A stretch of 64,000 bases of DNA, taken from assembly GCA_945863875.1 (NCBI GenBank), contig CAMBBS010000024.1:1-64000 (forward strand), given 5' to 3'. Below are positions 1-64,000 of the stretch, piece after piece. This DNA comes from Desulfopila aestuarii DSM 18488 (GTDB taxonomy: Bacteria; Desulfobacterota; Desulfobulbia; Desulfobulbales; Desulfocapsaceae). Below the pieces are notes generated by a model. It made no database searches and had not been told where the DNA came from. It worked only from the letters and a program-made list of their open reading frames with translations. A program made the position numbers and the translations under genes. The stretch's first letter is position 1. Each line of letters opens with the position of its first letter.

Positions 1-529
1 CATGCACCGGCTGGCGCAGGCCGCCGGCACTGCCGAGCAGAGGGAAAAAGCCGAAGCGGCGGATAAATCGGGCTATTTCGGTGATATTTTTGTCCCGGCC
101 AAGGCCGTAGATCAGGGTCGGCCGCAGAATGAGCCAGTCGGCCCCTGTTGCGGCGGCCCAGTTTTGCAGGTCTTCTTCGCCCTGCAACAGACGGGCGGCC
201 ATGGCCACTTCGGCTTGGTCGGAAGAGGCGGTTTTGCTGAAGCGGCTGGTCGAAGACAGGGCGACGATACGGCGTGCGCCGCATGACTCGAGCAGCGGGT
301 AGTGTTCCTGGAGCAGCCAGATGGGGGCGGCGCACAGCCAGTTGTCGATGTGGCCGGTGACGCTGCGATGTTTCTCGGTCAGCCGGTGCCATCTGATGCC
401 GGGCCTTGCCGGGGCCTGCGGTTTTCTTGAAAAGGCCTCGACCGGTACATTATCTCGACGCAGCCGGGCAATGAGTTGCTCGCCAACAAAGCTGCTTGCC
501 CCGAGCACGCCGACAGCTGCTCTAGACAT
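1..529 (-). CDS. NAD(P)-dependent epimerase/dehydratase-like protein, partial (runs off window start)
   Basis: Reverse-strand reading from CAT at 527-529: MSRAAVGVLGASSFVGEQLIARLR..., Rossmann GxxxxxG near the N-terminus; no stop before the window edge. Confidence 0.7.
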   Translation of the reverse strand, partial: MSRAAVGVLGASSFVGEQLIARLRRDNVPVEAFSRKPQAPARPGIRWHRLTEKHRSVTGHIDNWLCAAPIWLLQEHYPLLESCGARRIVALSSTSRFSKTASSDQAEVAMAARLLQGEEDLQNWAAATGADWLILRPTLIYGLGRDKNITEIARFIRRFGFFPLLGSAGGLRQPVH

Positions 530-1415
530 TTTTTCCTCCGACAAAGGCGGCGGCGATACGGCCGCCGTGGTAGCCGGCAATCAGGGTAAAGCGCAGCCAG
601 ACGCCGAAGACGACCAGCGGCCAGAGCAGGCCGGGATACTGATGGCGGAAAAACTTGCGGTAAAAGCGCATCATGCCCTTATGTTTATGCCACTCGACAA
701 AGATCGGCCGGTTGCGGCTGCAGGCGCCCTGGTCATGGATAAAAAGCGCCTGCGGCACGAAGAGGATTTTCCACCCCTGTTGCCGAAAGCGCATGCACAG
801 ATCGAGATCTTCGCAGTGGAGGAAATATTCTTCATCCCAGTCGCCGACGTCGTCCATCGCCTCACGCCTGATGAGCATGCAGGCGCCCGAGGTCGCCTCC
901 ACCTCGACAGGTCCTTTGGGCAGCGGCTGTTGGTGCAGATTGAAATCAGAGAACAGGCGTGGCCAGCGTCGAGAAAGACCGGCCAGGCCGAAGGCGCGGA
1001 CAAACGAGCGCCAGGGCGTGGGTACGGCGCGCCGCCCGCCGACCTGTTCGGTGCCGTCCATGTTCCGCAGCAGGCCGGTCGCCAGACCTGCGCGCGCATC
1101 CGCATCCATGATCAGCAGCAGCTGGGACAGGGCGTCAGGCTCGAAAAAACAGTCGGGATTAAGAAAGAGCAGAAAGGGACCGGAGGCGACGCGCGCGCCG
1201 GTATTACACGCCGCGGCGAAACCGACGTTGGTGGGATTGTCGATTATCCGGACGCCGGGCAACCCCTGCAGGGGGGCAAGGCTTTCATCCGTCGAGGCGT
1301 TATCGACGACGATAATCTCGATTTCCTGCGGACATTTCAGCAGTGAATTGACACAGCGATGCAGCAGTTCACCCGCGTTATAATTAACTATAATTGTTGA
1401 AACGATAACACGCAT
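522..1415 (-). CDS. Family 2 glycosyltransferase (rhamnosyltransferase-like)
   Basis: 297 aa; VSTIIVNYNAGELLHRCVNSLL, IIVVDNASTDES, FLNPDCFF motifs of the GT-A fold. Confidence 0.9.
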   Translation of the reverse strand: MRVIVSTIIVNYNAGELLHRCVNSLLKCPQEIEIIVVDNASTDESLAPLQGLPGVRIIDNPTNVGFAAACNTGARVASGPFLLFLNPDCFFEPDALSQLLLIMDADARAGLATGLLRNMDGTEQVGGRRAVPTPWRSFVRAFGLAGLSRRWPRLFSDFNLHQQPLPKGPVEVEATSGACMLIRREAMDDVGDWDEEYFLHCEDLDLCMRFRQQGWKILFVPQALFIHDQGACSRNRPIFVEWHKHKGMMRFYRKFFRHQYPGLLWPLVVFGVWLRFTLIAGYHGGRIAAAFVGGKNV

Positions 1416-1634
1416 GATTGTTTATATACACTGTCTGCCGGGCAAAAGACCGGTGATCTTTGGTCGCTGATACTGATGTGATATGGCTGGAAAAAAACGC
1501 CGTGACTGTGCTTGACTGTGAGTAGAATCTTTTAATCTACCCGCTTGTGCATGGATCGGCAAGGTTTTTGTGGGCACCTAGCTATAAAAAAGAGTCGAGA
1601 GATGGGCGCCGTGGCCGTTTTGTTGATGGAAACC

Positions 1635-2192
1635 CTATTTTTTCTCCCGGTTATTCAACAGCCGTTTCTCGCTTCTCCTGGTAAAAAAGATGGACAGGAG
1701 CTTGAGCGAAAATACATAGGTGAGAAGGCCAGTCACCAGGCCGATAGCCAGGCTGCCGAGAACCAGAGGGATGAGGATTTCCTTGCCCATCTGCAAGACG
1801 GCGAGAAACTGTTCCTGGATATCCCAGAATTCAAGCGAGGCCATGGTCCGGCCGATATCAATAAACAGTCCGGACACTTCCGACAGGGGCGGGCCGTGCC
1901 AGATTTTTGCCCCCAGCCAGTAGTTGAAGGTATAAATGGGCGCGAGGGTGACCGGGTTGGTGATCCACACCGGTATCATGGCGGCGGGCCGGTTCAGATT
2001 GAAAAAGGTGGCCATGACAAAGGCCAGAATGAGCTGGACGCCGATCGTCGGGGTGAAAGCAATAAAGGTGCCCAGGCCGAGACCTCCGGCGATGGCCCGG
2101 GGAGAACTGCGCAACTTGATGACCCAGCGCAGAACCGGTCGCATACGGATGAGGATTTGCCGTTTGTTTTTCTTTTGAGGTAATTCTTGCAT
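1635..2192 (-). CDS. DUF2062 domain-containing membrane protein
   Basis: RAIAGGLGLGTFIAFTPTIGVQLILAFVMATFFNLNRPAAMIPVWITNPVTLAPIY signature; start chosen at MQELPQKK. Confidence 0.8.
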   Translation of the reverse strand: MQELPQKKNKRQILIRMRPVLRWVIKLRSSPRAIAGGLGLGTFIAFTPTIGVQLILAFVMATFFNLNRPAAMIPVWITNPVTLAPIYTFNYWLGAKIWHGPPLSEVSGLFIDIGRTMASLEFWDIQEQFLAVLQMGKEILIPLVLGSLAIGLVTGLLTYVFSLKLLSIFFTRRSEKRLLNNREKK

Positions 2193-2226
2193 TATTTTAT
2201 TAACCGCTTCCGGATCAAGGCTAAGC

Positions 2227-3648
2227 TTACGGCAAGATTCTGATGCTCGGGTACATGCCGGCCTTTGCACCGAACTGGAACGGTTGGATGGTGTTCAGGG
2301 AAAGCTTCTGATTTCGCTGGGCATGGCCGGCATTTTCCCCGTTGGCGAAAAAAGCCCCGTTGGCCTCGAGGATATGATGAATGCGGTCCTTGAAGGACTG
2401 GACGAGCAGGGCCCCTTTTCCTTCAAAATGCATGCGGCCTTTGGTAAACGACGATTCAACGCTGGCCAGTTCGTCGAGGGAGAGGGAGTTTGTCGCCAGC
2501 TCCTCCTTGTTTCTTATCAGCCCCCAGACGAGGTGCCCGGCCGGAATTTCCAGCGGCTGGTCGATGTCGATGATGGTATGCGGCACAATGACACATCCCG
2601 TACCGATGGTTAGCCGGCTGTCCTTTTTGCCGTAGAGAAAACTATTGAAACCGACAAAGACATAGGGCCCGAGCTGCGCCTCGATTATTTTCGCCCCATG
2701 GGCGGTGACGTTGTAGCCTTGAAGGCAGGAGTTGATGATAAAACAGTTTTCCTGGGCGTTGGCCCCCTTGCCGAGAGTGGAGTTTTCCAGGTAGGCCCGC
2801 TGGGAGACCAGCACGTTCTCGGCGATTTTTATATTGGGCAGGACCACGGCATAGCGATCCAGCGAGGCCGTTTCGGGAATGGATTCGATGGCGTCAAGGT
2901 TGACAAAGTCGAACACCCGCTGGAATTGCTCTTTACGTTCTTCGATGAAATCGATGAGGACGCCCCAGGGCACCTTGTCCGGTGACAGTGAAACGTAGTG
3001 GGCGAGAATATCCTGCGGGTATTTATAGAGAAAGTTGAACTGACCGGGCTTGTGCACCCAGATGGTGCCGGGATCGACCTTCTGGTGGCTGATTTCTCCG
3101 GCCTGGATATAGGAGTAGGAGCCGATCACGCAGTCGCGCATGGTCGTCAGGTCGACGGTGGCAAAGGGGCCGAGAAAACTGCCGTCGGTCGGTGAGCCAT
3201 GGATGTTGGCGTAGTCCATGGCCAGGGTATCGGTTATAAAGAATTTTTCCGGGGTTTCCGGATCATGGGAATAGTTGTGCACCAGCGTTTTGACCAGCGC
3301 GCTGTCCTCAATATCAATAATTTCGTCCTTGTTCAAGGTCAGGGCAAAGTCGCCGAACTGGATGGTATTGTCTTTGCGTTTCAGTTCATCGCCGCGGATA
3401 TCACTCTTGTAGAGCAGTGAATTGCGCACCCGGCATTTTCCAAGAAAATAGCTGCCGGCAAGGGCGGAATTTTCAAAGTGCAGATCAAGCGGATGGTCCG
3501 GGGTTATGCCGTAAAAGGCATAGAACTTGCTCATCTGATCCGGTGGAATAAGGGCATCGGCATATGGTCTGACATCAAACTTCTGTTCTCGGAGATTGAT
3601 GTTGACCCTCTGGACAATTCTATTGAAGAGTTTTTCCAATTCTTTCAT
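2227..3648 (-). CDS. Left-handed beta-helix (hexapeptide-type) transferase-like protein
   Basis: 473 aa with successive hexapeptide-like turns. Confidence 0.6.
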   Translation of the reverse strand: MKELEKLFNRIVQRVNINLREQKFDVRPYADALIPPDQMSKFYAFYGITPDHPLDLHFENSALAGSYFLGKCRVRNSLLYKSDIRGDELKRKDNTIQFGDFALTLNKDEIIDIEDSALVKTLVHNYSHDPETPEKFFITDTLAMDYANIHGSPTDGSFLGPFATVDLTTMRDCVIGSYSYIQAGEISHQKVDPGTIWVHKPGQFNFLYKYPQDILAHYVSLSPDKVPWGVLIDFIEERKEQFQRVFDFVNLDAIESIPETASLDRYAVVLPNIKIAENVLVSQRAYLENSTLGKGANAQENCFIINSCLQGYNVTAHGAKIIEAQLGPYVFVGFNSFLYGKKDSRLTIGTGCVIVPHTIIDIDQPLEIPAGHLVWGLIRNKEELATNSLSLDELASVESSFTKGRMHFEGKGALLVQSFKDRIHHILEANGAFFANGENAGHAQRNQKLSLNTIQPFQFGAKAGMYPSIRILP

Positions 3649-3698
3649 AAGGTATCCGAAGATTGAGGTTTTTATGAATTTGCTCTGCCGCCGACGAC

Positions 3699-4274
3699 TC
3701 AGGGTGCGTTTACCGGTTCGTTTTCCAGTTTTATCATTTTATGAAAAACAGCGGCAAAGACATCGGAGATCCTCAGGATACCGACGATTTTTTCATCCCG
3801 GGTGACCAGCAGGGACAGATGGGTTCCGGCAACCAGCCGATGTATCGCCGTGTCCAGGCTGCAATCTTCGGCGACGTATTCCCCGGCTGACGGCGTCTGC
3901 ATGAATTCTTCAACCTTTTTCACCGAGGCGGCCCGCAGCGATTCCTTGCTCATCACCTTGCCCCTGTAGCGATACAGGTCGCGGAGCTGGGTAATGTATT
4001 GATCGCTGAATTTGAACCCTTTGAGTTGTTCGATATCGGAGTTAGCGGTAAAATCCGGTTCAATGGCTTTTAGTGCCCGCAGCTGACTGATTTTGCCGAC
4101 AATGCGACCCTCCACGTCGAGGACGATGATGGCGCGGTGCTGGTATTTGCTCGTGGTATAGGTTTCCTGGGCCTGCTCCAGGGCCTTTACCGCATCGATG
4201 AGTGATGTGCCGACAACGACGGTTGCATATTCGGAAATCGGCACCATAAGGTCTTTGACACGATGATTTTCCAT
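3699..4274 (-). CDS. CBS-domain protein
   Basis: 191 aa, two CBS-like repeats (VKDLMVPISEYATVVVGTSLIDAVKAL; AEDCSLDTAIHRLVAGTHLSLLVTRDEKIVGILRISDVF). Confidence 0.8.
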   Translation of the reverse strand: MENHRVKDLMVPISEYATVVVGTSLIDAVKALEQAQETYTTSKYQHRAIIVLDVEGRIVGKISQLRALKAIEPDFTANSDIEQLKGFKFSDQYITQLRDLYRYRGKVMSKESLRAASVKKVEEFMQTPSAGEYVAEDCSLDTAIHRLVAGTHLSLLVTRDEKIVGILRISDVFAAVFHKMIKLENEPVNAP

Positions 4275-4487
4275 ATTCCCCCTGATCGGACTGACTGAGT
4301 TATGGGTAACATATCTTGAACGGATTATGCTTTGTTATCTATGATAAAAATTCGATTTTGTCAACCATTCCGGACGGGAACCCCTGCGTTAGAGCGGCAA
4401 GAGTCGCCTCTGGTGCCCCCCGCCCCTGCGCTGCAGTCCCGGGACTTCCGTGGCAGAGGATCCGGCGCATGGCTGCCAAGGGAAAGG

Positions 4488-5981
4488 TTACTGTCCCGGG
4501 CTGGCCGGAAGAGGGAACTGGATAACGGCGAATTTGACGGTTTCCGAGCGGCCATATTTATAGCGATGCTGCAGGGAGCGGACGGGGTACTCCGTCGGAA
4601 CAATATTGTAGGTCCTGGTCAGAAAGGAGACAAGCCCAGGCGGCATTGACAAAGAATTATCGGCTTGCCAGATGACCGCTGCCGAGGAAAAATTGTGGGG
4701 CAGGGTGCGGCTTGCCAATTTGTAGCCGGGGATGAGAGCGGTGCTGCCGGGAAACTGCATGTGCATATTGCCGGCGACAAAACGGTTGTCGCTGATGATC
4801 AGGCCGTCGGAAAACCCGGATTGGCGCAGCTCGCCGGCCATTGCCGTAAAGGGATAGTTCATCCGGCAGAAACGCCCTGTGACCGAGGCGCCGACCACCC
4901 GTATGGCAAAGGCGCAATAGACGGCTGCTGCCGTTATGCATACCACGCCGATAAAAACCTTGAACCGCTTTGGCGTGATCCGTGCCGGCGCAAGTCTGGC
5001 AAAGAAAAAGAGCGGGACGGCAAAGAGTAAAGGCTGCAGCCAGCGGTCTTTGACGTAGGTTACTTTAAAGAAAAAAACCACCACCAGGAGGATGAGAAAG
5101 AGCGTGAGCAGATACCGTTGGATAAACTGCTGCTGCATATCGCCCTCGGAATTGTCGTTTCGAGTGAAACCGGCGGGAAAGACCAGCAGCCAGACAAGCC
5201 ACAGCGGCGTGAGAAACAGGAAGCTCTTGACAAAAAGACTGATGATGCCCTGCACCTGATAGCCTTCGACGACCCGTTTGAACTTATGGCTCGCCGAAAA
5301 GACGATATCCTGATTATGGAACATCCACAGCAGATACGGTCCACTGACCACGGCCATGATCGCCAGAGTCAGGAGGATTTTCGGGGAAAAGAGCGCTTTT
5401 CTCCCTGCGGCAAAGGTGGCCATGGTCAGCAAAAGCGTCGCTATGAAGAGCGCGAAGTTGGCCTTGCCGAGGATGCCGATGGAGAGCAGCAAACCAAAAA
5501 GACCATAATTGAGCAGCTCCTGCTTCTTCAGAAGACGCAGCGCCTGCCAGAGAGAGGCGGCGGCGGCACAGACCACCAGCGTGGTGTGCGTCATGTCACG
5601 CTGGGATTCCCAGCCGATCTGCGGGATAAGCAGCAGGGAGCAGGTGGCGAGGATCGCCGCCCGGCTGTCCTTGAGAATTTCCCGGCCGCTGAGAAAGACG
5701 AAGACATAGGTGAGAAACAGCAGGGCGTTCTTCAGCAGGCTGACGGCAAAGACGTTTTTACCAAAGAGCTGAAAAAGGGCGTACTGCATCCAGGTATAAA
5801 GCGGCGGCTGTTCGGTATAGCCGGCCAGCAGCCATTGGCCGAGGAGAACCTGTTCCGCCTCGTCGTAGTCGAGGGCATCGGAAACCAGCACGCGCAGGAC
5901 AATGTGCAGGGCAAAATACCCCCCGAGCAAAAGGAGAAATTTGCTTGCCAGCTGCGGCGGGGATTCCGGGGAGGTCGTCAT
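4488..5981 (-). CDS. ArnT/GT39-like integral membrane glycosyltransferase
   Basis: 497 aa multi-TM; DYDEAEQVLLGQWLLAGYTEQPPLYTW near the N-terminus (GT39/PMT_2 type). Confidence 0.8.
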   Translation of the reverse strand: MTTSPESPPQLASKFLLLLGGYFALHIVLRVLVSDALDYDEAEQVLLGQWLLAGYTEQPPLYTWMQYALFQLFGKNVFAVSLLKNALLFLTYVFVFLSGREILKDSRAAILATCSLLLIPQIGWESQRDMTHTTLVVCAAAASLWQALRLLKKQELLNYGLFGLLLSIGILGKANFALFIATLLLTMATFAAGRKALFSPKILLTLAIMAVVSGPYLLWMFHNQDIVFSASHKFKRVVEGYQVQGIISLFVKSFLFLTPLWLVWLLVFPAGFTRNDNSEGDMQQQFIQRYLLTLFLILLVVVFFFKVTYVKDRWLQPLLFAVPLFFFARLAPARITPKRFKVFIGVVCITAAAVYCAFAIRVVGASVTGRFCRMNYPFTAMAGELRQSGFSDGLIISDNRFVAGNMHMQFPGSTALIPGYKLASRTLPHNFSSAAVIWQADNSLSMPPGLVSFLTRTYNIVPTEYPVRSLQHRYKYGRSETVKFAVIQFPLPASPGQ

Positions 5982-6622
5982 TGTGCTACGTCCTGCGTCG
6001 AGCGGCTGTGGCGCAGGCCGAGCAGAATGTTTCTACTGTAGACGACCACGCCGAATAACTGACCGACCAAGAGAACCGGGTCTTTTCTGAAGATGGCGTA
6101 GCTGAGCAGCATGATCGAGCCGGTGATGCTGATGATCCAGAAACCGATCGGCAGCATTGATTGTTGCCGTCTTTCGCTGTAGAGCCACTGGTAGATGAAG
6201 CGAAAAGTAAAAACACACTGGCCGACCACGCCCCAGAGCAGAAGCGACGAGGAAATATCCTTGTTGGCAAAAAGTTTGTGGATGTTATAGGTCTCTCCGG
6301 TGAGCAGCCAGCAGATGGCCAGGCCGGGGAAAACAAAAACCAGGATCCGCACCGGGCCCGGGACCTTTTCCCAGAAGCCGAAGTAATAGAGATTGCGGAT
6401 GTACACCCCATAGGTAATAACCTGGCCGAGAATGATGACCAGATCATTGCGCAGGATACCGTAGACCATCAACAGAAAGGAGGCGAGGATGCTCAGCTGC
6501 CAGAAGAGCAGGGGCGAGAGAATCCGTCCCGCCTTTTCCGAGGCAATCCACTGGGTGATCTGCCGTGCCGAAAAAAGAATCTGGGCGAGAAAACCTATTG
6601 AAAAAACGAGGTATTGGTTCAT
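5978..6622 (-). CDS. Lipid-A-disaccharide synthase N-terminal-like (LAB_N) membrane protein
   Basis: 214 aa, two repeats of FxxGFLAQILFSARxxxQWIxSEK / VGQCVFTFRFIYQWLYSERR; 4-bp overlaps with neighbours. Confidence 0.8.
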   Translation of the reverse strand: MNQYLVFSIGFLAQILFSARQITQWIASEKAGRILSPLLFWQLSILASFLLMVYGILRNDLVIILGQVITYGVYIRNLYYFGFWEKVPGPVRILVFVFPGLAICWLLTGETYNIHKLFANKDISSSLLLWGVVGQCVFTFRFIYQWLYSERRQQSMLPIGFWIISITGSIMLLSYAIFRKDPVLLVGQLFGVVVYSRNILLGLRHSRSTQDVAQ

Positions 6623-7350
6623 GTATTCCGGTCCGCTATCTTGTAGCGGATATATCGACTGCGCATCCAGCGAAAGGCCAGGGTGTCAAAAAAAGGCCCA
6701 ACAAGACGGTTGAGGAGATGGTATTTGGCGGTACCGGCATAACGGGGCGAGTGCGTTATGGGAAGCTGCTTGACTTTGCCGCCCTGCAGCTGGACGAGGG
6801 CGGGAAGAAAACGGTGCAGGCCGACGAAAAAAGGCATTTCCCGGGCGTAGGTGAGTTTGATTATTTTCAAGGGACAGCAGGTATCCTTGATGGCATCATT
6901 GATCATCAAGCGCCGGTAGGTATTGGCAATTTTCGAGGATAACCGTTTTATCAAACGGTCCTGTCTTTTTTCGCGGATGCCGTTGACCATGTCATAGTCG
7001 GGAAAATAACTGAAATATGATAAAAAGTCGGCGGGATGGGTCTGCAGGTCGGCATCGATATAGCCGACCAGTGTCGTCGTGCAATGATCAAAGCCGGCCT
7101 TTATGGCGACGCTCAGGCCATAGTTTTTATCGAGGGACAGCACGGTGCAATACGCGGTCTGCTGGCATTTTTCCGTGAGTATTTTCAGGCTATTATCTGA
7201 CGATCCGTCATTGATGAAGAGGACGCGGCTTGGCACGGGGCTGGAGGCGATAAAGGTGTCCATCTCGAGAAAGAATGCCGGAAGGCTCTCTTCTTCATTA
7301 AATACCGGGACGATGATGGTCAGTTCATCACTCATGTGTGACTCATGCAA
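6619..7350 (-). CDS. Family 2 glycosyltransferase (dolichol-phosphate mannosyltransferase/ArnC-like)
   Basis: 243 aa; LTIIVPVFNEEESLPAFF, VLFINDGSSDNSL, VGYIDADLQTHPADF. Confidence 0.9.
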   Translation of the reverse strand: MHESHMSDELTIIVPVFNEEESLPAFFLEMDTFIASSPVPSRVLFINDGSSDNSLKILTEKCQQTAYCTVLSLDKNYGLSVAIKAGFDHCTTTLVGYIDADLQTHPADFLSYFSYFPDYDMVNGIREKRQDRLIKRLSSKIANTYRRLMINDAIKDTCCPLKIIKLTYAREMPFFVGLHRFLPALVQLQGGKVKQLPITHSPRYAGTAKYHLLNRLVGPFFDTLAFRWMRSRYIRYKIADRNT

Positions 7351-7611
7351 TTGGATGTATTCGCCGTTTGCTTTTGGGCGGCCGGGATCTGCTCTGGCAG
7401 GGTTCTACGGGTCTATGCGATAACCGCATATGGTTACCAGACATCGTCATGAAACTCAAGTCAATTTCTTGGCGGTGGTGGGTCCTCTCTCCGGCCCGAG
7501 CCGCACTATCTTGTCGGTATGTCGATTATAGTTTTCCCGCAGGGCTGGAAGTATGCTAATGTTACAAAAGTAAAAAGCCAGTTTAAGAGTACCCTCTTTT
7601 GGAAGGTGTGC

Positions 7612-9279
7612 ATGTACACGTTATTTTATAATTTAAAAACCAAGCCATTTGCCATGAATACCGACCCGTCTTTTGCGTGGATTGGTGAAAAACAGCAGGA
7701 AGCCTTGGCCAGACTGCGTCGCGGAATAGTGGAGACGACAGGTTTTCAGCTTGTAACCGGAGCCGCCGGGACCGGCAAGACAACGCTGCTGCAGGCCCTG
7801 ACGGCACGTCTGGACCGGGATATTGCCTGGGCGGTTATTGACGAGCCGAGCATGGAAAGGATCGATTTTTATAATGCCATTGCCGGAAAGTTTGGTGTGC
7901 AGGAGTCGTTTACTTCAAAGGTGCAGTTTCTTCTGCAATTCCGTCAATTTTTACATCAGGCCGCTGGCGAGAAGAAAAAGGTGCTGTTGCTGCTTGATAA
8001 CTGTCACCTCCTGCCGCAGGAGATGCTCGAAGACCTGCGCCTGCTCGCCAATATTGAAAATGCCGGAGTGAAGCTGATGCAGATATTTTTCTTCGGGCAA
8101 CCCGAATGCAAAGATATGCTCATGCAGCCGAAGAATAGGGCGGTGATGCAGCGTTTGACCCATGTCGCAGAATTGCTGCCCTTGAACGTCACGGAAACCG
8201 GTGACTATATCCGCCACCGGCTGAAAATTGCCGGTACAGAGGAACCATTGTTTACCGCCCAGGCGGTGCAGATGGTGCATCGTTATGCCCAGGGCAATCC
8301 GCGCCGGATCAACGCGCTTTGCGACGAGGCTTTGGCCGCTGGAGCAGTGCAGGGTGTAAAGAGCATTGACGCGAAGAGTATTGCCGCCTGTGCGAACCAG
8401 TTGACACCCGGACCTGTCCGGCGACCGAGCTCCTTTACCGGGGCTGGTCTTACATCGCACCCTTCACACAGCTGGGCCAGGTATGGCCTCGGCCTCTTGG
8501 TTCTTTGCCTGGTTGGCATCGCTTTCTGGTGGCCAAGGGGGGATTCTTTGCAGACTGTGCAGCAGGCTCCGCCGGAGACGGCAAGGACGCCGCAGGTGGT
8601 GGTGCCGCTCGCGGTGCCGCCGGTGGAGGTGCCGAAGTTGCAGGACGTGTCGCCGATCAGCCCCCTGCCTCCGGTGATGACCTATAAGGATGATGTTAGT
8701 GCGACGAAGCCTCCGGAAAAAAGTGAAGTGAAGCCTCCGGAGGCGGCGGTTGCCACGACGCCGATAGGTACCGAGGTGGCGGACCTGCCCCCCGGAGAAA
8801 CAGCCGCCGCAGTCGTCGCCGCCCCGGCAGGGGAACCGCAGGCGCTTGCCGCCCCGGGTGCGGGACAACCGGAGGGAACGCCGGAAACCACGGCGGTGGC
8901 CGGGGCTCCATTGCAGCAAGAGCTGACGACGATGGAGCCGCGTATGATACGCCTGCCGATCCATTCGAATTCCCTTGAACTGACGGCTGCCGCGCGAAAT
9001 GAGCTGGACGGTTTTGTTGAAAAACTACACGATTATCCCCGGGCGAAGCTTGTCGTAAAAGGCTTTGTCTCGGCACAAGAAAATTCCCCGGCGAACACCA
9101 AATTGTCTGAAGACCGGGCGATGCATGTGCAGAAAATTTTACTGGCCAAAGGAATCGACGCCAAGCGCATTGAGGTGGTGGGCATGGGCAACCAAGAGCC
9201 GATCGCCTCGAATACGACCAGCGCAGGGCGAAAGAAAAATCGGCGGGTGGAGGTGCTGGTTATCCATGACGGCATCTGA
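7612..9279 (+). CDS. ExeA/GspA-like AAA ATPase fused via TM and Pro-rich linker to a C-terminal OmpA-like domain
   Basis: Walker A GAAGTGKTTL, Walker B VLLLLDNCHLL; TM YGLGLLVLCLVGIAFWW; C-term RAMHVQKILLAKGIDAKRIEVVGMGNQEPIASNTTSAGRKKNRRVEVLV. Start ATG 7612 preceded by ggaagg. Confidence 0.85.
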   Translation: MYTLFYNLKTKPFAMNTDPSFAWIGEKQQEALARLRRGIVETTGFQLVTGAAGTGKTTLLQALTARLDRDIAWAVIDEPSMERIDFYNAIAGKFGVQESFTSKVQFLLQFRQFLHQAAGEKKKVLLLLDNCHLLPQEMLEDLRLLANIENAGVKLMQIFFFGQPECKDMLMQPKNRAVMQRLTHVAELLPLNVTETGDYIRHRLKIAGTEEPLFTAQAVQMVHRYAQGNPRRINALCDEALAAGAVQGVKSIDAKSIAACANQLTPGPVRRPSSFTGAGLTSHPSHSWARYGLGLLVLCLVGIAFWWPRGDSLQTVQQAPPETARTPQVVVPLAVPPVEVPKLQDVSPISPLPPVMTYKDDVSATKPPEKSEVKPPEAAVATTPIGTEVADLPPGETAAAVVAAPAGEPQALAAPGAGQPEGTPETTAVAGAPLQQELTTMEPRMIRLPIHSNSLELTAAARNELDGFVEKLHDYPRAKLVVKGFVSAQENSPANTKLSEDRAMHVQKILLAKGIDAKRIEVVGMGNQEPIASNTTSAGRKKNRRVEVLVIHDGI

Positions 9280-9303
9280 GCCGGCGGGGGAGGGGCGCGG
9301 CCG

Positions 9304-10431
9304 TCACTTGTTCCGGCGTACCTGCCGTGAGACGGCGACGAGGTTTTCCTCCAGCAGCCGGTAATTGACATCCAGGTCATGGTTGCGGCGGATATGTTCG
9401 CCAGCGGCCGTTGCCAGCGCCTGTCTTTTTTCGGGCCCGTCGATCAGGCACTGGATATGACCGGTGAAGCGGGACGGTTCGGCCGCCGGCGAGAGCAGCC
9501 CGGTCCGGCCGTGCACAACGGCCTCGCCGCCGCCCCAGTCGCCGCAGGCGACCACCGGCAGCCCGCAGGACTGGGCCTCGAGGTAGACCAGGCCAAGCGA
9601 TTCTTCAATGCCGGGAAAGGCGAAAATATCGGCGGCGCTGTAATACCGATACAGCGCGTCGCGGGCTATCTTGCCGGTAAAAACGACCCGGTTGGGCAGA
9701 AGTGCGACGGCCTTTCTTTCAAGGTGCTGCCTGCCGCTGCCGTCCCCGGCTATGATGAGTCGAAGGGACAGGCCGCGCTGGACAAGGTCGCTGCACGCAT
9801 CGATGACCGCTTCGATGCCCCTGGTCTTCACGCCGGACCGCATCATCGCCGCGGTCATGACTATTGTCTCACCACTGATCGCCCATTTCTGGCGTAACCT
9901 CTCTCTCCAGTCCGGGGAAAATTCGAACAAGCGGGGATGAATGCCCGGGGCCGTATAGCTGAGGCGGTCGTCCGGCAACAGCCTCTTCAGGTTGGTCAGG
10001 TCCCTTTTTTTATTGGTGAAAACATGGTCGGCTGTCTGCAGAACCTTCCTGTTGAGGAGAAACCCCGGCAGGGTTTTCAGGTGCTTGCGTCGTTTTGTCG
10101 AGTAGATCCCCTGGAAAATCACATAGGGGATGCCGAGCCTTTTGCTGCACATTGCCCCGAGGAGATCCGGGGCCTTGTAGTAGGAATGATACGTGAGCCA
10201 GAGATCCGGCGGTGCAAGAGCGGTGTCCCGTAAGATGCTGTTTTTCTCACGCAGCAGTCGAAGCAGGGTCAAAGGGTGATAGTAGATCCAGCGGCAGCGG
10301 AGTCTGCTCGCCAGGGCGATGTCGTGCCCCCGGCCGGCCAGATAGCTGTACAGTTCGGTGCCGGTGACCAGATCCCCCGAAGGGTTGGCGTGGTCCAGGG
10401 GCTTAAACGGCATGTAGTAGGCGATCTTCAT
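9304..10431 (-). CDS. Family 4 glycosyltransferase
   Basis: MKIAYYMPFKPLDHANPSGDLVTGTELYSYL...; C-term FAFPGIEESLGLVYLEAQSCGLPVVA. Confidence 0.85.
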   Translation of the reverse strand: MKIAYYMPFKPLDHANPSGDLVTGTELYSYLAGRGHDIALASRLRCRWIYYHPLTLLRLLREKNSILRDTALAPPDLWLTYHSYYKAPDLLGAMCSKRLGIPYVIFQGIYSTKRRKHLKTLPGFLLNRKVLQTADHVFTNKKRDLTNLKRLLPDDRLSYTAPGIHPRLFEFSPDWRERLRQKWAISGETIVMTAAMMRSGVKTRGIEAVIDACSDLVQRGLSLRLIIAGDGSGRQHLERKAVALLPNRVVFTGKIARDALYRYYSAADIFAFPGIEESLGLVYLEAQSCGLPVVACGDWGGGEAVVHGRTGLLSPAAEPSRFTGHIQCLIDGPEKRQALATAAGEHIRRNHDLDVNYRLLEENLVAVSRQVRRNK

Positions 10432-10623
10432 AACTTTTTCGTCAGGTTGCCGGCTGAGCAGGCTGGCCACCTTTTGCCGAGGGGTGAAACAGGTTGAAAA
10501 ACATGTTGTATTGGTGCAGAAAACCAAATATTCTGAGATATTGCATTGATTTTCTGCGGCTGTTGATCGGCTGAAGTCGTCTCACCATGACCGCACCTGT
10601 AACATTTCCCCGGGAGGGTTGCC

Positions 10624-11805
10624 ATGCCGCAGACGGTTCGGCTCGACGTTTTAATTTATGCCCATGATGGCCGCGGTCTCGGCCACGCCGGCCGCAGTAT
10701 CGGCATCGGCATGGCCCTGCGTCGACTCTACCCCGACCTGAAGGTTCTTTTTGTCTCGGGCTGCAGTCTTGCCCAGGAGTTGATCGGTGCGGCGCCTCTC
10801 GACTGGCTGAAACTGCCCTCCTACGAAACCAGGGTAATCGAGGGAAAATCAATCGGCATCCATGGCAAATCAATGTTTTCCGATGGGGAGCTCGGCCAAT
10901 TCCGGGCACGGGAGCTGGCCCAGCTGGTCTCCCTGTACCGGCCGAGACTGGTGCTGGTTGATCATACCCCGCAGGGCAAGCACAGGGAGCTCGTCGCGGC
11001 TCTTTCTGCCGGGAGTGGCGGCGATACCCGGTGGATCCTCGGCGTGCGCGGCGTGGTCGGGGCGGTGCTCCAGGCCCGCTCCGGGCTGGCCCGGGAGCTG
11101 TTCAGGGCGCATTACCATGGCCTGCTCTGGTACGGCGATGCGCTGGTGCTCGGCGCATCGCACTGCGAGCAGCTGCGCCTGCACTATGACACGGAGCCGG
11201 TGGAGTGCGGCTATGTCCTGCGGCTGGCCGAGCTCGCCCGGTGGGAGGGACGTGTTCCGGGGCCGGAAGAGCCGGTGGCGGGGGCTATCTCCATTCCCTG
11301 GCTTGGCGAAAACTCCCTCGACTTCCTGGTGCTTCTGGCCGGGGTGTTGCAGAAAATACCCGAATCCTATGGCCGCTGGTGGCTTTTTGTCAATATAGAC
11401 CCCTCCACGGCGGCCGGGCAAAGGCTCGGGGCGCTCTTTGCCTCAATGCATAACTGCCGGCTGGAGCCTCCGGGACGAACCTATGCCGCCGTCCTGCTGC
11501 AGGCCAGGACCGCACTCATCTATGGCGGCTATAATAGCCTTATGGACGTGCTGCATGCCGGGATTCCGGCCGTGGTTGTGCTTCGTGACATGCAGGACGA
11601 AGAGCAGCAGCTTCATCTGCACAAGCTGCAGGAGGTTGCCGGCGAGGCGCTTGCGACGGTTTCTGAAACCGGGGTTACCGCCGAGGGGCTTGAGAGGCTG
11701 TTGCTGGCCAACCTGCAGCGGGGCGCACTGCCCTCGGTCGTTCTCAACACCGACGGCGCCGCGTGTGCGGCAAAGTATCTGCATGGCCTGCTTTCCTGGG
11801 GGTAA
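10624..11805 (+). CDS. Family 28-like glycosyltransferase
   Basis: 393 aa; YAHDGRGLGHAGRSIGIGMALRRLYPDLKVLFVSG N-term; ALIYGGYNSLMDVLHAGIPAVVVLR C-term. Confidence 0.7.
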   Translation: MPQTVRLDVLIYAHDGRGLGHAGRSIGIGMALRRLYPDLKVLFVSGCSLAQELIGAAPLDWLKLPSYETRVIEGKSIGIHGKSMFSDGELGQFRARELAQLVSLYRPRLVLVDHTPQGKHRELVAALSAGSGGDTRWILGVRGVVGAVLQARSGLARELFRAHYHGLLWYGDALVLGASHCEQLRLHYDTEPVECGYVLRLAELARWEGRVPGPEEPVAGAISIPWLGENSLDFLVLLAGVLQKIPESYGRWWLFVNIDPSTAAGQRLGALFASMHNCRLEPPGRTYAAVLLQARTALIYGGYNSLMDVLHAGIPAVVVLRDMQDEEQQLHLHKLQEVAGEALATVSETGVTAEGLERLLLANLQRGALPSVVLNTDGAACAAKYLHGLLSWG

Positions 11806-11818
11806 CCTTCCGCCCGCC

Positions 11819-11853
11819 GTCATTCCGGGCTTGATGCGGAATCCATGTTTTTA
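11819..11853 (+). terminator. Hairpin terminator after the GT28-like gene
   Basis: attccg-ggcttgatg-cggaat followed by ccatgttttt. Confidence 0.45.
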
Positions 11854-12243
11854 AGGGTTGCGAAAGGCGCCGTCATCCACCTTGGCAAGGAACACTTTTG
11901 TGCATATCAACACGTTTCTCGAGGTATCGCCCGCCTGGATACGCAGCAGTCCCTCCCGGATGATGATTTTTTTCAGCAGCTCCCGGCCGTTTGACTGATT
12001 GTAGTAGATATCCGAGTCGAGAATGTCCTTGATGTTTTCCGGCTCGACCTTGTCGATGATCAGCTGGATACCAAGGTTGAGGAACGAATCCTTGATCTGC
12101 AGAAGTTCGTTTTCCAGGCCGAGGATGCCCTGCTTGGAGACGAGTTCCGACAATTTTTTCAATTGCAGAACGAGGGGCACCAGGGATTCCTGGTCTTCAA
12201 GGCTGCACGATGCCTTTGCGGCAAGGGCTAAGTCGCGTATCAT
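11851..12243 (-). CDS. Hypothetical protein
   Basis: 130 aa, ORF only. Confidence 0.5.
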   Translation of the reverse strand: MIRDLALAAKASCSLEDQESLVPLVLQLKKLSELVSKQGILGLENELLQIKDSFLNLGIQLIIDKVEPENIKDILDSDIYYNQSNGRELLKKIIIREGLLRIQAGDTSRNVLICTKVFLAKVDDGAFRNP

Positions 12244-12566
12244 AATTGTCCTTTGTTGGTCTCTGGTTAACGGTCCTTGTTCGGCGGCTTTTTTGCGGGA
12301 GGCCGGCCTATCTTACCCGTTTTTGTCTGAACAGGAAAGCCGGCTTTTTACGGGTTCGGCAATCTTTCTCCGTCACTGCCTTCCTTTCTTTTTATCACTT
12401 CCCCCATCTGGCCCAGACCTCTTTTTCGAAAAAAGTTACAAAACTGTAATAAATAAAAACTCAATACTGCAAAAATGAAATAAAAATACCAGCCAATTCC
12501 GGGTGTAGGTCTCGATTGCTTGTGCAACATCTTGATAAAATAGGTGATATTTAGTTTCCAGCCATC

Positions 12567-12582
12567 TGGCATAAGTCTTGTA
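12567..12582 (+). promoter_or_regulatory. Candidate sigma-54 -24/-12 promoter upstream of the ammonium transporter gene
   Basis: TGGCAT-aagtc-TTGTA with correct GG-GT spacing; -12 element deviates (GT instead of GC). Confidence 0.4.
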
Positions 12583-12681
12583 ATACGTGAAGGCAGGTAC
12601 CGAAGTGGAGTGAAGACGATGTTGTTACATTGATGCTCTGTATTGAACGAAGAGGGATGTATAAATTAAAGGAGGAGTAAA

Positions 12682-14019
12682 GTGAACGAAAAAATGAAGT
12701 ATCGAAAGTATTGGGGTCTGGCTGTTTTTCTGGCAGCAACGGCCGTGGCCGTACCGGCCTTGGCTGAGGAAGCAAATTTAAAAGATACCGTGGTGCAGCT
12801 GGCCTATTCGGTTGATACCTTTTACTTCCTCATGACCGGTGCCCTGGTCATGTGGATGGCCGCCGGTTTTACCATGCTCGAAGCCGGTCTGGTGCGCAGT
12901 AAAAACACCGTGGAGATTTTAACGAAAAACGTTGCGCTCTATGCAATCGCCTGCATCACGTATATGCTGGTCGGTTATAACATAATGTACGGTGACAGCA
13001 TCAACACCATTATTCCCGGACTCAGCTTCCTGCTCGGGGCGGACCATACCGTCGAGGAAGTCCTGAAAAGTAATGGAGAAATCTACTATTCGTCCCTTGC
13101 CGATTTCTTTTTCCAGGTGGTCTTTGTTGCGACGGCCATGTCAATTGTCTCCGGTGCCGTTGCCGAACGGATGAAGCTCTGGGCATTCCTGGCCTTTGCC
13201 GTGGTCATGACCGGCTTTATTTATCCGGTCCAGGGCTTCTGGAAATGGGGCGGTGGTTTTCTTGACGCCCTCGGCTTTTTGGACTTTGCCGGTTCCGGAG
13301 TTGTCCATTTATGCGGTGCTTCTGCAGCCATAGCCGGTGTCCTTCTGCTTGGCGCACGAAAGGGAAAATATGTCGGTGGCAGGATTAAGGCCATTCCCGG
13401 GGCCAACCTGCCGATAGCCACCCTGGGCACCCTGATTCTCTGGCTGGGATGGTTCGGTTTTAATGGCGGCTCGGAGCTGAAAATAAGTGATGTGACCGAG
13501 GCCAACGCGGTTGCCATGGTCTTTGTCAATACCAATACCGCCGCGGCCGGTGGCCTGGTCGCCGCTCTCATGCTGTCCAGGGCCTGGTTCGGCAAGGCCG
13601 ATCTGACGATGGCCCTGAACGGGGCGCTGGCCGGTCTGGTGGCGATTACCGCCGAACCCCTGACGCCGACACCTCTGGTGGCGACTCTGGTCGGCGCTAT
13701 CGGCGGCCTGCTCGTCGTCACGGCGATCATCTGTATCGACAAGGCGAAAATTGACGATCCGGTCGGGGCTATTTCCGTCCATGGGGTCTGCGGCATCTGG
13801 GGTCTGCTGGCCGCCGCCTTCACCAATCCGGAAGGATCGCTCATCGCGCAGCTGACAGGGATCGTGGTGATCTTCGCCTGGGTTTTCGGCACAAGCCTTG
13901 TCACCTGGTTCATTATCAAGGCCGTTATGGGGATTCGGGTCAGTGAAGAAGAAGAGATGGAAGGCGTCGATGTTGCGGAATGCGGTCTGGCTGCATATCC
14001 TGAGTTTACTAAAGAATAG
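12682..14019 (+). CDS. amt: Ammonium transporter (Amt family)
   Basis: 445 aa; signal-like N-term, VSGAVAERMKLWAF, HLCGASAAIAGVLLLGARKGKY, ISVHGVCGIWG. Confidence 0.97.
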   Translation: MNEKMKYRKYWGLAVFLAATAVAVPALAEEANLKDTVVQLAYSVDTFYFLMTGALVMWMAAGFTMLEAGLVRSKNTVEILTKNVALYAIACITYMLVGYNIMYGDSINTIIPGLSFLLGADHTVEEVLKSNGEIYYSSLADFFFQVVFVATAMSIVSGAVAERMKLWAFLAFAVVMTGFIYPVQGFWKWGGGFLDALGFLDFAGSGVVHLCGASAAIAGVLLLGARKGKYVGGRIKAIPGANLPIATLGTLILWLGWFGFNGGSELKISDVTEANAVAMVFVNTNTAAAGGLVAALMLSRAWFGKADLTMALNGALAGLVAITAEPLTPTPLVATLVGAIGGLLVVTAIICIDKAKIDDPVGAISVHGVCGIWGLLAAAFTNPEGSLIAQLTGIVVIFAWVFGTSLVTWFIIKAVMGIRVSEEEEMEGVDVAECGLAAYPEFTKE

Positions 14020-14373
<354 letters not shown>

Positions 14374-14457
14374 CACCGTACAGGCTGTTTTCCGTTGACC
14401 CGGGCCGGTCTGCCCTGAACTCAGCCATGACAAGGTCAGGCGGTTAAGCGTCATCTG

Positions 14458-14510
14458 AAGGAGCCTTCCTCCTGCGACAAAGTCGCAGAAGGAAGGCTCC
14501 TTTTTTTTGT
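14458..14510 (+). terminator. Rho-independent terminator
   Basis: aaggagccttcctcctgcgac aaa gtcgcagaaggaaggctcctttttttt, long stem plus T-run. Confidence 0.95.
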
Positions 14511-14621
14511 TGTAATCTTCCGCTGTTAATGATAATTATTCTTGACAGCCGGTCCTGCTTTTGGATATATGTGAAGATCTTGCAGGCCATCCGTGACAAG
14601 AAGTGCATTCTCGTGTTTTTT

Positions 14622-14695
14622 GTTGTTTAGTGCCTTACAGAATAGTATCTTTTTTTGGCCGGAAAATATTCTGCGAAAGGCACTAACCCCGGCGT
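14622..14695 (+). repeat. Palindromic repeat element, copy 1
   Basis: TTAGTGCCTT-a-CAGAATA ... TATTCTG-cga-AAGGCACTAA imperfect inverted repeat; related to 45298-45360 and 54357-54376. Confidence 0.55.
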
Positions 14696-14784
14696 ATTTT
14701 CCGTTTACCGCGGTTGGTCGAGGTATCCAAAAGCTCTTGATAAAACGAACGAGGCAGGGGTTGCCGGAGTTGCTGAGGAATACT

Positions 14785-15012
14785 ATGGTATTGCCTACTT
14801 TTTTGAAAGTATATCGATTTTATCTGGACGGCTTTAAAAGAATGACCGTCGGCAGAACTTTATGGAAGATTATTTTCATAAAGCTGCTTGTCATGTTTGC
14901 CGTTTTGAAGCTGTTCTTTTTTCCAAATTTCTTGCAGACAAACTTTTCGACCGATGAACAAAGGGCCGATCATGTCATCCAGCAGTTGACCGGATCGGAA
15001 CAAAATAAATAA
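14785..15012 (+). CDS. DUF4492-like small membrane protein preceding cydA
   Basis: FLKVYRFYLDGFKRMTVGRTLWKIIFIKLLVMFAVLKLFFFPNFL; start at ATG 14785 rather than the ORF-track start. Confidence 0.75.
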   Translation: MVLPTFLKVYRFYLDGFKRMTVGRTLWKIIFIKLLVMFAVLKLFFFPNFLQTNFSTDEQRADHVIQQLTGSEQNK

Positions 15013-15029
15013 TTACGGAGGACCTTGTA

Positions 15030-16562
15030 ATGGGTGAAATAGATCTGGCCACGGTGAACTGGGCGAGGGCACAGTTTATCCTGACTGCGATGTATCACTG
15101 GCTTTTTGTCCCGATCACCTTGGGGCTGTCGTTTCTTTGCGCGTTTTTTGAATCGATGTACGTGCGCACCGGAAAGGAAGAGTGGAAGCATCTCACTAAA
15201 TTCTGGATGACACTGTTCGGTATCAATTTTGCCATTGGTGTCGCGACGGGTATCATCCTGGAATTTGAATTCGGCACCAACTGGTCAAACTATTCCTGGA
15301 TGGTGGGTGATATCTTCGGTGCCCCGCTGGCAATTGAAGGTATATTTGCCTTTTTCCTCGAAGCGACCTTTTTTGCGGTGATGTTTTTTGGCTGGGAGCG
15401 CACGTCCAAGGGGTTCCATCTCTTTTCCACCTGGATGGTTGCCATCGGTTCCAATCTTTCCGCCCTGTGGATTCTTGTTGCCAACGGCTGGATGCAATAT
15501 CCGGTCGGTATGGCCTTTAACCCCGAGAATGCGCGTTTCGAGATGCAGAATTTCTGGGAGGTGCTTTTCTCCCCGGTGGCCATTGCCAAATTTACCCATA
15601 CTACCAGCTCAAGCTTCGTCGTCGGCGCGCTGTTTGTCATCACTATTTCGTCCTATTATCTGCTCAAGGGGCGGCATGTGGATATGGCGAAAAAATCGAT
15701 CATCGTCGCCTCGGTTTTTGGTCTGCTTTCCTCGCTGTTTGCCGCCTTTACCGGAGATGAATCCGCGTATGCCAATGCCTACACGCAACCGATGAAGCTG
15801 GCCGCCTATGAAGGGCTTTTTACAGGATCGAAGGGTGCGGATCTCGTCGCTCTGGGCCTGTTGACCAGCGGCAAGAAAGTTGGTGACGGGCAGGATCCGT
15901 TTGCCTTTGAGGTCTCCATCCCCAGGGGGCTGTCCCTCATGGCCAAGCGTGATGTAAATGCCTTTGTCCCGGGCATCGAAGACCTCGTCTATGGCAATGA
16001 GGCGGAGGGCATCATGTCTGTTGCCGAGAAGATGGAGAAAGGCAAGGCGGCCATCGCCGATCTGGCCGCGATGAAGCAGGCCGGTAAGGCCGGCGATGAA
16101 CCGGCGAAAACCGCGGCCCTGGAGAGATTCCTGGTGAATCAGGACTATCTCGGCTTCGGCTATCTCGATACGCCGGAGGAAAGTGTGCCGCCGGTGGCGA
16201 CCACCTATTATTCTTTTCATACGATGGTCTATCTGGGCACCTTTTTCATCCTGCTGACCCTGCTCTATCTCTACTATTCTTACAAGGACACCCTGGAAGA
16301 CAAGAAATGGCTGCTGATGCTCGGAGTCAGCTCTTTTTTCCTGGCATTATTTGCCTCGGAGATGGGCTGGGTTGTAGCTGAAGTCGGCCGTCAGCCCTGG
16401 GCTATTCAGGATATGCTGCCGGTGAAAATGGCCTCGACGAACATTGGCGCCGGGCATGTGCAGGCATCTTTTGCTATCTTCTTCGTATTGTTTACCACCC
16501 TGCTCATTGCTGAGATTAAAATTATGCTGCGGCAGATCAAAATAGGACCGGAGGGCGTGTAA
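15030..16562 (+). CDS. cydA: Cytochrome bd ubiquinol oxidase subunit I
   Basis: 510 aa; WARAQFILTAMYHWLFVPITLGLSFLCAF, GWVVAEVGRQPWAIQDML. Confidence 0.97.
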   Translation: MGEIDLATVNWARAQFILTAMYHWLFVPITLGLSFLCAFFESMYVRTGKEEWKHLTKFWMTLFGINFAIGVATGIILEFEFGTNWSNYSWMVGDIFGAPLAIEGIFAFFLEATFFAVMFFGWERTSKGFHLFSTWMVAIGSNLSALWILVANGWMQYPVGMAFNPENARFEMQNFWEVLFSPVAIAKFTHTTSSSFVVGALFVITISSYYLLKGRHVDMAKKSIIVASVFGLLSSLFAAFTGDESAYANAYTQPMKLAAYEGLFTGSKGADLVALGLLTSGKKVGDGQDPFAFEVSIPRGLSLMAKRDVNAFVPGIEDLVYGNEAEGIMSVAEKMEKGKAAIADLAAMKQAGKAGDEPAKTAALERFLVNQDYLGFGYLDTPEESVPPVATTYYSFHTMVYLGTFFILLTLLYLYYSYKDTLEDKKWLLMLGVSSFFLALFASEMGWVVAEVGRQPWAIQDMLPVKMASTNIGAGHVQASFAIFFVLFTTLLIAEIKIMLRQIKIGPEGV

Positions 16563-16563
16563 C

Positions 16564-17697
16564 ATGATTGGAAAATTAGATATTGTCACCCTGCAGCAGA
16601 TCTGGTGGATCATCTGTTCGATCGTCGGGGCCCTTTTTCTTTTCCTGAACTTTGTTCAGGGAGGGCAGACCCTGCTCTGGCAGGTGGCGAAAAGCGACCG
16701 GGAGAAATCCCTGGTCATTAATTCCCTCGGCAGAAAATGGGAACTGACCTTTACGACGCTGGTTCTTTTCGGCGGGGCCCTTTTTGCCGCTTTCCCGAAA
16801 TTTTACGCAACGAGTTTTGGCGGCGCGTACTGGGTGTGGATGCTCATCCTGTTCACCTTTATCCTCCAGGCGGTAAGCTATGAATATCGGACAAAACCGA
16901 ACAATTTTCTTGGTGCCAGGACCTATGAGCTGTTTCTCTTTATCAATGGTTCCGTTGGCATTCTCCTGATCGGGGCGGCTGTCGGCACCTTTTTCACCGG
17001 CTCGAATTTTACCTTAAATGATTTTAACCAGGTGACATGGACTCACCCGCTCAGAGGGGTGGAGGCAGCTTTTTCGCTCTTTAATCTCTCCTTAGGTCTT
17101 TTCCTCGTCTTTAATGCCCGGGTGCTGGGGGCGATGTATCTGGTGAATAATGTCGATTTCAAAGGGGTTCCTGAATTTGAGGCACGGGTGCGCAAGTCGT
17201 GTCTGATCAATTTCCTCTGCGCCCTGCCCTTTCTGCTCTATGTGGTGGTCAGCCTGCTGCTGATCGATGGTTTTGCCACCGATGCCGCCGGCGTCGTCAG
17301 CATGGTGGCGCATAAATACCTCAACAACCTGCTGGCAATGCCGATAGTCCTTGGCCTGCTCCTGGTTGGCCTGTTCCTGGTTATTCTCGGGGTGACCCGG
17401 ACCAGTCTTGGCAGATCGACGAAAGGAATCTGGTTTGGCGGCCTGGGTACCGTCTTCGTCGGGCTGGCGGTTTTTTTCACCGCAGGCTTTAACGGAACGC
17501 CATTTTATCCGTCCAAGGTTGATCTGCAATCGAGCCTGACCATCTATAATGCCTCGTCAAGCCACTATACCCTGACGGCGATGTGCTACGTCGCCTTGTT
17601 CATTCCGGTCGTGCTTGCCTATATCGCCTATGTGTGGCGGCAGATGGATTCAAAGAAAATCGGTATGCTTGATATCAGCGATAAAAAAGCATATTAA
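16564..17697 (+). CDS. cydB: Cytochrome bd ubiquinol oxidase subunit II
   Basis: 377 aa; LQQIWWIICSIVGALFLFLNFVQGGQTL, immediately downstream of cydA. Confidence 0.96.
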   Translation: MIGKLDIVTLQQIWWIICSIVGALFLFLNFVQGGQTLLWQVAKSDREKSLVINSLGRKWELTFTTLVLFGGALFAAFPKFYATSFGGAYWVWMLILFTFILQAVSYEYRTKPNNFLGARTYELFLFINGSVGILLIGAAVGTFFTGSNFTLNDFNQVTWTHPLRGVEAAFSLFNLSLGLFLVFNARVLGAMYLVNNVDFKGVPEFEARVRKSCLINFLCALPFLLYVVVSLLLIDGFATDAAGVVSMVAHKYLNNLLAMPIVLGLLLVGLFLVILGVTRTSLGRSTKGIWFGGLGTVFVGLAVFFTAGFNGTPFYPSKVDLQSSLTIYNASSSHYTLTAMCYVALFIPVVLAYIAYVWRQMDSKKIGMLDISDKKAY

Positions 17698-17715
17698 GAA
17701 AAAGAGGAGTACACT

Positions 17716-17808
17716 ATGGCTGCAATATTATTGCTTGGCTGGGTTGCCCTGATTGTTGTCTCCTACAAGGCGGCGGTCGCGGTTCTCGTTAAGACGAACA
17801 ACCTGTAA
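17716..17808 (+). CDS. 30-aa single-TM micro-ORF, putative bd-oxidase accessory peptide
   Basis: MAAILLLGWVALIVVSYKAAVAVLVKTNNL*, preceded by aaagaggag RBS, 18 bp after cydB, before the terminator; absent from the ORF track because of its size. Confidence 0.7.
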   Translation: MAAILLLGWVALIVVSYKAAVAVLVKTNNL

Positions 17809-17847
17809 TATAACCCCAGGATCACCCGTGCGGTGCGTTGTACCTGT

Positions 17848-17888
17848 AAGCCCAACCGAAAGCATCCGCTTCGGTTGGGCTTTGTTGT
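17848..17888 (+). terminator. Rho-independent terminator of the cyd operon
   Basis: aagcccaaccgaa agcatccgc ttcggttgggcttTGTTGTTTT. Confidence 0.9.
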
Positions 17889-17897
17889 TTTCTGGTG

Positions 17898-18353
17898 TTA
17901 AACGACGATCACCCACCAGATGAGCTGCAGGGAAATCAGGGCGTACAGCCCGGCGACGACGTCATCCATCATGATGCCGATGCCGCCATGGATGCGCTGG
18001 TCGAACCAGGAGACCGGGAAGGGTTTGAAGATATCGAAGATGCGGAACAGGACAAAGCCGAGCAGCCAGGCGGCGGCATGCGGCGGCGCGACGGCCAGGG
18101 TAATGAACATGCCGAGTATCTCATCGATGACGATACAGCCGGAATCCGGACTATTGAGAATTTTTTCCGCTGAACCCGAGACAAAAAAACCGACCACAAA
18201 CAGTGCCCCAAGGATCAGGAGGTAGTTCGGCAGGGACATGTCCTTGATCAACAGCCAGGGCAGAAAGGCCGCGAGTGAGCCCCATGTGCCCGGGGCTTTG
18301 CCGATCTTGCCGACATACAGGCCGGTGGCCAAGGCCATGATCAATTGATTCAT
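17898..18353 (-). CDS. pgpA: Phosphatidylglycerophosphatase A
   Basis: MNQLIMALATGLYVGKIGKAPGTWGSLAAF..., IVIDEILGMFITL, FRIFDIFKPFP, GGIGIMMDDVVAG. Confidence 0.92.
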   Translation of the reverse strand: MNQLIMALATGLYVGKIGKAPGTWGSLAAFLPWLLIKDMSLPNYLLILGALFVVGFFVSGSAEKILNSPDSGCIVIDEILGMFITLAVAPPHAAAWLLGFVLFRIFDIFKPFPVSWFDQRIHGGIGIMMDDVVAGLYALISLQLIWWVIVV

Positions 18354-19537
18354 TTTTTGGTCGCCCTGTCGCTGCGTATTTCGTTGTAGACCTGCTGCAG
18401 CGGTATCTTGTGCCGGACAGCAATTTTTCGGCATTCTTCATATTCCGGATAGATGATCATCCCCGCCGGGGTCTGCACCTTTTTGGCCGGCACCTCGCCC
18501 CATCGGGTCGGTACCGCGACCTGTTCCCGGGGCAGGGTGCGTCGTGATTCCTTTCTGAAGCGCAGGCCGATGGCGGTTGTTTCCGAAAGAATGGTATCTT
18601 TCAGCTGCTCGGCGCACGCCGGGGGACTAATCACCTGCAGGGCAAAACCCGGACGGCCTTTTTTCATGTGGATCGGGGCGATGGTCACGTCGAGGGCGCC
18701 CTGGTCAAAGAGCAGCTCGGACAGGTAGGGAAATCCCTCCGGGCTCCAGTCGTCAAGATTGGTTTCCATCACCTCGACGAGCTGTTGTTCGCTGGGGTCA
18801 ATACCCCTGCCGATGATGATGCGCAGCAGATTGGGCTGGCCGTTGGTGAGGACGTGGCTGCCGGCGCCATAGCCGGTGGCCGTCGGAGCCATCGGCGGCA
18901 GAGGGCCGAAACCGTCGACAAGGCGTGCAATAAGTGCCGCGCCGGTCGGGGTGATCAGTTCCTGCTGCAGATCGACGCCATAGGTGGGGATTCCCTGCAG
19001 CAGTTCGCATACCGCCGGAGCGGGCAGCGGCAGCAGGCCGTGGGCGCATTGGACAAAACCGTGACCGGTCGGCAGGAAAGAGCAGAAAAGTCGGCTGATG
19101 CCGAGGTGGTGCAACCCGATGATGGTGCCGACGATATCGACAATGGTGTCGAGGGCGCCGACTTCGTGAAAATGTACTGTATCGATCGGCACATTGTGCA
19201 CCTTGGCCTCGGCGCAGGCCAGGGCCTGGAAGACGTCCGCTGCCCGGTCTTTTATCGCCGGCTCAAGTGCACTCGTCTGAAGGAGGTGCAGAATCGCCGG
19301 CAGGGTACGCAGCTCCTGCCGGCGATTGCTGCTGATGGTTACCTTGATGCCGCTGATGGCGTTAACACACTTTTCCTCGACCGAAAACTGAAGATCGTCA
19401 AGGTGGAGTTTGTCGAGTTCGCAGCTCAGCAGCTGACGGTCGAGACCGGCATGGAGCAGGGCGCCGAGCAGCATGTCGCCGCTGACGCCGGAAAAGCAGT
19501 CCAGATACGCTATTCTGGCGGAAGATGGTCGTGTCAC
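18350..19537 (-). CDS. larC: LarC-type nickel pincer cofactor biosynthesis protein (DUF111)
   Basis: 395 aa; YLDCFSGVSGDMLLGALLHAG, VHFHEVGALDTIVDIVG, METNLDDWSPE. Confidence 0.92.
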   Translation of the reverse strand: MTRPSSARIAYLDCFSGVSGDMLLGALLHAGLDRQLLSCELDKLHLDDLQFSVEEKCVNAISGIKVTISSNRRQELRTLPAILHLLQTSALEPAIKDRAADVFQALACAEAKVHNVPIDTVHFHEVGALDTIVDIVGTIIGLHHLGISRLFCSFLPTGHGFVQCAHGLLPLPAPAVCELLQGIPTYGVDLQQELITPTGAALIARLVDGFGPLPPMAPTATGYGAGSHVLTNGQPNLLRIIIGRGIDPSEQQLVEVMETNLDDWSPEGFPYLSELLFDQGALDVTIAPIHMKKGRPGFALQVISPPACAEQLKDTILSETTAIGLRFRKESRRTLPREQVAVPTRWGEVPAKKVQTPAGMIIYPEYEECRKIAVRHKIPLQQVYNEIRSDRATKK

Positions 19538-19553
19538 GTTAGCCTTTAATAAC

Positions 19554-20507
19554 TCAGTTACTCTGCAAAAGAAGTGTGCCGGCGGCTATCGGATGGCCGC
19601 AGAGAAAGGACTCCGCCGGCATGCGCTTTTTGCCCTGCGGCTGAATCTCTTTTATCAACAGGCAGTTATTGCCGCAGGCAATCAAAATGCCCCGTTTGTC
19701 GGCCTGCAGCACTGTCCCCGGCGGGGCATCGCTTTCCCTGTACACCACTTCCGGGTTGAACAGGCGTAAACGTCCGCCATCAAGAAAGCAGAAGGCGGTG
19801 GGCCAGGGGTCAAGACCACGGATGAGGCATTCGATCTCTTTGGCGTCTTTCTGCCAGTCGATCAGCCCATCGTCTTTTTTCAGCATGGGGGCAAGCGTCG
19901 CCAGACTGTTATCCTGGGGGACGGGAATAAGCGTTCCTTCCTTCAGCCCCTTGATCGCCTTTAACAGTGTGACGCTGCCAAGCTCCGCCAGTTTGGCAAA
20001 GAGACTGCCGGCGGTTTCGCCCGGCTCTATTTTCATTGCCGCCTTGAGCAGGATGTCCCCGGTATCCATGCCCGCATTCATCTGGATGATCGTCACGCCG
20101 GTGTCTTGCTCACCCTTGATTATTGCCCATTGGATCGGTGCGGCGCCGCGATAGAAGGGAAGAAGCGATCCATGCACATTGATACAGCCTAACGGGGCGA
20201 GTTCGAGCAGCGATTTGGGCAGAATCCTGCCGTAGGCACAGACGACGAACAGGTTCGGCCGATAGGTGAGCAGGCCGTTGCGGAATTCTTCCGTCTTGAT
20301 TTTTGTCGGTTGGAGGACGGGAATATCCGCCCCTTCGGCGAGCAATTTCACCGGCGGAGGCGTCAGTTTTTTGCCCCTGCCTTTGGCTCGGTCAGGCTGG
20401 GTAACCACGGCGACCACCTCGTCGGGACCATCGATCAGCGCCTGGAGTGTCGCTGCGGCAAAATCAGGGGTACCCATAAAAATAATGCGTAGCGGTTGTG
20501 CCGACAT
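19554..20507 (-). CDS. fmt: Methionyl-tRNA formyltransferase
   Basis: LRIIFMGTPDFAAATLQAL, CINVHGSLLPFYRGAAPIQWAII. Confidence 0.97.
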   Translation of the reverse strand: MSAQPLRIIFMGTPDFAAATLQALIDGPDEVVAVVTQPDRAKGRGKKLTPPPVKLLAEGADIPVLQPTKIKTEEFRNGLLTYRPNLFVVCAYGRILPKSLLELAPLGCINVHGSLLPFYRGAAPIQWAIIKGEQDTGVTIIQMNAGMDTGDILLKAAMKIEPGETAGSLFAKLAELGSVTLLKAIKGLKEGTLIPVPQDNSLATLAPMLKKDDGLIDWQKDAKEIECLIRGLDPWPTAFCFLDGGRLRLFNPEVVYRESDAPPGTVLQADKRGILIACGNNCLLIKEIQPQGKKRMPAESFLCGHPIAAGTLLLQSN

Positions 20508-20518
20508 CTTCGCTCCTG

Positions 20519-21025
20519 TTATTTTTCCAGCCACTTCTTTACCTTCTTTTTATAAAGACCGCGCTTCAAAGGGCTGAGGTGATCAATGAAAAGAATACCG
20601 TTTAAATGGTCGATTTCGTGCTGCAGAACGACGGCAAAACGATCCTGGGTCGAAATCTCATGGGCCTGGCCCTGTAAATCCTGATAGGCGACAGTGATCG
20701 TCAGATGCCTTTTCACGTTGGCGGTCAGTTCCGGGACGCTCAGGCAGCCTTCTTCATCGATCTGGGTACCTTCATGGGCGATAATTTCCGGATTGATCAT
20801 GGGGATGTACTTCTTTTCACCCTGTTTATCCTCGGACATGTCAACGACAATCAGTTTGAGGGATCTGCCGATCTGCGGTGCGGCAAGACCAATGCCCGGG
20901 GCATCGTACATGGTCTCGGCCATGTCTTCGACCAGTGCTGCCAGGCTGCTGTCAAAGGTGTCAATTTTTTGCGTTTCTTTACGCAGAACCGTTTCGGGAT
21001 ATTGATAAATTTTCTGGATGCTCAT
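20519..21025 (-). CDS. def: Peptide deformylase
   Basis: GIGLAAPQIG, EEGCLSVPE, LQHEIDHLNGILFID. Confidence 0.97.
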   Translation of the reverse strand: MSIQKIYQYPETVLRKETQKIDTFDSSLAALVEDMAETMYDAPGIGLAAPQIGRSLKLIVVDMSEDKQGEKKYIPMINPEIIAHEGTQIDEEGCLSVPELTANVKRHLTITVAYQDLQGQAHEISTQDRFAVVLQHEIDHLNGILFIDHLSPLKRGLYKKKVKKWLEK

Positions 21026-21421
21026 TGTGGTGTCTATCTCTTATAACGTAATCAGTCTTCAGGGCCTTTCCCTGCTCCGGACAATGTACCATAGCAGCCT
21101 CATTTCTGCTATGCTTACAACGATAAGCACACAAGCGGTAAATGCGAAGCAGGCTTTTACCGCCGGCGAATCTTTTTGTTATCGGTTGGTAAACGTCAGA
21201 TAGAGGAGGATGCCAGAGAAATACGTGCAGGGCGGATGGCGTATCTCCAGGCGTAGCCTGTTCCGTCAATGGCGCATGGCGCGCAGGGTTTTATCACGAG
21301 TAATGAATTGACCTATTCATTACACTGCGACGAAGTGCATACGTTCCAAGATATGAATGCCCAATAGATGATAAGGGGGGACTCGTTGGTAGGACGCACG
21401 CAACAGAGAATCCGGTAGCCA

Positions 21422-22552
21422 ATGAACGCGGAGAAGATATCGTCACCGAAGAATCATATCCCGGTCCGGGACTGGATCGTCGCCTTCGTCGCCGCGTCTT
21501 GTGCGGCCTTTCTTATAATAGGATATGCCGGCATCTCGTACCTCGAGGTCATCAAGCGTGCCTTTCTGCCGGCAATAATCTCTTGTATAGCCCTGGTCTA
21601 TCTTGTCCATCCGGAAGCTTGAAAATGGGCCGGAAAGGGTTGCCGAAAAGAAAAACAACCAAGACCGCGGTGCAGAGCCTGGTGACCGTTGGCTTGGTGT
21701 CTGGCCGTTGAACGATTGTCCCCGGCTCTCTCGGCCTTCTGGGCGAGATGCTGCTCATCTTCACCGTTTTTATCAGTCTTGTTCTCGGGATGGGGCTGCC
21801 GGCCACGGCCAATTATACCGTGGTTTCCACCCTGATGGCCCCGGTTATCGTCAGCCTCGGCGCCCAGAACGGTCTGCCCGTGCCGCTCATTGCCGTGCAT
21901 CTCTCTGTCTTCTTTTTCGGTATCCTGGCCGATGATACGCCGCCGGCCGGTCCAGCCCGCCTTTGCCGCGGCGGGGGTTTCCGGGGGGGATCCGTTACGC
22001 ACGGGAATGCAGGGTTTTGCCTATGCTATCCGGACGGCGATTTTGCCGTTTATTTTTATCTTCCATACCGAGCTGCTGATGATCGGGACCGGCGGCTGGC
22101 TGCACCTGACAATTATGGCTGTTGGCGCGGTTGTGGCCATGACGGTCATGTTGCCGGTGGGAAATGAACCGACCGCTTTTTCTCAATATTCCGAGGGCAT
22201 TCTCGGTTATGCCGCCGATCTCACCCAGTCCACCGGGGCGACACTTTTAGAGGTGAACGTCATCAATCAGCGTCATCTTGACGCCGTTGACAAGATGACC
22301 TCCTTCGGCTACAAGGTGGATATCAGCCATTATATGGAATCCCTAAAAAAAGAGCGCCGGGAGGAGTTGGAAAAAATGATGAGCAGTCTGACGCTGGCGG
22401 AGGAAAAGGTCAGCCCTGTTTTTACCGGCTCGTTGGCGGAGAAGATGTTTCGTAAATGCCCGGCTGCGATAGCTTCCTGTCGTGATGATGCTATTGCCGC
22501 CAGACTGCGTAAAAAATTAGCCCGGCACAGGAGCAAGCGAGAAGAGCGATGA
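21422..22552 (+). pseudogene. Decayed TRAP transporter 4TM/12TM fused permease (TAXI/DUF3394 type)
   Basis: Consecutive fragments in different frames: IVAFVAASCAAFLIIGYAGISYLEVIKRAFLPAIISCIALVYLVHPEA* / LKMGRKGLPKRK / LLIFTVFISLVLGMGLPATANYTVVSTLMAPVIVSLG / AFAAAGVSGGDPLRTGMQGFAYAIRTAILPFIFIFHTELLMIG; too short for an intact fused permease. Confidence 0.8.
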
Positions 22553-23172
22553 GCATTATTTTTCCGGTAATTGGTTATTTGATGGGGGCAATCCCTTTTG
22601 GTCTGGTCATCAGTAAGATGGCCGGTGTTGACGTGCGGACCCAGGGCAGTCGCAACATCGGGGCGACCAATGTCAACCGGGTGCTCGGTAAAAAACTTGG
22701 CTTTGTTACCCTGGTCTGCGATTGCCTGAAAGGTTTGCTGCCGATGTATGCTGCGACGCTTTTTCTGCCTGAATCGGCGACAAAGGAACTGCTCATCGCC
22801 GTCACCGGGGTGATGGCGGTAGTGGGCCATATGTTTTCCGTCTACCTGAAATTTCGCGGCGGCAAAGGGGTCGCCACCGGGCTTGGGGTGTTTCTCTTTC
22901 TCTCGCCTCCGGCAATAGCGCTCAGTCTGGTGGTTTTTGTGCTCACCGTCGCCCTCACCGGCTTTGTCTCCGCCGGCTCTCTTCTCGCCTCCGGCCTTAT
23001 TCCCCTGTGGTGTTACCTGCTCGGGGCGTCGAACACGACCATTGCTGCCGCGGCCGGGGTGGCGCTGCTCATCTGGCTGAAACATCATGAAAATATCAAC
23101 AGGCTGTTGCGCGGGCAGGAAAAAAACTGGAAGAAAGACAAGGAGAAAAGCCATGAAGGTAATCGAGGTTAA
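22549..23172 (+). CDS. plsY: Glycerol-3-phosphate acyltransferase PlsY
   Basis: IPFGLVISKMAGVDVRTQGSRNIGATNVNRVLGKKLG, KFRGGKGVATGLGVFL. Confidence 0.96.
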   Translation: MSIIFPVIGYLMGAIPFGLVISKMAGVDVRTQGSRNIGATNVNRVLGKKLGFVTLVCDCLKGLLPMYAATLFLPESATKELLIAVTGVMAVVGHMFSVYLKFRGGKGVATGLGVFLFLSPPAIALSLVVFVLTVALTGFVSAGSLLASGLIPLWCYLLGASNTTIAAAAGVALLIWLKHHENINRLLRGQEKNWKKDKEKSHEGNRG

Positions 23173-24112
23173 AGAGTTTGGCCATCCCGAGGTCATGGAA
23201 CTGGTTGAAAAACCAGCTCCTGCAGCGGGTATCGGAGAAGTGGTCCTGCAGGTTCGGGCCATTGGCGTCAATCCTGTCGAAAGCTACATTCGGGCCGGAA
23301 CCTACCCGAAGCTCCCTGGTTTACCCTATACGCCCGGCGGCAATGTTGCCGGAATAATCAGCGCCCGCGGTGCGGATGTCCGTCAATGGCAACTCGGCGA
23401 CCGGGTGTACAGTGCGGCGACCATCAGCGGCGGGTATGCGGAGATGGCCCTCTGCCGAACCGATCAGGTCTTCCGGCTGCCGGAAAACATTTCCTTTGCG
23501 CAGGGGGCGGCCATCGGTGTTCCTGCGGCAACGGCATGGCGGGCGTTGTTTCTCCGCGGGGCTGCCAGGGCGGGCGAGCGCCTGCTGATCCACGGGGCAA
23601 GCGGCTCGGTTGGTCAGGCGGCGGTACAATTGGCCAGGGATGCCGGAATGGTTGTTTTCGGTACGGCCGGAACTGCGCAGGGCTGTTCTCTGGTGCAGGA
23701 TCTGGGCGCAGTTGCCGTCAATCATAACCAGGGGGGCTATGACGAGGCACTTCTCAGCGCAACCTCGGGCGAGGGCTTTGATCTTATTCTGGAGATGCTG
23801 GCCAATAAAAATCTGGCAAAAGATCTGCTGCTGCTCGCTCCGCGCGGGAGGGTGATTGTCATCGGCAGCAGGGGACGCATTGAGATTGATCCTCGCCTGA
23901 CCATGGGCAAAGAGACGGACATCCGCGGCCTGGCGGTTTTTAACGCCAGCCGCGAAGAAGTCGTGGCAACGCATACTGCCTTGATTTCCGCCATGGAGCG
24001 AGGTGTCCTGCTGCCCGCCGTCAGCCGCGAGATGGCTCTGGAGGATGCGCCACTGGCCCATCATCTGGTCATGAATGACGGCAATTGCGGGAAAATCGTC
24101 CTTATTCCGTAG
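23153..24112 (+). CDS. NADPH:quinone reductase-like zinc-independent MDR oxidoreductase
   Basis: MKVIEVKEFGHPEVMELVEKPAPAAG..., LLIHGASGSVGQAAVQLARDAG. Confidence 0.9.
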   Translation: MKVIEVKEFGHPEVMELVEKPAPAAGIGEVVLQVRAIGVNPVESYIRAGTYPKLPGLPYTPGGNVAGIISARGADVRQWQLGDRVYSAATISGGYAEMALCRTDQVFRLPENISFAQGAAIGVPAATAWRALFLRGAARAGERLLIHGASGSVGQAAVQLARDAGMVVFGTAGTAQGCSLVQDLGAVAVNHNQGGYDEALLSATSGEGFDLILEMLANKNLAKDLLLLAPRGRVIVIGSRGRIEIDPRLTMGKETDIRGLAVFNASREEVVATHTALISAMERGVLLPAVSREMALEDAPLAHHLVMNDGNCGKIVLIP

Positions 24113-24177
24113 GGGTGGTTGCCGGAGAGAAAACCGGCGTTGTGGCGCAATGGCCCTTGATGCGACAGGCGATCGAC

Positions 24178-24585
24178 TCAGGCGATCGACTCCTTTTGGC
24201 TGACCAGCTCATCGAGATATGCCTCCGCCTCTGCGGACGTCTTCACATACTTTGGCACATAGTTCTTTGTTTTGTCCGAAAGTTTCAGCATCTGCAGATA
24301 GATTATCTTGGCCTCGCCGACAATACGGACAATCTGGCCGACTTCTTTTTCCTGAAGGAAATGCATGATTTTCCGGAAGGTGCCGATGGCATTGAGATGG
24401 CCTATGCGGCATTCGCTGAGGTCGGTAATAACCGCGAAACCAGTGCCGAGATCCGAGACACAGAAGCGAATATCGGTATAAATTCTTTCCGCTTCCTTCT
24501 TCGACATTATTCCCTGCAGTGTGATGTACAGTCTCTTTTTTTTGATGTTCGCCGAGACTGTTGAGATGCGCCTGGTTTTGTCCAT
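24178..24585 (-). CDS. Hypothetical STAS-like protein
   Basis: 135 aa; alternating alpha/beta pattern (KKRLYITLQGIMSKKEAERI...FAVITDLSECRIG); weak family assignment. Confidence 0.5.
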   Translation of the reverse strand: MDKTRRISTVSANIKKKRLYITLQGIMSKKEAERIYTDIRFCVSDLGTGFAVITDLSECRIGHLNAIGTFRKIMHFLQEKEVGQIVRIVGEAKIIYLQMLKLSDKTKNYVPKYVKTSAEAEAYLDELVSQKESIA

Positions 24586-24767
24586 CTTTTTTCAGTGAGC
24601 AAACGTTTGGTCTAAGAAAGAGGCTTCTGCCGACAAGAAAACCTGTCGGGGGCGGTGGAAAAGCCGCAGCAGCCGGCTTGTTGCACAGGTTTCGTTCTCG
24701 CCGTGCTTGATTTTTACTATGATAGCTTATTTGCAGGTGCTTTTACCAGGCCGTTTACCTGTTTTTT

Positions 24768-25472
24768 TTATTGCAGTACGAACTGCACCGGCACCAGTAC
24801 CTCCATCGGTGCGGCAATATTGTTTGTTTTCCCGGGAAGAAAGTGCCAGTCTTTCACTGTCTGCAAGGCGGTTTTATCAAGCAGGTCGTGGCCGCTGCTG
24901 GTATGAATTGCCAGTCGCCCGGGGGAGCCATCCGCTAAGACGGTGACCGCGAGAATGACCACACCCTGCCAGCCGCGCCGCCGGGCTAGAGCTGGATAGG
25001 ATGGTTTTGGGTTCTGGTCATAGAGTGGTCTGGCCTGAATTATCGACGGTGATGGGCCTGACCTTGGCTGGAACCTTTTGTTGGTCGTTGCCCGGGCTGC
25101 CGGCGAAACTGCTGCGGGACTGGCCGGAGCCTTGGCGGCGACAGGGCTGGGGGCGGGCGGGGCGGTTGCATGACGGGCCTTGACTCTTTTTTTGCTCTCT
25201 GATCGAAGCAGTTCCGGAGCCTTGGTGTTCTTCGGGATCGGCCGTACCGGTTCGGCGACAGGGACAGCACGGGCAGGGGTGATTGGCGCCGGTGTGACCA
25301 TTTGCGGTGGACTGCTTTTTTTCGCTACGGCACTGGCCTGGCGCAGATTGACAGTGATCGGTAGCTTGTCGGCAGGCTGGACAATCGGAGGCTTTTCCTG
25401 CGGCCATGGCAGCACACCGAGCAGCAGATGAAGAGAAAGTGCCAGGAAAAAGGCAGGGAACAACCGCGACAT
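24768..25472 (-). CDS. tonB: TonB-family energy transducer
   Basis: N-term TM, Pro/Ala-rich spacer, C-term YPALARRRGWQGVVILAVTVLADGSPGRLAIHTSSGHDLLDKTALQTVKDWHFLPG. Confidence 0.93.
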   Translation of the reverse strand: MSRLFPAFFLALSLHLLLGVLPWPQEKPPIVQPADKLPITVNLRQASAVAKKSSPPQMVTPAPITPARAVPVAEPVRPIPKNTKAPELLRSESKKRVKARHATAPPAPSPVAAKAPASPAAVSPAARATTNKRFQPRSGPSPSIIQARPLYDQNPKPSYPALARRRGWQGVVILAVTVLADGSPGRLAIHTSSGHDLLDKTALQTVKDWHFLPGKTNNIAAPMEVLVPVQFVLQ

Positions 25473-25478
25473 AACTCC

Positions 25479-25916
25479 TTACTCCGGGTTTGCCTGCAGG
25501 GAAATCTTTGTCATCCCGGCTCGTTGCAACTCGTCAAGCACCTGAAAAAGCTGCTGATAGGAAACATTTTCTTCGGCAAAGACGAGAATTTCTCCGGCAG
25601 ACCCACCTTGTTCAGCCGTTCCCGGTAAATGTTCATGCAGCTCGGCCAGGGGAACCGGCGTTTTATTGAGGAAAATCTCCAGCTCTTGTTCCGGGCCCAG
25701 CGCCGATGCCGTCTGCGATGTGCGAAGAGAAAGAGTAAGCACCGTCTCCTCGGTCTTGGTCGCCTGGGAGGATTCCGGCAGGTCAAGCTGCATGCCCTGA
25801 TGCACCGTCATGGACAGCATCGCGTAAATAAAAAAGACCAGGAGGAGGAAGACGATATCGATCAGCGGCAGCATCTCGATTCGGGCAGGCCGGGTGTTAT
25901 ATCGCGTGATTTTCAT
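25479..25916 (-). CDS. exbD: ExbD/TolR biopolymer transport protein
   Basis: EMLPLIDIVFLLLVFFIYAMLSM. Confidence 0.92.
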   Translation of the reverse strand: MKITRYNTRPARIEMLPLIDIVFLLLVFFIYAMLSMTVHQGMQLDLPESSQATKTEETVLTLSLRTSQTASALGPEQELEIFLNKTPVPLAELHEHLPGTAEQGGSAGEILVFAEENVSYQQLFQVLDELQRAGMTKISLQANPE

Positions 25917-26541
25917 TGGCGTTCTTTTCGTTTATCTTCGCGGTCTTGTTGAAGACGACTTCCAGGCTGGTGGCGTATTTCTCCATGACATGCATGGCCC
26001 TGGTGATTCGGGTATTGAAATAGTTATAGGGAATGACGGCGACAATGGCGATTCCCAGCCCGGCGGCGGTGGTGATCAGGGCCTGGGCGATGCCCGAGGT
26101 AACCAGTTTTGGATCGGCAATCGAGGCGGCGCCAAGCATTTCAAAGGAGCTGATAATACCCAAAACCGTGCCAAAGATGCCAAGTAAGGGCGCCACGGTG
26201 ATCATCGTGTCGAGCACCGGCATGAAGCGCTGCATATTCTGCACGCTGAGATTGGCCTCCGCCTCCATTGCCCGGCCCATATCATAGTCCCGGTGCAGAA
26301 TGCCGACGATCAGCAATCGAATGACGTGATCTCTGCATCCGGCTGTCTTGGTCCTGATTATCTCCCATTCACTCTCTTCGGCCAGGGTGAGGATTTCATC
26401 CATCAACGGCCGGTTTCGCCGGCGTTGAAGGGTAAACCAGAACATCATCCTTTCCAGAATAACGGTGAGGACGATGAGGGAACAGGCGAGCAGCGGCCAG
26501 ATGATCGGCCCGCCGCTCTGTAAAATTTTATACACCATCAT
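25897..26541 (-). CDS. exbB: ExbB/TolQ/MotA proton channel protein
   Basis: TVAPLLGIFGTVLGIISSFEML, GIAQALITTAAGLGIAIVAVIPYNYF. Confidence 0.93.
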   Translation of the reverse strand: MMVYKILQSGGPIIWPLLACSLIVLTVILERMMFWFTLQRRRNRPLMDEILTLAEESEWEIIRTKTAGCRDHVIRLLIVGILHRDYDMGRAMEAEANLSVQNMQRFMPVLDTMITVAPLLGIFGTVLGIISSFEMLGAASIADPKLVTSGIAQALITTAAGLGIAIVAVIPYNYFNTRITRAMHVMEKYATSLEVVFNKTAKINEKNANENHAI

Positions 26542-29351
26542 TGTCTTGCTCGCTGGTTAAGTTCTGGATGGATAAGGCGGGAGATGATCGCCAGGGCCTC
26601 GGCAAAGGTGGCCGGTGAGGGACTGCAGACCAGGTCCGGATCAATGATATGCACCCGGCCATCGCGCACCGCCTTGATGACCGGGATGTTCCGCCATCGT
26701 TCTTGCTCCTTCCCGGCAAGACCGGTCTCATTGCCCATGATGGCGATGATGATGGTATCGGGATTCTCGGCGAGCACTTTTTCATCATTGGTTGTGCCGG
26801 ACAGTTGATCATCGATGATATTCGCACCGCCACCCAGCACGATAAAGTCATCGGTGAAGGTGTGTTGCAAGGCGCCGACCAGCGGCTGGCTGCCGATCTG
26901 CAGAAAGACCTTTTCAATGGGCAGACCCGCTACTTCCCTGGTGACAGCTGCCACTTTCGCCCGGGCCTCGCTGACTATCGTGTGCGCCCTTTGTTCGAGA
27001 CCGAGCAGCCGACCCAGGGTGATGAACTGGGTACAGATGTCGTCAAAGGAGGTTGCCTGATGAAACTGGACAACGTTAAGGCCGAGGCTGCGCAGCTTCT
27101 CCAGCTGCTGCGGCGGGGAGAGATCCGTCGCCAGCACCAGGTCCGGCTGCAGACTGAGGATCTTCTCAATGGATATCTGCATGACCGAACCTATTTTTTC
27201 CTTCATCTTCGCCGCTTCCGGACGAATACAGTAGCTGGTATTGGCCAACAGCCGATCTTCCGCCCCCAGGAGATAGACATTCTCCGTGTTAGTCGGACCG
27301 AGGGAGATGATTCGCTCGGGAGGTTTGCCGGCGGTGGGCGCCGGTTGTGCCGCGCTCAGGACAACCGTCAGAGCTTTACGGATGACCAGCGGCAGCTCCT
27401 TGGCGGCGGAGTCGGGCAATGCCGCCAGGGCCGCCACAGCTGGCAAAGCTGCCATTGTCGCCGGGTGGCTGCCCGGCAGCATCGACCTGCACCAGTCATC
27501 AAAACTTGTCAGATCGCTGACCAGGCCCCGTTCATAATCGTCACTTATCGCCAGCGCCGCCGAGAGAAAAGAACTGTAGCGCGGCTGCAGCAGGAGGTGT
27601 TCGACGTCGGATCGCAGCTGCGGGTCCCCTTGACAGAGTGGGGAGAGTTCAATTTTCCTTTCTTTTAAGCGCTTGAAAAGAGAGCGGTTGGTGGCCAGGC
27701 CATTCTGCCGGGCTATGGCCTCCTGCACCCCCTCATAGACGGCGCGGCCGATGAGCTCGCCCATCTTGGTATGGCCGCCGGTCGCATCGATTGCCGGACC
27801 CCTCCCTTCCACGACGATGATATTGTCGGTGCCGGTGCCGGTGGCGGAATGGTGTGGCGAGGTGTAGCTGGAACGGATATCCAGATCCTGCAGGGCGGCC
27901 GATTTTGCCTCGGTACTGCTGATTATCGCCCGGGTCATGGCCCTGGGTGAGAGTTGCATATTGGTTAAAAGGAGGATGTTGATGGTCCCCGGTTTGTCGC
28001 TTTTTTTAATTTCGTCCGGCTCGTAGTAGCTGCCGGTGTCGCTGCCCATGCGGACGCTGTTGCCCTCCACCCCGGCGGTGACCAGGGCGACCACCTCCAT
28101 GTCCCGGAAGGACTTTTTCACCACCGCCAGGTTAGCCATATCCGCGCCGGTAAAGAGCATTGCCGTCGAATCTGGTGGAAAACCAAGTATTTTACTGGTC
28201 GACATTCGCAGCTCGGCTAATCCCTGGCCCCGATCAAGGCCCCAGGATGGAGGTGGAAAATAGTGATTGGCGACGGTGAGGATGCCCTCTTTCTGACCTT
28301 CCAGAGTGGAGACCACCCGCATCGGCTGCTGGAAGGAAAGTGCCAGGGTTTTGTTGTGAAAATCCTTTATGCTGCTGGTGATGATTTCCGCCTGCCGCAG
28401 GTAGTCAAGGTCGAGGTGCAGCGGTTGTTTGTCGACGACCTCCTCGTCCAGGACATAATTGTCACTGTTGCTGAACGAATCGCTATAGATACCCGAGGCC
28501 AGTGCGGAGACCAAGGTCCCGCTCTGACCGGCCAGCCGGCAGGTAAGCTCGCAGGGAAAAAAGAGCACACGGTTATCCCGCACCGCATCAACATCGCGCC
28601 AGCCCTCCTGTTGCAAAGCGGCTAAGGCTTGGTCAGGACTGCCGCAGCCGTAAATGACCTGCGGGTTGAATTGTTGCCACTGGGCGAGCGTGACCGGCGT
28701 ACTATCGCCGTTTGCGCCAAACTGCGGGGCTATACCGCCCGCCGCACGGATGTACTCATTCTGGAACGAGTCGTCTCCCGGGACCATGAACGGCTCGTCG
28801 CCCATCAGACGGATGACGCGTTGCCGCTCTGCTGCAGGGATCTTCGCCACCTTCAGGGCGATGACCTCCAGCTGTCGTTGCTGTTCGGCGATGATCGCAG
28901 CGCTTTTGGCTTCCCTGTTAAAGATGCGGCCAAGAAGTCGAATCTGCGCGAAACTTTCGGCAATGGTGCGGGGCGTGAGGCGAATAAGAATGGCTTTATC
29001 CTGGAAACGGGCGATCTGCTCCCCGTGCAGATCGGCATAAAAAATCACCTCCGGCTGCAGCCCCGCCACCCGGTCGAGATCAGGACGGAAAAAACCGCCG
29101 ATGATCTCCTTGCCCGCCGTTTCCGGGCCAAGCAAAGAGTGATGGGTGATGCCGACCACGGCATCGGCTGCGCCTAAACCCAGGACTATTTCCGTGATCG
29201 ACGGCACGAGCGAGACTACCCGGCGGGGGGCGGTGTCGAGGGTGATTCTCTCCCCCGCCGAATCGGTAAAGGTAACTGGCCATTGCCCCGATAACAGCTC
29301 GACCGGCTGCAGGAACAACAAGAATATGAAGAAAAAAGGAAGTCGTTTCAT
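26538..29351 (-). CDS. Exported fusion: BtuF-like B12-binding domain + CbiZ adenosylcobinamide amidohydrolase + second BtuF-like domain
   Basis: 937 aa; signal peptide MKRLPFFFIFLLFLQPVELLSG; RRVVSLVPSITEIVLGLGAADAVVGITHHS; CbiZ core FTGADMANLAVV...VTAGVEGN...GTINILLLTNMQLSPRAMTRAIISSTEAK..ATGTGTDNIIVV; then ERIISLGPTNTENVYLLGAEDRLLANTSYCI. Confidence 0.88.
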   Translation of the reverse strand: MKRLPFFFIFLLFLQPVELLSGQWPVTFTDSAGERITLDTAPRRVVSLVPSITEIVLGLGAADAVVGITHHSLLGPETAGKEIIGGFFRPDLDRVAGLQPEVIFYADLHGEQIARFQDKAILIRLTPRTIAESFAQIRLLGRIFNREAKSAAIIAEQQRQLEVIALKVAKIPAAERQRVIRLMGDEPFMVPGDDSFQNEYIRAAGGIAPQFGANGDSTPVTLAQWQQFNPQVIYGCGSPDQALAALQQEGWRDVDAVRDNRVLFFPCELTCRLAGQSGTLVSALASGIYSDSFSNSDNYVLDEEVVDKQPLHLDLDYLRQAEIITSSIKDFHNKTLALSFQQPMRVVSTLEGQKEGILTVANHYFPPPSWGLDRGQGLAELRMSTSKILGFPPDSTAMLFTGADMANLAVVKKSFRDMEVVALVTAGVEGNSVRMGSDTGSYYEPDEIKKSDKPGTINILLLTNMQLSPRAMTRAIISSTEAKSAALQDLDIRSSYTSPHHSATGTGTDNIIVVEGRGPAIDATGGHTKMGELIGRAVYEGVQEAIARQNGLATNRSLFKRLKERKIELSPLCQGDPQLRSDVEHLLLQPRYSSFLSAALAISDDYERGLVSDLTSFDDWCRSMLPGSHPATMAALPAVAALAALPDSAAKELPLVIRKALTVVLSAAQPAPTAGKPPERIISLGPTNTENVYLLGAEDRLLANTSYCIRPEAAKMKEKIGSVMQISIEKILSLQPDLVLATDLSPPQQLEKLRSLGLNVVQFHQATSFDDICTQFITLGRLLGLEQRAHTIVSEARAKVAAVTREVAGLPIEKVFLQIGSQPLVGALQHTFTDDFIVLGGGANIIDDQLSGTTNDEKVLAENPDTIIIAIMGNETGLAGKEQERWRNIPVIKAVRDGRVHIIDPDLVCSPSPATFAEALAIISRLIHPELNQRARQ

Positions 29352-29369
29352 CTGCTCTTTCGCTCCTGA

Positions 29370-31352
29370 CTAATAATCCCAGCGCAGGTTGACATAGAAG
29401 CCGCGGCCGGGCATCGGGTAGCCTTTGACATAGGCATAGTCTTCATCAAAAAGATTGGTTATTTCGCCCCGGACCGTAAACGTCCCGTAATTCGCCGTTT
29501 CCAGAAAACGGTAGGCGGCGGTGAGGTCGGCGACGGTGACACTCTCCAGTTTGTCGACCGGTGCCGGGTAGCTGCCGGACTCCCAGTCCTGCACATCCTG
29601 GCTGCCGGTATAGGTGACGTTCAGGCGGCAGAAAGTGCCTGCCCCGTTGCTGGTGACGATTCCGCCGGCAAGGGTCGTGTCGCTGATATACTGCAGATCG
29701 TCGCCGGTTTCTTCGTCCTCGTATTTTGTCAAGTAGGTCAGATTGATATAGGGCCGCAATTCCCAGTCCCAGGCCAGAGGGACGCCGAGATCATAACTCA
29801 GTTCGCTTTCGAAGCCGGAGATGGTCGCTTCACCGATATTCTGCCAGCTTTGTGCGCCGTCGGCGAGGTAGTCGGTGGTGATTTTGTCTTTGAAGTCGGT
29901 CGAGAACCAGGTCAGTGCGCTGTTCAGGCCGTTATGGCTGAAATCAAGACCGCCTTCGCAGGTGGTGCTTTTTTCGGCATCGAGATCAGGGTTGCCCACC
30001 ACCCTTGAGCCGAAACTGGTAAAATCGGCGGCCAGCTGATCGGCTGACGGCATCATAAAGCCCTCGGCATACTGCGCCCTGAGCTTTACTCCCTCCAGGA
30101 CCGTCCAGGCCAGGCCGATCTTCGGTGTGAGCCTGTTCTGGTCCTCATCCCTGCCGGCCGGTTCGCTGACCTGAACATGGTACCAGTCATAGCGCAGGCC
30201 GACATTGGCTGCCAGCTGGTCCTCGAGGAAGGTGATTTTGCCGAGCAGAAAGACAGCCGGGTTGGTATAACTGGTTTCTCTTGGTGTCCAGCTGTTTTCC
30301 ACCCCGTAGTCCAGCCAGTCGAAGCCGCCGGTGAGGGTTGAACTGCCGAATGTACCGGTCAACTGGGCCTGGGCGCCCTGCTGGTCGGTGGTGTTCGATG
30401 AGAGCAGGCCGCTGTCCCATCCGGTGGGATCGGACGCAGTCGGGTCCAGCCAGCTGTTCTCATCCTGGCCGAAAAAATAGCGGGTCATCCACTGATATGT
30501 GCCGCTGGTGGATCCTCCGGTATAGTTCGTGTCGACCGAGTAGTTTTCCTTGTTGGTGCTATCGTCAAGATCAGCGGTGCTGAAATAGTCGGGATTGCCG
30601 GCCTCGTCCGTCTTAAAGCTGGTGACGATAATGCCTATGCGGTGGTGGTTGGAAAATGAGTAGCCGGTATTCGCGCTTATGCCGGTTTCATAATCTATGC
30701 CGGTATTGTCGTATCGTTGGCCGCTGCCGGTATCGTAGTCGTCCCTCGTGCCATAGGTGGAAGAACCGGCAAAGTCAAAACCCTTCTCCTTGATCGTGCC
30801 GCCGATACTGCCTTCAGCCGCCCCATAAGAGCCGATACCGGTTTCGGCAAAGGCGGAATTATTCTGCCCCTGCCGGGTGATGATGTTGACCACGCCGCCC
30901 ATACCCGCCGAGCCGTATTGTACCGCACCCGGACCACGGATAATTTCCAGCCGCTCGACGTTTTTGGTGAGCAGCTTGGCAACATTGCCGGTCCCTGCTC
31001 GACGACCGTCGAGGAGGATGAGCACATGACCCTGCAGGTCGTTGCCGTGCGTGTCGCTGCGAAAACCCCGGATGCCGACGGAGGTGAGATTACCGGGGTA
31101 TTTCTGGACATGACCGAGACCTTTTTCGGCGAGCAGGTCGCCGACGTTGCGGCTGGTCGATTGCTGCAGCTCCTCCTGGTCGATGACGGTGATATGGCTG
31201 CTGACAATTTTTATGCTCTCCGGGGAGCGGCCGGCGGTGACAACGATTGTCTCCATCAGGTCAGGCGGCGGCATGCTTTCTGCGGCGAGGCCTCCTCCAG
31301 CGAGGGTTCCGGCGAGCAGCTGGCAGAATAGAACGGGGTACGACATTTTCAT
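29370..31352 (-). CDS. btuB: TonB-dependent outer-membrane receptor (BtuB-like)
   Basis: Signal peptide MKMSYPVLFCQLLAGTLAGGGLAAES; plug domain RNVGDLLAEKGLGHVQKYPGNLTSVGIRGFRSDTHGNDLQGHVLILLDGRRAG; terminal LFDEDYAYVKGYPMPGRGFYVNLRWDY; downstream of a cobalamin riboswitch. Confidence 0.9.
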   Translation of the reverse strand: MKMSYPVLFCQLLAGTLAGGGLAAESMPPPDLMETIVVTAGRSPESIKIVSSHITVIDQEELQQSTSRNVGDLLAEKGLGHVQKYPGNLTSVGIRGFRSDTHGNDLQGHVLILLDGRRAGTGNVAKLLTKNVERLEIIRGPGAVQYGSAGMGGVVNIITRQGQNNSAFAETGIGSYGAAEGSIGGTIKEKGFDFAGSSTYGTRDDYDTGSGQRYDNTGIDYETGISANTGYSFSNHHRIGIIVTSFKTDEAGNPDYFSTADLDDSTNKENYSVDTNYTGGSTSGTYQWMTRYFFGQDENSWLDPTASDPTGWDSGLLSSNTTDQQGAQAQLTGTFGSSTLTGGFDWLDYGVENSWTPRETSYTNPAVFLLGKITFLEDQLAANVGLRYDWYHVQVSEPAGRDEDQNRLTPKIGLAWTVLEGVKLRAQYAEGFMMPSADQLAADFTSFGSRVVGNPDLDAEKSTTCEGGLDFSHNGLNSALTWFSTDFKDKITTDYLADGAQSWQNIGEATISGFESELSYDLGVPLAWDWELRPYINLTYLTKYEDEETGDDLQYISDTTLAGGIVTSNGAGTFCRLNVTYTGSQDVQDWESGSYPAPVDKLESVTVADLTAAYRFLETANYGTFTVRGEITNLFDEDYAYVKGYPMPGRGFYVNLRWDY

Positions 31353-31403
31353 TATTGTTCCTCCTGTGGTGTTTTGCCCGGGGGAAAGTGCAAAGAAAAC
31401 GGC

Positions 31404-31443
31404 AAAAAAAATCCCCGGACCAATTAAAAAATTGATCCGGGGA
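31404..31443 (-). terminator. Intrinsic terminator between riboswitch and receptor gene (probable expression platform)
   Basis: Minus strand ccccggatcaattttttaattggtccggggaTTTTTTTT. Confidence 0.85.
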
Positions 31444-31529
31444 TGCCCTTGTTTCTCCACAGATTGCCTATAGAGATCTCTTGTCCACGGAGATGTCCAG
31501 GCTGGCATAACAATCACAGTCAAGCCGAT

Positions 31530-31690
31530 TTTCAGGCAGGTCTTCTGACTTCCGGCTCAGCCTACTTGTTGCGCCTTCCCGTTTGCATCGAGCAAACAGT
31601 GACATTCATGCAACGTTCGTCCCCGGTTACAGCGGCGGGCCCGTCCCGGATTTACACCGGGTTCCCTCTTTTTCCACTTTCGTGAAACCT
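31530..31690 (-). ncRNA. Cobalamin (B12) riboswitch aptamer
   Basis: Minus strand contains GGGAAcccGGTGTAAATCCGGGACGGGCCCGCCGCTGTAACCG and terminal AGTCAGAAGACCTGCCTG; B12-box-like GTCACTG. Confidence 0.96.
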
Positions 31691-31799
31691 GAAAAATTAT
31701 AGGATTTGTTTACCGCCTTTTGCTTTTCCTGTCAACCGGCAAAGGTGTGCTTGGTTGCAGCCGCGACGTTTTGCTGGTTCAGCTGAAAAGTGTCGCATA

Positions 31800-32225
31800 G
31801 GCTCATTTATCGTTTCATCAATATCGCGCCGTAAAGCCCGGTCGTTGAGGCCGGGGCTGCAGGGGGTAAGCTGTTCATCCGGTGTCTGCTGCTGTTCGAC
31901 ATAGTGCCGGATAATGGAAATCGGCGCAGTGCCGCAGGAAGGTGCAAGGTAGCTCGGGCTGCACAGAACATCTGTATAATACCTTTCGGCTATCCCGGGA
32001 TAACGCTTCTCGGAGTATTTCGTTTGTTTTTCCGTCCAACACTTTTTTCCGCTATCTGGTCACAAAGACCAGATGGACGTGCATATTGAAAACGCAATTT
32101 CATTCGGTTCGAATCTCGTTTTTTCTTCTCCATAGACCAAAGTATAATTTACCCTATGAAGATACGCCAGGCATATAAATAGAGGCTGAAGGTCAAACAG
32201 GATCAGCAGCAATTGTTCCAGCAAC
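31800..32225. mobile_element. Decayed IS200/IS605-like element, left copy
   Basis: Reverse strand MHVHLVFVTR*RKKVLDGK and, in another frame, SCGTAPISIIRHYVEQQQTPDEQLTP (TnpA N- and C-terminal motifs with stop/frameshift); forward MKIRQAYK*RLKVKQ (TnpB start with stop) from 32156. Confidence 0.75.
32027..32225 (+). repeat. ~195 bp direct repeat, copy 1
   Basis: High identity to 36569-36768, spanning divergent tnpA/tnpB 5' ends. Confidence 0.85.
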
Positions 32226-32266
32226 ATGCATCATTTCAGGACCGGCGGCTTGTGTTGATGCACGGG

Positions 32267-33571
32267 TCAAGGGTAGAAAATCGATGGCAGCCAGAGGGTG
32301 AGTGGCGGCCAGAGGCTGGTCAGCACCAGGACGGACAGGGCGGCCAGAACAAAGGGCAGAACGGCCCTGGAGGTCTCGGCCAGGGACGAGCCGGAAATGC
32401 CGCAGCTGACAAAGAGGCAGATGCCGACCGGGGGAGTGAGCATGCCTATGGCCAGATTGGTGACAATCAGCACGCCGAACTGGGTGGGGTCGACGCCCAG
32501 CTGGGCGGTAAGGGTAATAAGAACCGGTACCAGCAGGATCAGGGCCGCCGTTGTTTCCATAACACAGCCGACAACGAGCAGACCGGCCATCACCAGCAGC
32601 AGCAGGCCCCAGGGCGGCAGGCCCAGATTCATCATCATTGTGCCGAGCAGCTGGCTGGTCTGTTTCATCGCCACCAGCCAGGTGAAAACCTTGGCCATGG
32701 CAATGATTAACAGGATGGTCGCGGCGATGATCTGTGAGCGCAGAATCTGATCGGGTAAATCGGCCCACTTCAATTCGCGGTTGATCGCCAGGCTGACAAA
32801 GAGCGCATAAAAGACGGCCAGCGCCGCCGCCTCGGTGACGGTGACGATGCCGGTGAGGATGCCGCCAAGGACAATGACCGGGGCCCACAGCGCCCAGAAG
32901 GCGTCATGGAAGGCCTTGCCAACCCCGGTAAACGAAAAATTCCTGCGGCTGCCGTAGCCCATGCGCCAGGAGATAGCCGCAGCCGTCAGCATGAGGAACA
33001 GGCCGAAAATGATGCCGATCATCATGCCGCCCATGAACAGTTTGGCGATGGAGACATTCGTCAGAAAGCCGAAAATAACCATCGGAATCGACGGCGGGAT
33101 GATAACCCCGAGGGCGCCGCCGGCAGCCACAACCGCCGCGGCAAAGGCCGGAGGATAGCCCTGGCGGATCATGGCCGGAATGACCACCGCGCCGATAGCC
33201 GCGGTATCCGCCGCCGCCGAACCGGAGATGCCGGCAAAAAACATCGAGGCGACGATACTGGCACAGGCCAGGCCTCCGGGCATCCAGCCGACCAGGCTGT
33301 CGGAAAAATCGATAATCTGCCTGGAGATGCCGCCCGATTCCATGATCGCCCCGGCCAGCATGAACAGCGGCACCGCCAGAAGATCAAACGAATCGACCCC
33401 GGCAAAGAGCAGCTGAATGATGGTCTGGCCCAGGGCGGCAAACGGTACCGTTGCCGGGAAGACCCCGGGGGTGAGGATCAGGCCGATGGCCGGCACGCCG
33501 ATGGACAGGGCAATCGGCATGCCCAGCGCAATGAGCAGAAACAACAGGGCAAAGAGGAGAGCGACAATCAT
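32267..33571 (-). CDS. dctM: TRAP transporter large permease DctM
   Basis: 434 aa; IALGMPIALSIGVPAIGLIL, AGAIMESGGISRQIIDFSDSLVGWMPGGLA, GISGSAAADTAAIGAVVIPAM. Confidence 0.95.
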   Translation of the reverse strand: MIVALLFALLFLLIALGMPIALSIGVPAIGLILTPGVFPATVPFAALGQTIIQLLFAGVDSFDLLAVPLFMLAGAIMESGGISRQIIDFSDSLVGWMPGGLACASIVASMFFAGISGSAAADTAAIGAVVIPAMIRQGYPPAFAAAVVAAGGALGVIIPPSIPMVIFGFLTNVSIAKLFMGGMMIGIIFGLFLMLTAAAISWRMGYGSRRNFSFTGVGKAFHDAFWALWAPVIVLGGILTGIVTVTEAAALAVFYALFVSLAINRELKWADLPDQILRSQIIAATILLIIAMAKVFTWLVAMKQTSQLLGTMMMNLGLPPWGLLLLVMAGLLVVGCVMETTAALILLVPVLITLTAQLGVDPTQFGVLIVTNLAIGMLTPPVGICLFVSCGISGSSLAETSRAVLPFVLAALSVLVLTSLWPPLTLWLPSIFYP

Positions 33572-34083
33572 GAAGTACGCCCTCGCACCGTCCGGATAAT
33601 ATCGGCGGCGGTATGCAGCACGAGGATGGCCATGGCCAGGGGAATAACGGCAAAGGGAACGGCCATGGGGATCTGCAGGGAAGCGGTGCTATGGTGCCAG
33701 GCTTTCAGGGTATAGAGAAGGCCGAACCAGGCAAGAAGGGCAAAACAGGTCAGCGTCAGTAATTGCAGGACAACAAGAATTGCCCGTTCACAGCTCGGCC
33801 CAAACCACTGGCCAACCCCGCGCAGGCCAATAAAATTGGCGCGTTTGTAGGCGGCGGTACTGCCGAGAAAAGTAATGGTCACCAGCAGATGGCGGCTCAC
33901 CTCCTCCGACCAGCCAAGCGATGAGCCGAGATAGCGCCAGACCACCTGGGCAAAAAGAATCAGGCAGATGGCGGCCCCGGTGCCAACGAGGAGCTGTTCA
34001 ACCACCCGGTTGACCCGGCCGCTGATCTTCTCAACGAAGGTCGGATCAGCGGCGGGAGATTTCTTGATTTGTTGTTGGTTCAC
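33568..34083 (-). CDS. dctQ: TRAP transporter small permease DctQ
   Basis: 171 aa, 4 TM; FAQVVWRYLGSSLGWSEEVSRHLLVTITFLGSTAAYKR. Confidence 0.92.
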   Translation of the reverse strand: MNQQQIKKSPAADPTFVEKISGRVNRVVEQLLVGTGAAICLILFAQVVWRYLGSSLGWSEEVSRHLLVTITFLGSTAAYKRANFIGLRGVGQWFGPSCERAILVVLQLLTLTCFALLAWFGLLYTLKAWHHSTASLQIPMAVPFAVIPLAMAILVLHTAADIIRTVRGRTS

Positions 34084-35054
34084 TTCACCGCCTGTTGAAT
34101 CTGCTCGACAATCGTTTTCGCCTCCCCGCTCAGATCGGCGAGCACCGGGGCGGTGGCCTGCCGGAAAGCGGCGAGATCCGGCTCTTCTTCGATGACCATG
34201 CCGGCGGCTTTCAGTTCAGCCAGCTGTCTGGCTTCATTGTCACGGATGAACGACCGTCCCTGCAGGGAGGCATTGCGGGCGGCATCGAGAAATACCTTGC
34301 GGTCCGCTTCGGGCAGACCATCAATAAAAGCTTTGTTGCCGATAAAGACCAGCGCCGAATAGACGTGGCGGGAAAGAGTCAGATATTTTTGTCCTGCTTC
34401 GAGCAGTTTGGCGGCATGGATAACGGCGATCGGGTTTTCCTGCCCGTCGATGACCCCCTGCTGCAGGGCGGTAAATATCGGCCAGGCCATGGGCGTCGGA
34501 TTGGCACCGATGGCGCGCCAGATGGCCAGGTGCGTCGGGGCTTCCATGGTGCGGATCTTCATACCGGCCAGATCCTGCGGCGTTTTGATCACCTTTTTCG
34601 AGTTGGTGACGTTACGAAAACCGTTGTCAAGGAAGTGCAGCACGGTAAAACCCTGCCCGGCCAGACGTCCAGCCAGGTCCTGGCCTATCGGGCCGTCAAG
34701 GACGGTATCGGCTGCCTGGTAGGTGGGGAAGAGAAAGGGCATTTCCAGGGCTTTGATCTCGGGCACAAAGGCTTCGATCGGCCCGGTGGTGCAGACCGAC
34801 ATCTGCGTGGTGCCAAGCTGAATCTGCTGCAGAACCTGGGTTTCGGTGCCGAGAGCCCCGGAATGATGCACGACGATGTCATATTTCCCCGGCAGCTTGG
34901 TCTCTATTTCTTCCTTGAACCAGTTGGCCGCCTGGGTGTGGACAAAGGTCGGGTTGACCACGATGGCGATGTTGACGGTTGTTTTAGCAAGCGCCGTGCC
35001 GGCAGAAAAAGCAAGACAGGCAGCTAAAACCACAAAAGTTGTGCGGATACGCAT
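34080..35054 (-). CDS. dctP: TRAP transporter substrate-binding protein DctP
   Basis: 324 aa, signal peptide; GALGTETQVLQQIQLGTTQMSV, GMKIRTMEAPTHLAIWRAIGANPTPMAWPIFTALQQGVIDGQENP. Confidence 0.95.
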   Translation of the reverse strand: MRIRTTFVVLAACLAFSAGTALAKTTVNIAIVVNPTFVHTQAANWFKEEIETKLPGKYDIVVHHSGALGTETQVLQQIQLGTTQMSVCTTGPIEAFVPEIKALEMPFLFPTYQAADTVLDGPIGQDLAGRLAGQGFTVLHFLDNGFRNVTNSKKVIKTPQDLAGMKIRTMEAPTHLAIWRAIGANPTPMAWPIFTALQQGVIDGQENPIAVIHAAKLLEAGQKYLTLSRHVYSALVFIGNKAFIDGLPEADRKVFLDAARNASLQGRSFIRDNEARQLAELKAAGMVIEEEPDLAAFRQATAPVLADLSGEAKTIVEQIQQAVK

Positions 35055-35083
35055 CTGGGCCTCCTTGGTACTGTGGTTGGTGG

Positions 35084-36412
35084 TTAAAGTACTTTAAGCC
35101 AGTCGCACACCCGGGCAATGGCTGTTAGCGGCTCCTGACAGTGGTGTTGCAGAAATTGCTCGTCAACCGGTTCGTCGGCCTTCAACTTGCAAACCTGGCC
35201 GAGGAGCTGGGAACCGTTGAAATTGACATAGGCCAGGCGGACGGTCAACTCTTCCCGCGGTTGGCCGAAAACGACACCCGGTAAAACAGCGACGCCGGTA
35301 TCTTCGAGTAATTGTTCACAAAATTCGACGCTGTCGGTGATGCCACGGGCCTGCAGCTGTGGCTTGTAGGCGGCAAAATCAGGGAAGAGGTAAAAGCCAC
35401 CCTCCGGCGCTAACACGTCGGCGCCGGCTGCCTGCAGCATGGCGGCCAGGTGTTTGCCGAGTGCGGCGAGAATTTTCCGGCTCTGCTCAAGGTATCGGTC
35501 GATATCCGCGTTTTGTTGAAAGGCCTTGATCGCCGCATACTGGATTGGCGCGCTGGTCGAGGTAAAGGTCTCACTGGCCACTGCGGTCATTGCCTCGAGC
35601 AGCCACCTAAGGCATTCGGGAAAAACGAAGAACCCCAGTCGCCAGCCGCCGGCGCCGCACCATTTGGAGAGGCCGCTGCTGAATATCGTTCCCTCCGGAT
35701 AAAACTGCATGATCGACTCATGGCTTCCTGTATGGTGCAGTTTGCCATAAATTTCGTCGGACAAGACAATAATTCTATATTTCCTGGCAACTTCGGCAAG
35801 TTCCTTGAGCTGGTCCAGGGAATAGGTCATGCCGGTCGGATTGGACGGATAATTCAAGATAAGGATTCTTGGCCGGCTCGGGTCTTTCCAGCACAATCTC
35901 TCCAGTTGATCCCCTGTCAATCGCCAGCCGTTTTGCGCTTTCGTCGGCAGGAAATGGATATGACGGCCGATGATCTGGGCCTGCGGGGCATAGGATACCC
36001 AGGCCGGGGTCGGAATGATCAGATCTCCATAATAGACAAGTTGAAGAATGAACATCAGCTCCTTGGAGCCTGGGCCGATGAGAACATTCTTTGGGGCGCA
36101 GTCGACATTCAGGGCGTGTTGATGGTGTGCGCAGACCGCCTGGCGCAGTTGATAGAGACCCTGGACAGCCAGGTAATCTTTTTCATGGGCGTGCAGTTTC
36201 AGCTCGTCGACGACGATTTGCGGCACGGGAAACGGGGATTGTCCCAGACCCATCTTGAAAATTTTCCGGCCATTGGCCAGGAGCTCGTTTGACCGTTCAT
36301 TGATCGCCACGGTCGGTGACGGGGTCAGGCCGCGGACATTGAGGTTTAAATGAACTTCCGGAGTCCAGCTGACTGCAACGCCGGGGGGTAAGCCGTTCGG
36401 TGGATTTTTCAT
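35084..36412 (-). CDS. PLP-dependent class I/II aminotransferase
   Basis: 442 aa; ILNYPSNPTGMTYSLDQLKELAEVARKYRIIVLSDEIYGKLHH, SGLSKWCGAGGWRLGFFVFP. Confidence 0.92.
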   Translation of the reverse strand: MKNPPNGLPPGVAVSWTPEVHLNLNVRGLTPSPTVAINERSNELLANGRKIFKMGLGQSPFPVPQIVVDELKLHAHEKDYLAVQGLYQLRQAVCAHHQHALNVDCAPKNVLIGPGSKELMFILQLVYYGDLIIPTPAWVSYAPQAQIIGRHIHFLPTKAQNGWRLTGDQLERLCWKDPSRPRILILNYPSNPTGMTYSLDQLKELAEVARKYRIIVLSDEIYGKLHHTGSHESIMQFYPEGTIFSSGLSKWCGAGGWRLGFFVFPECLRWLLEAMTAVASETFTSTSAPIQYAAIKAFQQNADIDRYLEQSRKILAALGKHLAAMLQAAGADVLAPEGGFYLFPDFAAYKPQLQARGITDSVEFCEQLLEDTGVAVLPGVVFGQPREELTVRLAYVNFNGSQLLGQVCKLKADEPVDEQFLQHHCQEPLTAIARVCDWLKVL

Positions 36413-36564
36413 GGCCGTTCAAAGGGTGGTTTTTGTCTGTTTAGCCTCAACGGGAGTGAACAAGAATCCTTCTATCGAGCAGGCTGTACCAGGTTATCGG
36501 AATACGGCCGGGCCTTCCTGGCGGATAAAAGTGCAGTATGTCGCGCCGGGACATGGATATTGCG

Positions 36565-36870
36565 CATTATTTTCCGTTCAACACTTTTTTCCGGTATTTG
36601 GTCACAAACACCAGATGGACGTGCATATTGAAAACGCAATGTCTTCCGGTTCGAATGTCGTTGTTTGTCTCCACAGACCAATGTATAATTTACCTTATGA
36701 AGATACGCAAGGCATTTAAGCAGAGACTGAAGGTCAAACAAGTTCAGCAGCAATTGTTCCGCCAGCAGCAGGAATCCACCAAGGCAACTGCCCGGAAGCG
36801 TATGCACATGCGCCGGTGCTGGTGGAATCCTCGGCCTTCAGGCCGGGGAAAATGTCAAAGTGTACACTCC
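36565..36870. mobile_element. Decayed IS200/IS605-like element, right copy
   Basis: Reverse strand MHVHLVFVTKYRKKVLNGK* (TnpA N-term); forward ATG 36697 MKIRKAFKQRLKVKQVQQQLFRQQQ (TnpB N-term) and hairpin cctcggccttcaggccggggaaaatgtcaa resembling an IS605-type right end. Confidence 0.78.
36569..36768 (+). repeat. ~195 bp direct repeat, copy 2
   Basis: See 32027-32225; same orientation, about 4.54 kb apart. Confidence 0.85.
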
Positions 36871-36963
36871 TCATGGTTTCTCACTATCAGGGTCAGGTGC
36901 AGCGGGTTGCAGACAGGGTGTATCATATGATGGATGGACAATTGCAGCGCCTCCGTTGATGGT

Positions 36964-38050
36964 TCAGCTGGGCGACAGGACGATTTCCTTTTGGCCCTTG
37001 TCTGGCAAAAGGCCAAGAGTCTGCAGATCCGGTCGGTCGTATCTGCGGGAGACGATTTGGGCGCCTCGGCATTGGATGGATAAAGACGGGTCGCCCTGTA
37101 TTTTTAGAAAGAAGGTGTGACATCGGCAGGATATGTCATCGGGCACCCGGTGCAGATCAAGGAGCACCTGTTGATTAGTTACCTGCATCGCAGCCAGTTG
37201 GCAAACCGCTGTCTGTTGCCAGCAGCTGTCGAGGTTTTCGGCTAAAAGAGAGTCGACTCGTGCTGCCGTGGCAAGTAAGAAATCTGCCCAACGATCTATG
37301 ACTCCATTGTTTCCGGCTGGTTCCAGGCAACCGGCGAGGTGCCCCTTTCCAGCAGGCCGACGCCGCATTCCCAGGTAATTTTTTTCATGCAGGGGTGGGG
37401 CCATATTGCCTGGCCCGGGAAAAATCAGTGACCACATAGTCAATGCCATACCCATGCAGGAGGGCCTGCATTGATTTTTTACCGTTGCCGAAACTGTGGT
37501 GCAGAGCCGGGGGGATGAACAGTCGCGGCCGAGCCGGCAGGTTGTTGTGGGCAAGCAGGGTGCCGAAGGCCTCAAGGTGACTGCGGAGGATCTGTTCGCT
37601 GCGCATGGTGCCATTGCTGTCATGGAACTCGGATCGATCCATCAGGCCATCCTGCCAGAATTCATGGCACAGGCCATGCATGGCTATTTCCAGAGTATCC
37701 TGGTGGTTGTAAAGGTAGCGCGCCGTTTCATCGAGCCATTTCCCCTGATTGATGTGGTTGTCCCAGCCACTGCCCAGCCAGGTGGCCCCGGCAATATCTT
37801 TCAAGAGGTTGGTGCGACCCCATTCGCCCAGGACCATGCCGAGGGCGACACGCATGTGCAGTTTTTTGCCGAGCCGGTCAAGAGCGCGGTAGTCGTCCAG
37901 GCAATGGCGTCTGGTGAAACCGGTACGAAAAGGTTGCTTGTCCGCCGAGCCATCCGCTCCCTGCCACCAGCCGACATCTTCGATGACGAGAAAGATCGGC
38001 ATGGGAAGGGAAATAGTTATGTTATTCAGTGCTACCTGCAACGTACTCAC
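36964..38050 (-). pseudogene. Polysaccharide-deacetylase-like protein interrupted by frameshift(s)
   Basis: N-terminal ORF 37385-38050 (IFLVIEDVGWWQ...EIAMHGLCHEFWQDGL...GYGIDYVVTDFSRARQYG) continues in another frame (WADFLLATAARVDSLLAENLDSC...HTFFLKIQGDPSLSIQCRGAQIVS); break near the A7 run at about 37379-37385 (coding strand). Confidence 0.7.
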
Positions 38051-39094
38051 CTGTATATCCAGCTAGAGGCTGATCCAGCGCCTTTTGGCCGGTCCATGCC
38101 GTCTGGATGCCTCGAGTTCCATCGCTTTCCAGGTGTTTTTTCCAGAGATTCCGCATGGGGCTTCCAGATCGCCGGCCTCAGGGAGAAAACATGCCAGACC
38201 AGCGGTTGCTTTTCCGCACCCCATTGGTTCTTGAAACGAAAGGTAGAGGCCGTTGGCGAAGCCCTGCCAAAGTCAAACCACCGACAACCGGTTGCGGTGC
38301 CGTACTCGAGCATGGTCCAGTACAGGAGCATGTTTGGACAGGAAGGCCGCCATCGGCGCAGTGACGATGCCCAGGGGTTATACAGGGTGGAATTGTGCCT
38401 GAAAACAATGGCTGCGGCGGCGGGGAGGATGCCGATAAATAGTACCACGAGCCTGGCGTGTTGTGCACTGTCGGCAAGCAGTTTCATAATAAGGGCGGGA
38501 TCGTGCACCGGAGAGCCCAGATTGCGCATGTTTTCCGAGAAGACCGCAAAAAAGTCATTGAAAAGTTCGATGCCGCCGGTTTGCGCGACGCAGCCGCATT
38601 TGCGTGCCTTACGCACCTGATTGCGAACCTTGGCCGAAAGCAGCGACCACAGCATTTCAGAAGACTCGGCCAGGGGGCGCAGCAGGCCGGTCATGAAGGT
38701 ATGGGCGGTATGCTCCCGGCACGCAGTTATTTCCTGTGCCGGTTCATGCACAGCGCCATCGCCCGCCTGGCGCAGTTCCACATGGGCGGCGCCGACTTCG
38801 GTTGCAAGTTCGAGGGCCGCGGCGAGCAATTGATTACGGGCAGGGGCATCCTCGGCGACCATGCCGGCAGCATCGGTATAGGGCAGGGAAATAAGGCGTT
38901 TTTCCCCGTTTTCCGCCTTGCTCGAGGCCAGTCGAAAAATCGGCAACCGATACGTTGCCGCAAGAATCTCCCCCCCAGCCATAACGATGAGAAAAGATCG
39001 CCGTACTGTTTTTCTTGACGTATGCATCCCATACCGGTTGGGTTATGTTCTGTAAAAGTAAAGCCATTTCAAATTGATAATTCTTTTTTGACAT
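38047..39094 (-). pseudogene. FemAB/GNAT-like protein with a homopolymer frameshift
   Basis: N-term MSKKNYQFEMALLLQNITQPVWDAYVKKNSTAIFSHRYGWG in the 38834-39166 frame; continuation GEILAATYRLPIFRLASSK...WFDFGRASPTASTFRFKNQWGAEKQPL in the 38047-39027 frame; frames meet at C7 (38970-38976). Confidence 0.75.
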
Positions 39095-39240
39095 ATCGAA
39101 GCGGTAAAACTCAGTGCTCTTATAGGAAAACACTATTGGAGGTTTGCCGGTCATCGAAACAAGCAATTTGTATTCTCTCCAGCGAATAGTATAGTTCGTC
39201 GCATAAGATTAACCAGAACTCAAAAGAGTTATATCACCTT

Positions 39241-40164
39241 ATGTATCTGACAACCGACCAACCTATCGTCTGCCGCAGCGCTCATCTTATGCCTTCCTTT
39301 GGGGTGGAAACGCTTCTGGAAAAAGGCAGCGGTGAGCTGAATGAGGATGTGCTGCTTGAGGCGGAAGACCTGTTTGGTGTATTTGATGGGGCCACCAGCC
39401 TCGACAGCCGACGCTTTGATGATGGTCTGACCGGGGGCTTGCTGGCGGCGCAAACGGCGGCGCGTGCTTTTCAGCGGGAACGGGCCAGCCTGTCCCGGCT
39501 GGCGGAAGAAGCAAATAACAGCATTCGCAACGCCCTGCGGCAGCAACAGGTCTCCATGGAGGAGCGGCATCGACTCTGGTCGACGAGCATGGCGGTGGTG
39601 CGGATGGGGGTGAATCGTCTGGAATACTGTCAGACCGGTGATGCCCTTATTGTTCTCCTGTACAATGACGGCACCTACAGGGTGGTGACCCCGGATCTTG
39701 ATATCGATCGGGAAACGCTGCAGCTGTGGCAGAACTGCCGGATAGCGCGGTCTGCTTCAATTCATGAGGTGCTCGCCGAGCAGATTCAGTGGGTTCGGTT
39801 GCAGATGAACGTCAGTTACGGCGTGCTGAACGGCGAACCCGAAGCGCTTGATTTTCTTCGTCACGGTTATGAAGAACTGGACAATGTCAGTGATATCCTC
39901 CTCTTTACCGACGGGCTTTTCCTGCCTCGGGAAAATCCATTGGAGGACAGCGACTGGCGCTCTTTTGTAAATCTCTATCGTCAGGGCGGCCTGCAGGCTG
40001 TGCGTGATCATGTGCGTTGTCTGCAGTGCCAGGATCCGACATTAAAAAAATATCCCCGCTTCAAGCTGCACGATGACATAGCCGCCGTGGCCATCAAGCT
40101 TCGGCATCCTCCCTTTAAGAAGATTTCTACGGCAGAGCCACCAGCAGAAAGCAGAACAAGCTAA
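39241..40164 (+). CDS. PP2C-like serine/threonine phosphatase-domain protein
   Basis: 307 aa; EDLFGVFDGATSL, WSTSMAVVRMGVNRLEYCQTGDALIVLLYNDG, DILLFTDGLF, LHDDIAAVAIKL. Confidence 0.8.
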   Translation: MYLTTDQPIVCRSAHLMPSFGVETLLEKGSGELNEDVLLEAEDLFGVFDGATSLDSRRFDDGLTGGLLAAQTAARAFQRERASLSRLAEEANNSIRNALRQQQVSMEERHRLWSTSMAVVRMGVNRLEYCQTGDALIVLLYNDGTYRVVTPDLDIDRETLQLWQNCRIARSASIHEVLAEQIQWVRLQMNVSYGVLNGEPEALDFLRHGYEELDNVSDILLFTDGLFLPRENPLEDSDWRSFVNLYRQGGLQAVRDHVRCLQCQDPTLKKYPRFKLHDDIAAVAIKLRHPPFKKISTAEPPAESRTS

Positions 40165-40882
40165 GAAAACCCAGGGCCGACCAGTCCCTGGCCGTCACCT
40201 GCCACTGGTGGGTTGTGCCGTGCAGGCCGTAGCAGCGGGCTTCCATGGCCGAGGCCAGCCGGTCGGCGGTGACAAAGGTGCGGCGGAGCAGGGGCATGCC
40301 GAGAAAGGTAAGCCGGCGCAGCGGATTACGGCGATTGTCGATACTTCGGGCGCGGAGAGCCAGGTCGAGTTCCGCCGACTGGGTGAGGATGACCGGAATG
40401 AAACGCACCAGCAGGCCGATCATCGTTGCCACCTGCCGGTGCGGAATACCGGGAATCGGCCGAAGAAACCATGCAACGGCGGAACGGATATGTGACGGCC
40501 GGGTGGTAAAGGTCACCAGCAGGGCAAAGAGGGCAATGACCAGGAGCCTGCCGGCGAAAAGCAGCCCGATAAAGACACCCTGGCGGGTGGCCGGAAACCA
40601 GGACGATTCGATAAGCAGATCCCCCGGAGTGGTCAGGGTCCTGGTCAGCAGGACGCAGGCGAGCAGGACCAGATACCATTTCATGCCGAATAGGCAGCGC
40701 AGCGGTGAACATTTGCCCAGGGCAAGCAGGAACAGGGCGGTAAAAAACGCCAGGACCAGGGCTGACATGTTGGCATTTATGGTGAGGATACTGACGGCAA
40801 CCAGGCCGGCCAGTTTTATCCGGGCATCAAGTTGATGCAGCAGGGTGTCGTTGTGCCGGAAGCCGAACGCTATCGCAACCAT
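40127..40882 (-). CDS. bioN: ECF transporter T component (BioN/CbiQ-like)
   Basis: 251 aa; LDARIKLAGLVAVSIL, ELDLALRARSIDNRRNPLRRL, ALGFLSLF. Confidence 0.85.
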   Translation of the reverse strand: MVAIAFGFRHNDTLLHQLDARIKLAGLVAVSILTINANMSALVLAFFTALFLLALGKCSPLRCLFGMKWYLVLLACVLLTRTLTTPGDLLIESSWFPATRQGVFIGLLFAGRLLVIALFALLVTFTTRPSHIRSAVAWFLRPIPGIPHRQVATMIGLLVRFIPVILTQSAELDLALRARSIDNRRNPLRRLTFLGMPLLRRTFVTADRLASAMEARCYGLHGTTHQWQVTARDWSALGFLSLFCFLLVALP

Positions 40883-41619
40883 GACTCGACCACCCCTCCC
40901 AGTCTGACAGCGGCGGGAAGGCGCACACCATAGGCCTCGGCCTCGAGCACCACCTGGTGCGGCGGTCCGTCGGCGGCGATCCGGCCCTCCTGCAAAATGA
41001 TCAGTCTATCGGCATGGGCCAGAACCTTTTCCAGATCGTGGACGCAGACGATAATAGTGGTACCTGCTTTGTGCAGGGCGACGATCTGGGCCAGGATCTG
41101 CCGGACGCCATCATAATCGAGATTGGCAAAGGGCTCATCGAGAACAATCACCTCCGGCTGCATGGCCAGAACCCCGGCGATGGCCAGGCGGCGTTTTTCT
41201 CCGCCGGACAAAAGATGCGGGCTTCTCTCCGCCATCGCCTCAAGGCCGACGAGGTCCAGGGCGGCGGCGACACTCTCCGTTATCTTTTCACGCGGCCAGT
41301 TAAGATTTTCCGGGCCGAAGGCCGCGTCGTCGTAGACGGTTTCGCCGACGATCTGACTGTCGGCATCCTGAAAGACCATGCCGACCATCCGCCGGGCACG
41401 CAGGAGATCGTCCTCTACCGGCACCCCGTTCAGCCGCACCGTCCCGGCCAGGGGCTTGAGCAGTCCGTTGAGATGTTTGAGCAGGGTGCTTTTCCCGGCG
41501 CCATTGGCTCCGGCGAGAACAACAAACGACCCGCGGGCGATGGTCAGGTTGATCTGCTGCAGGCCGATATGGCCATCGGCATAGCTGTGCGACAATCCAC
41601 TGATCTCGATAATGTTCAT
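40870..41619 (-). CDS. bioM: ECF transporter ATPase (BioM-like)
   Basis: GANGAGKSTLLKHLNGLL, LLSGGEKRRLAIAGVLAMQPEVIVLDEPFANLD. Confidence 0.92.
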   Translation of the reverse strand: MNIIEISGLSHSYADGHIGLQQINLTIARGSFVVLAGANGAGKSTLLKHLNGLLKPLAGTVRLNGVPVEDDLLRARRMVGMVFQDADSQIVGETVYDDAAFGPENLNWPREKITESVAAALDLVGLEAMAERSPHLLSGGEKRRLAIAGVLAMQPEVIVLDEPFANLDYDGVRQILAQIVALHKAGTTIIVCVHDLEKVLAHADRLIILQEGRIAADGPPHQVVLEAEAYGVRLPAAVRLGGVVESWLR

Positions 41620-41634
41620 TAATCCCCGCCGCGC

Positions 41635-42210
41635 TTATTGTCCCGACCCGGCCGGCGTAGCAAGCCGGCCGTCTCGCCGGGCAATGCCCAGCAGCGGCCG
41701 GACACTTTTGACTATGGTAAAGGCGGCACCAATCTTTACGATGTCGCCGATGATAAAGGGGTACATGCCGACGGCCAAAGCTTTGCCAAAGCTGATGCCG
41801 AGCAGGGTCTTCAGCCAGGTAACGCCGATAACATAGATAAGCAGGCCGCCGATGATCATCGCGAGGATTTCCGCCACCGGTTGCTGTCTTGACGATTCCG
41901 AGATTTTACCGACCAACCAGGCGGCGGCCAGGAAACCGAAGAGGTAGCCGCCCCTCGGGCCAAACAAATGGCCCAGCCCGCCTCCGCCGCCGGCAAAGAC
42001 CGGCAATCCCACTGCCCCGGCGAGCAGATAGACGGCAACGGCGGCGCTGCCCCAGCTGCTGCCAAGAAGAAGGGCCGCCACCAGCACAAAGAGATTCTGC
42101 AGGACGATGGGCACCGGGCCGATGGGTATTACCAGATAGCCGCCGACGGCGATCAGTGCGGCCATCAGGGAGGCTATTACCAGTTTATGCAGGTCGAGAC
42201 GCTCGTTCAT
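41635..42210 (-). CDS. bioY: Biotin transporter S component BioY
   Basis: GPVPIVLQNLFVLVAALLLGSSWGSAAVAVYLLAGAVGLPVFAGGGGGLGHLFGPRGGYLFGF. Confidence 0.95.
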   Translation of the reverse strand: MNERLDLHKLVIASLMAALIAVGGYLVIPIGPVPIVLQNLFVLVAALLLGSSWGSAAVAVYLLAGAVGLPVFAGGGGGLGHLFGPRGGYLFGFLAAAWLVGKISESSRQQPVAEILAMIIGGLLIYVIGVTWLKTLLGISFGKALAVGMYPFIIGDIVKIGAAFTIVKSVRPLLGIARRDGRLATPAGSGQ

Positions 42211-42284
42211 GGGATTATCCTTAAGTGTATTTTTTATTATTGAAGGGGCTCCGGGTACCAACAGTCCGGCAGTGCATCTCCGGT

Positions 42285-43208
42285 TCAGGAGGAATGAAAA
42301 CAATCGCCGTAAAAGACGGTATGGTGCGAACCGTCGGCCATTTCGAGGATCAGGCCACCGTCCTCGTCCATATCGACGGCCAGCCCTTCACAGCTGTCAC
42401 GAATGGTGACAATCTTTACCCGTCGCCCGAGGGTGACGGTCTTGGCTTTCCAGCCGGCAATGATTGCCGACCGGGAGAAGACGGCCATCTGTCGTTCAAA
42501 ACGATCAAGAAAATCGGCGAGCAGCAGGGCGCGATTGACCCGTCGACCGGTGAGCTGCAGCGCGGAAACCGCCGGTTTGTCGGCGATCTCCGGCCGGTTG
42601 TTCAGGTTGAGACCGATGCCGACGTTGACAAAGGCGATCTGGTCGGCTTCAATCTCCAGCTGTGACAAGATACCGGCGATCTTGCAGTCATCGACCAGCA
42701 CATCGTTTGGCCACTTCACCTGGGCGGCGATGCCGCAGCACTCGGCCAGGGTCTCCACCAGGGCGAGGGCAACGGCGAAATTGACCACCGGGGCTTCCCT
42801 TGGGACGAGGGAAGGCCGCAGAATGAGGGAAAAATACAGGCCGCCCTCCTCCGATTGCCACAGCCGCTGCAGCCGCCCCCGTCCTGTCGTCTGGCGGTCG
42901 GCGACCACCACGGTATACGCCGGACAGCCTTCGCGGGCGAGAGCCGTGGCGCGGTTCATGGTCGAATCCACTTCCGGGTAATAGTGCATGCGGGACGAAC
43001 GTTCCCCAAACAACCATGGGAAAGGAACTTCGGGAAGAGATAACAGCCGGTATCCCTTGGGGCCGGCTTCTATCTCGGTGCCGCTCTCTTTCAGCTGGCC
43101 GATCTGTTTCCAGATCGCCACCCGGGAGACCTGAAGGCGACGGCTGATCTCCTCGCCTGAAAGGGGTTCCGGGGACTCTCGCAGCATGGTCAATATTTTC
43201 TCTTTCAT
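42285..43208 (-). CDS. birA: Biotin-protein ligase / repressor with N-terminal HTH
   Basis: MKEKILTMLRESPEPLSGEEISRRLQVSRVAIWKQIGQL; ADRQTTGRGRLQRLWQSEEGGLYFSL, VKWPNDVLVDDCKIAGIL. Confidence 0.95.
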   Translation of the reverse strand: MKEKILTMLRESPEPLSGEEISRRLQVSRVAIWKQIGQLKESGTEIEAGPKGYRLLSLPEVPFPWLFGERSSRMHYYPEVDSTMNRATALAREGCPAYTVVVADRQTTGRGRLQRLWQSEEGGLYFSLILRPSLVPREAPVVNFAVALALVETLAECCGIAAQVKWPNDVLVDDCKIAGILSQLEIEADQIAFVNVGIGLNLNNRPEIADKPAVSALQLTGRRVNRALLLADFLDRFERQMAVFSRSAIIAGWKAKTVTLGRRVKIVTIRDSCEGLAVDMDEDGGLILEMADGSHHTVFYGDCFHSS

Positions 43209-43221
43209 CTCTGTACCAGTT

Positions 43222-43253
43222 TGGTTAACTTTGCTCTTGGCGGGAGTTAACCA
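43222..43253. promoter_or_regulatory. Candidate BirA operator
   Basis: Perfect dyad TGGTTAACT-N14-AGTTAACCA immediately upstream of birA. Confidence 0.5.
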
Positions 43254-43351
43254 TGTGTCCTGGCCCCTTGTCAAGAACAGATATGGCGGTGTTGGCTTAT
43301 CTTGTGTGGGAAGAGAGAAACGGCAGGGGCGAAAAAGGATATGTGGTTTCG

Positions 43352-44596
43352 CTAAGAGTTCGGATCAGCGGTTTTTCCGGCCAGCACCTTTGTGTAGGCG
43401 GAAATAATTCTTTGAAAAACCGACTTCCAGTCAAAAACCGAGGTGATCCTGTTCCTTTCTTCTGCGGAAGGAGAGGGTGCCCGGCGGACGCGGTCTGCCA
43501 TGGTGGTGATGGCCCCGGCCAGCCTGGCCTGCAATTCTTCAAGATCCGCGGGGTTGGGGCGGTCAATGTCCTGCAGGATGGGCAGTTGGATGAACTCGAT
43601 CAGATCTTGCGGTGCTCCTCCGAGCAACTCTCGACAACCGGGCAGATCGGTACTTATGATACGACAGCCGCAGGCCAGGGCTTCGAGAAGAACCAGCGGT
43701 AGACCTTCAAAGAAGGAAGGCAGAATGAAGATATGGCTCCGGCCCATCAGCCTGGCCAGTTCGGACTGGCTGATCCTGCCGTGCACGGTGATCGCGGCAC
43801 CACCGCTTTTTGCAAGGGCCAGGCATTGTGCTGCCTCGCTGCCGGAACCGGATCCGGCCAGATGCAGATGGAGGTTATCTTGCGCGAGACCGAGGAAGGT
43901 CTGCACCAGCCAGTTCACTCCCTTTGCAAAACTCAGTTTGCCGGCATAGACCAGCTGCACCGGTTCAGGCTTGTCCTTTTTGTGCAGGGTGAACATCTTC
44001 GCATCATACCCGCCGCCGACAATATCAATACGCTCATCGGCAATGCCGTAGAGGGACTGGATGTTTTTTTTCTGTTCATGGCTGAGGGCGAGTACCCGGT
44101 CGATTTTTTGACAATGGGGCAGAACTTTTTGGCCCAGTTGCGGACATTGCCTGAACTGCCGCAGATCCGTGGAGTGGCAGGAGGTCACCATGGGAATATC
44201 GGTGCAGACTCTGCGGGCTATCGAACTGACCAGCCAGAGATGATGACTGTGCACGATATCAGGTGAAAATTCATCGACGGTATGGCGGATTGTTTGTGCA
44301 AAACTCTGTTCATAGCCGACCAGCTGGCTGGCGGTAAGGTCACTGAAGCGAGAGCTGGCATAGGGCATGACATCGCTCATGCCGGGAATTGTGAAATCCA
44401 GGTCGCCGCCGTCAAACCAGACGAAGCGGCAGAATTGCTGGTCGATGCAGTCAAGTTCGGGCAACCGGCGGCCGGAGATGCCGGCGATAAGAAAATTGTC
44501 ATGCCCCTCGGCCGAGGCCTGGCGGATGATGTTCTGCAGATAAAATCCGCTGCCGGTGCTCTCCGGGTGCTGGCTGATTATATGGAGGATTTTCAT
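43352..44596 (-). CDS. Family 4 glycosyltransferase
   Basis: 414 aa; MKILHIISQHPESTGSGFYLQNIIRQA, ILPSFFEGLPLVLLEALACGCRIISTDLPG. Confidence 0.92.
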   Translation of the reverse strand: MKILHIISQHPESTGSGFYLQNIIRQASAEGHDNFLIAGISGRRLPELDCIDQQFCRFVWFDGGDLDFTIPGMSDVMPYASSRFSDLTASQLVGYEQSFAQTIRHTVDEFSPDIVHSHHLWLVSSIARRVCTDIPMVTSCHSTDLRQFRQCPQLGQKVLPHCQKIDRVLALSHEQKKNIQSLYGIADERIDIVGGGYDAKMFTLHKKDKPEPVQLVYAGKLSFAKGVNWLVQTFLGLAQDNLHLHLAGSGSGSEAAQCLALAKSGGAAITVHGRISQSELARLMGRSHIFILPSFFEGLPLVLLEALACGCRIISTDLPGCRELLGGAPQDLIEFIQLPILQDIDRPNPADLEELQARLAGAITTMADRVRRAPSPSAEERNRITSVFDWKSVFQRIISAYTKVLAGKTADPNS

Positions 44597-44608
44597 TTTG
44601 CCGCAGTT

Positions 44609-45127
44609 TTAGCCTGTTGGCGAACTGCTGTTTCTGAACAAACCCTGAAACACGGACTTCAGGAGAGGTTCGTCGATTTTTTTCTGGAGCTCTTGTTCAT
44701 ACTGATCGGCTGCATCTTCGGGCTCTGACAGTTTTGTCGAGGTCTCGGGGTAATTTTCCTGGTCGAAAACGACTTCTTCTGTCTGGTAGAACGAAGCGTC
44801 AGGCTCAAAAGTGTCGTATCGATGGCGCAGGAACCACTGGTCTGTTTCGTCATGGCTGCCGAGAAAGGTGATGTACAGATGGTTGTCGGCCAGAACGGTG
44901 ACCAGGCGATATCCCCCGCCAAGATCATATTTGATGCAGTTTTTTATGCGTTGCTCTCCTCTTCTGGTGCGCTTGCAGGTGACGGATTCACTCCAGCAGC
45001 TGTATTTTCGGATATCGGCAAGGATCTCGAGATATTTGTTTACAGCATGTTCCCCTTGCTTACCGGCTTTGCGCAGTCGTTTGATGTCCTTGTCGAGTGT
45101 GTGCGAGCTGTGAATATACTGCATCAT
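44609..45127 (-). CDS. Hypothetical protein with RelE/ParE-like core and acidic C-terminal extension
   Basis: 172 aa; NCIKYDLGGGYRLVTVLADNHLYITFLGSHDETDQWF resembles the RelE fold; weak assignment. Confidence 0.5.
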   Translation of the reverse strand: MMQYIHSSHTLDKDIKRLRKAGKQGEHAVNKYLEILADIRKYSCWSESVTCKRTRRGEQRIKNCIKYDLGGGYRLVTVLADNHLYITFLGSHDETDQWFLRHRYDTFEPDASFYQTEEVVFDQENYPETSTKLSEPEDAADQYEQELQKKIDEPLLKSVFQGLFRNSSSPTG

Positions 45128-45297
45128 GAAGAATTCCTTCAGCTGATCGTCGACAGGTCTGCTTGTCGGCCATGTATGAGAAAATTACGAAAGTATTCTG
45201 TAAGGTATGAACCCCGGTAAACGAGAAATAAGCCGGGGCCCGGTTCAGTCCCTGTGCTTTGCCGGGACTCTTTGCAGTGCCGGTGTTTTGCGGGTAT

Positions 45298-45360
45298 AAG
45301 TACCTTGGGACAGATTGTTTCTTGCCAAAAAACAAGCAAACAATCTGTAAGGTACTAAAA
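45298..45360 (+). repeat. Palindromic repeat element, copy 2
   Basis: AGTACCTT-ggg-ACAGATTGTTT-CTTG-ccaaaaaa-CAAG-c-AAACAATCTGT-AAGGTACT. Confidence 0.75.
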
Positions 45361-45592
45361 TATTGCAGGGTGTCAAATTGATAGATCCTATATCAGCATG
45401 TCTAATGATTGTTTTTAGCTATAGAGTTATCGGCGGGGTGTATGATAACCGGCCGGTTGGGCCGTCGTTTAAAAAGCCGAGGGGGCGGTTATTTGTACAG
45501 GGATCGTAAATAGACAAAAGAGATCCTTGAACCGGTAGGATTTTAGCGTTATGTTAAACAGGTAAATTGTTAACCCTTTGCGAGGTACATCT

Positions 45593-45829
45593 ATGGCCAG
45601 GTCAAAATGCCCGACATGTGAATATCACGAGTTCGAAGCTGTTCACGTTACGACAAAAACCGGGCAAAAATTCTGTCTCATCCAGTGTGTTGCCTGTGGT
45701 ACGGTTGTCGGCGCTCTTGACGATGTGAAGATCACCAATGTCATTAAAAATGCCGAAAAAAAGCTGTCCAAGTTTCTTGAAAATCTCAACCGTAAGGTTG
45801 TAAACGTCTGTAACAGAAAGAATACCTGA
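45593..45829 (+). CDS. Small zinc-ribbon-like protein
   Basis: MARSKCPTCEYHEFEAVHV...FCLIQCVACGTVVGAL; two CxxC pairs. Confidence 0.65.
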   Translation: MARSKCPTCEYHEFEAVHVTTKTGQKFCLIQCVACGTVVGALDDVKITNVIKNAEKKLSKFLENLNRKVVNVCNRKNT

Positions 45830-45866
45830 CGTGCAGGGGTGTCGGTTTTAAAAGAGGGGAGGAACA

Positions 45867-46070
45867 GTGGAAGAAGACATCGGCAAGAGACTTGTTCAGG
45901 CCATAAAAGACCCCAACAGCCTTGACTCACGGGAGAGTATCGCCAAAGCGATGGAGCTCACCAAGGCCTATGCGAGCTCAGGGTCGGCGACGCATTTCAG
46001 TACGGTGACGAAACTCTTCTATGATCTGTTTGAGATGTTCGAGACAGGTCGTGACCCGCGTGCTAAGTAG
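45867..46070 (+). CDS. Hypothetical small protein
   Basis: 67 aa ORF with gaggggagg RBS upstream. Confidence 0.5.
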   Translation: MEEDIGKRLVQAIKDPNSLDSRESIAKAMELTKAYASSGSATHFSTVTKLFYDLFEMFETGRDPRAK

Positions 46071-46959
46071 ATGGGGGAATGCGTTTCAGGCGTTTTTCAA
46101 GGCAGGTGAGGCTATCGCACCGGGCAATGATTTTTTTCAGGTAGGCAATGTTTTTATCAATGTTTTCCAGGTAGAGGTTTCGATCAACTTTATACCGGTT
46201 GCGAAAGTGTGTGCGCATTGCTTCGGAGGTGTCGGCAAAGGTGATAATCAGCCTCTTTAAAACGACGTCATGGTAAAATATTGCCGTGTGCTCCATGAGT
46301 TCCAGGGCCGAGCCGTGTTGGTTTATGCCGCCGGTCTTCTGTTCGTCAAAGAGCAGGGGGAGGCACTCGAGGTAGTATCTGTCAGCCATCTGGGCAAGTA
46401 TGTCAGCTGAACCGATGACCTGACCGGCAAGGTGGATTTCATCGCTATGTGTAGCAAAAGTTGTCGGATCCATGTCTAGATCCGTGTAATGAATAATTGT
46501 CGCACAGTCTCTGGCGATTTCTTCGCTAAAGCCATTTCTTGCCAAGTACTTATTGAGAACCTGTACCGATCGTGTTTCGTGTACGGCCATGTACTGTGCG
46601 GCGGAAGCCGCCGTCTCATTTTTTTCAAGCAGCAGGCCTGTGTCGTGAAAATAGGCGGCAAGCAACCCTTTTAAAAGTGTTGCGAACGAGATGTGCACAT
46701 GATTGCCATGCAGGCCGTGGAAGAGGCGCATCGCGCCTAAAACGACCATGCGGCTGTGCCGCAGATTGTGGTAGGGCAGGGTGTTTTTCTGGAAATCAGC
46801 GGAGGATCCGGAAAACAATGCGCTGACGTCGCTGTCAATCTGCTCGATAAGGCCAAGGTCCATAGACGGACAGATTTTTTCTGCTAGAATGAGGATCTCA
46901 GGCAGAGGGGTGCCGTTTTGGTTTCCCTCGAATATATGCGTGAGGCTTTTGTTGTCCAT
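46063..46959 (-). CDS. HD-domain phosphohydrolase-like protein
   Basis: 298 aa; LPYHNLRHSRMVV, LLAAYFHDTGLL. Confidence 0.75.
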   Translation of the reverse strand: MDNKSLTHIFEGNQNGTPLPEILILAEKICPSMDLGLIEQIDSDVSALFSGSSADFQKNTLPYHNLRHSRMVVLGAMRLFHGLHGNHVHISFATLLKGLLAAYFHDTGLLLEKNETAASAAQYMAVHETRSVQVLNKYLARNGFSEEIARDCATIIHYTDLDMDPTTFATHSDEIHLAGQVIGSADILAQMADRYYLECLPLLFDEQKTGGINQHGSALELMEHTAIFYHDVVLKRLIITFADTSEAMRTHFRNRYKVDRNLYLENIDKNIAYLKKIIARCDSLTCLEKRLKRIPPST

Positions 46960-47190
46960 GGGGCTTATTTGCCATTAACGTTGGGAAACAGTGACGTATA
47001 TATTATTGCTGCTTTTGCATAATTACAATACCTTCTGTGAGATTGAGAAGTTACTCTGTGTTTCTTGTTGCCTGGTTTGGTATTATTGCAAGACAAACCA
47101 TGTGTTATATAGACTTTGTCGGTTTTTGTAAGTACAATTACGTTGGTGACGGCAAGAAGAAGGCCGGAAAAATTAATCTGACAAAAAATT

Positions 47191-48114
47191 ATGGTGCAGA
47201 TACAATTGCCGAAGAAGATGGAAGATAAGAACAATTCCGTTGTCATACTGGTTGTCGATGATGACGAGCTGGTGCGTAAGACTCTCAGTGTTTTGATCAG
47301 CTCTTTCGGTTACCACTGCCTCGTCGCAGGTGATGGTGTCGAGGCGATTGCCGTATTGAAATCGACAGCAGTGGATCTGGTCTTTTCGGATATCGTCATG
47401 CCGGGGATGGATGGTCTGGAATTACTTAACCATATCGTTGAAAGTTATAAAGAAACCGATGTTATTATATCCACCGGCTATCACGAAAAGGCAAGTTATT
47501 CCGAGGTAATTAAAGCCGGGGCGATTGATTTTATCAAAAAGCCCATTGACCAGGCGGAGCTTGAAGCAAAATTGGCCCGAGCTGTTCGTGAACGGCGGAT
47601 GATGCGCGAACTGGAGCGGTTATCCATGCAGGATGGCCTGACGTCGATTCTCAATAGACGGGCCTTTGATGAACGTTTTCCCGATGAAGTGGAGCGGGCC
47701 CATCGGCAGCATTATCCTCTCATGCTCGCTATTATCGATATTGATAATTTTAAAGAATACAACGATGAGCATGGCCATCAGGCGGGGGATAAGGTTCTTA
47801 TCAACCTTGCCGAAATTCTGAAAGTATGCACCAGGGAAAGTGTTGATCTGTGCTTCAGGCTCGGCGGAGACGAGTTTGCCGTCCTGCTTCCCCAGACCAA
47901 CGCCACCCAGGGAACAGAGATAGTTCAGCGTATTCTGCTCAGTTTTGTTGAGCGGAACTTTGGTACAACAACTCTTTCCATAGGGCTTGTCTGCTGTAAA
48001 AGAAATGAGTCGCTGCTCAAGGAACAAGACGAAAGAGCGATTAAAGAGAGGGCGGACCAAGCCATGTATGATGCCAAGAAAAGCGGCAAAAACTGTGTGG
48101 TGACACGGGTCTGA
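47191..48114 (+). CDS. Response regulator receiver + GGDEF diguanylate cyclase
   Basis: VILVVDDDELVRKTLSVL, DLVFSDIVMPGMDGLELL; RLGGDEFAVLLP. Confidence 0.95.
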   Translation: MVQIQLPKKMEDKNNSVVILVVDDDELVRKTLSVLISSFGYHCLVAGDGVEAIAVLKSTAVDLVFSDIVMPGMDGLELLNHIVESYKETDVIISTGYHEKASYSEVIKAGAIDFIKKPIDQAELEAKLARAVRERRMMRELERLSMQDGLTSILNRRAFDERFPDEVERAHRQHYPLMLAIIDIDNFKEYNDEHGHQAGDKVLINLAEILKVCTRESVDLCFRLGGDEFAVLLPQTNATQGTEIVQRILLSFVERNFGTTTLSIGLVCCKRNESLLKEQDERAIKERADQAMYDAKKSGKNCVVTRV

Positions 48115-48152
48115 CAACCAATCACGGCCATGGCGCTTATTGATTGGTTGCT
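48112..48152. terminator. Candidate hairpin between convergent genes
   Basis: gacaaccaatca ... ttgattggttgctg inverted repeat. Confidence 0.4.
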
Positions 48153-48160
48153 GTTAGAGT

Positions 48161-49597
48161 TCAGCGCAGTGCATCCTTGTGAAAAGAAAGATCCGGCTGT
48201 ATCGGATAATTCCCATCAAAACAGGCCAGACAAAAATTCTTTTTCGCCATCCCCGTTGCCTTGACGAGCCCTTCCAGGCTCAGGTAGTGCAGGGAGTCAA
48301 GGCCGAGATATTCGGCAATTTCCTTTATCTTCTTCTGGTTGGCGATCAGCTGGTTGACGTCGGGAAAGTCAATGCCGTAGTAGCATGCGTGCCTGGTCGG
48401 AGGACAACTGACCACCATATGGACCTCCTGCGCCCCGGCTTCCCGAAGGGCTCGTACTCTGCTCTTGCCGGTTGTGCCCCGAATAATTGAATCTTCGACG
48501 ATAATAACCCGTTTGCCTTTGAGAAACGACCGGACCGGATTGAGTTTGACCTTGACATTGAAGTCACGCATCGACTGGGTGGGCTGGATAAAGGTTCGGC
48601 CGACATAGTGGTTGCGGATCACTCCCATTTCCAGAGGGATACCCGACGCCTGCGAATAGCCGATGGCCGCATAGTTGCCAGAATCTGGAAAAGGCATAAC
48701 GAAATCGGCATCAATTTTAGCTTCCCCGGCAAGAATTTCACCCATCCTTTTTCTGGCCTGGTAGACGTTGATGCCAAAAATTTCCGAGTCGGGTCTGGCA
48801 AAATAGACCTGTTCAAAAATGCAGAAATGGCTGTCCTGTTTCGGCCATGGAAAAATGGAGGTCATGCCGCTTTCCTGAAAGATAACAATTTCACCAGGCT
48901 CGATGTCCCGCACATATTCGGCCTCGATAAGATCAAGGGCGCAGGTCTCCGAGGCGACAACCCAGCCTTTGTTGTCGCCATTGCCGCCGTTTTTCAGTTT
49001 GCCAAGGCACAACGGCCGAAAACCATCGGGATCACGGACGGCAATCATGGTCTTCTCGGTCATGAGCAACAGGGAATAGGCGCCTTTGAGCGCGGTGAAG
49101 GTGTTTCTCAGCGCAGTTTCGAGACCAAGTTGGGTGGCACGGGCCATAAGATGCAGAACCACCTCGCTGTCCATGGTCGTTTGAAAGATCGATCCCTGTT
49201 CTTCGAGGGTTGCACGTAAGGTAATGGAATTAACCAGATTGCCGTTGTGGGCAACCGCCAGGGTCGTGCCCTTGTGGGTCACCATGAGAGGTTGGGCGTT
49301 GGTGATATTCGAGGCCCCGGTGGTCGAATACCGCACATGGCCAATGGACTGATGACCGTCTAATCTCTGCAGGATTTCCTCGGTAAAAATTTCCGGAACA
49401 AGGCCCATGTTCTTGTGGATATTGACCTTGTTCCCATCAGAGGTGACAATGCCGGCGCTTTCCTGCCCTCGGTGCTGCAGGGCGTAGAGACCGAAATAGG
49501 TAAGCTTTGCTGAGTCTTGATGGTTAAATACGCCGCATACGCCACATTCGTGGGTGGGACGGCCATCGGACGATTTTTTACAATGCTGTTGTGACAT
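48161..49597 (-). CDS. purF: Amidophosphoribosyltransferase
   Basis: HECGVCGVFNHQDSAKLTYFGLYALQHRGQESAGI; VEDSIIRGTT. Confidence 0.97.
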   Translation of the reverse strand: MSQQHCKKSSDGRPTHECGVCGVFNHQDSAKLTYFGLYALQHRGQESAGIVTSDGNKVNIHKNMGLVPEIFTEEILQRLDGHQSIGHVRYSTTGASNITNAQPLMVTHKGTTLAVAHNGNLVNSITLRATLEEQGSIFQTTMDSEVVLHLMARATQLGLETALRNTFTALKGAYSLLLMTEKTMIAVRDPDGFRPLCLGKLKNGGNGDNKGWVVASETCALDLIEAEYVRDIEPGEIVIFQESGMTSIFPWPKQDSHFCIFEQVYFARPDSEIFGINVYQARKRMGEILAGEAKIDADFVMPFPDSGNYAAIGYSQASGIPLEMGVIRNHYVGRTFIQPTQSMRDFNVKVKLNPVRSFLKGKRVIIVEDSIIRGTTGKSRVRALREAGAQEVHMVVSCPPTRHACYYGIDFPDVNQLIANQKKIKEIAEYLGLDSLHYLSLEGLVKATGMAKKNFCLACFDGNYPIQPDLSFHKDALR

Positions 49598-49694
49598 CGG
49601 GAGAGAGTCCTTGGTTGTCTGAAAGTACGGCATCTTGCAAGACTGCTGCGCCGTGAAGGCGAGCTTATCCATTTCAGTTATTGCAAAAACAGGG

Positions 49695-49730
49695 AAAGGC
49701 ACAGGGAGAAAACCCCCGTGCCTTTCTTTT
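49695..49730. terminator. Hairpin terminator between purF and the upstream peptidase gene
   Basis: aaaggcacaggg agaaaac ccccgtgccttt. Confidence 0.75.
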
Positions 49731-49837
49731 GGTAACCCAAAAAAAGAAATCTATAGTATGTATTTCCTAAATTCAACAAGAAAGTTGCAGGGGCAACCGT
49801 AAAAACAGGTTCTTCGCCGGCAGTGCGGAGAAATTGC

Positions 49838-50989
49838 TTAATTCGGGGTTGTCGCCAGGGCATGGAGAAGCTCGGTCAGATTGACCAGGTCATTGAGGTC
49901 AAGCTGTTCGTCCACCGTATGCACCTTATTCATGCCGGTGGCGACGATGGCCGTCGGCAAACCATAGCCGCAAAAAATATTGGCATCGCTGCCGCCGCCG
50001 GCGACAATGTACTGTACCTTTTTTCCGTGGAGTGCCGTGGCTTTGCGCATTCTTTTAATCACCGGCGTGTCATCCGCGATGGTCAAGGCCGGATAGTCAT
50101 TGACGATCGTGAAGGTCATCGACGGTCGTTTATCCCCTGTCGCCGGGGTGCTCTGCCAATCGGCCACGGTCCTTTCGAAGGTATCGCGTATTTCCTTGGT
50201 GTAGACCGCCAGTTTTTCGGTGGAATGGCTGCGGACTTCCCCTTGCAAAAGGATCTGCTCCGGAACGATATTGGTGGCAACTCCGCCCTGGATGAGGCCG
50301 AAGTTGCAACTTGATTCTTCGTCCAGCCGGCCCATGCGCAGCCCGCTCAAGGCATCTACCGTGAGCGACAGGGCATTGATTCCGGCTTCCGGGCAGAGTC
50401 CGGCATGGGCGGCCAGGCCCTTTATTTGTATTTCAATTTTATTGGCTGCCGGTGCCCCGACAATGACATGGTCAATGCCGGAGGAGTCGAGGGCGTAGCC
50501 GTATGCTGTCTGCAGTTGTTGGTAATCAAGGTGCTTGGCGCCGAGCAGGCCTACCTCTTCGCAGGTGGTGATAACCACCTCGATCATCGGGTGCGGGCGC
50601 TTTGTCTCCTGTAAAAGGGCCAGGAGCTCAAGGATGGCGGCAATGCCGCTTTTATCGTCACCGCCGAGGATTGTTTCCCCTTTGCTGGTGAAGATATCGC
50701 CGGTTCGCTCCACCTGCACGCCATCGGCTGGGCCAACCGTGTCCATGTGACAGGAAAAAAAGAGTCCCTCCTGCTCCGGCAGGTTGCCGCTAAAGCGAAC
50801 GATGAGGTTGCCGGATTCCGAACCGGTTTGAGCGGCGGAACCGTCCTCGATAATGGCATCGGCCCCAAGGGCGGCAAATTTTTCTTTGAGGCAGGCGGCG
50901 ATTGCCCCTTCTTTTCTAGAGGGACTGCTTATTTCACACAGTTCAGTAAAGGTAGCGGCGAGGCGCTCCCGATTTATTGCAATTGTCAT
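49838..50989 (-). CDS. M20/PepT-like peptidase
   Basis: FFSCHMDTVGPADGVQVE, GDDKSGIAAILELLALL, VVITTCEEVGLLGAKHL. Confidence 0.9.
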   Translation of the reverse strand: MTIAINRERLAATFTELCEISSPSRKEGAIAACLKEKFAALGADAIIEDGSAAQTGSESGNLIVRFSGNLPEQEGLFFSCHMDTVGPADGVQVERTGDIFTSKGETILGGDDKSGIAAILELLALLQETKRPHPMIEVVITTCEEVGLLGAKHLDYQQLQTAYGYALDSSGIDHVIVGAPAANKIEIQIKGLAAHAGLCPEAGINALSLTVDALSGLRMGRLDEESSCNFGLIQGGVATNIVPEQILLQGEVRSHSTEKLAVYTKEIRDTFERTVADWQSTPATGDKRPSMTFTIVNDYPALTIADDTPVIKRMRKATALHGKKVQYIVAGGGSDANIFCGYGLPTAIVATGMNKVHTVDEQLDLNDLVNLTELLHALATTPN

Positions 50990-50998
50990 TATGAAGCC

Positions 50999-52195
50999 TC
51001 ATGGGGGTGTCGCGTCGGGATATGACTGCAGGAGAACGACGGCGTGACAGCTGATGCCCTCGTTTCTCCCGGTAAAGCCCATCTTTTCGGTGGTGGTTGC
51101 TTTGATATTCAGGAATTTTCGATCTATGTGACAGGTTCGACCAAGCAGATCGCGCATCTGGTCGAGATAGGGTGCAAGGCGGGGGGCCTGGCAGACAACG
51201 GTGATATCGGCGTTGGCGATACGAAAGCCCTGTGCATCTGCCAGGCCGATGACCTGCTCGAGCAGGCGTATGGAATAGATGCCGGCAAATTGCGCCTCGG
51301 AATCGGGGAAATGCAGGCCTATATCGCCTACGCCCAGTGCGCCGAGCAGGGCGTCACAGAGGGCATGGGTGAGCACGTCGGCGTCGGAATGTCCGGCCAG
51401 ACCATGGCTGTGCGGCACAGTGATGCCGCCAAGGACAAGTGCTCTGTCTTCGGCAAAGCGGTGGGCATCATAGCCGTGACCGATACGTAAGTCTGGCTGC
51501 AGGTGCTGCTGGAGTATCTTTTCGGCCAAGAGCAGGTCCTCCGGACGGGTTATCTTGATATTCGTTTCGGCGCCTTCGACAAGAATGACCGGAATGCCCG
51601 CCTTTTCAAGAAGGGATGCCTCATCGGTCACCTCCGCGTCGCCGTTGTGCAGAAAGGCCTGTGCAAGGAGCTCTTTGCGGACGGCCTGGGGGGTTTGCGC
51701 CTGCCAGAGCGAGGTCCGGTCGATGGTGGCGGTGATCCTGCCGGTCTCGTCGCCTCTTTTCAGGGTGTCTTTTACCGGTACGGCGGCGATGGCCGCGCCA
51801 TTTTCCAGGGCGGCAAGATAGCATCTGTCGATGACGTCGCCTCTGATCAGCGGCCTGGCGCCATCGTGGACCAGAACGATGTCCGTGTCGTCGGCAAATG
51901 TCAAAAGTGCCTTGAGTCCAGCCTGGACCGAGTCCTGGCGCCTGCTCCCTCCGGCCACGATTGCCAGGTGCGGCACATTGACGGTATAGCGGTCAAACAG
52001 GGTACTGGTCTCGGTAATCCAGTCGGCGGGCACGACAACGACAATGCGCTTGATGTGGCTGTTATTGAGAAAAGCACGCACGGTACGGACAAGAATCGGG
52101 ATCCCGGCCAGCAGGTGATACTGTTTCGGATAGTCGATCTTCATCCTGGTCCCAAAGCCGGCGGCGGGGATTATAGCGGCAGCTGAGGGTGTCAT
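50999..52195 (-). CDS. ispDF: Bifunctional IspD/IspF (MEP pathway)
   Basis: AAIIPAAGFGTRMKIDYPKQYHLLAG; C-term IGHGYDAHRFAEDRALVLGGITVPHSHGLAGHSDADVLTHALCDALLGA. Confidence 0.96.
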   Translation of the reverse strand: MTPSAAAIIPAAGFGTRMKIDYPKQYHLLAGIPILVRTVRAFLNNSHIKRIVVVVPADWITETSTLFDRYTVNVPHLAIVAGGSRRQDSVQAGLKALLTFADDTDIVLVHDGARPLIRGDVIDRCYLAALENGAAIAAVPVKDTLKRGDETGRITATIDRTSLWQAQTPQAVRKELLAQAFLHNGDAEVTDEASLLEKAGIPVILVEGAETNIKITRPEDLLLAEKILQQHLQPDLRIGHGYDAHRFAEDRALVLGGITVPHSHGLAGHSDADVLTHALCDALLGALGVGDIGLHFPDSEAQFAGIYSIRLLEQVIGLADAQGFRIANADITVVCQAPRLAPYLDQMRDLLGRTCHIDRKFLNIKATTTEKMGFTGRNEGISCHAVVLLQSYPDATPP

Positions 52196-52332
52196 AGGGC
52201 AAACAGGAGAGACGGCACAATGCACTGCGCAGTAGAGAGGAGAGACATTCGGGCCATCAGGACATCTTCGCAGGCAGTGCCGCCTTAGCGGCGTTGGCTG
52301 GTATCAATTCTATCACGATCCGTGGGAATGAA

Positions 52333-52697
52333 AAAAGGAGCGGGTTATAAGCCGAATTCTGTACCCCGATAAAGAGGCCATGATCATTTCACTGGGATGT
52401 TGATCGCTCAACACCTCTTGCAACCTACCCGGAGATCTCGGACGGGCCGCCCTCAAACATCTCCCTATTTGGTCTTGCTCTGGGTGGGGTTTGCCGTGCC
52501 TTCCATGTCACCATGGAAGCGGTGAGCTCTTACCTCGCCGTTTCACCCTTACCTGATCGTATCAGGCGGTCTGTTTTCTGTGGCACTTTCCCCCGGTCAC
52601 CCGGCGTTCGCGTTACGAACCACCCTGCCCTGTAGAGTTCGGACTTTCCTCTCCGGTCACAAGACCGGAGCGATCATGCGCCCGCTCCTTTGCAGCT
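52333..52697 (-). ncRNA. rnpB: RNase P RNA
   Basis: Minus strand: GAGGAAAGTCCGAACTC, ACAGGGCAGGGTGGTTCGTAACG, AGGGTGAAACGGCGAGGTAAGAGCTCACCG, ACAGAATTCGGCTTATAACCCGCTCC then T-run. Confidence 0.96.
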
Positions 52698-52739
52698 ACT
52701 GTAGTGGGAAACGCGTAAAAGTCAAAGTGAAAATTGCGG

Positions 52740-53474
52740 TTATTTTTCTTCCAGATTCTCTTCCAGTACGGGTGGTACATAATAATTCAAGCGTTGACAG
52801 GTCGGACAGGCAAAGATGTCTTCGCCTTTCAGGAGCATATTGAATCGCTGCGGCGGCACGGCCATGAAACATCCCTGACAGACACCATCAACCACATTGA
52901 TGACAGCCAGGCCGTTACGGTGTTGACGCAGGGTATCGTACTTACGCAAAAGAGACTTTTTTATCAGGCCGGCCTGTTCGCTGCGTTTGGCATCTTTTTT
53001 CTTTTTACTCTTGTTGATTGCCTCGATATTGGCCCGTACTTTATCGGTTTCTTCGGTAATCAGCTGCTTTTCACCTTTGAGCAGATTCTTTTCCTCTTCC
53101 ATTTGCGCGGTCAGTTTTTCGACGGATTCGATGATGACCAAGATTTTTTCTTCGTTTTCCTTGGCACTTTTCTTGGCATCTTCGATCTCCTTGAGCAGGG
53201 CCGTCTGCTCGCGACCGGTCTGTACCTGCATCATTTTCGACTGGCGTTCTCTGACGTGATCCATCTTGTCGGCCATCTCAGCCTCGAGAGTGCGGCTTTC
53301 TTTTTGTTGAGAGGCGATTTTTTCCTTTAATTCATTAATTAAAGCCTCTCTCTTCGCCAGGGCGGACATACGTTCATCAAGTCCGCTCTGCTCCGACTTG
53401 ATGGCATTGTCGATCTGATCGATTTCCAGGTCAATGGCCTGGAGGGTAACGAGTTGAATTAAGAGTTCGTTCAA
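52740..53474 (-). CDS. Coiled-coil protein with C-terminal C4 zinc ribbon (CT398/DUF164-like)
   Basis: 244 aa; long coiled coil then CQGCFMAVPPQRFN...IFACPTCQRLNYY. Confidence 0.85.
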   Translation of the reverse strand: MNELLIQLVTLQAIDLEIDQIDNAIKSEQSGLDERMSALAKREALINELKEKIASQQKESRTLEAEMADKMDHVRERQSKMMQVQTGREQTALLKEIEDAKKSAKENEEKILVIIESVEKLTAQMEEEKNLLKGEKQLITEETDKVRANIEAINKSKKKKDAKRSEQAGLIKKSLLRKYDTLRQHRNGLAVINVVDGVCQGCFMAVPPQRFNMLLKGEDIFACPTCQRLNYYVPPVLEENLEEK

Positions 53475-53502
53475 AATAGTTCTCCTATGGAATGTGTTTC
53501 TT

Positions 53503-54330
53503 CTATGGTTGGTATGTTTTATCCAGCAAAACGAAGGGGTGGTGTTCCTCTTGCGTTTGTAGAATTTTTATTTTCCAGTCTTTTTTGTCGCCAGCCTGCT
53601 GGAGCTTTTTCACCAGAAGGGTGACGGCGGGTTTTTCAGTGGCGTAGTGCGTGCCGTCGATGATGCAGAAGTTCGTTTCCGCCGCCCAGATAGCCGTACT
53701 GTGCTTTATTTCCGCGGACAGATAGACGTCTGCACCGCGCCGCAAGGCAATCGGCGCCAGCTCGGAACCGCTACCACCGCATACGGCCACGCTGGTGATC
53801 TTTGTCGGAACCGTTCCCGCCATCTGGACGCTGGGAAGATTCAGGACCAGCAAGACCCGGGCCAGGAAATCAGCAGCGGCGAGCGGAGCGGGGTAAGTGC
53901 CGATGGTTCCCAGCCCGGTGTCCGTGCCGGCTTCATCCGATGACGAGACAAGGGGAGAGAGATCTTCCAGGCCGAGCTGGAGGGCGAGATAGTGGCTGAC
54001 GCCAGCACGGGCACTGTCGAAATTGGTATGGCAGCCGATGATGGCGATATGGTTGGCAAGGGCTTTTTGCAGCAGCCTGCCGTTCGGTTCGGCAGTATTG
54101 ATCGTCTGGAGCGGTTTGAAAATGACCGGATGATGGGTAACGATGGTGTTGGCACCCAGGGCTATCGCTTCATCGACCAGTCTGTTGGTCGGGTCGAGTC
54201 CGGCAAGTACCGCCGTCACTTCCTGCTCCGGGTCACCGATCAGAAGACCTACATTGTCCCACGATTCAGCCAGGCTGAAAGGCGCCTCGATATTAAGGCT
54301 TTCGAGAATGTCCTTTACTCTTACCGTCAT
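53503..54330 (-). CDS. Nif3-like dinuclear metal center protein
   Basis: APFSLAESWDNVGLLIGDP, NTIVTHHPVIFKPLQ, IIGCHTNFDSARAGVSHYLA, GGSGSELAPIALRRGADVYLSAEIKHS. Confidence 0.93.
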   Translation of the reverse strand: MTVRVKDILESLNIEAPFSLAESWDNVGLLIGDPEQEVTAVLAGLDPTNRLVDEAIALGANTIVTHHPVIFKPLQTINTAEPNGRLLQKALANHIAIIGCHTNFDSARAGVSHYLALQLGLEDLSPLVSSSDEAGTDTGLGTIGTYPAPLAAADFLARVLLVLNLPSVQMAGTVPTKITSVAVCGGSGSELAPIALRRGADVYLSAEIKHSTAIWAAETNFCIIDGTHYATEKPAVTLLVKKLQQAGDKKDWKIKILQTQEEHHPFVLLDKTYQP

Positions 54331-54356
54331 ATGGATTGTCTATCGTGCAGCTCATA

Positions 54357-54376
54357 ATAATCTGTAAGGTACTAAA
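54357..54376 (+). repeat. Half-copy of palindromic repeat
   Basis: AATCTGTAAGGTACTAAAA, identical over 19 nt to the right arm of the copy at 45298-45360. Confidence 0.65.
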
Positions 54377-54549
54377 ACAAAAAAGGTACACCCCACTGGG
54401 GATGTACCTTTGTATTGATTTCGCCCATTCGGGCATTTTTAGCCCGAATCGAGATGTGTCTTTCAGGAGTGATGCTCTCCCCTTTTTCTATGTATACTCT
54501 TGCTTTTTTCAAGGAATCCGTTGTTTCTGCTCAGAAGCTGCTGTATTAA

Positions 54550-54625
54550 TGGTGGGCGCAGTAGGATTCGAACCTACGACCGATCGGTTATGAGCCGATG
54601 GCTCTACCAGCTGAGCTATGCGCCC
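54550..54625 (-). tRNA. tRNA-Met (CAT), CCA encoded
   Basis: Minus strand GGGCGCATAGCTCAGCTGGTAGAGCCATCGGCTCATAACCGATCGGTCGTAGGTTCGAATCCTACTGCGCCCACCA. Confidence 0.95.
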
Positions 54626-54866
54626 ATAGCTCTCTTTGAGAGATAAAACAATCTATTTAAAATGACCTGAGCGATAATGTCAATGGAAAAAATAAAGCAA
54701 CCTGGAAAACGTCTTCAAAGAAAGGGGCATGCCGCACGGTCCAACGCCTTTTCGGAACGCCCTCATCTGGTTGCCAAATGTAACAAGATAACTATTCTCT
54801 AACAATATATCGTTGTTCAAACAGATTCAGTGCCGGTGCACGTTTACAAAGAACAGGTGAAACCCT

Positions 54867-56723
54867 TTGATGTATACAAATCTTCTTCTCTTTCTCGTCG
54901 CTATTTTTCTTTTTAGTGTCGACAGCATCCCTTCCGCTCCGTTTTTGCCCGCCTGGCAGGGACTCCTTCTGTTTTTCCTGTTGCTGGCCGGATATACCAA
55001 ACTTGCCGGCAAGTTGTTTAGCCGACCGCGCGCCAGGCGCTCCGCCGGATATTTTCAGACGGAAAAACAATTGTCCCTTCTCGCCCTGGTTTTTTTCGGC
55101 GCAACGCTTTATCTCTGCGATTCGAAATACTATCTCTCTATGCTTTCCTTCGGCAACACCACTCCGGCTCTGGTCAATATGGCCGGACTTCTGCTGTTTG
55201 TCCTCTTTTTATCGATCATGTGGCGGGCCGGGAAAAAAAATTACGAGGTTATTTTCGGCAGAAAGCACAGCACAACCATTTTTATCCTGTCGAACATCAA
55301 AGCCAACCTGCCCATTGTCCTGCCCTGGGTCATTCTTTCAGCCCTCTATGATGCGGTGGCCCTGCTGCCCTTCCCTGGGCTGCAGAAAATTGTCGCTTCG
55401 GAATGGGGCGATCTGTTGTTCTTTGGTTTTTTTCTGCTCTTTGTGCTGATTTTTTTTCCGCCGCTGGTGCGCCGGCTTTGGGGCTGCGAAAAACTGCCCG
55501 AGGGCTATCTGAAAAAGCATCTGGACGGCTTCTGTGCCAAACAGGACTTCAGCGCCGATTTTTATCTCTGGCCGCTTTTCGAGGGGCAGATGCTCACCGC
55601 CGGGGTAATGGGCATCGTCCCCGGTCTTCGGTATATTCTCCTCACACCGGCCCTGATCGAGACCATGTCCCTGGTCGAACTCGAAGCGGTCATGGCCCAT
55701 GAAATAGGCCACGTGAAGAAGTACCATATGCTGTTGTATGTCATGCTGATTGCCGGCTTCAGTCTGCTCGTCGGTCTGTTGGCCGAACCGTTTATCTATC
55801 TGTTTCTTTCCCTGGATTTTCTTAACCGATTGATGGCCATGAGCGGTATCTCGGTGGAGACGGTGCTGGTTCTCGTTGGTGCCGTCCCGCTGCTGGTGTT
55901 TATGCTCCTCTATTTTCGGGTTATATTCGGTTATTTTATTCGAAACTTTGAACGGCAGGCCGACCTGTTCAGCCTCCAGTCCATCGGCAACGGGCAGGCG
56001 CTGGTCTCCGCTTTTGAGAAGATAGCGGTTCTCAGCGGCAATATTCGTGACCAGCCTAACTGGCATCACTTTGGCATAGGGGAACGTATTACCTGTCTCG
56101 AACAGGCGGAAAGGGAGCCGGAGCTGATCGAGCGGCATAACCGCAAGGTGCGCTACAGTCTTTTCGCCTATATGGCAATACTGTTGACGACCATTGTTCT
56201 CGTACGGCAGATTCCCACGGAAGCGCTGGCCCAAAGCTATCAGGAAAACTTTGCCGAAGCGGTGCTGCTGCAGAAGGCCAAGCAGGAGCCGGAACGGGCA
56301 CTGTGGCAGCGCCTTATCGGAGATCTGATGCTGACGAGAAAGATGGAAGGAAAAGCCCTGGCTGCCTATGAAAAAGCCTACAGCCTTGAGCCGGTCAACC
56401 CGGAAATTATGAACAACTTTGCCTGGCTGCTGCTGACCAGTGAGAATCTCTCGCTGCGAGACCCGATGCAGGCATTGACTCTGGCCAGGGCTGCGGCCAC
56501 CCTCGAGCCGAAAGGGCATGTACTCGATACCCTGGCTACCGCCTATTGGGCGAACGGTCTCGTAGAAGAGGCGGTGCAAACGGAAAAACAGGCAATTGCC
56601 GCCGACCCGGCCCAGAGGCGGTTTTATCTGGCGCAGATTAATAGATTTATCAACCAGACCTATGAAGAGTCGGTCAAGGAGCAGAAGGCGATGCTACAGG
56701 CAGCACAACGGGAGTTGCGGTGA
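54867..56723 (+). CDS. M48 metallopeptidase membrane protein with TPR C-terminus
   Basis: 618 aa; VMAHEIGHVKKYH; C-term WQRLIGDLMLTRKMEGKALAAYEKAYSLEPVNPEIMNNFAWLL. Confidence 0.88.
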   Translation: MMYTNLLLFLVAIFLFSVDSIPSAPFLPAWQGLLLFFLLLAGYTKLAGKLFSRPRARRSAGYFQTEKQLSLLALVFFGATLYLCDSKYYLSMLSFGNTTPALVNMAGLLLFVLFLSIMWRAGKKNYEVIFGRKHSTTIFILSNIKANLPIVLPWVILSALYDAVALLPFPGLQKIVASEWGDLLFFGFFLLFVLIFFPPLVRRLWGCEKLPEGYLKKHLDGFCAKQDFSADFYLWPLFEGQMLTAGVMGIVPGLRYILLTPALIETMSLVELEAVMAHEIGHVKKYHMLLYVMLIAGFSLLVGLLAEPFIYLFLSLDFLNRLMAMSGISVETVLVLVGAVPLLVFMLLYFRVIFGYFIRNFERQADLFSLQSIGNGQALVSAFEKIAVLSGNIRDQPNWHHFGIGERITCLEQAEREPELIERHNRKVRYSLFAYMAILLTTIVLVRQIPTEALAQSYQENFAEAVLLQKAKQEPERALWQRLIGDLMLTRKMEGKALAAYEKAYSLEPVNPEIMNNFAWLLLTSENLSLRDPMQALTLARAAATLEPKGHVLDTLATAYWANGLVEEAVQTEKQAIAADPAQRRFYLAQINRFINQTYEESVKEQKAMLQAAQRELR

Positions 56724-57598
56724 TGATGTCTTCACGGCCGCATCCACCCCTCTTGGGGGCACATGAATCCGTTGCCGGCGGGCTGCATCTCGCTTTCGCC
56801 CGAATCGAAAGCGTTGGTGGCGAAGCGCTGCAGATATTTACCCGAAACCAGCGCCAGTGGAATCCGGCGGAACTGGCGGCGGAAGAGATTGAGCTCTTTA
56901 AAAGAGCCCATGAAAAAAGCGGTGGCATGCCCGTCGCTTCCCATGCGTCGTATCTGGTAAACCTGGCCACCGGTAAAAAGGAGCTGCTGGACAAATCGGT
57001 ACACAACCTTGCCCAGGAACTGACCCGCTGCGCGCAGCTTGGCGTGCCGTATGTTGTCCTGCATCCCGGCTCCCATGGCGGTGACGGCGTAGAGCTTGGT
57101 CTGAAGAGATTTACCGAAGGACTGGACAGAACATTCAAACAAAGCGGTGTTACCACGGTACAGGTCCTGGTGGAAACCACTGCCGGGCAGGGTACCGGTC
57201 TTGGCAGCAGCTTTGCCGAGCTTGCCTATATCCTGGAGCACTCAAAATTTCCGGAATTGCTCGGGGTCTGTGTCGATACCTGTCATGCTTTCTCCGCAGG
57301 ATACGAACTGCGGACGGAGGCCGGCTATAAGGAGACAATTGATGACCTCAAGAGTACGGTCGGTCTCGACAAGATCCGTTTTTTTCACCTCAATGATTCA
57401 AAAAAAGAGCTGGGCAGCAGGGTCGACCGCCATGAACATATCGGTAAAGGTGCCATCGGCCTATCGGGTTTTAAGAACCTGCTGAACGATAGCCGTTTTG
57501 CCGGACTGCCGATGACTCTTGAGACCCCGAAAAGTGACAGCCTCGCCGAGGACCGTGAAAACCTGCATGTCCTCCGTTTGCTTCTAATCGAGCGCTGA
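56720..57598 (+). CDS. nfo: Endonuclease IV
   Basis: LLGAHESVAGGLHLAF, VLHPGSHGG, LVETTAGQGTGLGSSF, CVDTCHAFSAGY, HLNDSKKELGSRVDRHEHIGKGAIG. Confidence 0.95.
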   Translation: MMMSSRPHPPLLGAHESVAGGLHLAFARIESVGGEALQIFTRNQRQWNPAELAAEEIELFKRAHEKSGGMPVASHASYLVNLATGKKELLDKSVHNLAQELTRCAQLGVPYVVLHPGSHGGDGVELGLKRFTEGLDRTFKQSGVTTVQVLVETTAGQGTGLGSSFAELAYILEHSKFPELLGVCVDTCHAFSAGYELRTEAGYKETIDDLKSTVGLDKIRFFHLNDSKKELGSRVDRHEHIGKGAIGLSGFKNLLNDSRFAGLPMTLETPKSDSLAEDRENLHVLRLLLIER

Positions 57599-57898
57599 GT
57601 TCATTTCTGCTTCTCGCAATCTTCTTGCAAAATAATTATCTTCGAGGGACAATGCAGACAAGTAGACGTTTTTTGTCTGAAAAAAAGACCTCGTAAATGC
57701 ACGCTGAAAATAGGTAAAATTAATCGACACATTCAAGTTCTCATTAAATCAAAATGTATCGCATTACTGCAAAAATGACGAAATTAACCTATTTTCTTGA
57801 CTTTGATTGTCCAGTTATCATGTCATATGATGCATAATCAAATAGTTACGATCAGTCAGATGTTCGGTTTTAACGAGGTCTGGAAAAGGTAATTTTAA

Positions 57899-59701
57899 AT
57901 GAAATTTTTGAACAGCGATGCTCTCCTTGATGTCCTAGTTAAGCAGCAGATATTAAGCCCCAAACAGCGGCAGTTTGTTACGCTGGAAAAGGGGAAAATG
58001 CGCCAAAAGCTCCTCCGTCAGGCCGGTAAGGAAGGCGAGGTGGACAAGGATTATCCGGATATGGTCGATATCACCGTCGGCTTCAACTTCAAGCTGTCGG
58101 GGGGGGACGGCAGCCTGGTCGATGAAGAACCGATCATGCGGGCTGTGGCGAAAGAGAATAACCTGCCCTTCAAGAAGCTTGATCCGCTTGAACTTGATAT
58201 GGATGTCGCCACCAAGACCATTCCCCGTAACTTCGCCATCAGGCAGCTTATTCTCCCTTTTAAGATGGAAAACGGTTTGGTGGAGACGGCCGTTTATCAT
58301 CCCGACTGTCAGGCGACCCTGGTCGATATCGAGCAGGCCAATCAGATTAAGATAAAGCCGTATATCGCCACGAAATCGGATATTAAGCGGATAATCAGTG
58401 AGTTTTTTGGATTTCAGAAGTCGATCAGTGCCGCTGAGGATCAGTTCGGTGTTATCCCGGGCGGGAGCAGTTCCATCGACATCGGTAACCTTGAGCGCTA
58501 TGTCAAAATCTCTTCTTCGAAAGAAATCACCTCCTCCGATCAGCATATCAAGTCGGCGGTCAACCATATCTTCCATTACGCTCTGGAACAGCGGGCCAGT
58601 GATATCCACATCGAGCCGAAACGCAATATATCGATGATCCGCTTTCGCATTGATGGTTCACTGCACACCATTTATAATCTGCCCAAAGCCGTCCATTCGG
58701 CCATTGTCGCCCGCATTAAGTTCTTATCCCGACTTGATATCGCGGAAAAAAGACGTCCCCAGGACGGCCGGATTAAAATCGGCGAAAAGAGCGGCAAGGA
58801 TATTGAGATACGGGTTTCGACCATTCCGGTGTCCTTTGGCGAAAAGGCGGTGCTGCGTATTCTCGATTCCGAATTGATGTTTCAGAAGGTCGAAACCCTG
58901 GGATTTTCTAATAGGGATATGGAGGTGTATAATTCTTTTATCTCCTCGCCTCACGGCATTATTCTCGTGACGGGGCCGACCGGAAGTGGTAAATCGACGA
59001 CGCTCTACTCGACGCTAAAGGAAATTTCCACCCCTGAGAAAAATATTGTCACGGTGGAGGATCCGGTGGAAATGGTGCACGAGGAGTTTAATCAGATTGC
59101 CGTGCAGCCGCTGATCGATGTGACCTTTACGACGATTTTGCGCAGCATCCTGCGCCAGGATCCGGATATTATCATGATCGGCGAGATCCGTGATCATGAG
59201 ACGGCTGCCCATGCGGTGCAGGCGGCGATGACTGGGCATCTGGTTTTTTCGACACTGCATACCAACGATGCGGTATCCTCCATAGCCAGGCTGAAAGACC
59301 TTGGGCTGCAGCCTTTTATGATCGCCACCACCCTGCTCGGCTGCATGGCGCAGCGGTTGGTCAAGACGATCTGTCCCAGCTGTGCCGAGGACTTTGCCAT
59401 GCCGGGCGAGGAGCTTCTGAAATTGGGCTTTCCCGTGACCGGATCGGGCAATATTGTCCTGCGCCGAGGCAAGGGCTGCCGGGATTGCCGTGGCACCGGA
59501 TATAAGGGCAGGTGCGGCATATTTGAAATATTTCCCATGTCTTCCAAGGTGAAAAAGATGGTCGCCGATGAGGCGCACACCTTAGAGATAAGGCAGGTTG
59601 CAATACGCGAAGGAATGACTACATTACGCGAGGACGCGTGGGATAAGGTCCGTCGCGGCATAACCACATACGAGGAAGCACTGCGGGTTACCGCCGCTTG
59701 A
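57899..59701 (+). CDS. GspE/PilB-type secretion/pilus ATPase
   Basis: 600 aa; GPTGSGKSTTLYSTLKEI, EDPVE, LRQDPDIIMIGEIRDHETAAHAVQAAMTGHLVFSTLHTNDA, C-terminal CPSC/CRDC zinc motif. Confidence 0.95.
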   Translation: MKFLNSDALLDVLVKQQILSPKQRQFVTLEKGKMRQKLLRQAGKEGEVDKDYPDMVDITVGFNFKLSGGDGSLVDEEPIMRAVAKENNLPFKKLDPLELDMDVATKTIPRNFAIRQLILPFKMENGLVETAVYHPDCQATLVDIEQANQIKIKPYIATKSDIKRIISEFFGFQKSISAAEDQFGVIPGGSSSIDIGNLERYVKISSSKEITSSDQHIKSAVNHIFHYALEQRASDIHIEPKRNISMIRFRIDGSLHTIYNLPKAVHSAIVARIKFLSRLDIAEKRRPQDGRIKIGEKSGKDIEIRVSTIPVSFGEKAVLRILDSELMFQKVETLGFSNRDMEVYNSFISSPHGIILVTGPTGSGKSTTLYSTLKEISTPEKNIVTVEDPVEMVHEEFNQIAVQPLIDVTFTTILRSILRQDPDIIMIGEIRDHETAAHAVQAAMTGHLVFSTLHTNDAVSSIARLKDLGLQPFMIATTLLGCMAQRLVKTICPSCAEDFAMPGEELLKLGFPVTGSGNIVLRRGKGCRDCRGTGYKGRCGIFEIFPMSSKVKKMVADEAHTLEIRQVAIREGMTTLREDAWDKVRRGITTYEEALRVTAA

Positions 59702-59809
59702 CGGCGGGAATGGTTACAACTACTACAGAGGAGACAGCGTTTCCTCCTCCACCTGAAGGAAGAGGTACCCACACTGTAATTTTAGATGAAAAATGAGAGA
59801 TAACACCTG

Positions 59810-60268
59810 ATGGCCATCAAGATCGTCGCCAAAAACAAGAAAGCCTTTCACGACTACCATATCGACGCCACCTATGAGGCGGGGATGGTGCTTTCCGGGC
59901 CGGAAGTGAAATCACTCCGGGCCGGCAAGGCGAACCTGCGTGACGGCTATGTGAAGATCGATTCCCGTGGTGAGGCGATGCTGTATAATGTGCATATTTC
60001 AATGTATTCTTTTGCCACGCAGAATCCGAACGAGCCGCTCCGGGTTCGTAAGCTGCTGCTGCATCATCGGGAGATCAAGAAACTTATTGGTAAGCTCAAT
60101 GAAAAAGGCCTTGCCCTGATCCCGCTGAAGATATATTTTATTGAGAATGGCAAGGCAAAAGTAGAACTTGGTCTTGCCCGCGGTAAAAGAGAATATGATA
60201 AAAGGGCAACCCTCAAAGAACAGCAGAGTAATCGCGAGATTCAGCGAGAGATGCGTCACGACAGGTAG
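59810..60268 (+). CDS. smpB: SsrA-binding protein
   Basis: [43 protein letters not shown]. Confidence 0.97.
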
Positions 60269-60313
60269 AGTAACTTAACTTATCAACCTATAGCTTGAAT
60301 CTGAATACATAAA

Positions 60314-60679
60314 GGGGGCGAAACGGATTCGACGGGGATGTGAAAGCTCATCGTTGCATGCCGAGCTTCTATTTGCTCGTAAAACCGATAGAACATAAAT
60401 ATAATCGCAGACGATTATAACTACGCAGTAGCAGCTTAATACCTGTCATACTGCCGTCCCACCAGTCTTCGCCCGTAAGGCTGGATTTGGGGCGTCGACT
60501 CAACGGGCTGGTCGCCTGAAGGTTGCCTGTCTTTCAGGGGACGAGATCTCACAGACTAGTTCCAGGAAATCTATGTTCCGACTGAGTTCCCGGCACGAAA
60601 CCTAAAGTACGGAACTAAGCATGTAGATACGGGAGGGGAGCATTTTCGGACGCGGGTTCGACTCCCGCCGCCTCCACCA
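60314..60679 (+). ncRNA. ssrA: tmRNA
   Basis: GGGGGCGAAACGGATTCGACGGGG 5' end, tag ORF reading GCA GAC GAT TAT AAC TAC GCA GTA GCA GCT TAA (ADDYNYAVAA), 3' GGTTCGACTCCCGCCGCCTCCACCA. Confidence 0.97.
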
Positions 60680-60729
60680 AATTATTGATATCATTGAGAA
60701 AAGTTGGATGAACCAGTGTCCAGCAGTAA

Positions 60730-60796
60730 AAGAGCCCATTTTTATCCACCTTCGTTATCCACAAACAGTAACGACGAGAGGTAAAAATGGGCTCTT
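60730..60796 (+). promoter_or_regulatory. Perfect 15-bp inverted repeat spanning the integrase start codon
   Basis: AAGAGCCCATTTTTA (60730-60744) and TAAAAATGGGCTCTT (60782-60796); ATG at 60787. Confidence 0.8.
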
Positions 60797-62679
60797 CTAC
60801 GTTTAACCCTTCCTACATTTATCAGACTCCTTCAGGCTATATCTTCCGGCTGCGTGTCCCCATGGACATCAAGTCAGTTGTCGGCAGAGTTGAATTCAGG
60901 TACTCTTTAAGGGCCGGAGCCTTGCGAGTGGCAAAGCATCGGGCAAGATGTATTGCATCCTTTATCCACGAATTAATCAAGAAGGTACGAAAGCAGATGT
61001 CTGAGTATACCCCTGAGCGAATACTTGGGATGGTCAAGAATCATGTTGAGGATATCATCAAGGATGATGAGTCTCCCAAGATAACCATTGATGGGCACAC
61101 AGTCTTCGAGCCGTCATACCTCCAGACCTCAAACGGAATGAGGGTTCTTTCATCTGAGCGCATCGAGCAGTTGACCATTCAATACCTCAAGGAGACCTTG
61201 GGGAACGACGAGAAATGCAGAGTGTTATCCTCTGGTGCAGACACCATTACCCTGGACGGTATGACATTTCTTGAGGGGTCAAACATGAAAGCCGAGGAGT
61301 CCTGTTCAATATTGAAGTCTGTAACTCGCTGGTTATTGCAAGGTGATCATTCTCTTATGCATCCATTGACTGAGAAAATATTGACCCGAGAGAAGGCCCC
61401 TGTTGACCCCGCCAGCGAGACTTACAAGGTATTGAGTAGAGAACTACTGAAAGGCTTCCAAAGTGTCTTACAGGTGCGTACAAGACGCTCTGAGGGGGAC
61501 TATTCAGTATCTGATGAAGAGTTGGTTCCTGCATTGAAACAGGATGCCAGAAGACTAGCGGATATCCAGCAGCGAGAAGTTCAAGCACCCACCCCAGTAG
61601 TCAGCACCGGTATTGCTGGCAACGGGTCGGCTCCCCTACCATTTACCAGCAAGCTGGCATTCACCGAGATACAGAATAGGTACATTACCGAAATCGAGAA
61701 AGGTGAGAATTGGACAGAGAAGACCAAGGATGAGAACTTGTCAATCTTTGCTTTATTTGTCCGTGCTATGGGAGACTTGGACATTACCAGTATTGACCGG
61801 AAAGTGATGTCTGAATACAAATCAATGCTGATGCAGCTTCCACCGAACCTGAACAAAGGCGCAAAATACCAAGGGATGGATCTTAAGGAAATCATAGCAC
61901 AAAAGCCTCCTAAGACTCTTACCGTAAACACGCTCAATAAGTATATGCGAAGACTCAGTGGTGTCTTCAATTACGCAGTGAGGAACGGGTATATGCCTTC
62001 GAATCCTGCGGAAGGAATCCAAATCAAGAGTCAGAAGAGAGCTGATCAGGAACGAGAGGCTTACAACACGGAAGATCTTCAGAAGCTGTTTGATTCCGAG
62101 GAGTACAAGGAGGGTACGCATAGAGCATCTTACGCTTTCTGGACTCCATATATTGCCTTATACAGTGGATGTCGTTTGGAAGAGATCTGCCAACTTCACC
62201 TTGCAGATATTCGACAAGAGGGGGGCGTGTGGGTCTTTGACATTAACAACAAAGAAGAGAAGAAAGTTAAGACCCGTGCGAGTGCAAGACTTATCCCTAT
62301 TCATCCGCACCTTATCCAGCTTGGGTTACTCGAGCATGTCGAAACTCTTAAGACAAAAGGGGAGACCAGATTGTTCCCTGAACTCTCCCAACGGCGCGAT
62401 GGTTACGGCCAAACAGTTTCCAAGTGGTTCCAGAGATACAAAGAACGCTGTGGGATCGGAGAGGGTAAGACCTTCCACTCCTTCCGGCATACCTTCATAA
62501 CTCACCTGAAACATAAGCAGGTTGATTCCTTTATGCTTCATGAACTTGACGGTCATACAATAGACAGTGAGACCATGGGCAGGTATGGTAAGCGGTATAC
62601 TCCTGATATCCTCTTGAGGGAGGCCATAGAGAAGATCGACTATGGACTCGATTTGCGAGGCGATTTGTCCCGGCCATAA
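60787..62679 (+). CDS. Tyrosine recombinase/integrase of an ssrA-integrated island
   Basis: 630 aa; LYSGCRLEEICQLHL, HSFRHTFITHL, HELDGHTIDSETMGRYGKRYT (R..HxxR..H..Y catalytic set), directly downstream of ssrA. Confidence 0.93.
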   Translation: MGSSTFNPSYIYQTPSGYIFRLRVPMDIKSVVGRVEFRYSLRAGALRVAKHRARCIASFIHELIKKVRKQMSEYTPERILGMVKNHVEDIIKDDESPKITIDGHTVFEPSYLQTSNGMRVLSSERIEQLTIQYLKETLGNDEKCRVLSSGADTITLDGMTFLEGSNMKAEESCSILKSVTRWLLQGDHSLMHPLTEKILTREKAPVDPASETYKVLSRELLKGFQSVLQVRTRRSEGDYSVSDEELVPALKQDARRLADIQQREVQAPTPVVSTGIAGNGSAPLPFTSKLAFTEIQNRYITEIEKGENWTEKTKDENLSIFALFVRAMGDLDITSIDRKVMSEYKSMLMQLPPNLNKGAKYQGMDLKEIIAQKPPKTLTVNTLNKYMRRLSGVFNYAVRNGYMPSNPAEGIQIKSQKRADQEREAYNTEDLQKLFDSEEYKEGTHRASYAFWTPYIALYSGCRLEEICQLHLADIRQEGGVWVFDINNKEEKKVKTRASARLIPIHPHLIQLGLLEHVETLKTKGETRLFPELSQRRDGYGQTVSKWFQRYKERCGIGEGKTFHSFRHTFITHLKHKQVDSFMLHELDGHTIDSETMGRYGKRYTPDILLREAIEKIDYGLDLRGDLSRP

Positions 62680-62707
62680 GTGGGGCTTGAACACAGAACA
62701 CAGTGGC

Positions 62708-64000
62708 TTACTCGGTGGCCTTCTGCATATAGAGATACCCCTGGAAGCCAATGAAGACCTCACTGATCTCAGCGACACTGCCGAGTTCCGCCATGGCATC
62801 ACCAACGGATTGGTATTTTAGTTCAAGCAGGTTGGGAAGTTTCTCCCGGTCAAGCTCGGAGACTCCCTGGGCGACATAGTGCGCCAGGACGAAATCAAGG
62901 AACTCCTGCTGCTTGTCTGAATAGTGGGGATACATGCTGGTCTTGCTGATGGCAACTCTTTCCTCTCGGGTGATGGTGGGCAGCGCATAGGCAATATAGG
63001 CCAGCACATCGAACAGATCGCTGTTCTCGGCAGCAATGAGACTCTTGATCTCGCCGAGTTGTTCCCGGCCATATCCCTTTTCCTCAAGACCTGAGATGAG
63101 TTTCCTGCGGGTGTCCGGTTTACTCCATAGTGCCCGAAGTTCGTCCTCATCCTTGAAGAGTGCCGGTAACTCCCCGAACAACTTCTCGATGAACTGTGCG
63201 GCTGACATGGGTTTACCGTCAGGACTCCAAAAGGTAGTCGCCTTCATGTGCTGGATGGTTCGTTCTTTGCCGTCTGCCAGCTTAACCTTGACCTTCACCT
63301 TCTTCTTGCAGACACATGGTCTCTGTCCACATTTAGAGCAGGGTTCCGGTTCACACTCACAGGGAAGCTTTCCACATACTGGGCATTCCTGCGGTGGGTC
63401 GACCGTGCATGTGCAGGGATGGTTGCCACAGCGTTTACAGGACTCTGGGTCCATAGGTTCACCATCCCACTCAGGATCATTGAAATGGAGGTAAGCCTTC
63501 ACAAAATCGTAAATGGTGAAGTATTCCTTCCCGTCAAACAGACGAGTACCTCTGCCGACAATCTGTTTAAACTCAATCATGGAGTTCACGGGGCGCATCA
63601 GGACGATGTTTCGGACATTACGGGCATCCACGCCTGTTGAGAGTTTCTGTGAGGTAGTGAGGATTGTCGGGATTGTCTTCTCGTTATCCTGGAACACCCT
63701 GAGCCAGCGTTCCCCCTCTTCCCCATCGTTTGCAGTCACCCTGATACAGTAGTTCGGATCAGTGCCCGATTTGTACTGGTTGATGAGGTCTCTTACTGCC
63801 AGGGCATGCGCCTGGGTTGCACAGAATACCAGGGTCTTCTCTTTCTGGTTGATTAGGTTCATGAAGAGCTTTACTCGGTATGCCTCTCGTTCGCGGATCT
63901 CAATCACCCGGTTGAAATCATCTTCACCGTACCTCTTGTCTGTTTCGATCTCGCCTTCAATCAGGGTGTCATCAGAGGTGTAAATATAATCATCCAGGGT
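62708..64000 (-). CDS. hsdR: Type I restriction enzyme R subunit (HsdR, EcoEI-like), partial; 5' end beyond window
   Basis: KTLVFCATQAHALAVRDLINQYK, LTTSQKLSTGVDARNVRNIVLMRPVNSMIEFKQIVGRGTRLFDGKEYFTIYDFVKAYLHFNDPEWDGEP; frame open to 64000. Confidence 0.9.
   Translation of the reverse strand, partial: TLDDYIYTSDDTLIEGEIETDKRYGEDDFNRVIEIREREAYRVKLFMNLINQKEKTLVFCATQAHALAVRDLINQYKSGTDPNYCIRVTANDGEEGERWLRVFQDNEKTIPTILTTSQKLSTGVDARNVRNIVLMRPVNSMIEFKQIVGRGTRLFDGKEYFTIYDFVKAYLHFNDPEWDGEPMDPESCKRCGNHPCTCTVDPPQECPVCGKLPCECEPEPCSKCGQRPCVCKKKVKVKVKLADGKERTIQHMKATTFWSPDGKPMSAAQFIEKLFGELPALFKDEDELRALWSKPDTRRKLISGLEEKGYGREQLGEIKSLIAAENSDLFDVLAYIAYALPTITREERVAISKTSMYPHYSDKQQEFLDFVLAHYVAQGVSELDREKLPNLLELKYQSVGDAMAELGSVAEISEVFIGFQGYLYMQKATE

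Follow-up and report, generated by a model that had tools for sequence, protein, structure and literature searches.

A predicted periplasmic BtuF-CbiZ-BtuF protein in a cobalamin-riboswitch operon of Desulfopila aestuarii, and the exported BtuF-CbiZ clade to which it belongs

How a cell that cleaves cobamides spares its own cofactor is an open question, which has been raised for the enzyme CbiR (PMC7733943). CbiZ is the canonical remodelling enzyme, and the CbiZ of Rhodobacter sphaeroides cleaves pseudocobalamin but not cobalamin (PMC7733943). The question takes a particular form at one locus of the window, by which we mean the whole stretch of 64,000 nucleotides analysed here (Desulfopila aestuarii DSM 18488, contig CAMBBS010000024.1, positions 1 to 64,000): in which compartment does a CbiZ domain act when it is placed between two BtuF-like substrate-binding domains behind an apparent signal peptide, and what could it do there?

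The gene lies on the minus strand at 26538..29351 and encodes 937 amino acids (aa). An initial annotation, which gave no strand, had claimed an open frame of this length with a CbiZ domain between two Peripla_BP_2 domains, and both claims are borne out: the frame has no internal stop, and the Pfam search returns the domains in the proposed order. The predicted signal peptide occupies about aa 1-24 (29280..29351) and is followed by the first substrate-binding domain, BtuF1, at about aa 26-290 (28482..29276), by the CbiZ domain at aa 340-542 (27726..28334), by a C-terminal tail and Ala/Pro-rich linker at aa 543-674 (27330..27725), a region where a stop codon and a fresh signal peptide occur in relatives, and by the second substrate-binding domain, BtuF2, at aa 675-937 (26541..27329), all on the minus strand. 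PF01955 covers the CbiZ domain with its full profile at 184.9 bits against a cut-off of 27 (E 2.1e-54), in the central part of the protein where the annotation had expected it, and the two CbiZ motifs that it quoted are present and sit in the most conserved regions of the domain. Peripla_BP_2 (PF01497) matches two stretches, with 161.7 bits against a cut-off of 27.5, the better one at aa 681-906 (E 2.5e-47), and the BtuF equivalog model NF002894 scores 127 bits, under its curated cut-off of 234. When PDB sequences are searched with phmmer, BtuF2 groups with BtuF and with heme and siderophore substrate-binding proteins (SBPs), BtuF1 (aa 37-267) matches more distant SBPs of the same kinds, and the CbiZ part matches no chain at E values up to 1. 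AlphaFold2, run on the full protein with two relatives, gave a pLDDT of 35 and a pTM of 0.24. At the level of sequence the tri-domain architecture is well supported, and the domains, signal peptide, motifs, riboswitch and adjacent corrinoid-uptake genes are no chance matches.

In the N-terminus, MKRLPFFFIFLLFLQPVELLSG followed by QW, the n-region is charged and is followed by an h-region and a c-region; relatives have cleavage-like sites (AWA before G, LKA before E) at the matching place. A signal-peptide rule of our own making, which demands a charged start, an h-region and a small-X-small motif, picks out, among proteins with an upstream Met, 44 of 48 of the exported type and 0 of 18 standalone CbiZs. 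It picks out no ABC-ATPase control and 17 of 20 separate SBPs, one of which has no upstream Met. At least two of the four exported-type proteins that are negative (L093 and L096) score just below the threshold. In five loci of family f56 (L101, L104, L106, L108 and L109) a lipobox (ISGC, ISAC or LGSC) immediately precedes the mature SBP, and these BtuF-CbiZ proteins are probably membrane-anchored lipoproteins. A periplasmic location of the CbiZ domain is well supported by the signal peptides found across the clade, the lipoboxes, the separately secreted partner SBP and operons that contain a TonB-dependent receptor and sometimes BtuCD.

The operon, read along the minus strand, consists of a cobalamin riboswitch, a terminator, a TonB-dependent receptor gene, the tri-domain gene, and the genes of ExbB, ExbD and TonB. 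The riboswitch aptamer (RF00174; 31518..31707) scores 115.5 bits, where the gathering score is 31.5, and between it and the receptor gene a putative intrinsic terminator, found by pattern match only, has a 15-pair stem followed by T7 (31411..31444). For the receptor (29370..31352; PF00593, PF07715), the ATG at 31352 is the likely start rather than the listed TTG at 31523, since the TTG falls inside the aptamer and the ATG lies 3' of the terminator; its best NCBIfam scores are those of heme and B12 receptor models, under their cut-offs. The stop of the tri-domain gene overlaps the start of ExbB (25897..26541; PF01618), after which come ExbD (25479..25916; PF02472) and TonB (24768..25472; PF03544). 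The riboswitch and its neighbouring genes are those of corrinoid uptake, and B12 regulation of the tri-domain gene is supported.

The same context recurs in the related loci. A cobalamin riboswitch is found in all 17 of those scanned, and a census was made of 36 loci flanked by 3 kb or more on either side, a set to which the window belongs. A TonB receptor gene lies upstream on the same strand in 29 of them and an ExbB, ExbD or TonB gene occurs in 20; a second SBP, either downstream or fused, is found in 14, and BtuC lies downstream in 8. Two loci (L088 and L105) hold a full import chain in one row with BtuF1-CbiZ as the periplasmic piece. Two others have a tandem pair of cobalamin riboswitches upstream of the receptor gene (L087, 13394-13956; L095, 13741-14239), and L105 contains, at 6248-15012, two divergent back-to-back operons, both of which have a cobalamin riboswitch, a TonB receptor and an exported CbiZ of their own.

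How common is the arrangement? Within the window's genus, family and order, 15 of 97 genomes (host included) have CbiZ, as do 82 of 396 genomes sampled from the phylum. The phylum sample yields 90 matches, 54 of them in open frames of at least 600 aa, and a BtuF-like domain precedes CbiZ in every frame of that length that was fetched. The usual form is a gene of about 680 aa (gene A: signal peptide, BtuF1, CbiZ), which in part of the loci is followed by a separate SBP gene with its own signal peptide (gene B); in L046 the two overlap by 4 bp. A tree of 72 CbiZ domains contains a branch (support 100/99) with all 53 SBP-linked domains on one side, and the branch that leads to this exported clade is long. 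The initial annotation had proposed cleavage between two binding lobes before import; export is well supported, but the placing between two lobes is to be corrected, as BtuF-CbiZ usually goes with a second BtuF that is secreted as a protein of its own. What is new lies mainly in the exported BtuF-CbiZ clade and less in the tri-domain chain, its rare fused form.

Genes A and B form one chain in two genomes, that of the window and that of a congener (G014, locus L045, where Pfam confirms the architecture); in the whole order, 263 genomes, no other frame exceeds 900 aa. At both joints the tail of gene A runs through an Ala/Pro-rich linker into mature B, and the signal peptide of B is absent, as is expected if the product remains in one compartment. 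In a tree of the BtuF1-CbiZ part the window groups with the two-gene locus L046 (support 100/99), and a single origin of the two fusions is rejected (AU p 0.012); on BtuF2, whose tree is weakly resolved, the window and L045 as one clade are not rejected (p 0.197). Two independent origins of the fusion are therefore likely. Frames of 930, 975 and 1047 aa in three further genomes (G367, G424 and G474) were rejected as tri-domain fusions, as BtuF1-CbiZ alone was detected in them.

The two BtuF domains look functionally unequal. When E. coli BtuF docks on BtuC, two glutamates form salt bridges with arginines, and equivalent salt bridges are required for docking in other class III SBPs (PMC3741162). 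With Glu72 and Glu202 of E. coli BtuF as reference (the sequence used agrees with PDB 1n2z along all 245 residues), both glutamates are kept in 10 of 10 BtuF2 domains and 11 of 12 canonical BtuFs, as against 7 of 53 CbiZ-linked BtuF1 domains (Fisher test, 7e-12, on the undeduplicated set and ignoring relatedness). In the window the positions are D93 and A223 in BtuF1 versus E729 and E857 in BtuF2. The picture of cleavage between two lobes is thus to be corrected on this point too, besides the three-in-one chain having been seen in two genomes: the docking glutamates are reliably kept only in the second SBP. We infer that BtuF1 is the substrate-holding domain for CbiZ and BtuF2 the deliverer to BtuCD. 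Each domain also has conserved cysteines, which are not common residues in the canonical set: C236, C267 and C271 of BtuF1, each in 51 of 53, and C708, C773 and C909 of BtuF2, in 10 of 10. C271 and C909 share one alignment column, beside the position of E. coli BtuF Arg246; the cysteine coordinates are 28539-28644 and 26625-26627 on the minus strand. These residues could form disulfides or serve as cobalt ligands.

The CbiZ core is conserved: the 53 exported and 19 standalone domains have 26 positions in common, the TGTGTD and GxH motifs among them. We know of no structure-based catalytic residues for CbiZ, and "intact" therefore means conserved; in this sense the core is supported as intact, and activity is predicted. 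To our knowledge CbiZ requires no nucleotide cofactor, so it could work in the periplasm. One position sets the exported clade apart, 526, which is Gly in 53 of 53 exported CbiZs and Lys in 19 of 19 standalones of the phylum. The CbiZ of Dehalococcoides mccartyi, the best plasmid-borne match (36% identity), has Gly here too. In one locus, L047 (8219-10564), an insertion of about 60 aa separates the two halves of the CbiZ match.

The host could use the product of such an enzyme. Its assembly (4.69 Mb, 93 contigs) has five cobalamin riboswitches and a single CbiZ, that of the tri-domain gene. BtuC, BtuD and BtuF adjoin cbiA, cbiC, cbiD, cbiET and cbiG, and the genome also has CbiB with a CobD-CobQ fusion, CobS, CobT, CobU and CobC; imported cobyric acid could therefore be rebuilt into a cobamide. 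CbiB is present in 54 of 56 genomes with exported CbiZ and in 15 of 17 without CbiZ, so that this co-occurrence does not discriminate.

The most likely reading, which we consider probable, is that the tri-domain protein belongs to a B12 uptake system as a subunit that processes corrinoids in the periplasm, with amidohydrolysis coupled to uptake. When internal cobamide is low, the riboswitch would permit expression of the operon, and the TonB-dependent receptor, drawing its energy from the ExbB, ExbD and TonB that the operon also encodes, would bring corrinoids into the periplasm. BtuF1 would bind them and present them to the attached CbiZ domain, which would hydrolyse the amide that carries the aminopropanol/nucleotide loop and so release cobyric acid. 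BtuF2, tethered to the enzyme by the fusion, would take the cobyric acid, or an uncleaved corrinoid, and dock on BtuCD for import, after which cytoplasmic CbiB, CobU, CobS and CobT would rebuild the cell's own cobamide. Export, operon, CbiZ core, unequal docking residues, and the BtuCD and late-pathway genes of the same genome are supported by sequence; catalysis, substrate, the roles of the binding domains and the order of hand-over are what the processing model would add. Several facts count against it. The host is able to make cobamides de novo; most operons, the window's included, have no adjoining BtuCD, which is encoded elsewhere in the genome; and Gly replaces Lys at 526. Corrinoid adenosylation, moreover, is cytoplasmic, and the characterised CbiZs were assayed on adenosylated corrinoids (PMC7733943).

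That the two-part BtuF-CbiZ is widespread in the phylum suggests that foreign forms of B12 are cut in the periplasm before import. More specifically, though this we put forward tentatively and with rather more doubt than belief, the clade may remodel foreign corrinoids outside the inner membrane, with a non-docking BtuF1, possibly by Cys-cobalt ligation, feeding CbiZ and with BtuF2 handing cobyric acid instead of a complete cobamide to BtuCD. If so, remodelling would precede import and stay separate from the cofactor pool of the cytoplasm, which the enzyme could destroy if it were located there, a periplasmic enzyme tied to a binding protein would solve the own-cofactor problem by compartment, and the corrinoid that the inner-membrane transporter must carry would be a different one.

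Alternatively, the protein may perform periplasmic salvage of cobinamide only, a scavenging in which complete cobamides are left uncut and lower ligands are not remodelled. CbiZ is named for cobinamide, and the R. sphaeroides enzyme spares cobalamin (PMC7733943), yet bacterial CbiZ cleaves pseudocobalamin (PMC7733943, PMC3541065) and the sequence does not reveal the substrate, so that we regard this as a possible but rather unlikely restriction. The consistent Gly at 526 and the long branch of the exported clade would also suit a CbiZ domain that is no longer an enzyme and serves as an extra corrinoid-binding module to concentrate ligand in the periplasm. This is improbable, as conservation of the 26 positions across exported and standalone domains would be unusual for a dead domain, and the Dehalococcoides CbiZ has the same Gly.

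Two further alternatives concern the gene product itself. If the N-terminus were an inverted membrane anchor, as the annotation had considered, the enzyme would face the cytoplasm and be coupled to import from the inside, where fusions of CbiZ to a BtuD-type ATPase do exist (Cytobacillus) and in line with a suggested coupling of CbiZ to uptake (PMC7733943). The positive charge before the h-region, the SBP domain directly after the signal, the lipoboxes in five homologues and the separate secretion of the partner SBP make this very unlikely. An assembly or sequencing error, by which the window would really hold two genes, would accord with the separate genes of most relatives and the 4-bp overlap in L046; it is scarcely credible, since a second genome (G014) has the same type of joint, and replacement of the signal peptide of B by an Ala/Pro-rich linker in both is not explained by one base error.

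Compared with the adenosylcobinamide amidohydrolase CbiZ (PF01955) of R. sphaeroides and Methanosarcina, the tri-domain and BtuF-CbiZ proteins have the same domain, core motifs and salvage context, often beside B12 transporter genes, but are exported, carry an N-terminal BtuF-like domain and form their own clade, in which Gly replaces the Lys of the phylum's standalone CbiZs. Like BtuF, the class III B12-binding protein of BtuCDF, their BtuF domains belong to the PF01497 fold family, and BtuF2 keeps both docking glutamates as canonical BtuF does; BtuF1 mostly lacks them and has its three conserved cysteines, and both domains are tied to an enzyme. CbiS and CbiR, too, are salvage or remodelling enzymes that open the nucleotide loop of corrinoids. 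CbiS has a CbiZ domain but pairs it with an alpha-ribazole phosphatase, and the tri-domain protein stays far under the cut-off of the CbiS model NF038002 (71.9 bits against 250, over the CbiZ part only); CbiR has an unrelated sequence and a different target bond (PMC7733943). The ABC-ATPase-CbiZ fusion of Cytobacillus spongiae (WP_233812020) likewise ties CbiZ physically to a corrinoid ABC importer, but there the partner is a cytoplasmic ATPase and the enzyme is on the opposite side of the membrane. This plasmid-encoded mirror image (L147, 1915-3384) has altered TGTxTD and GxH motifs.

CbiZ genes adjoin transporter genes in Chlorobium (PMC8620254) and Dehalobacter (PMC4285132). The literature examined and the titles and abstracts searched, whose coverage did not extend to Gray and colleagues 2008/2009, so that an earlier mention is possible, contained no description of a CbiZ that is exported or fused to BtuF. 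In this phylum the arrangement is common. A name taken from the domain, such as adenosylcobinamide amidohydrolase, would conceal it, since one readily thinks of salvage in the cytoplasm. A search of genome contigs with the full protein matched only Desulfobulbaceae bacterium BRH_c16a (64% identity in the best segment); among plasmids the same query matched SBPs, none of the records reaching 80% coverage of it, and three matches examined from a plasmid search with CbiZ alone were two standalone CbiZs and one ATPase-CbiZ fusion.

Nine genomes (G560, G504, G505, G519, G520, G527, G363, G474 and G388) have two CbiZ matches each, the first of the standalone type, in a frame of about 400-450 aa, and the second of the exported type, in a frame that measures about 680 aa or more; such genomes would let the two compartments be compared in one organism. 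Elsewhere in the window there are an RNase P RNA of class A (52332-52689, minus strand) and a tmRNA with the tag ADDYNYAVAA (60314-60679, plus strand).
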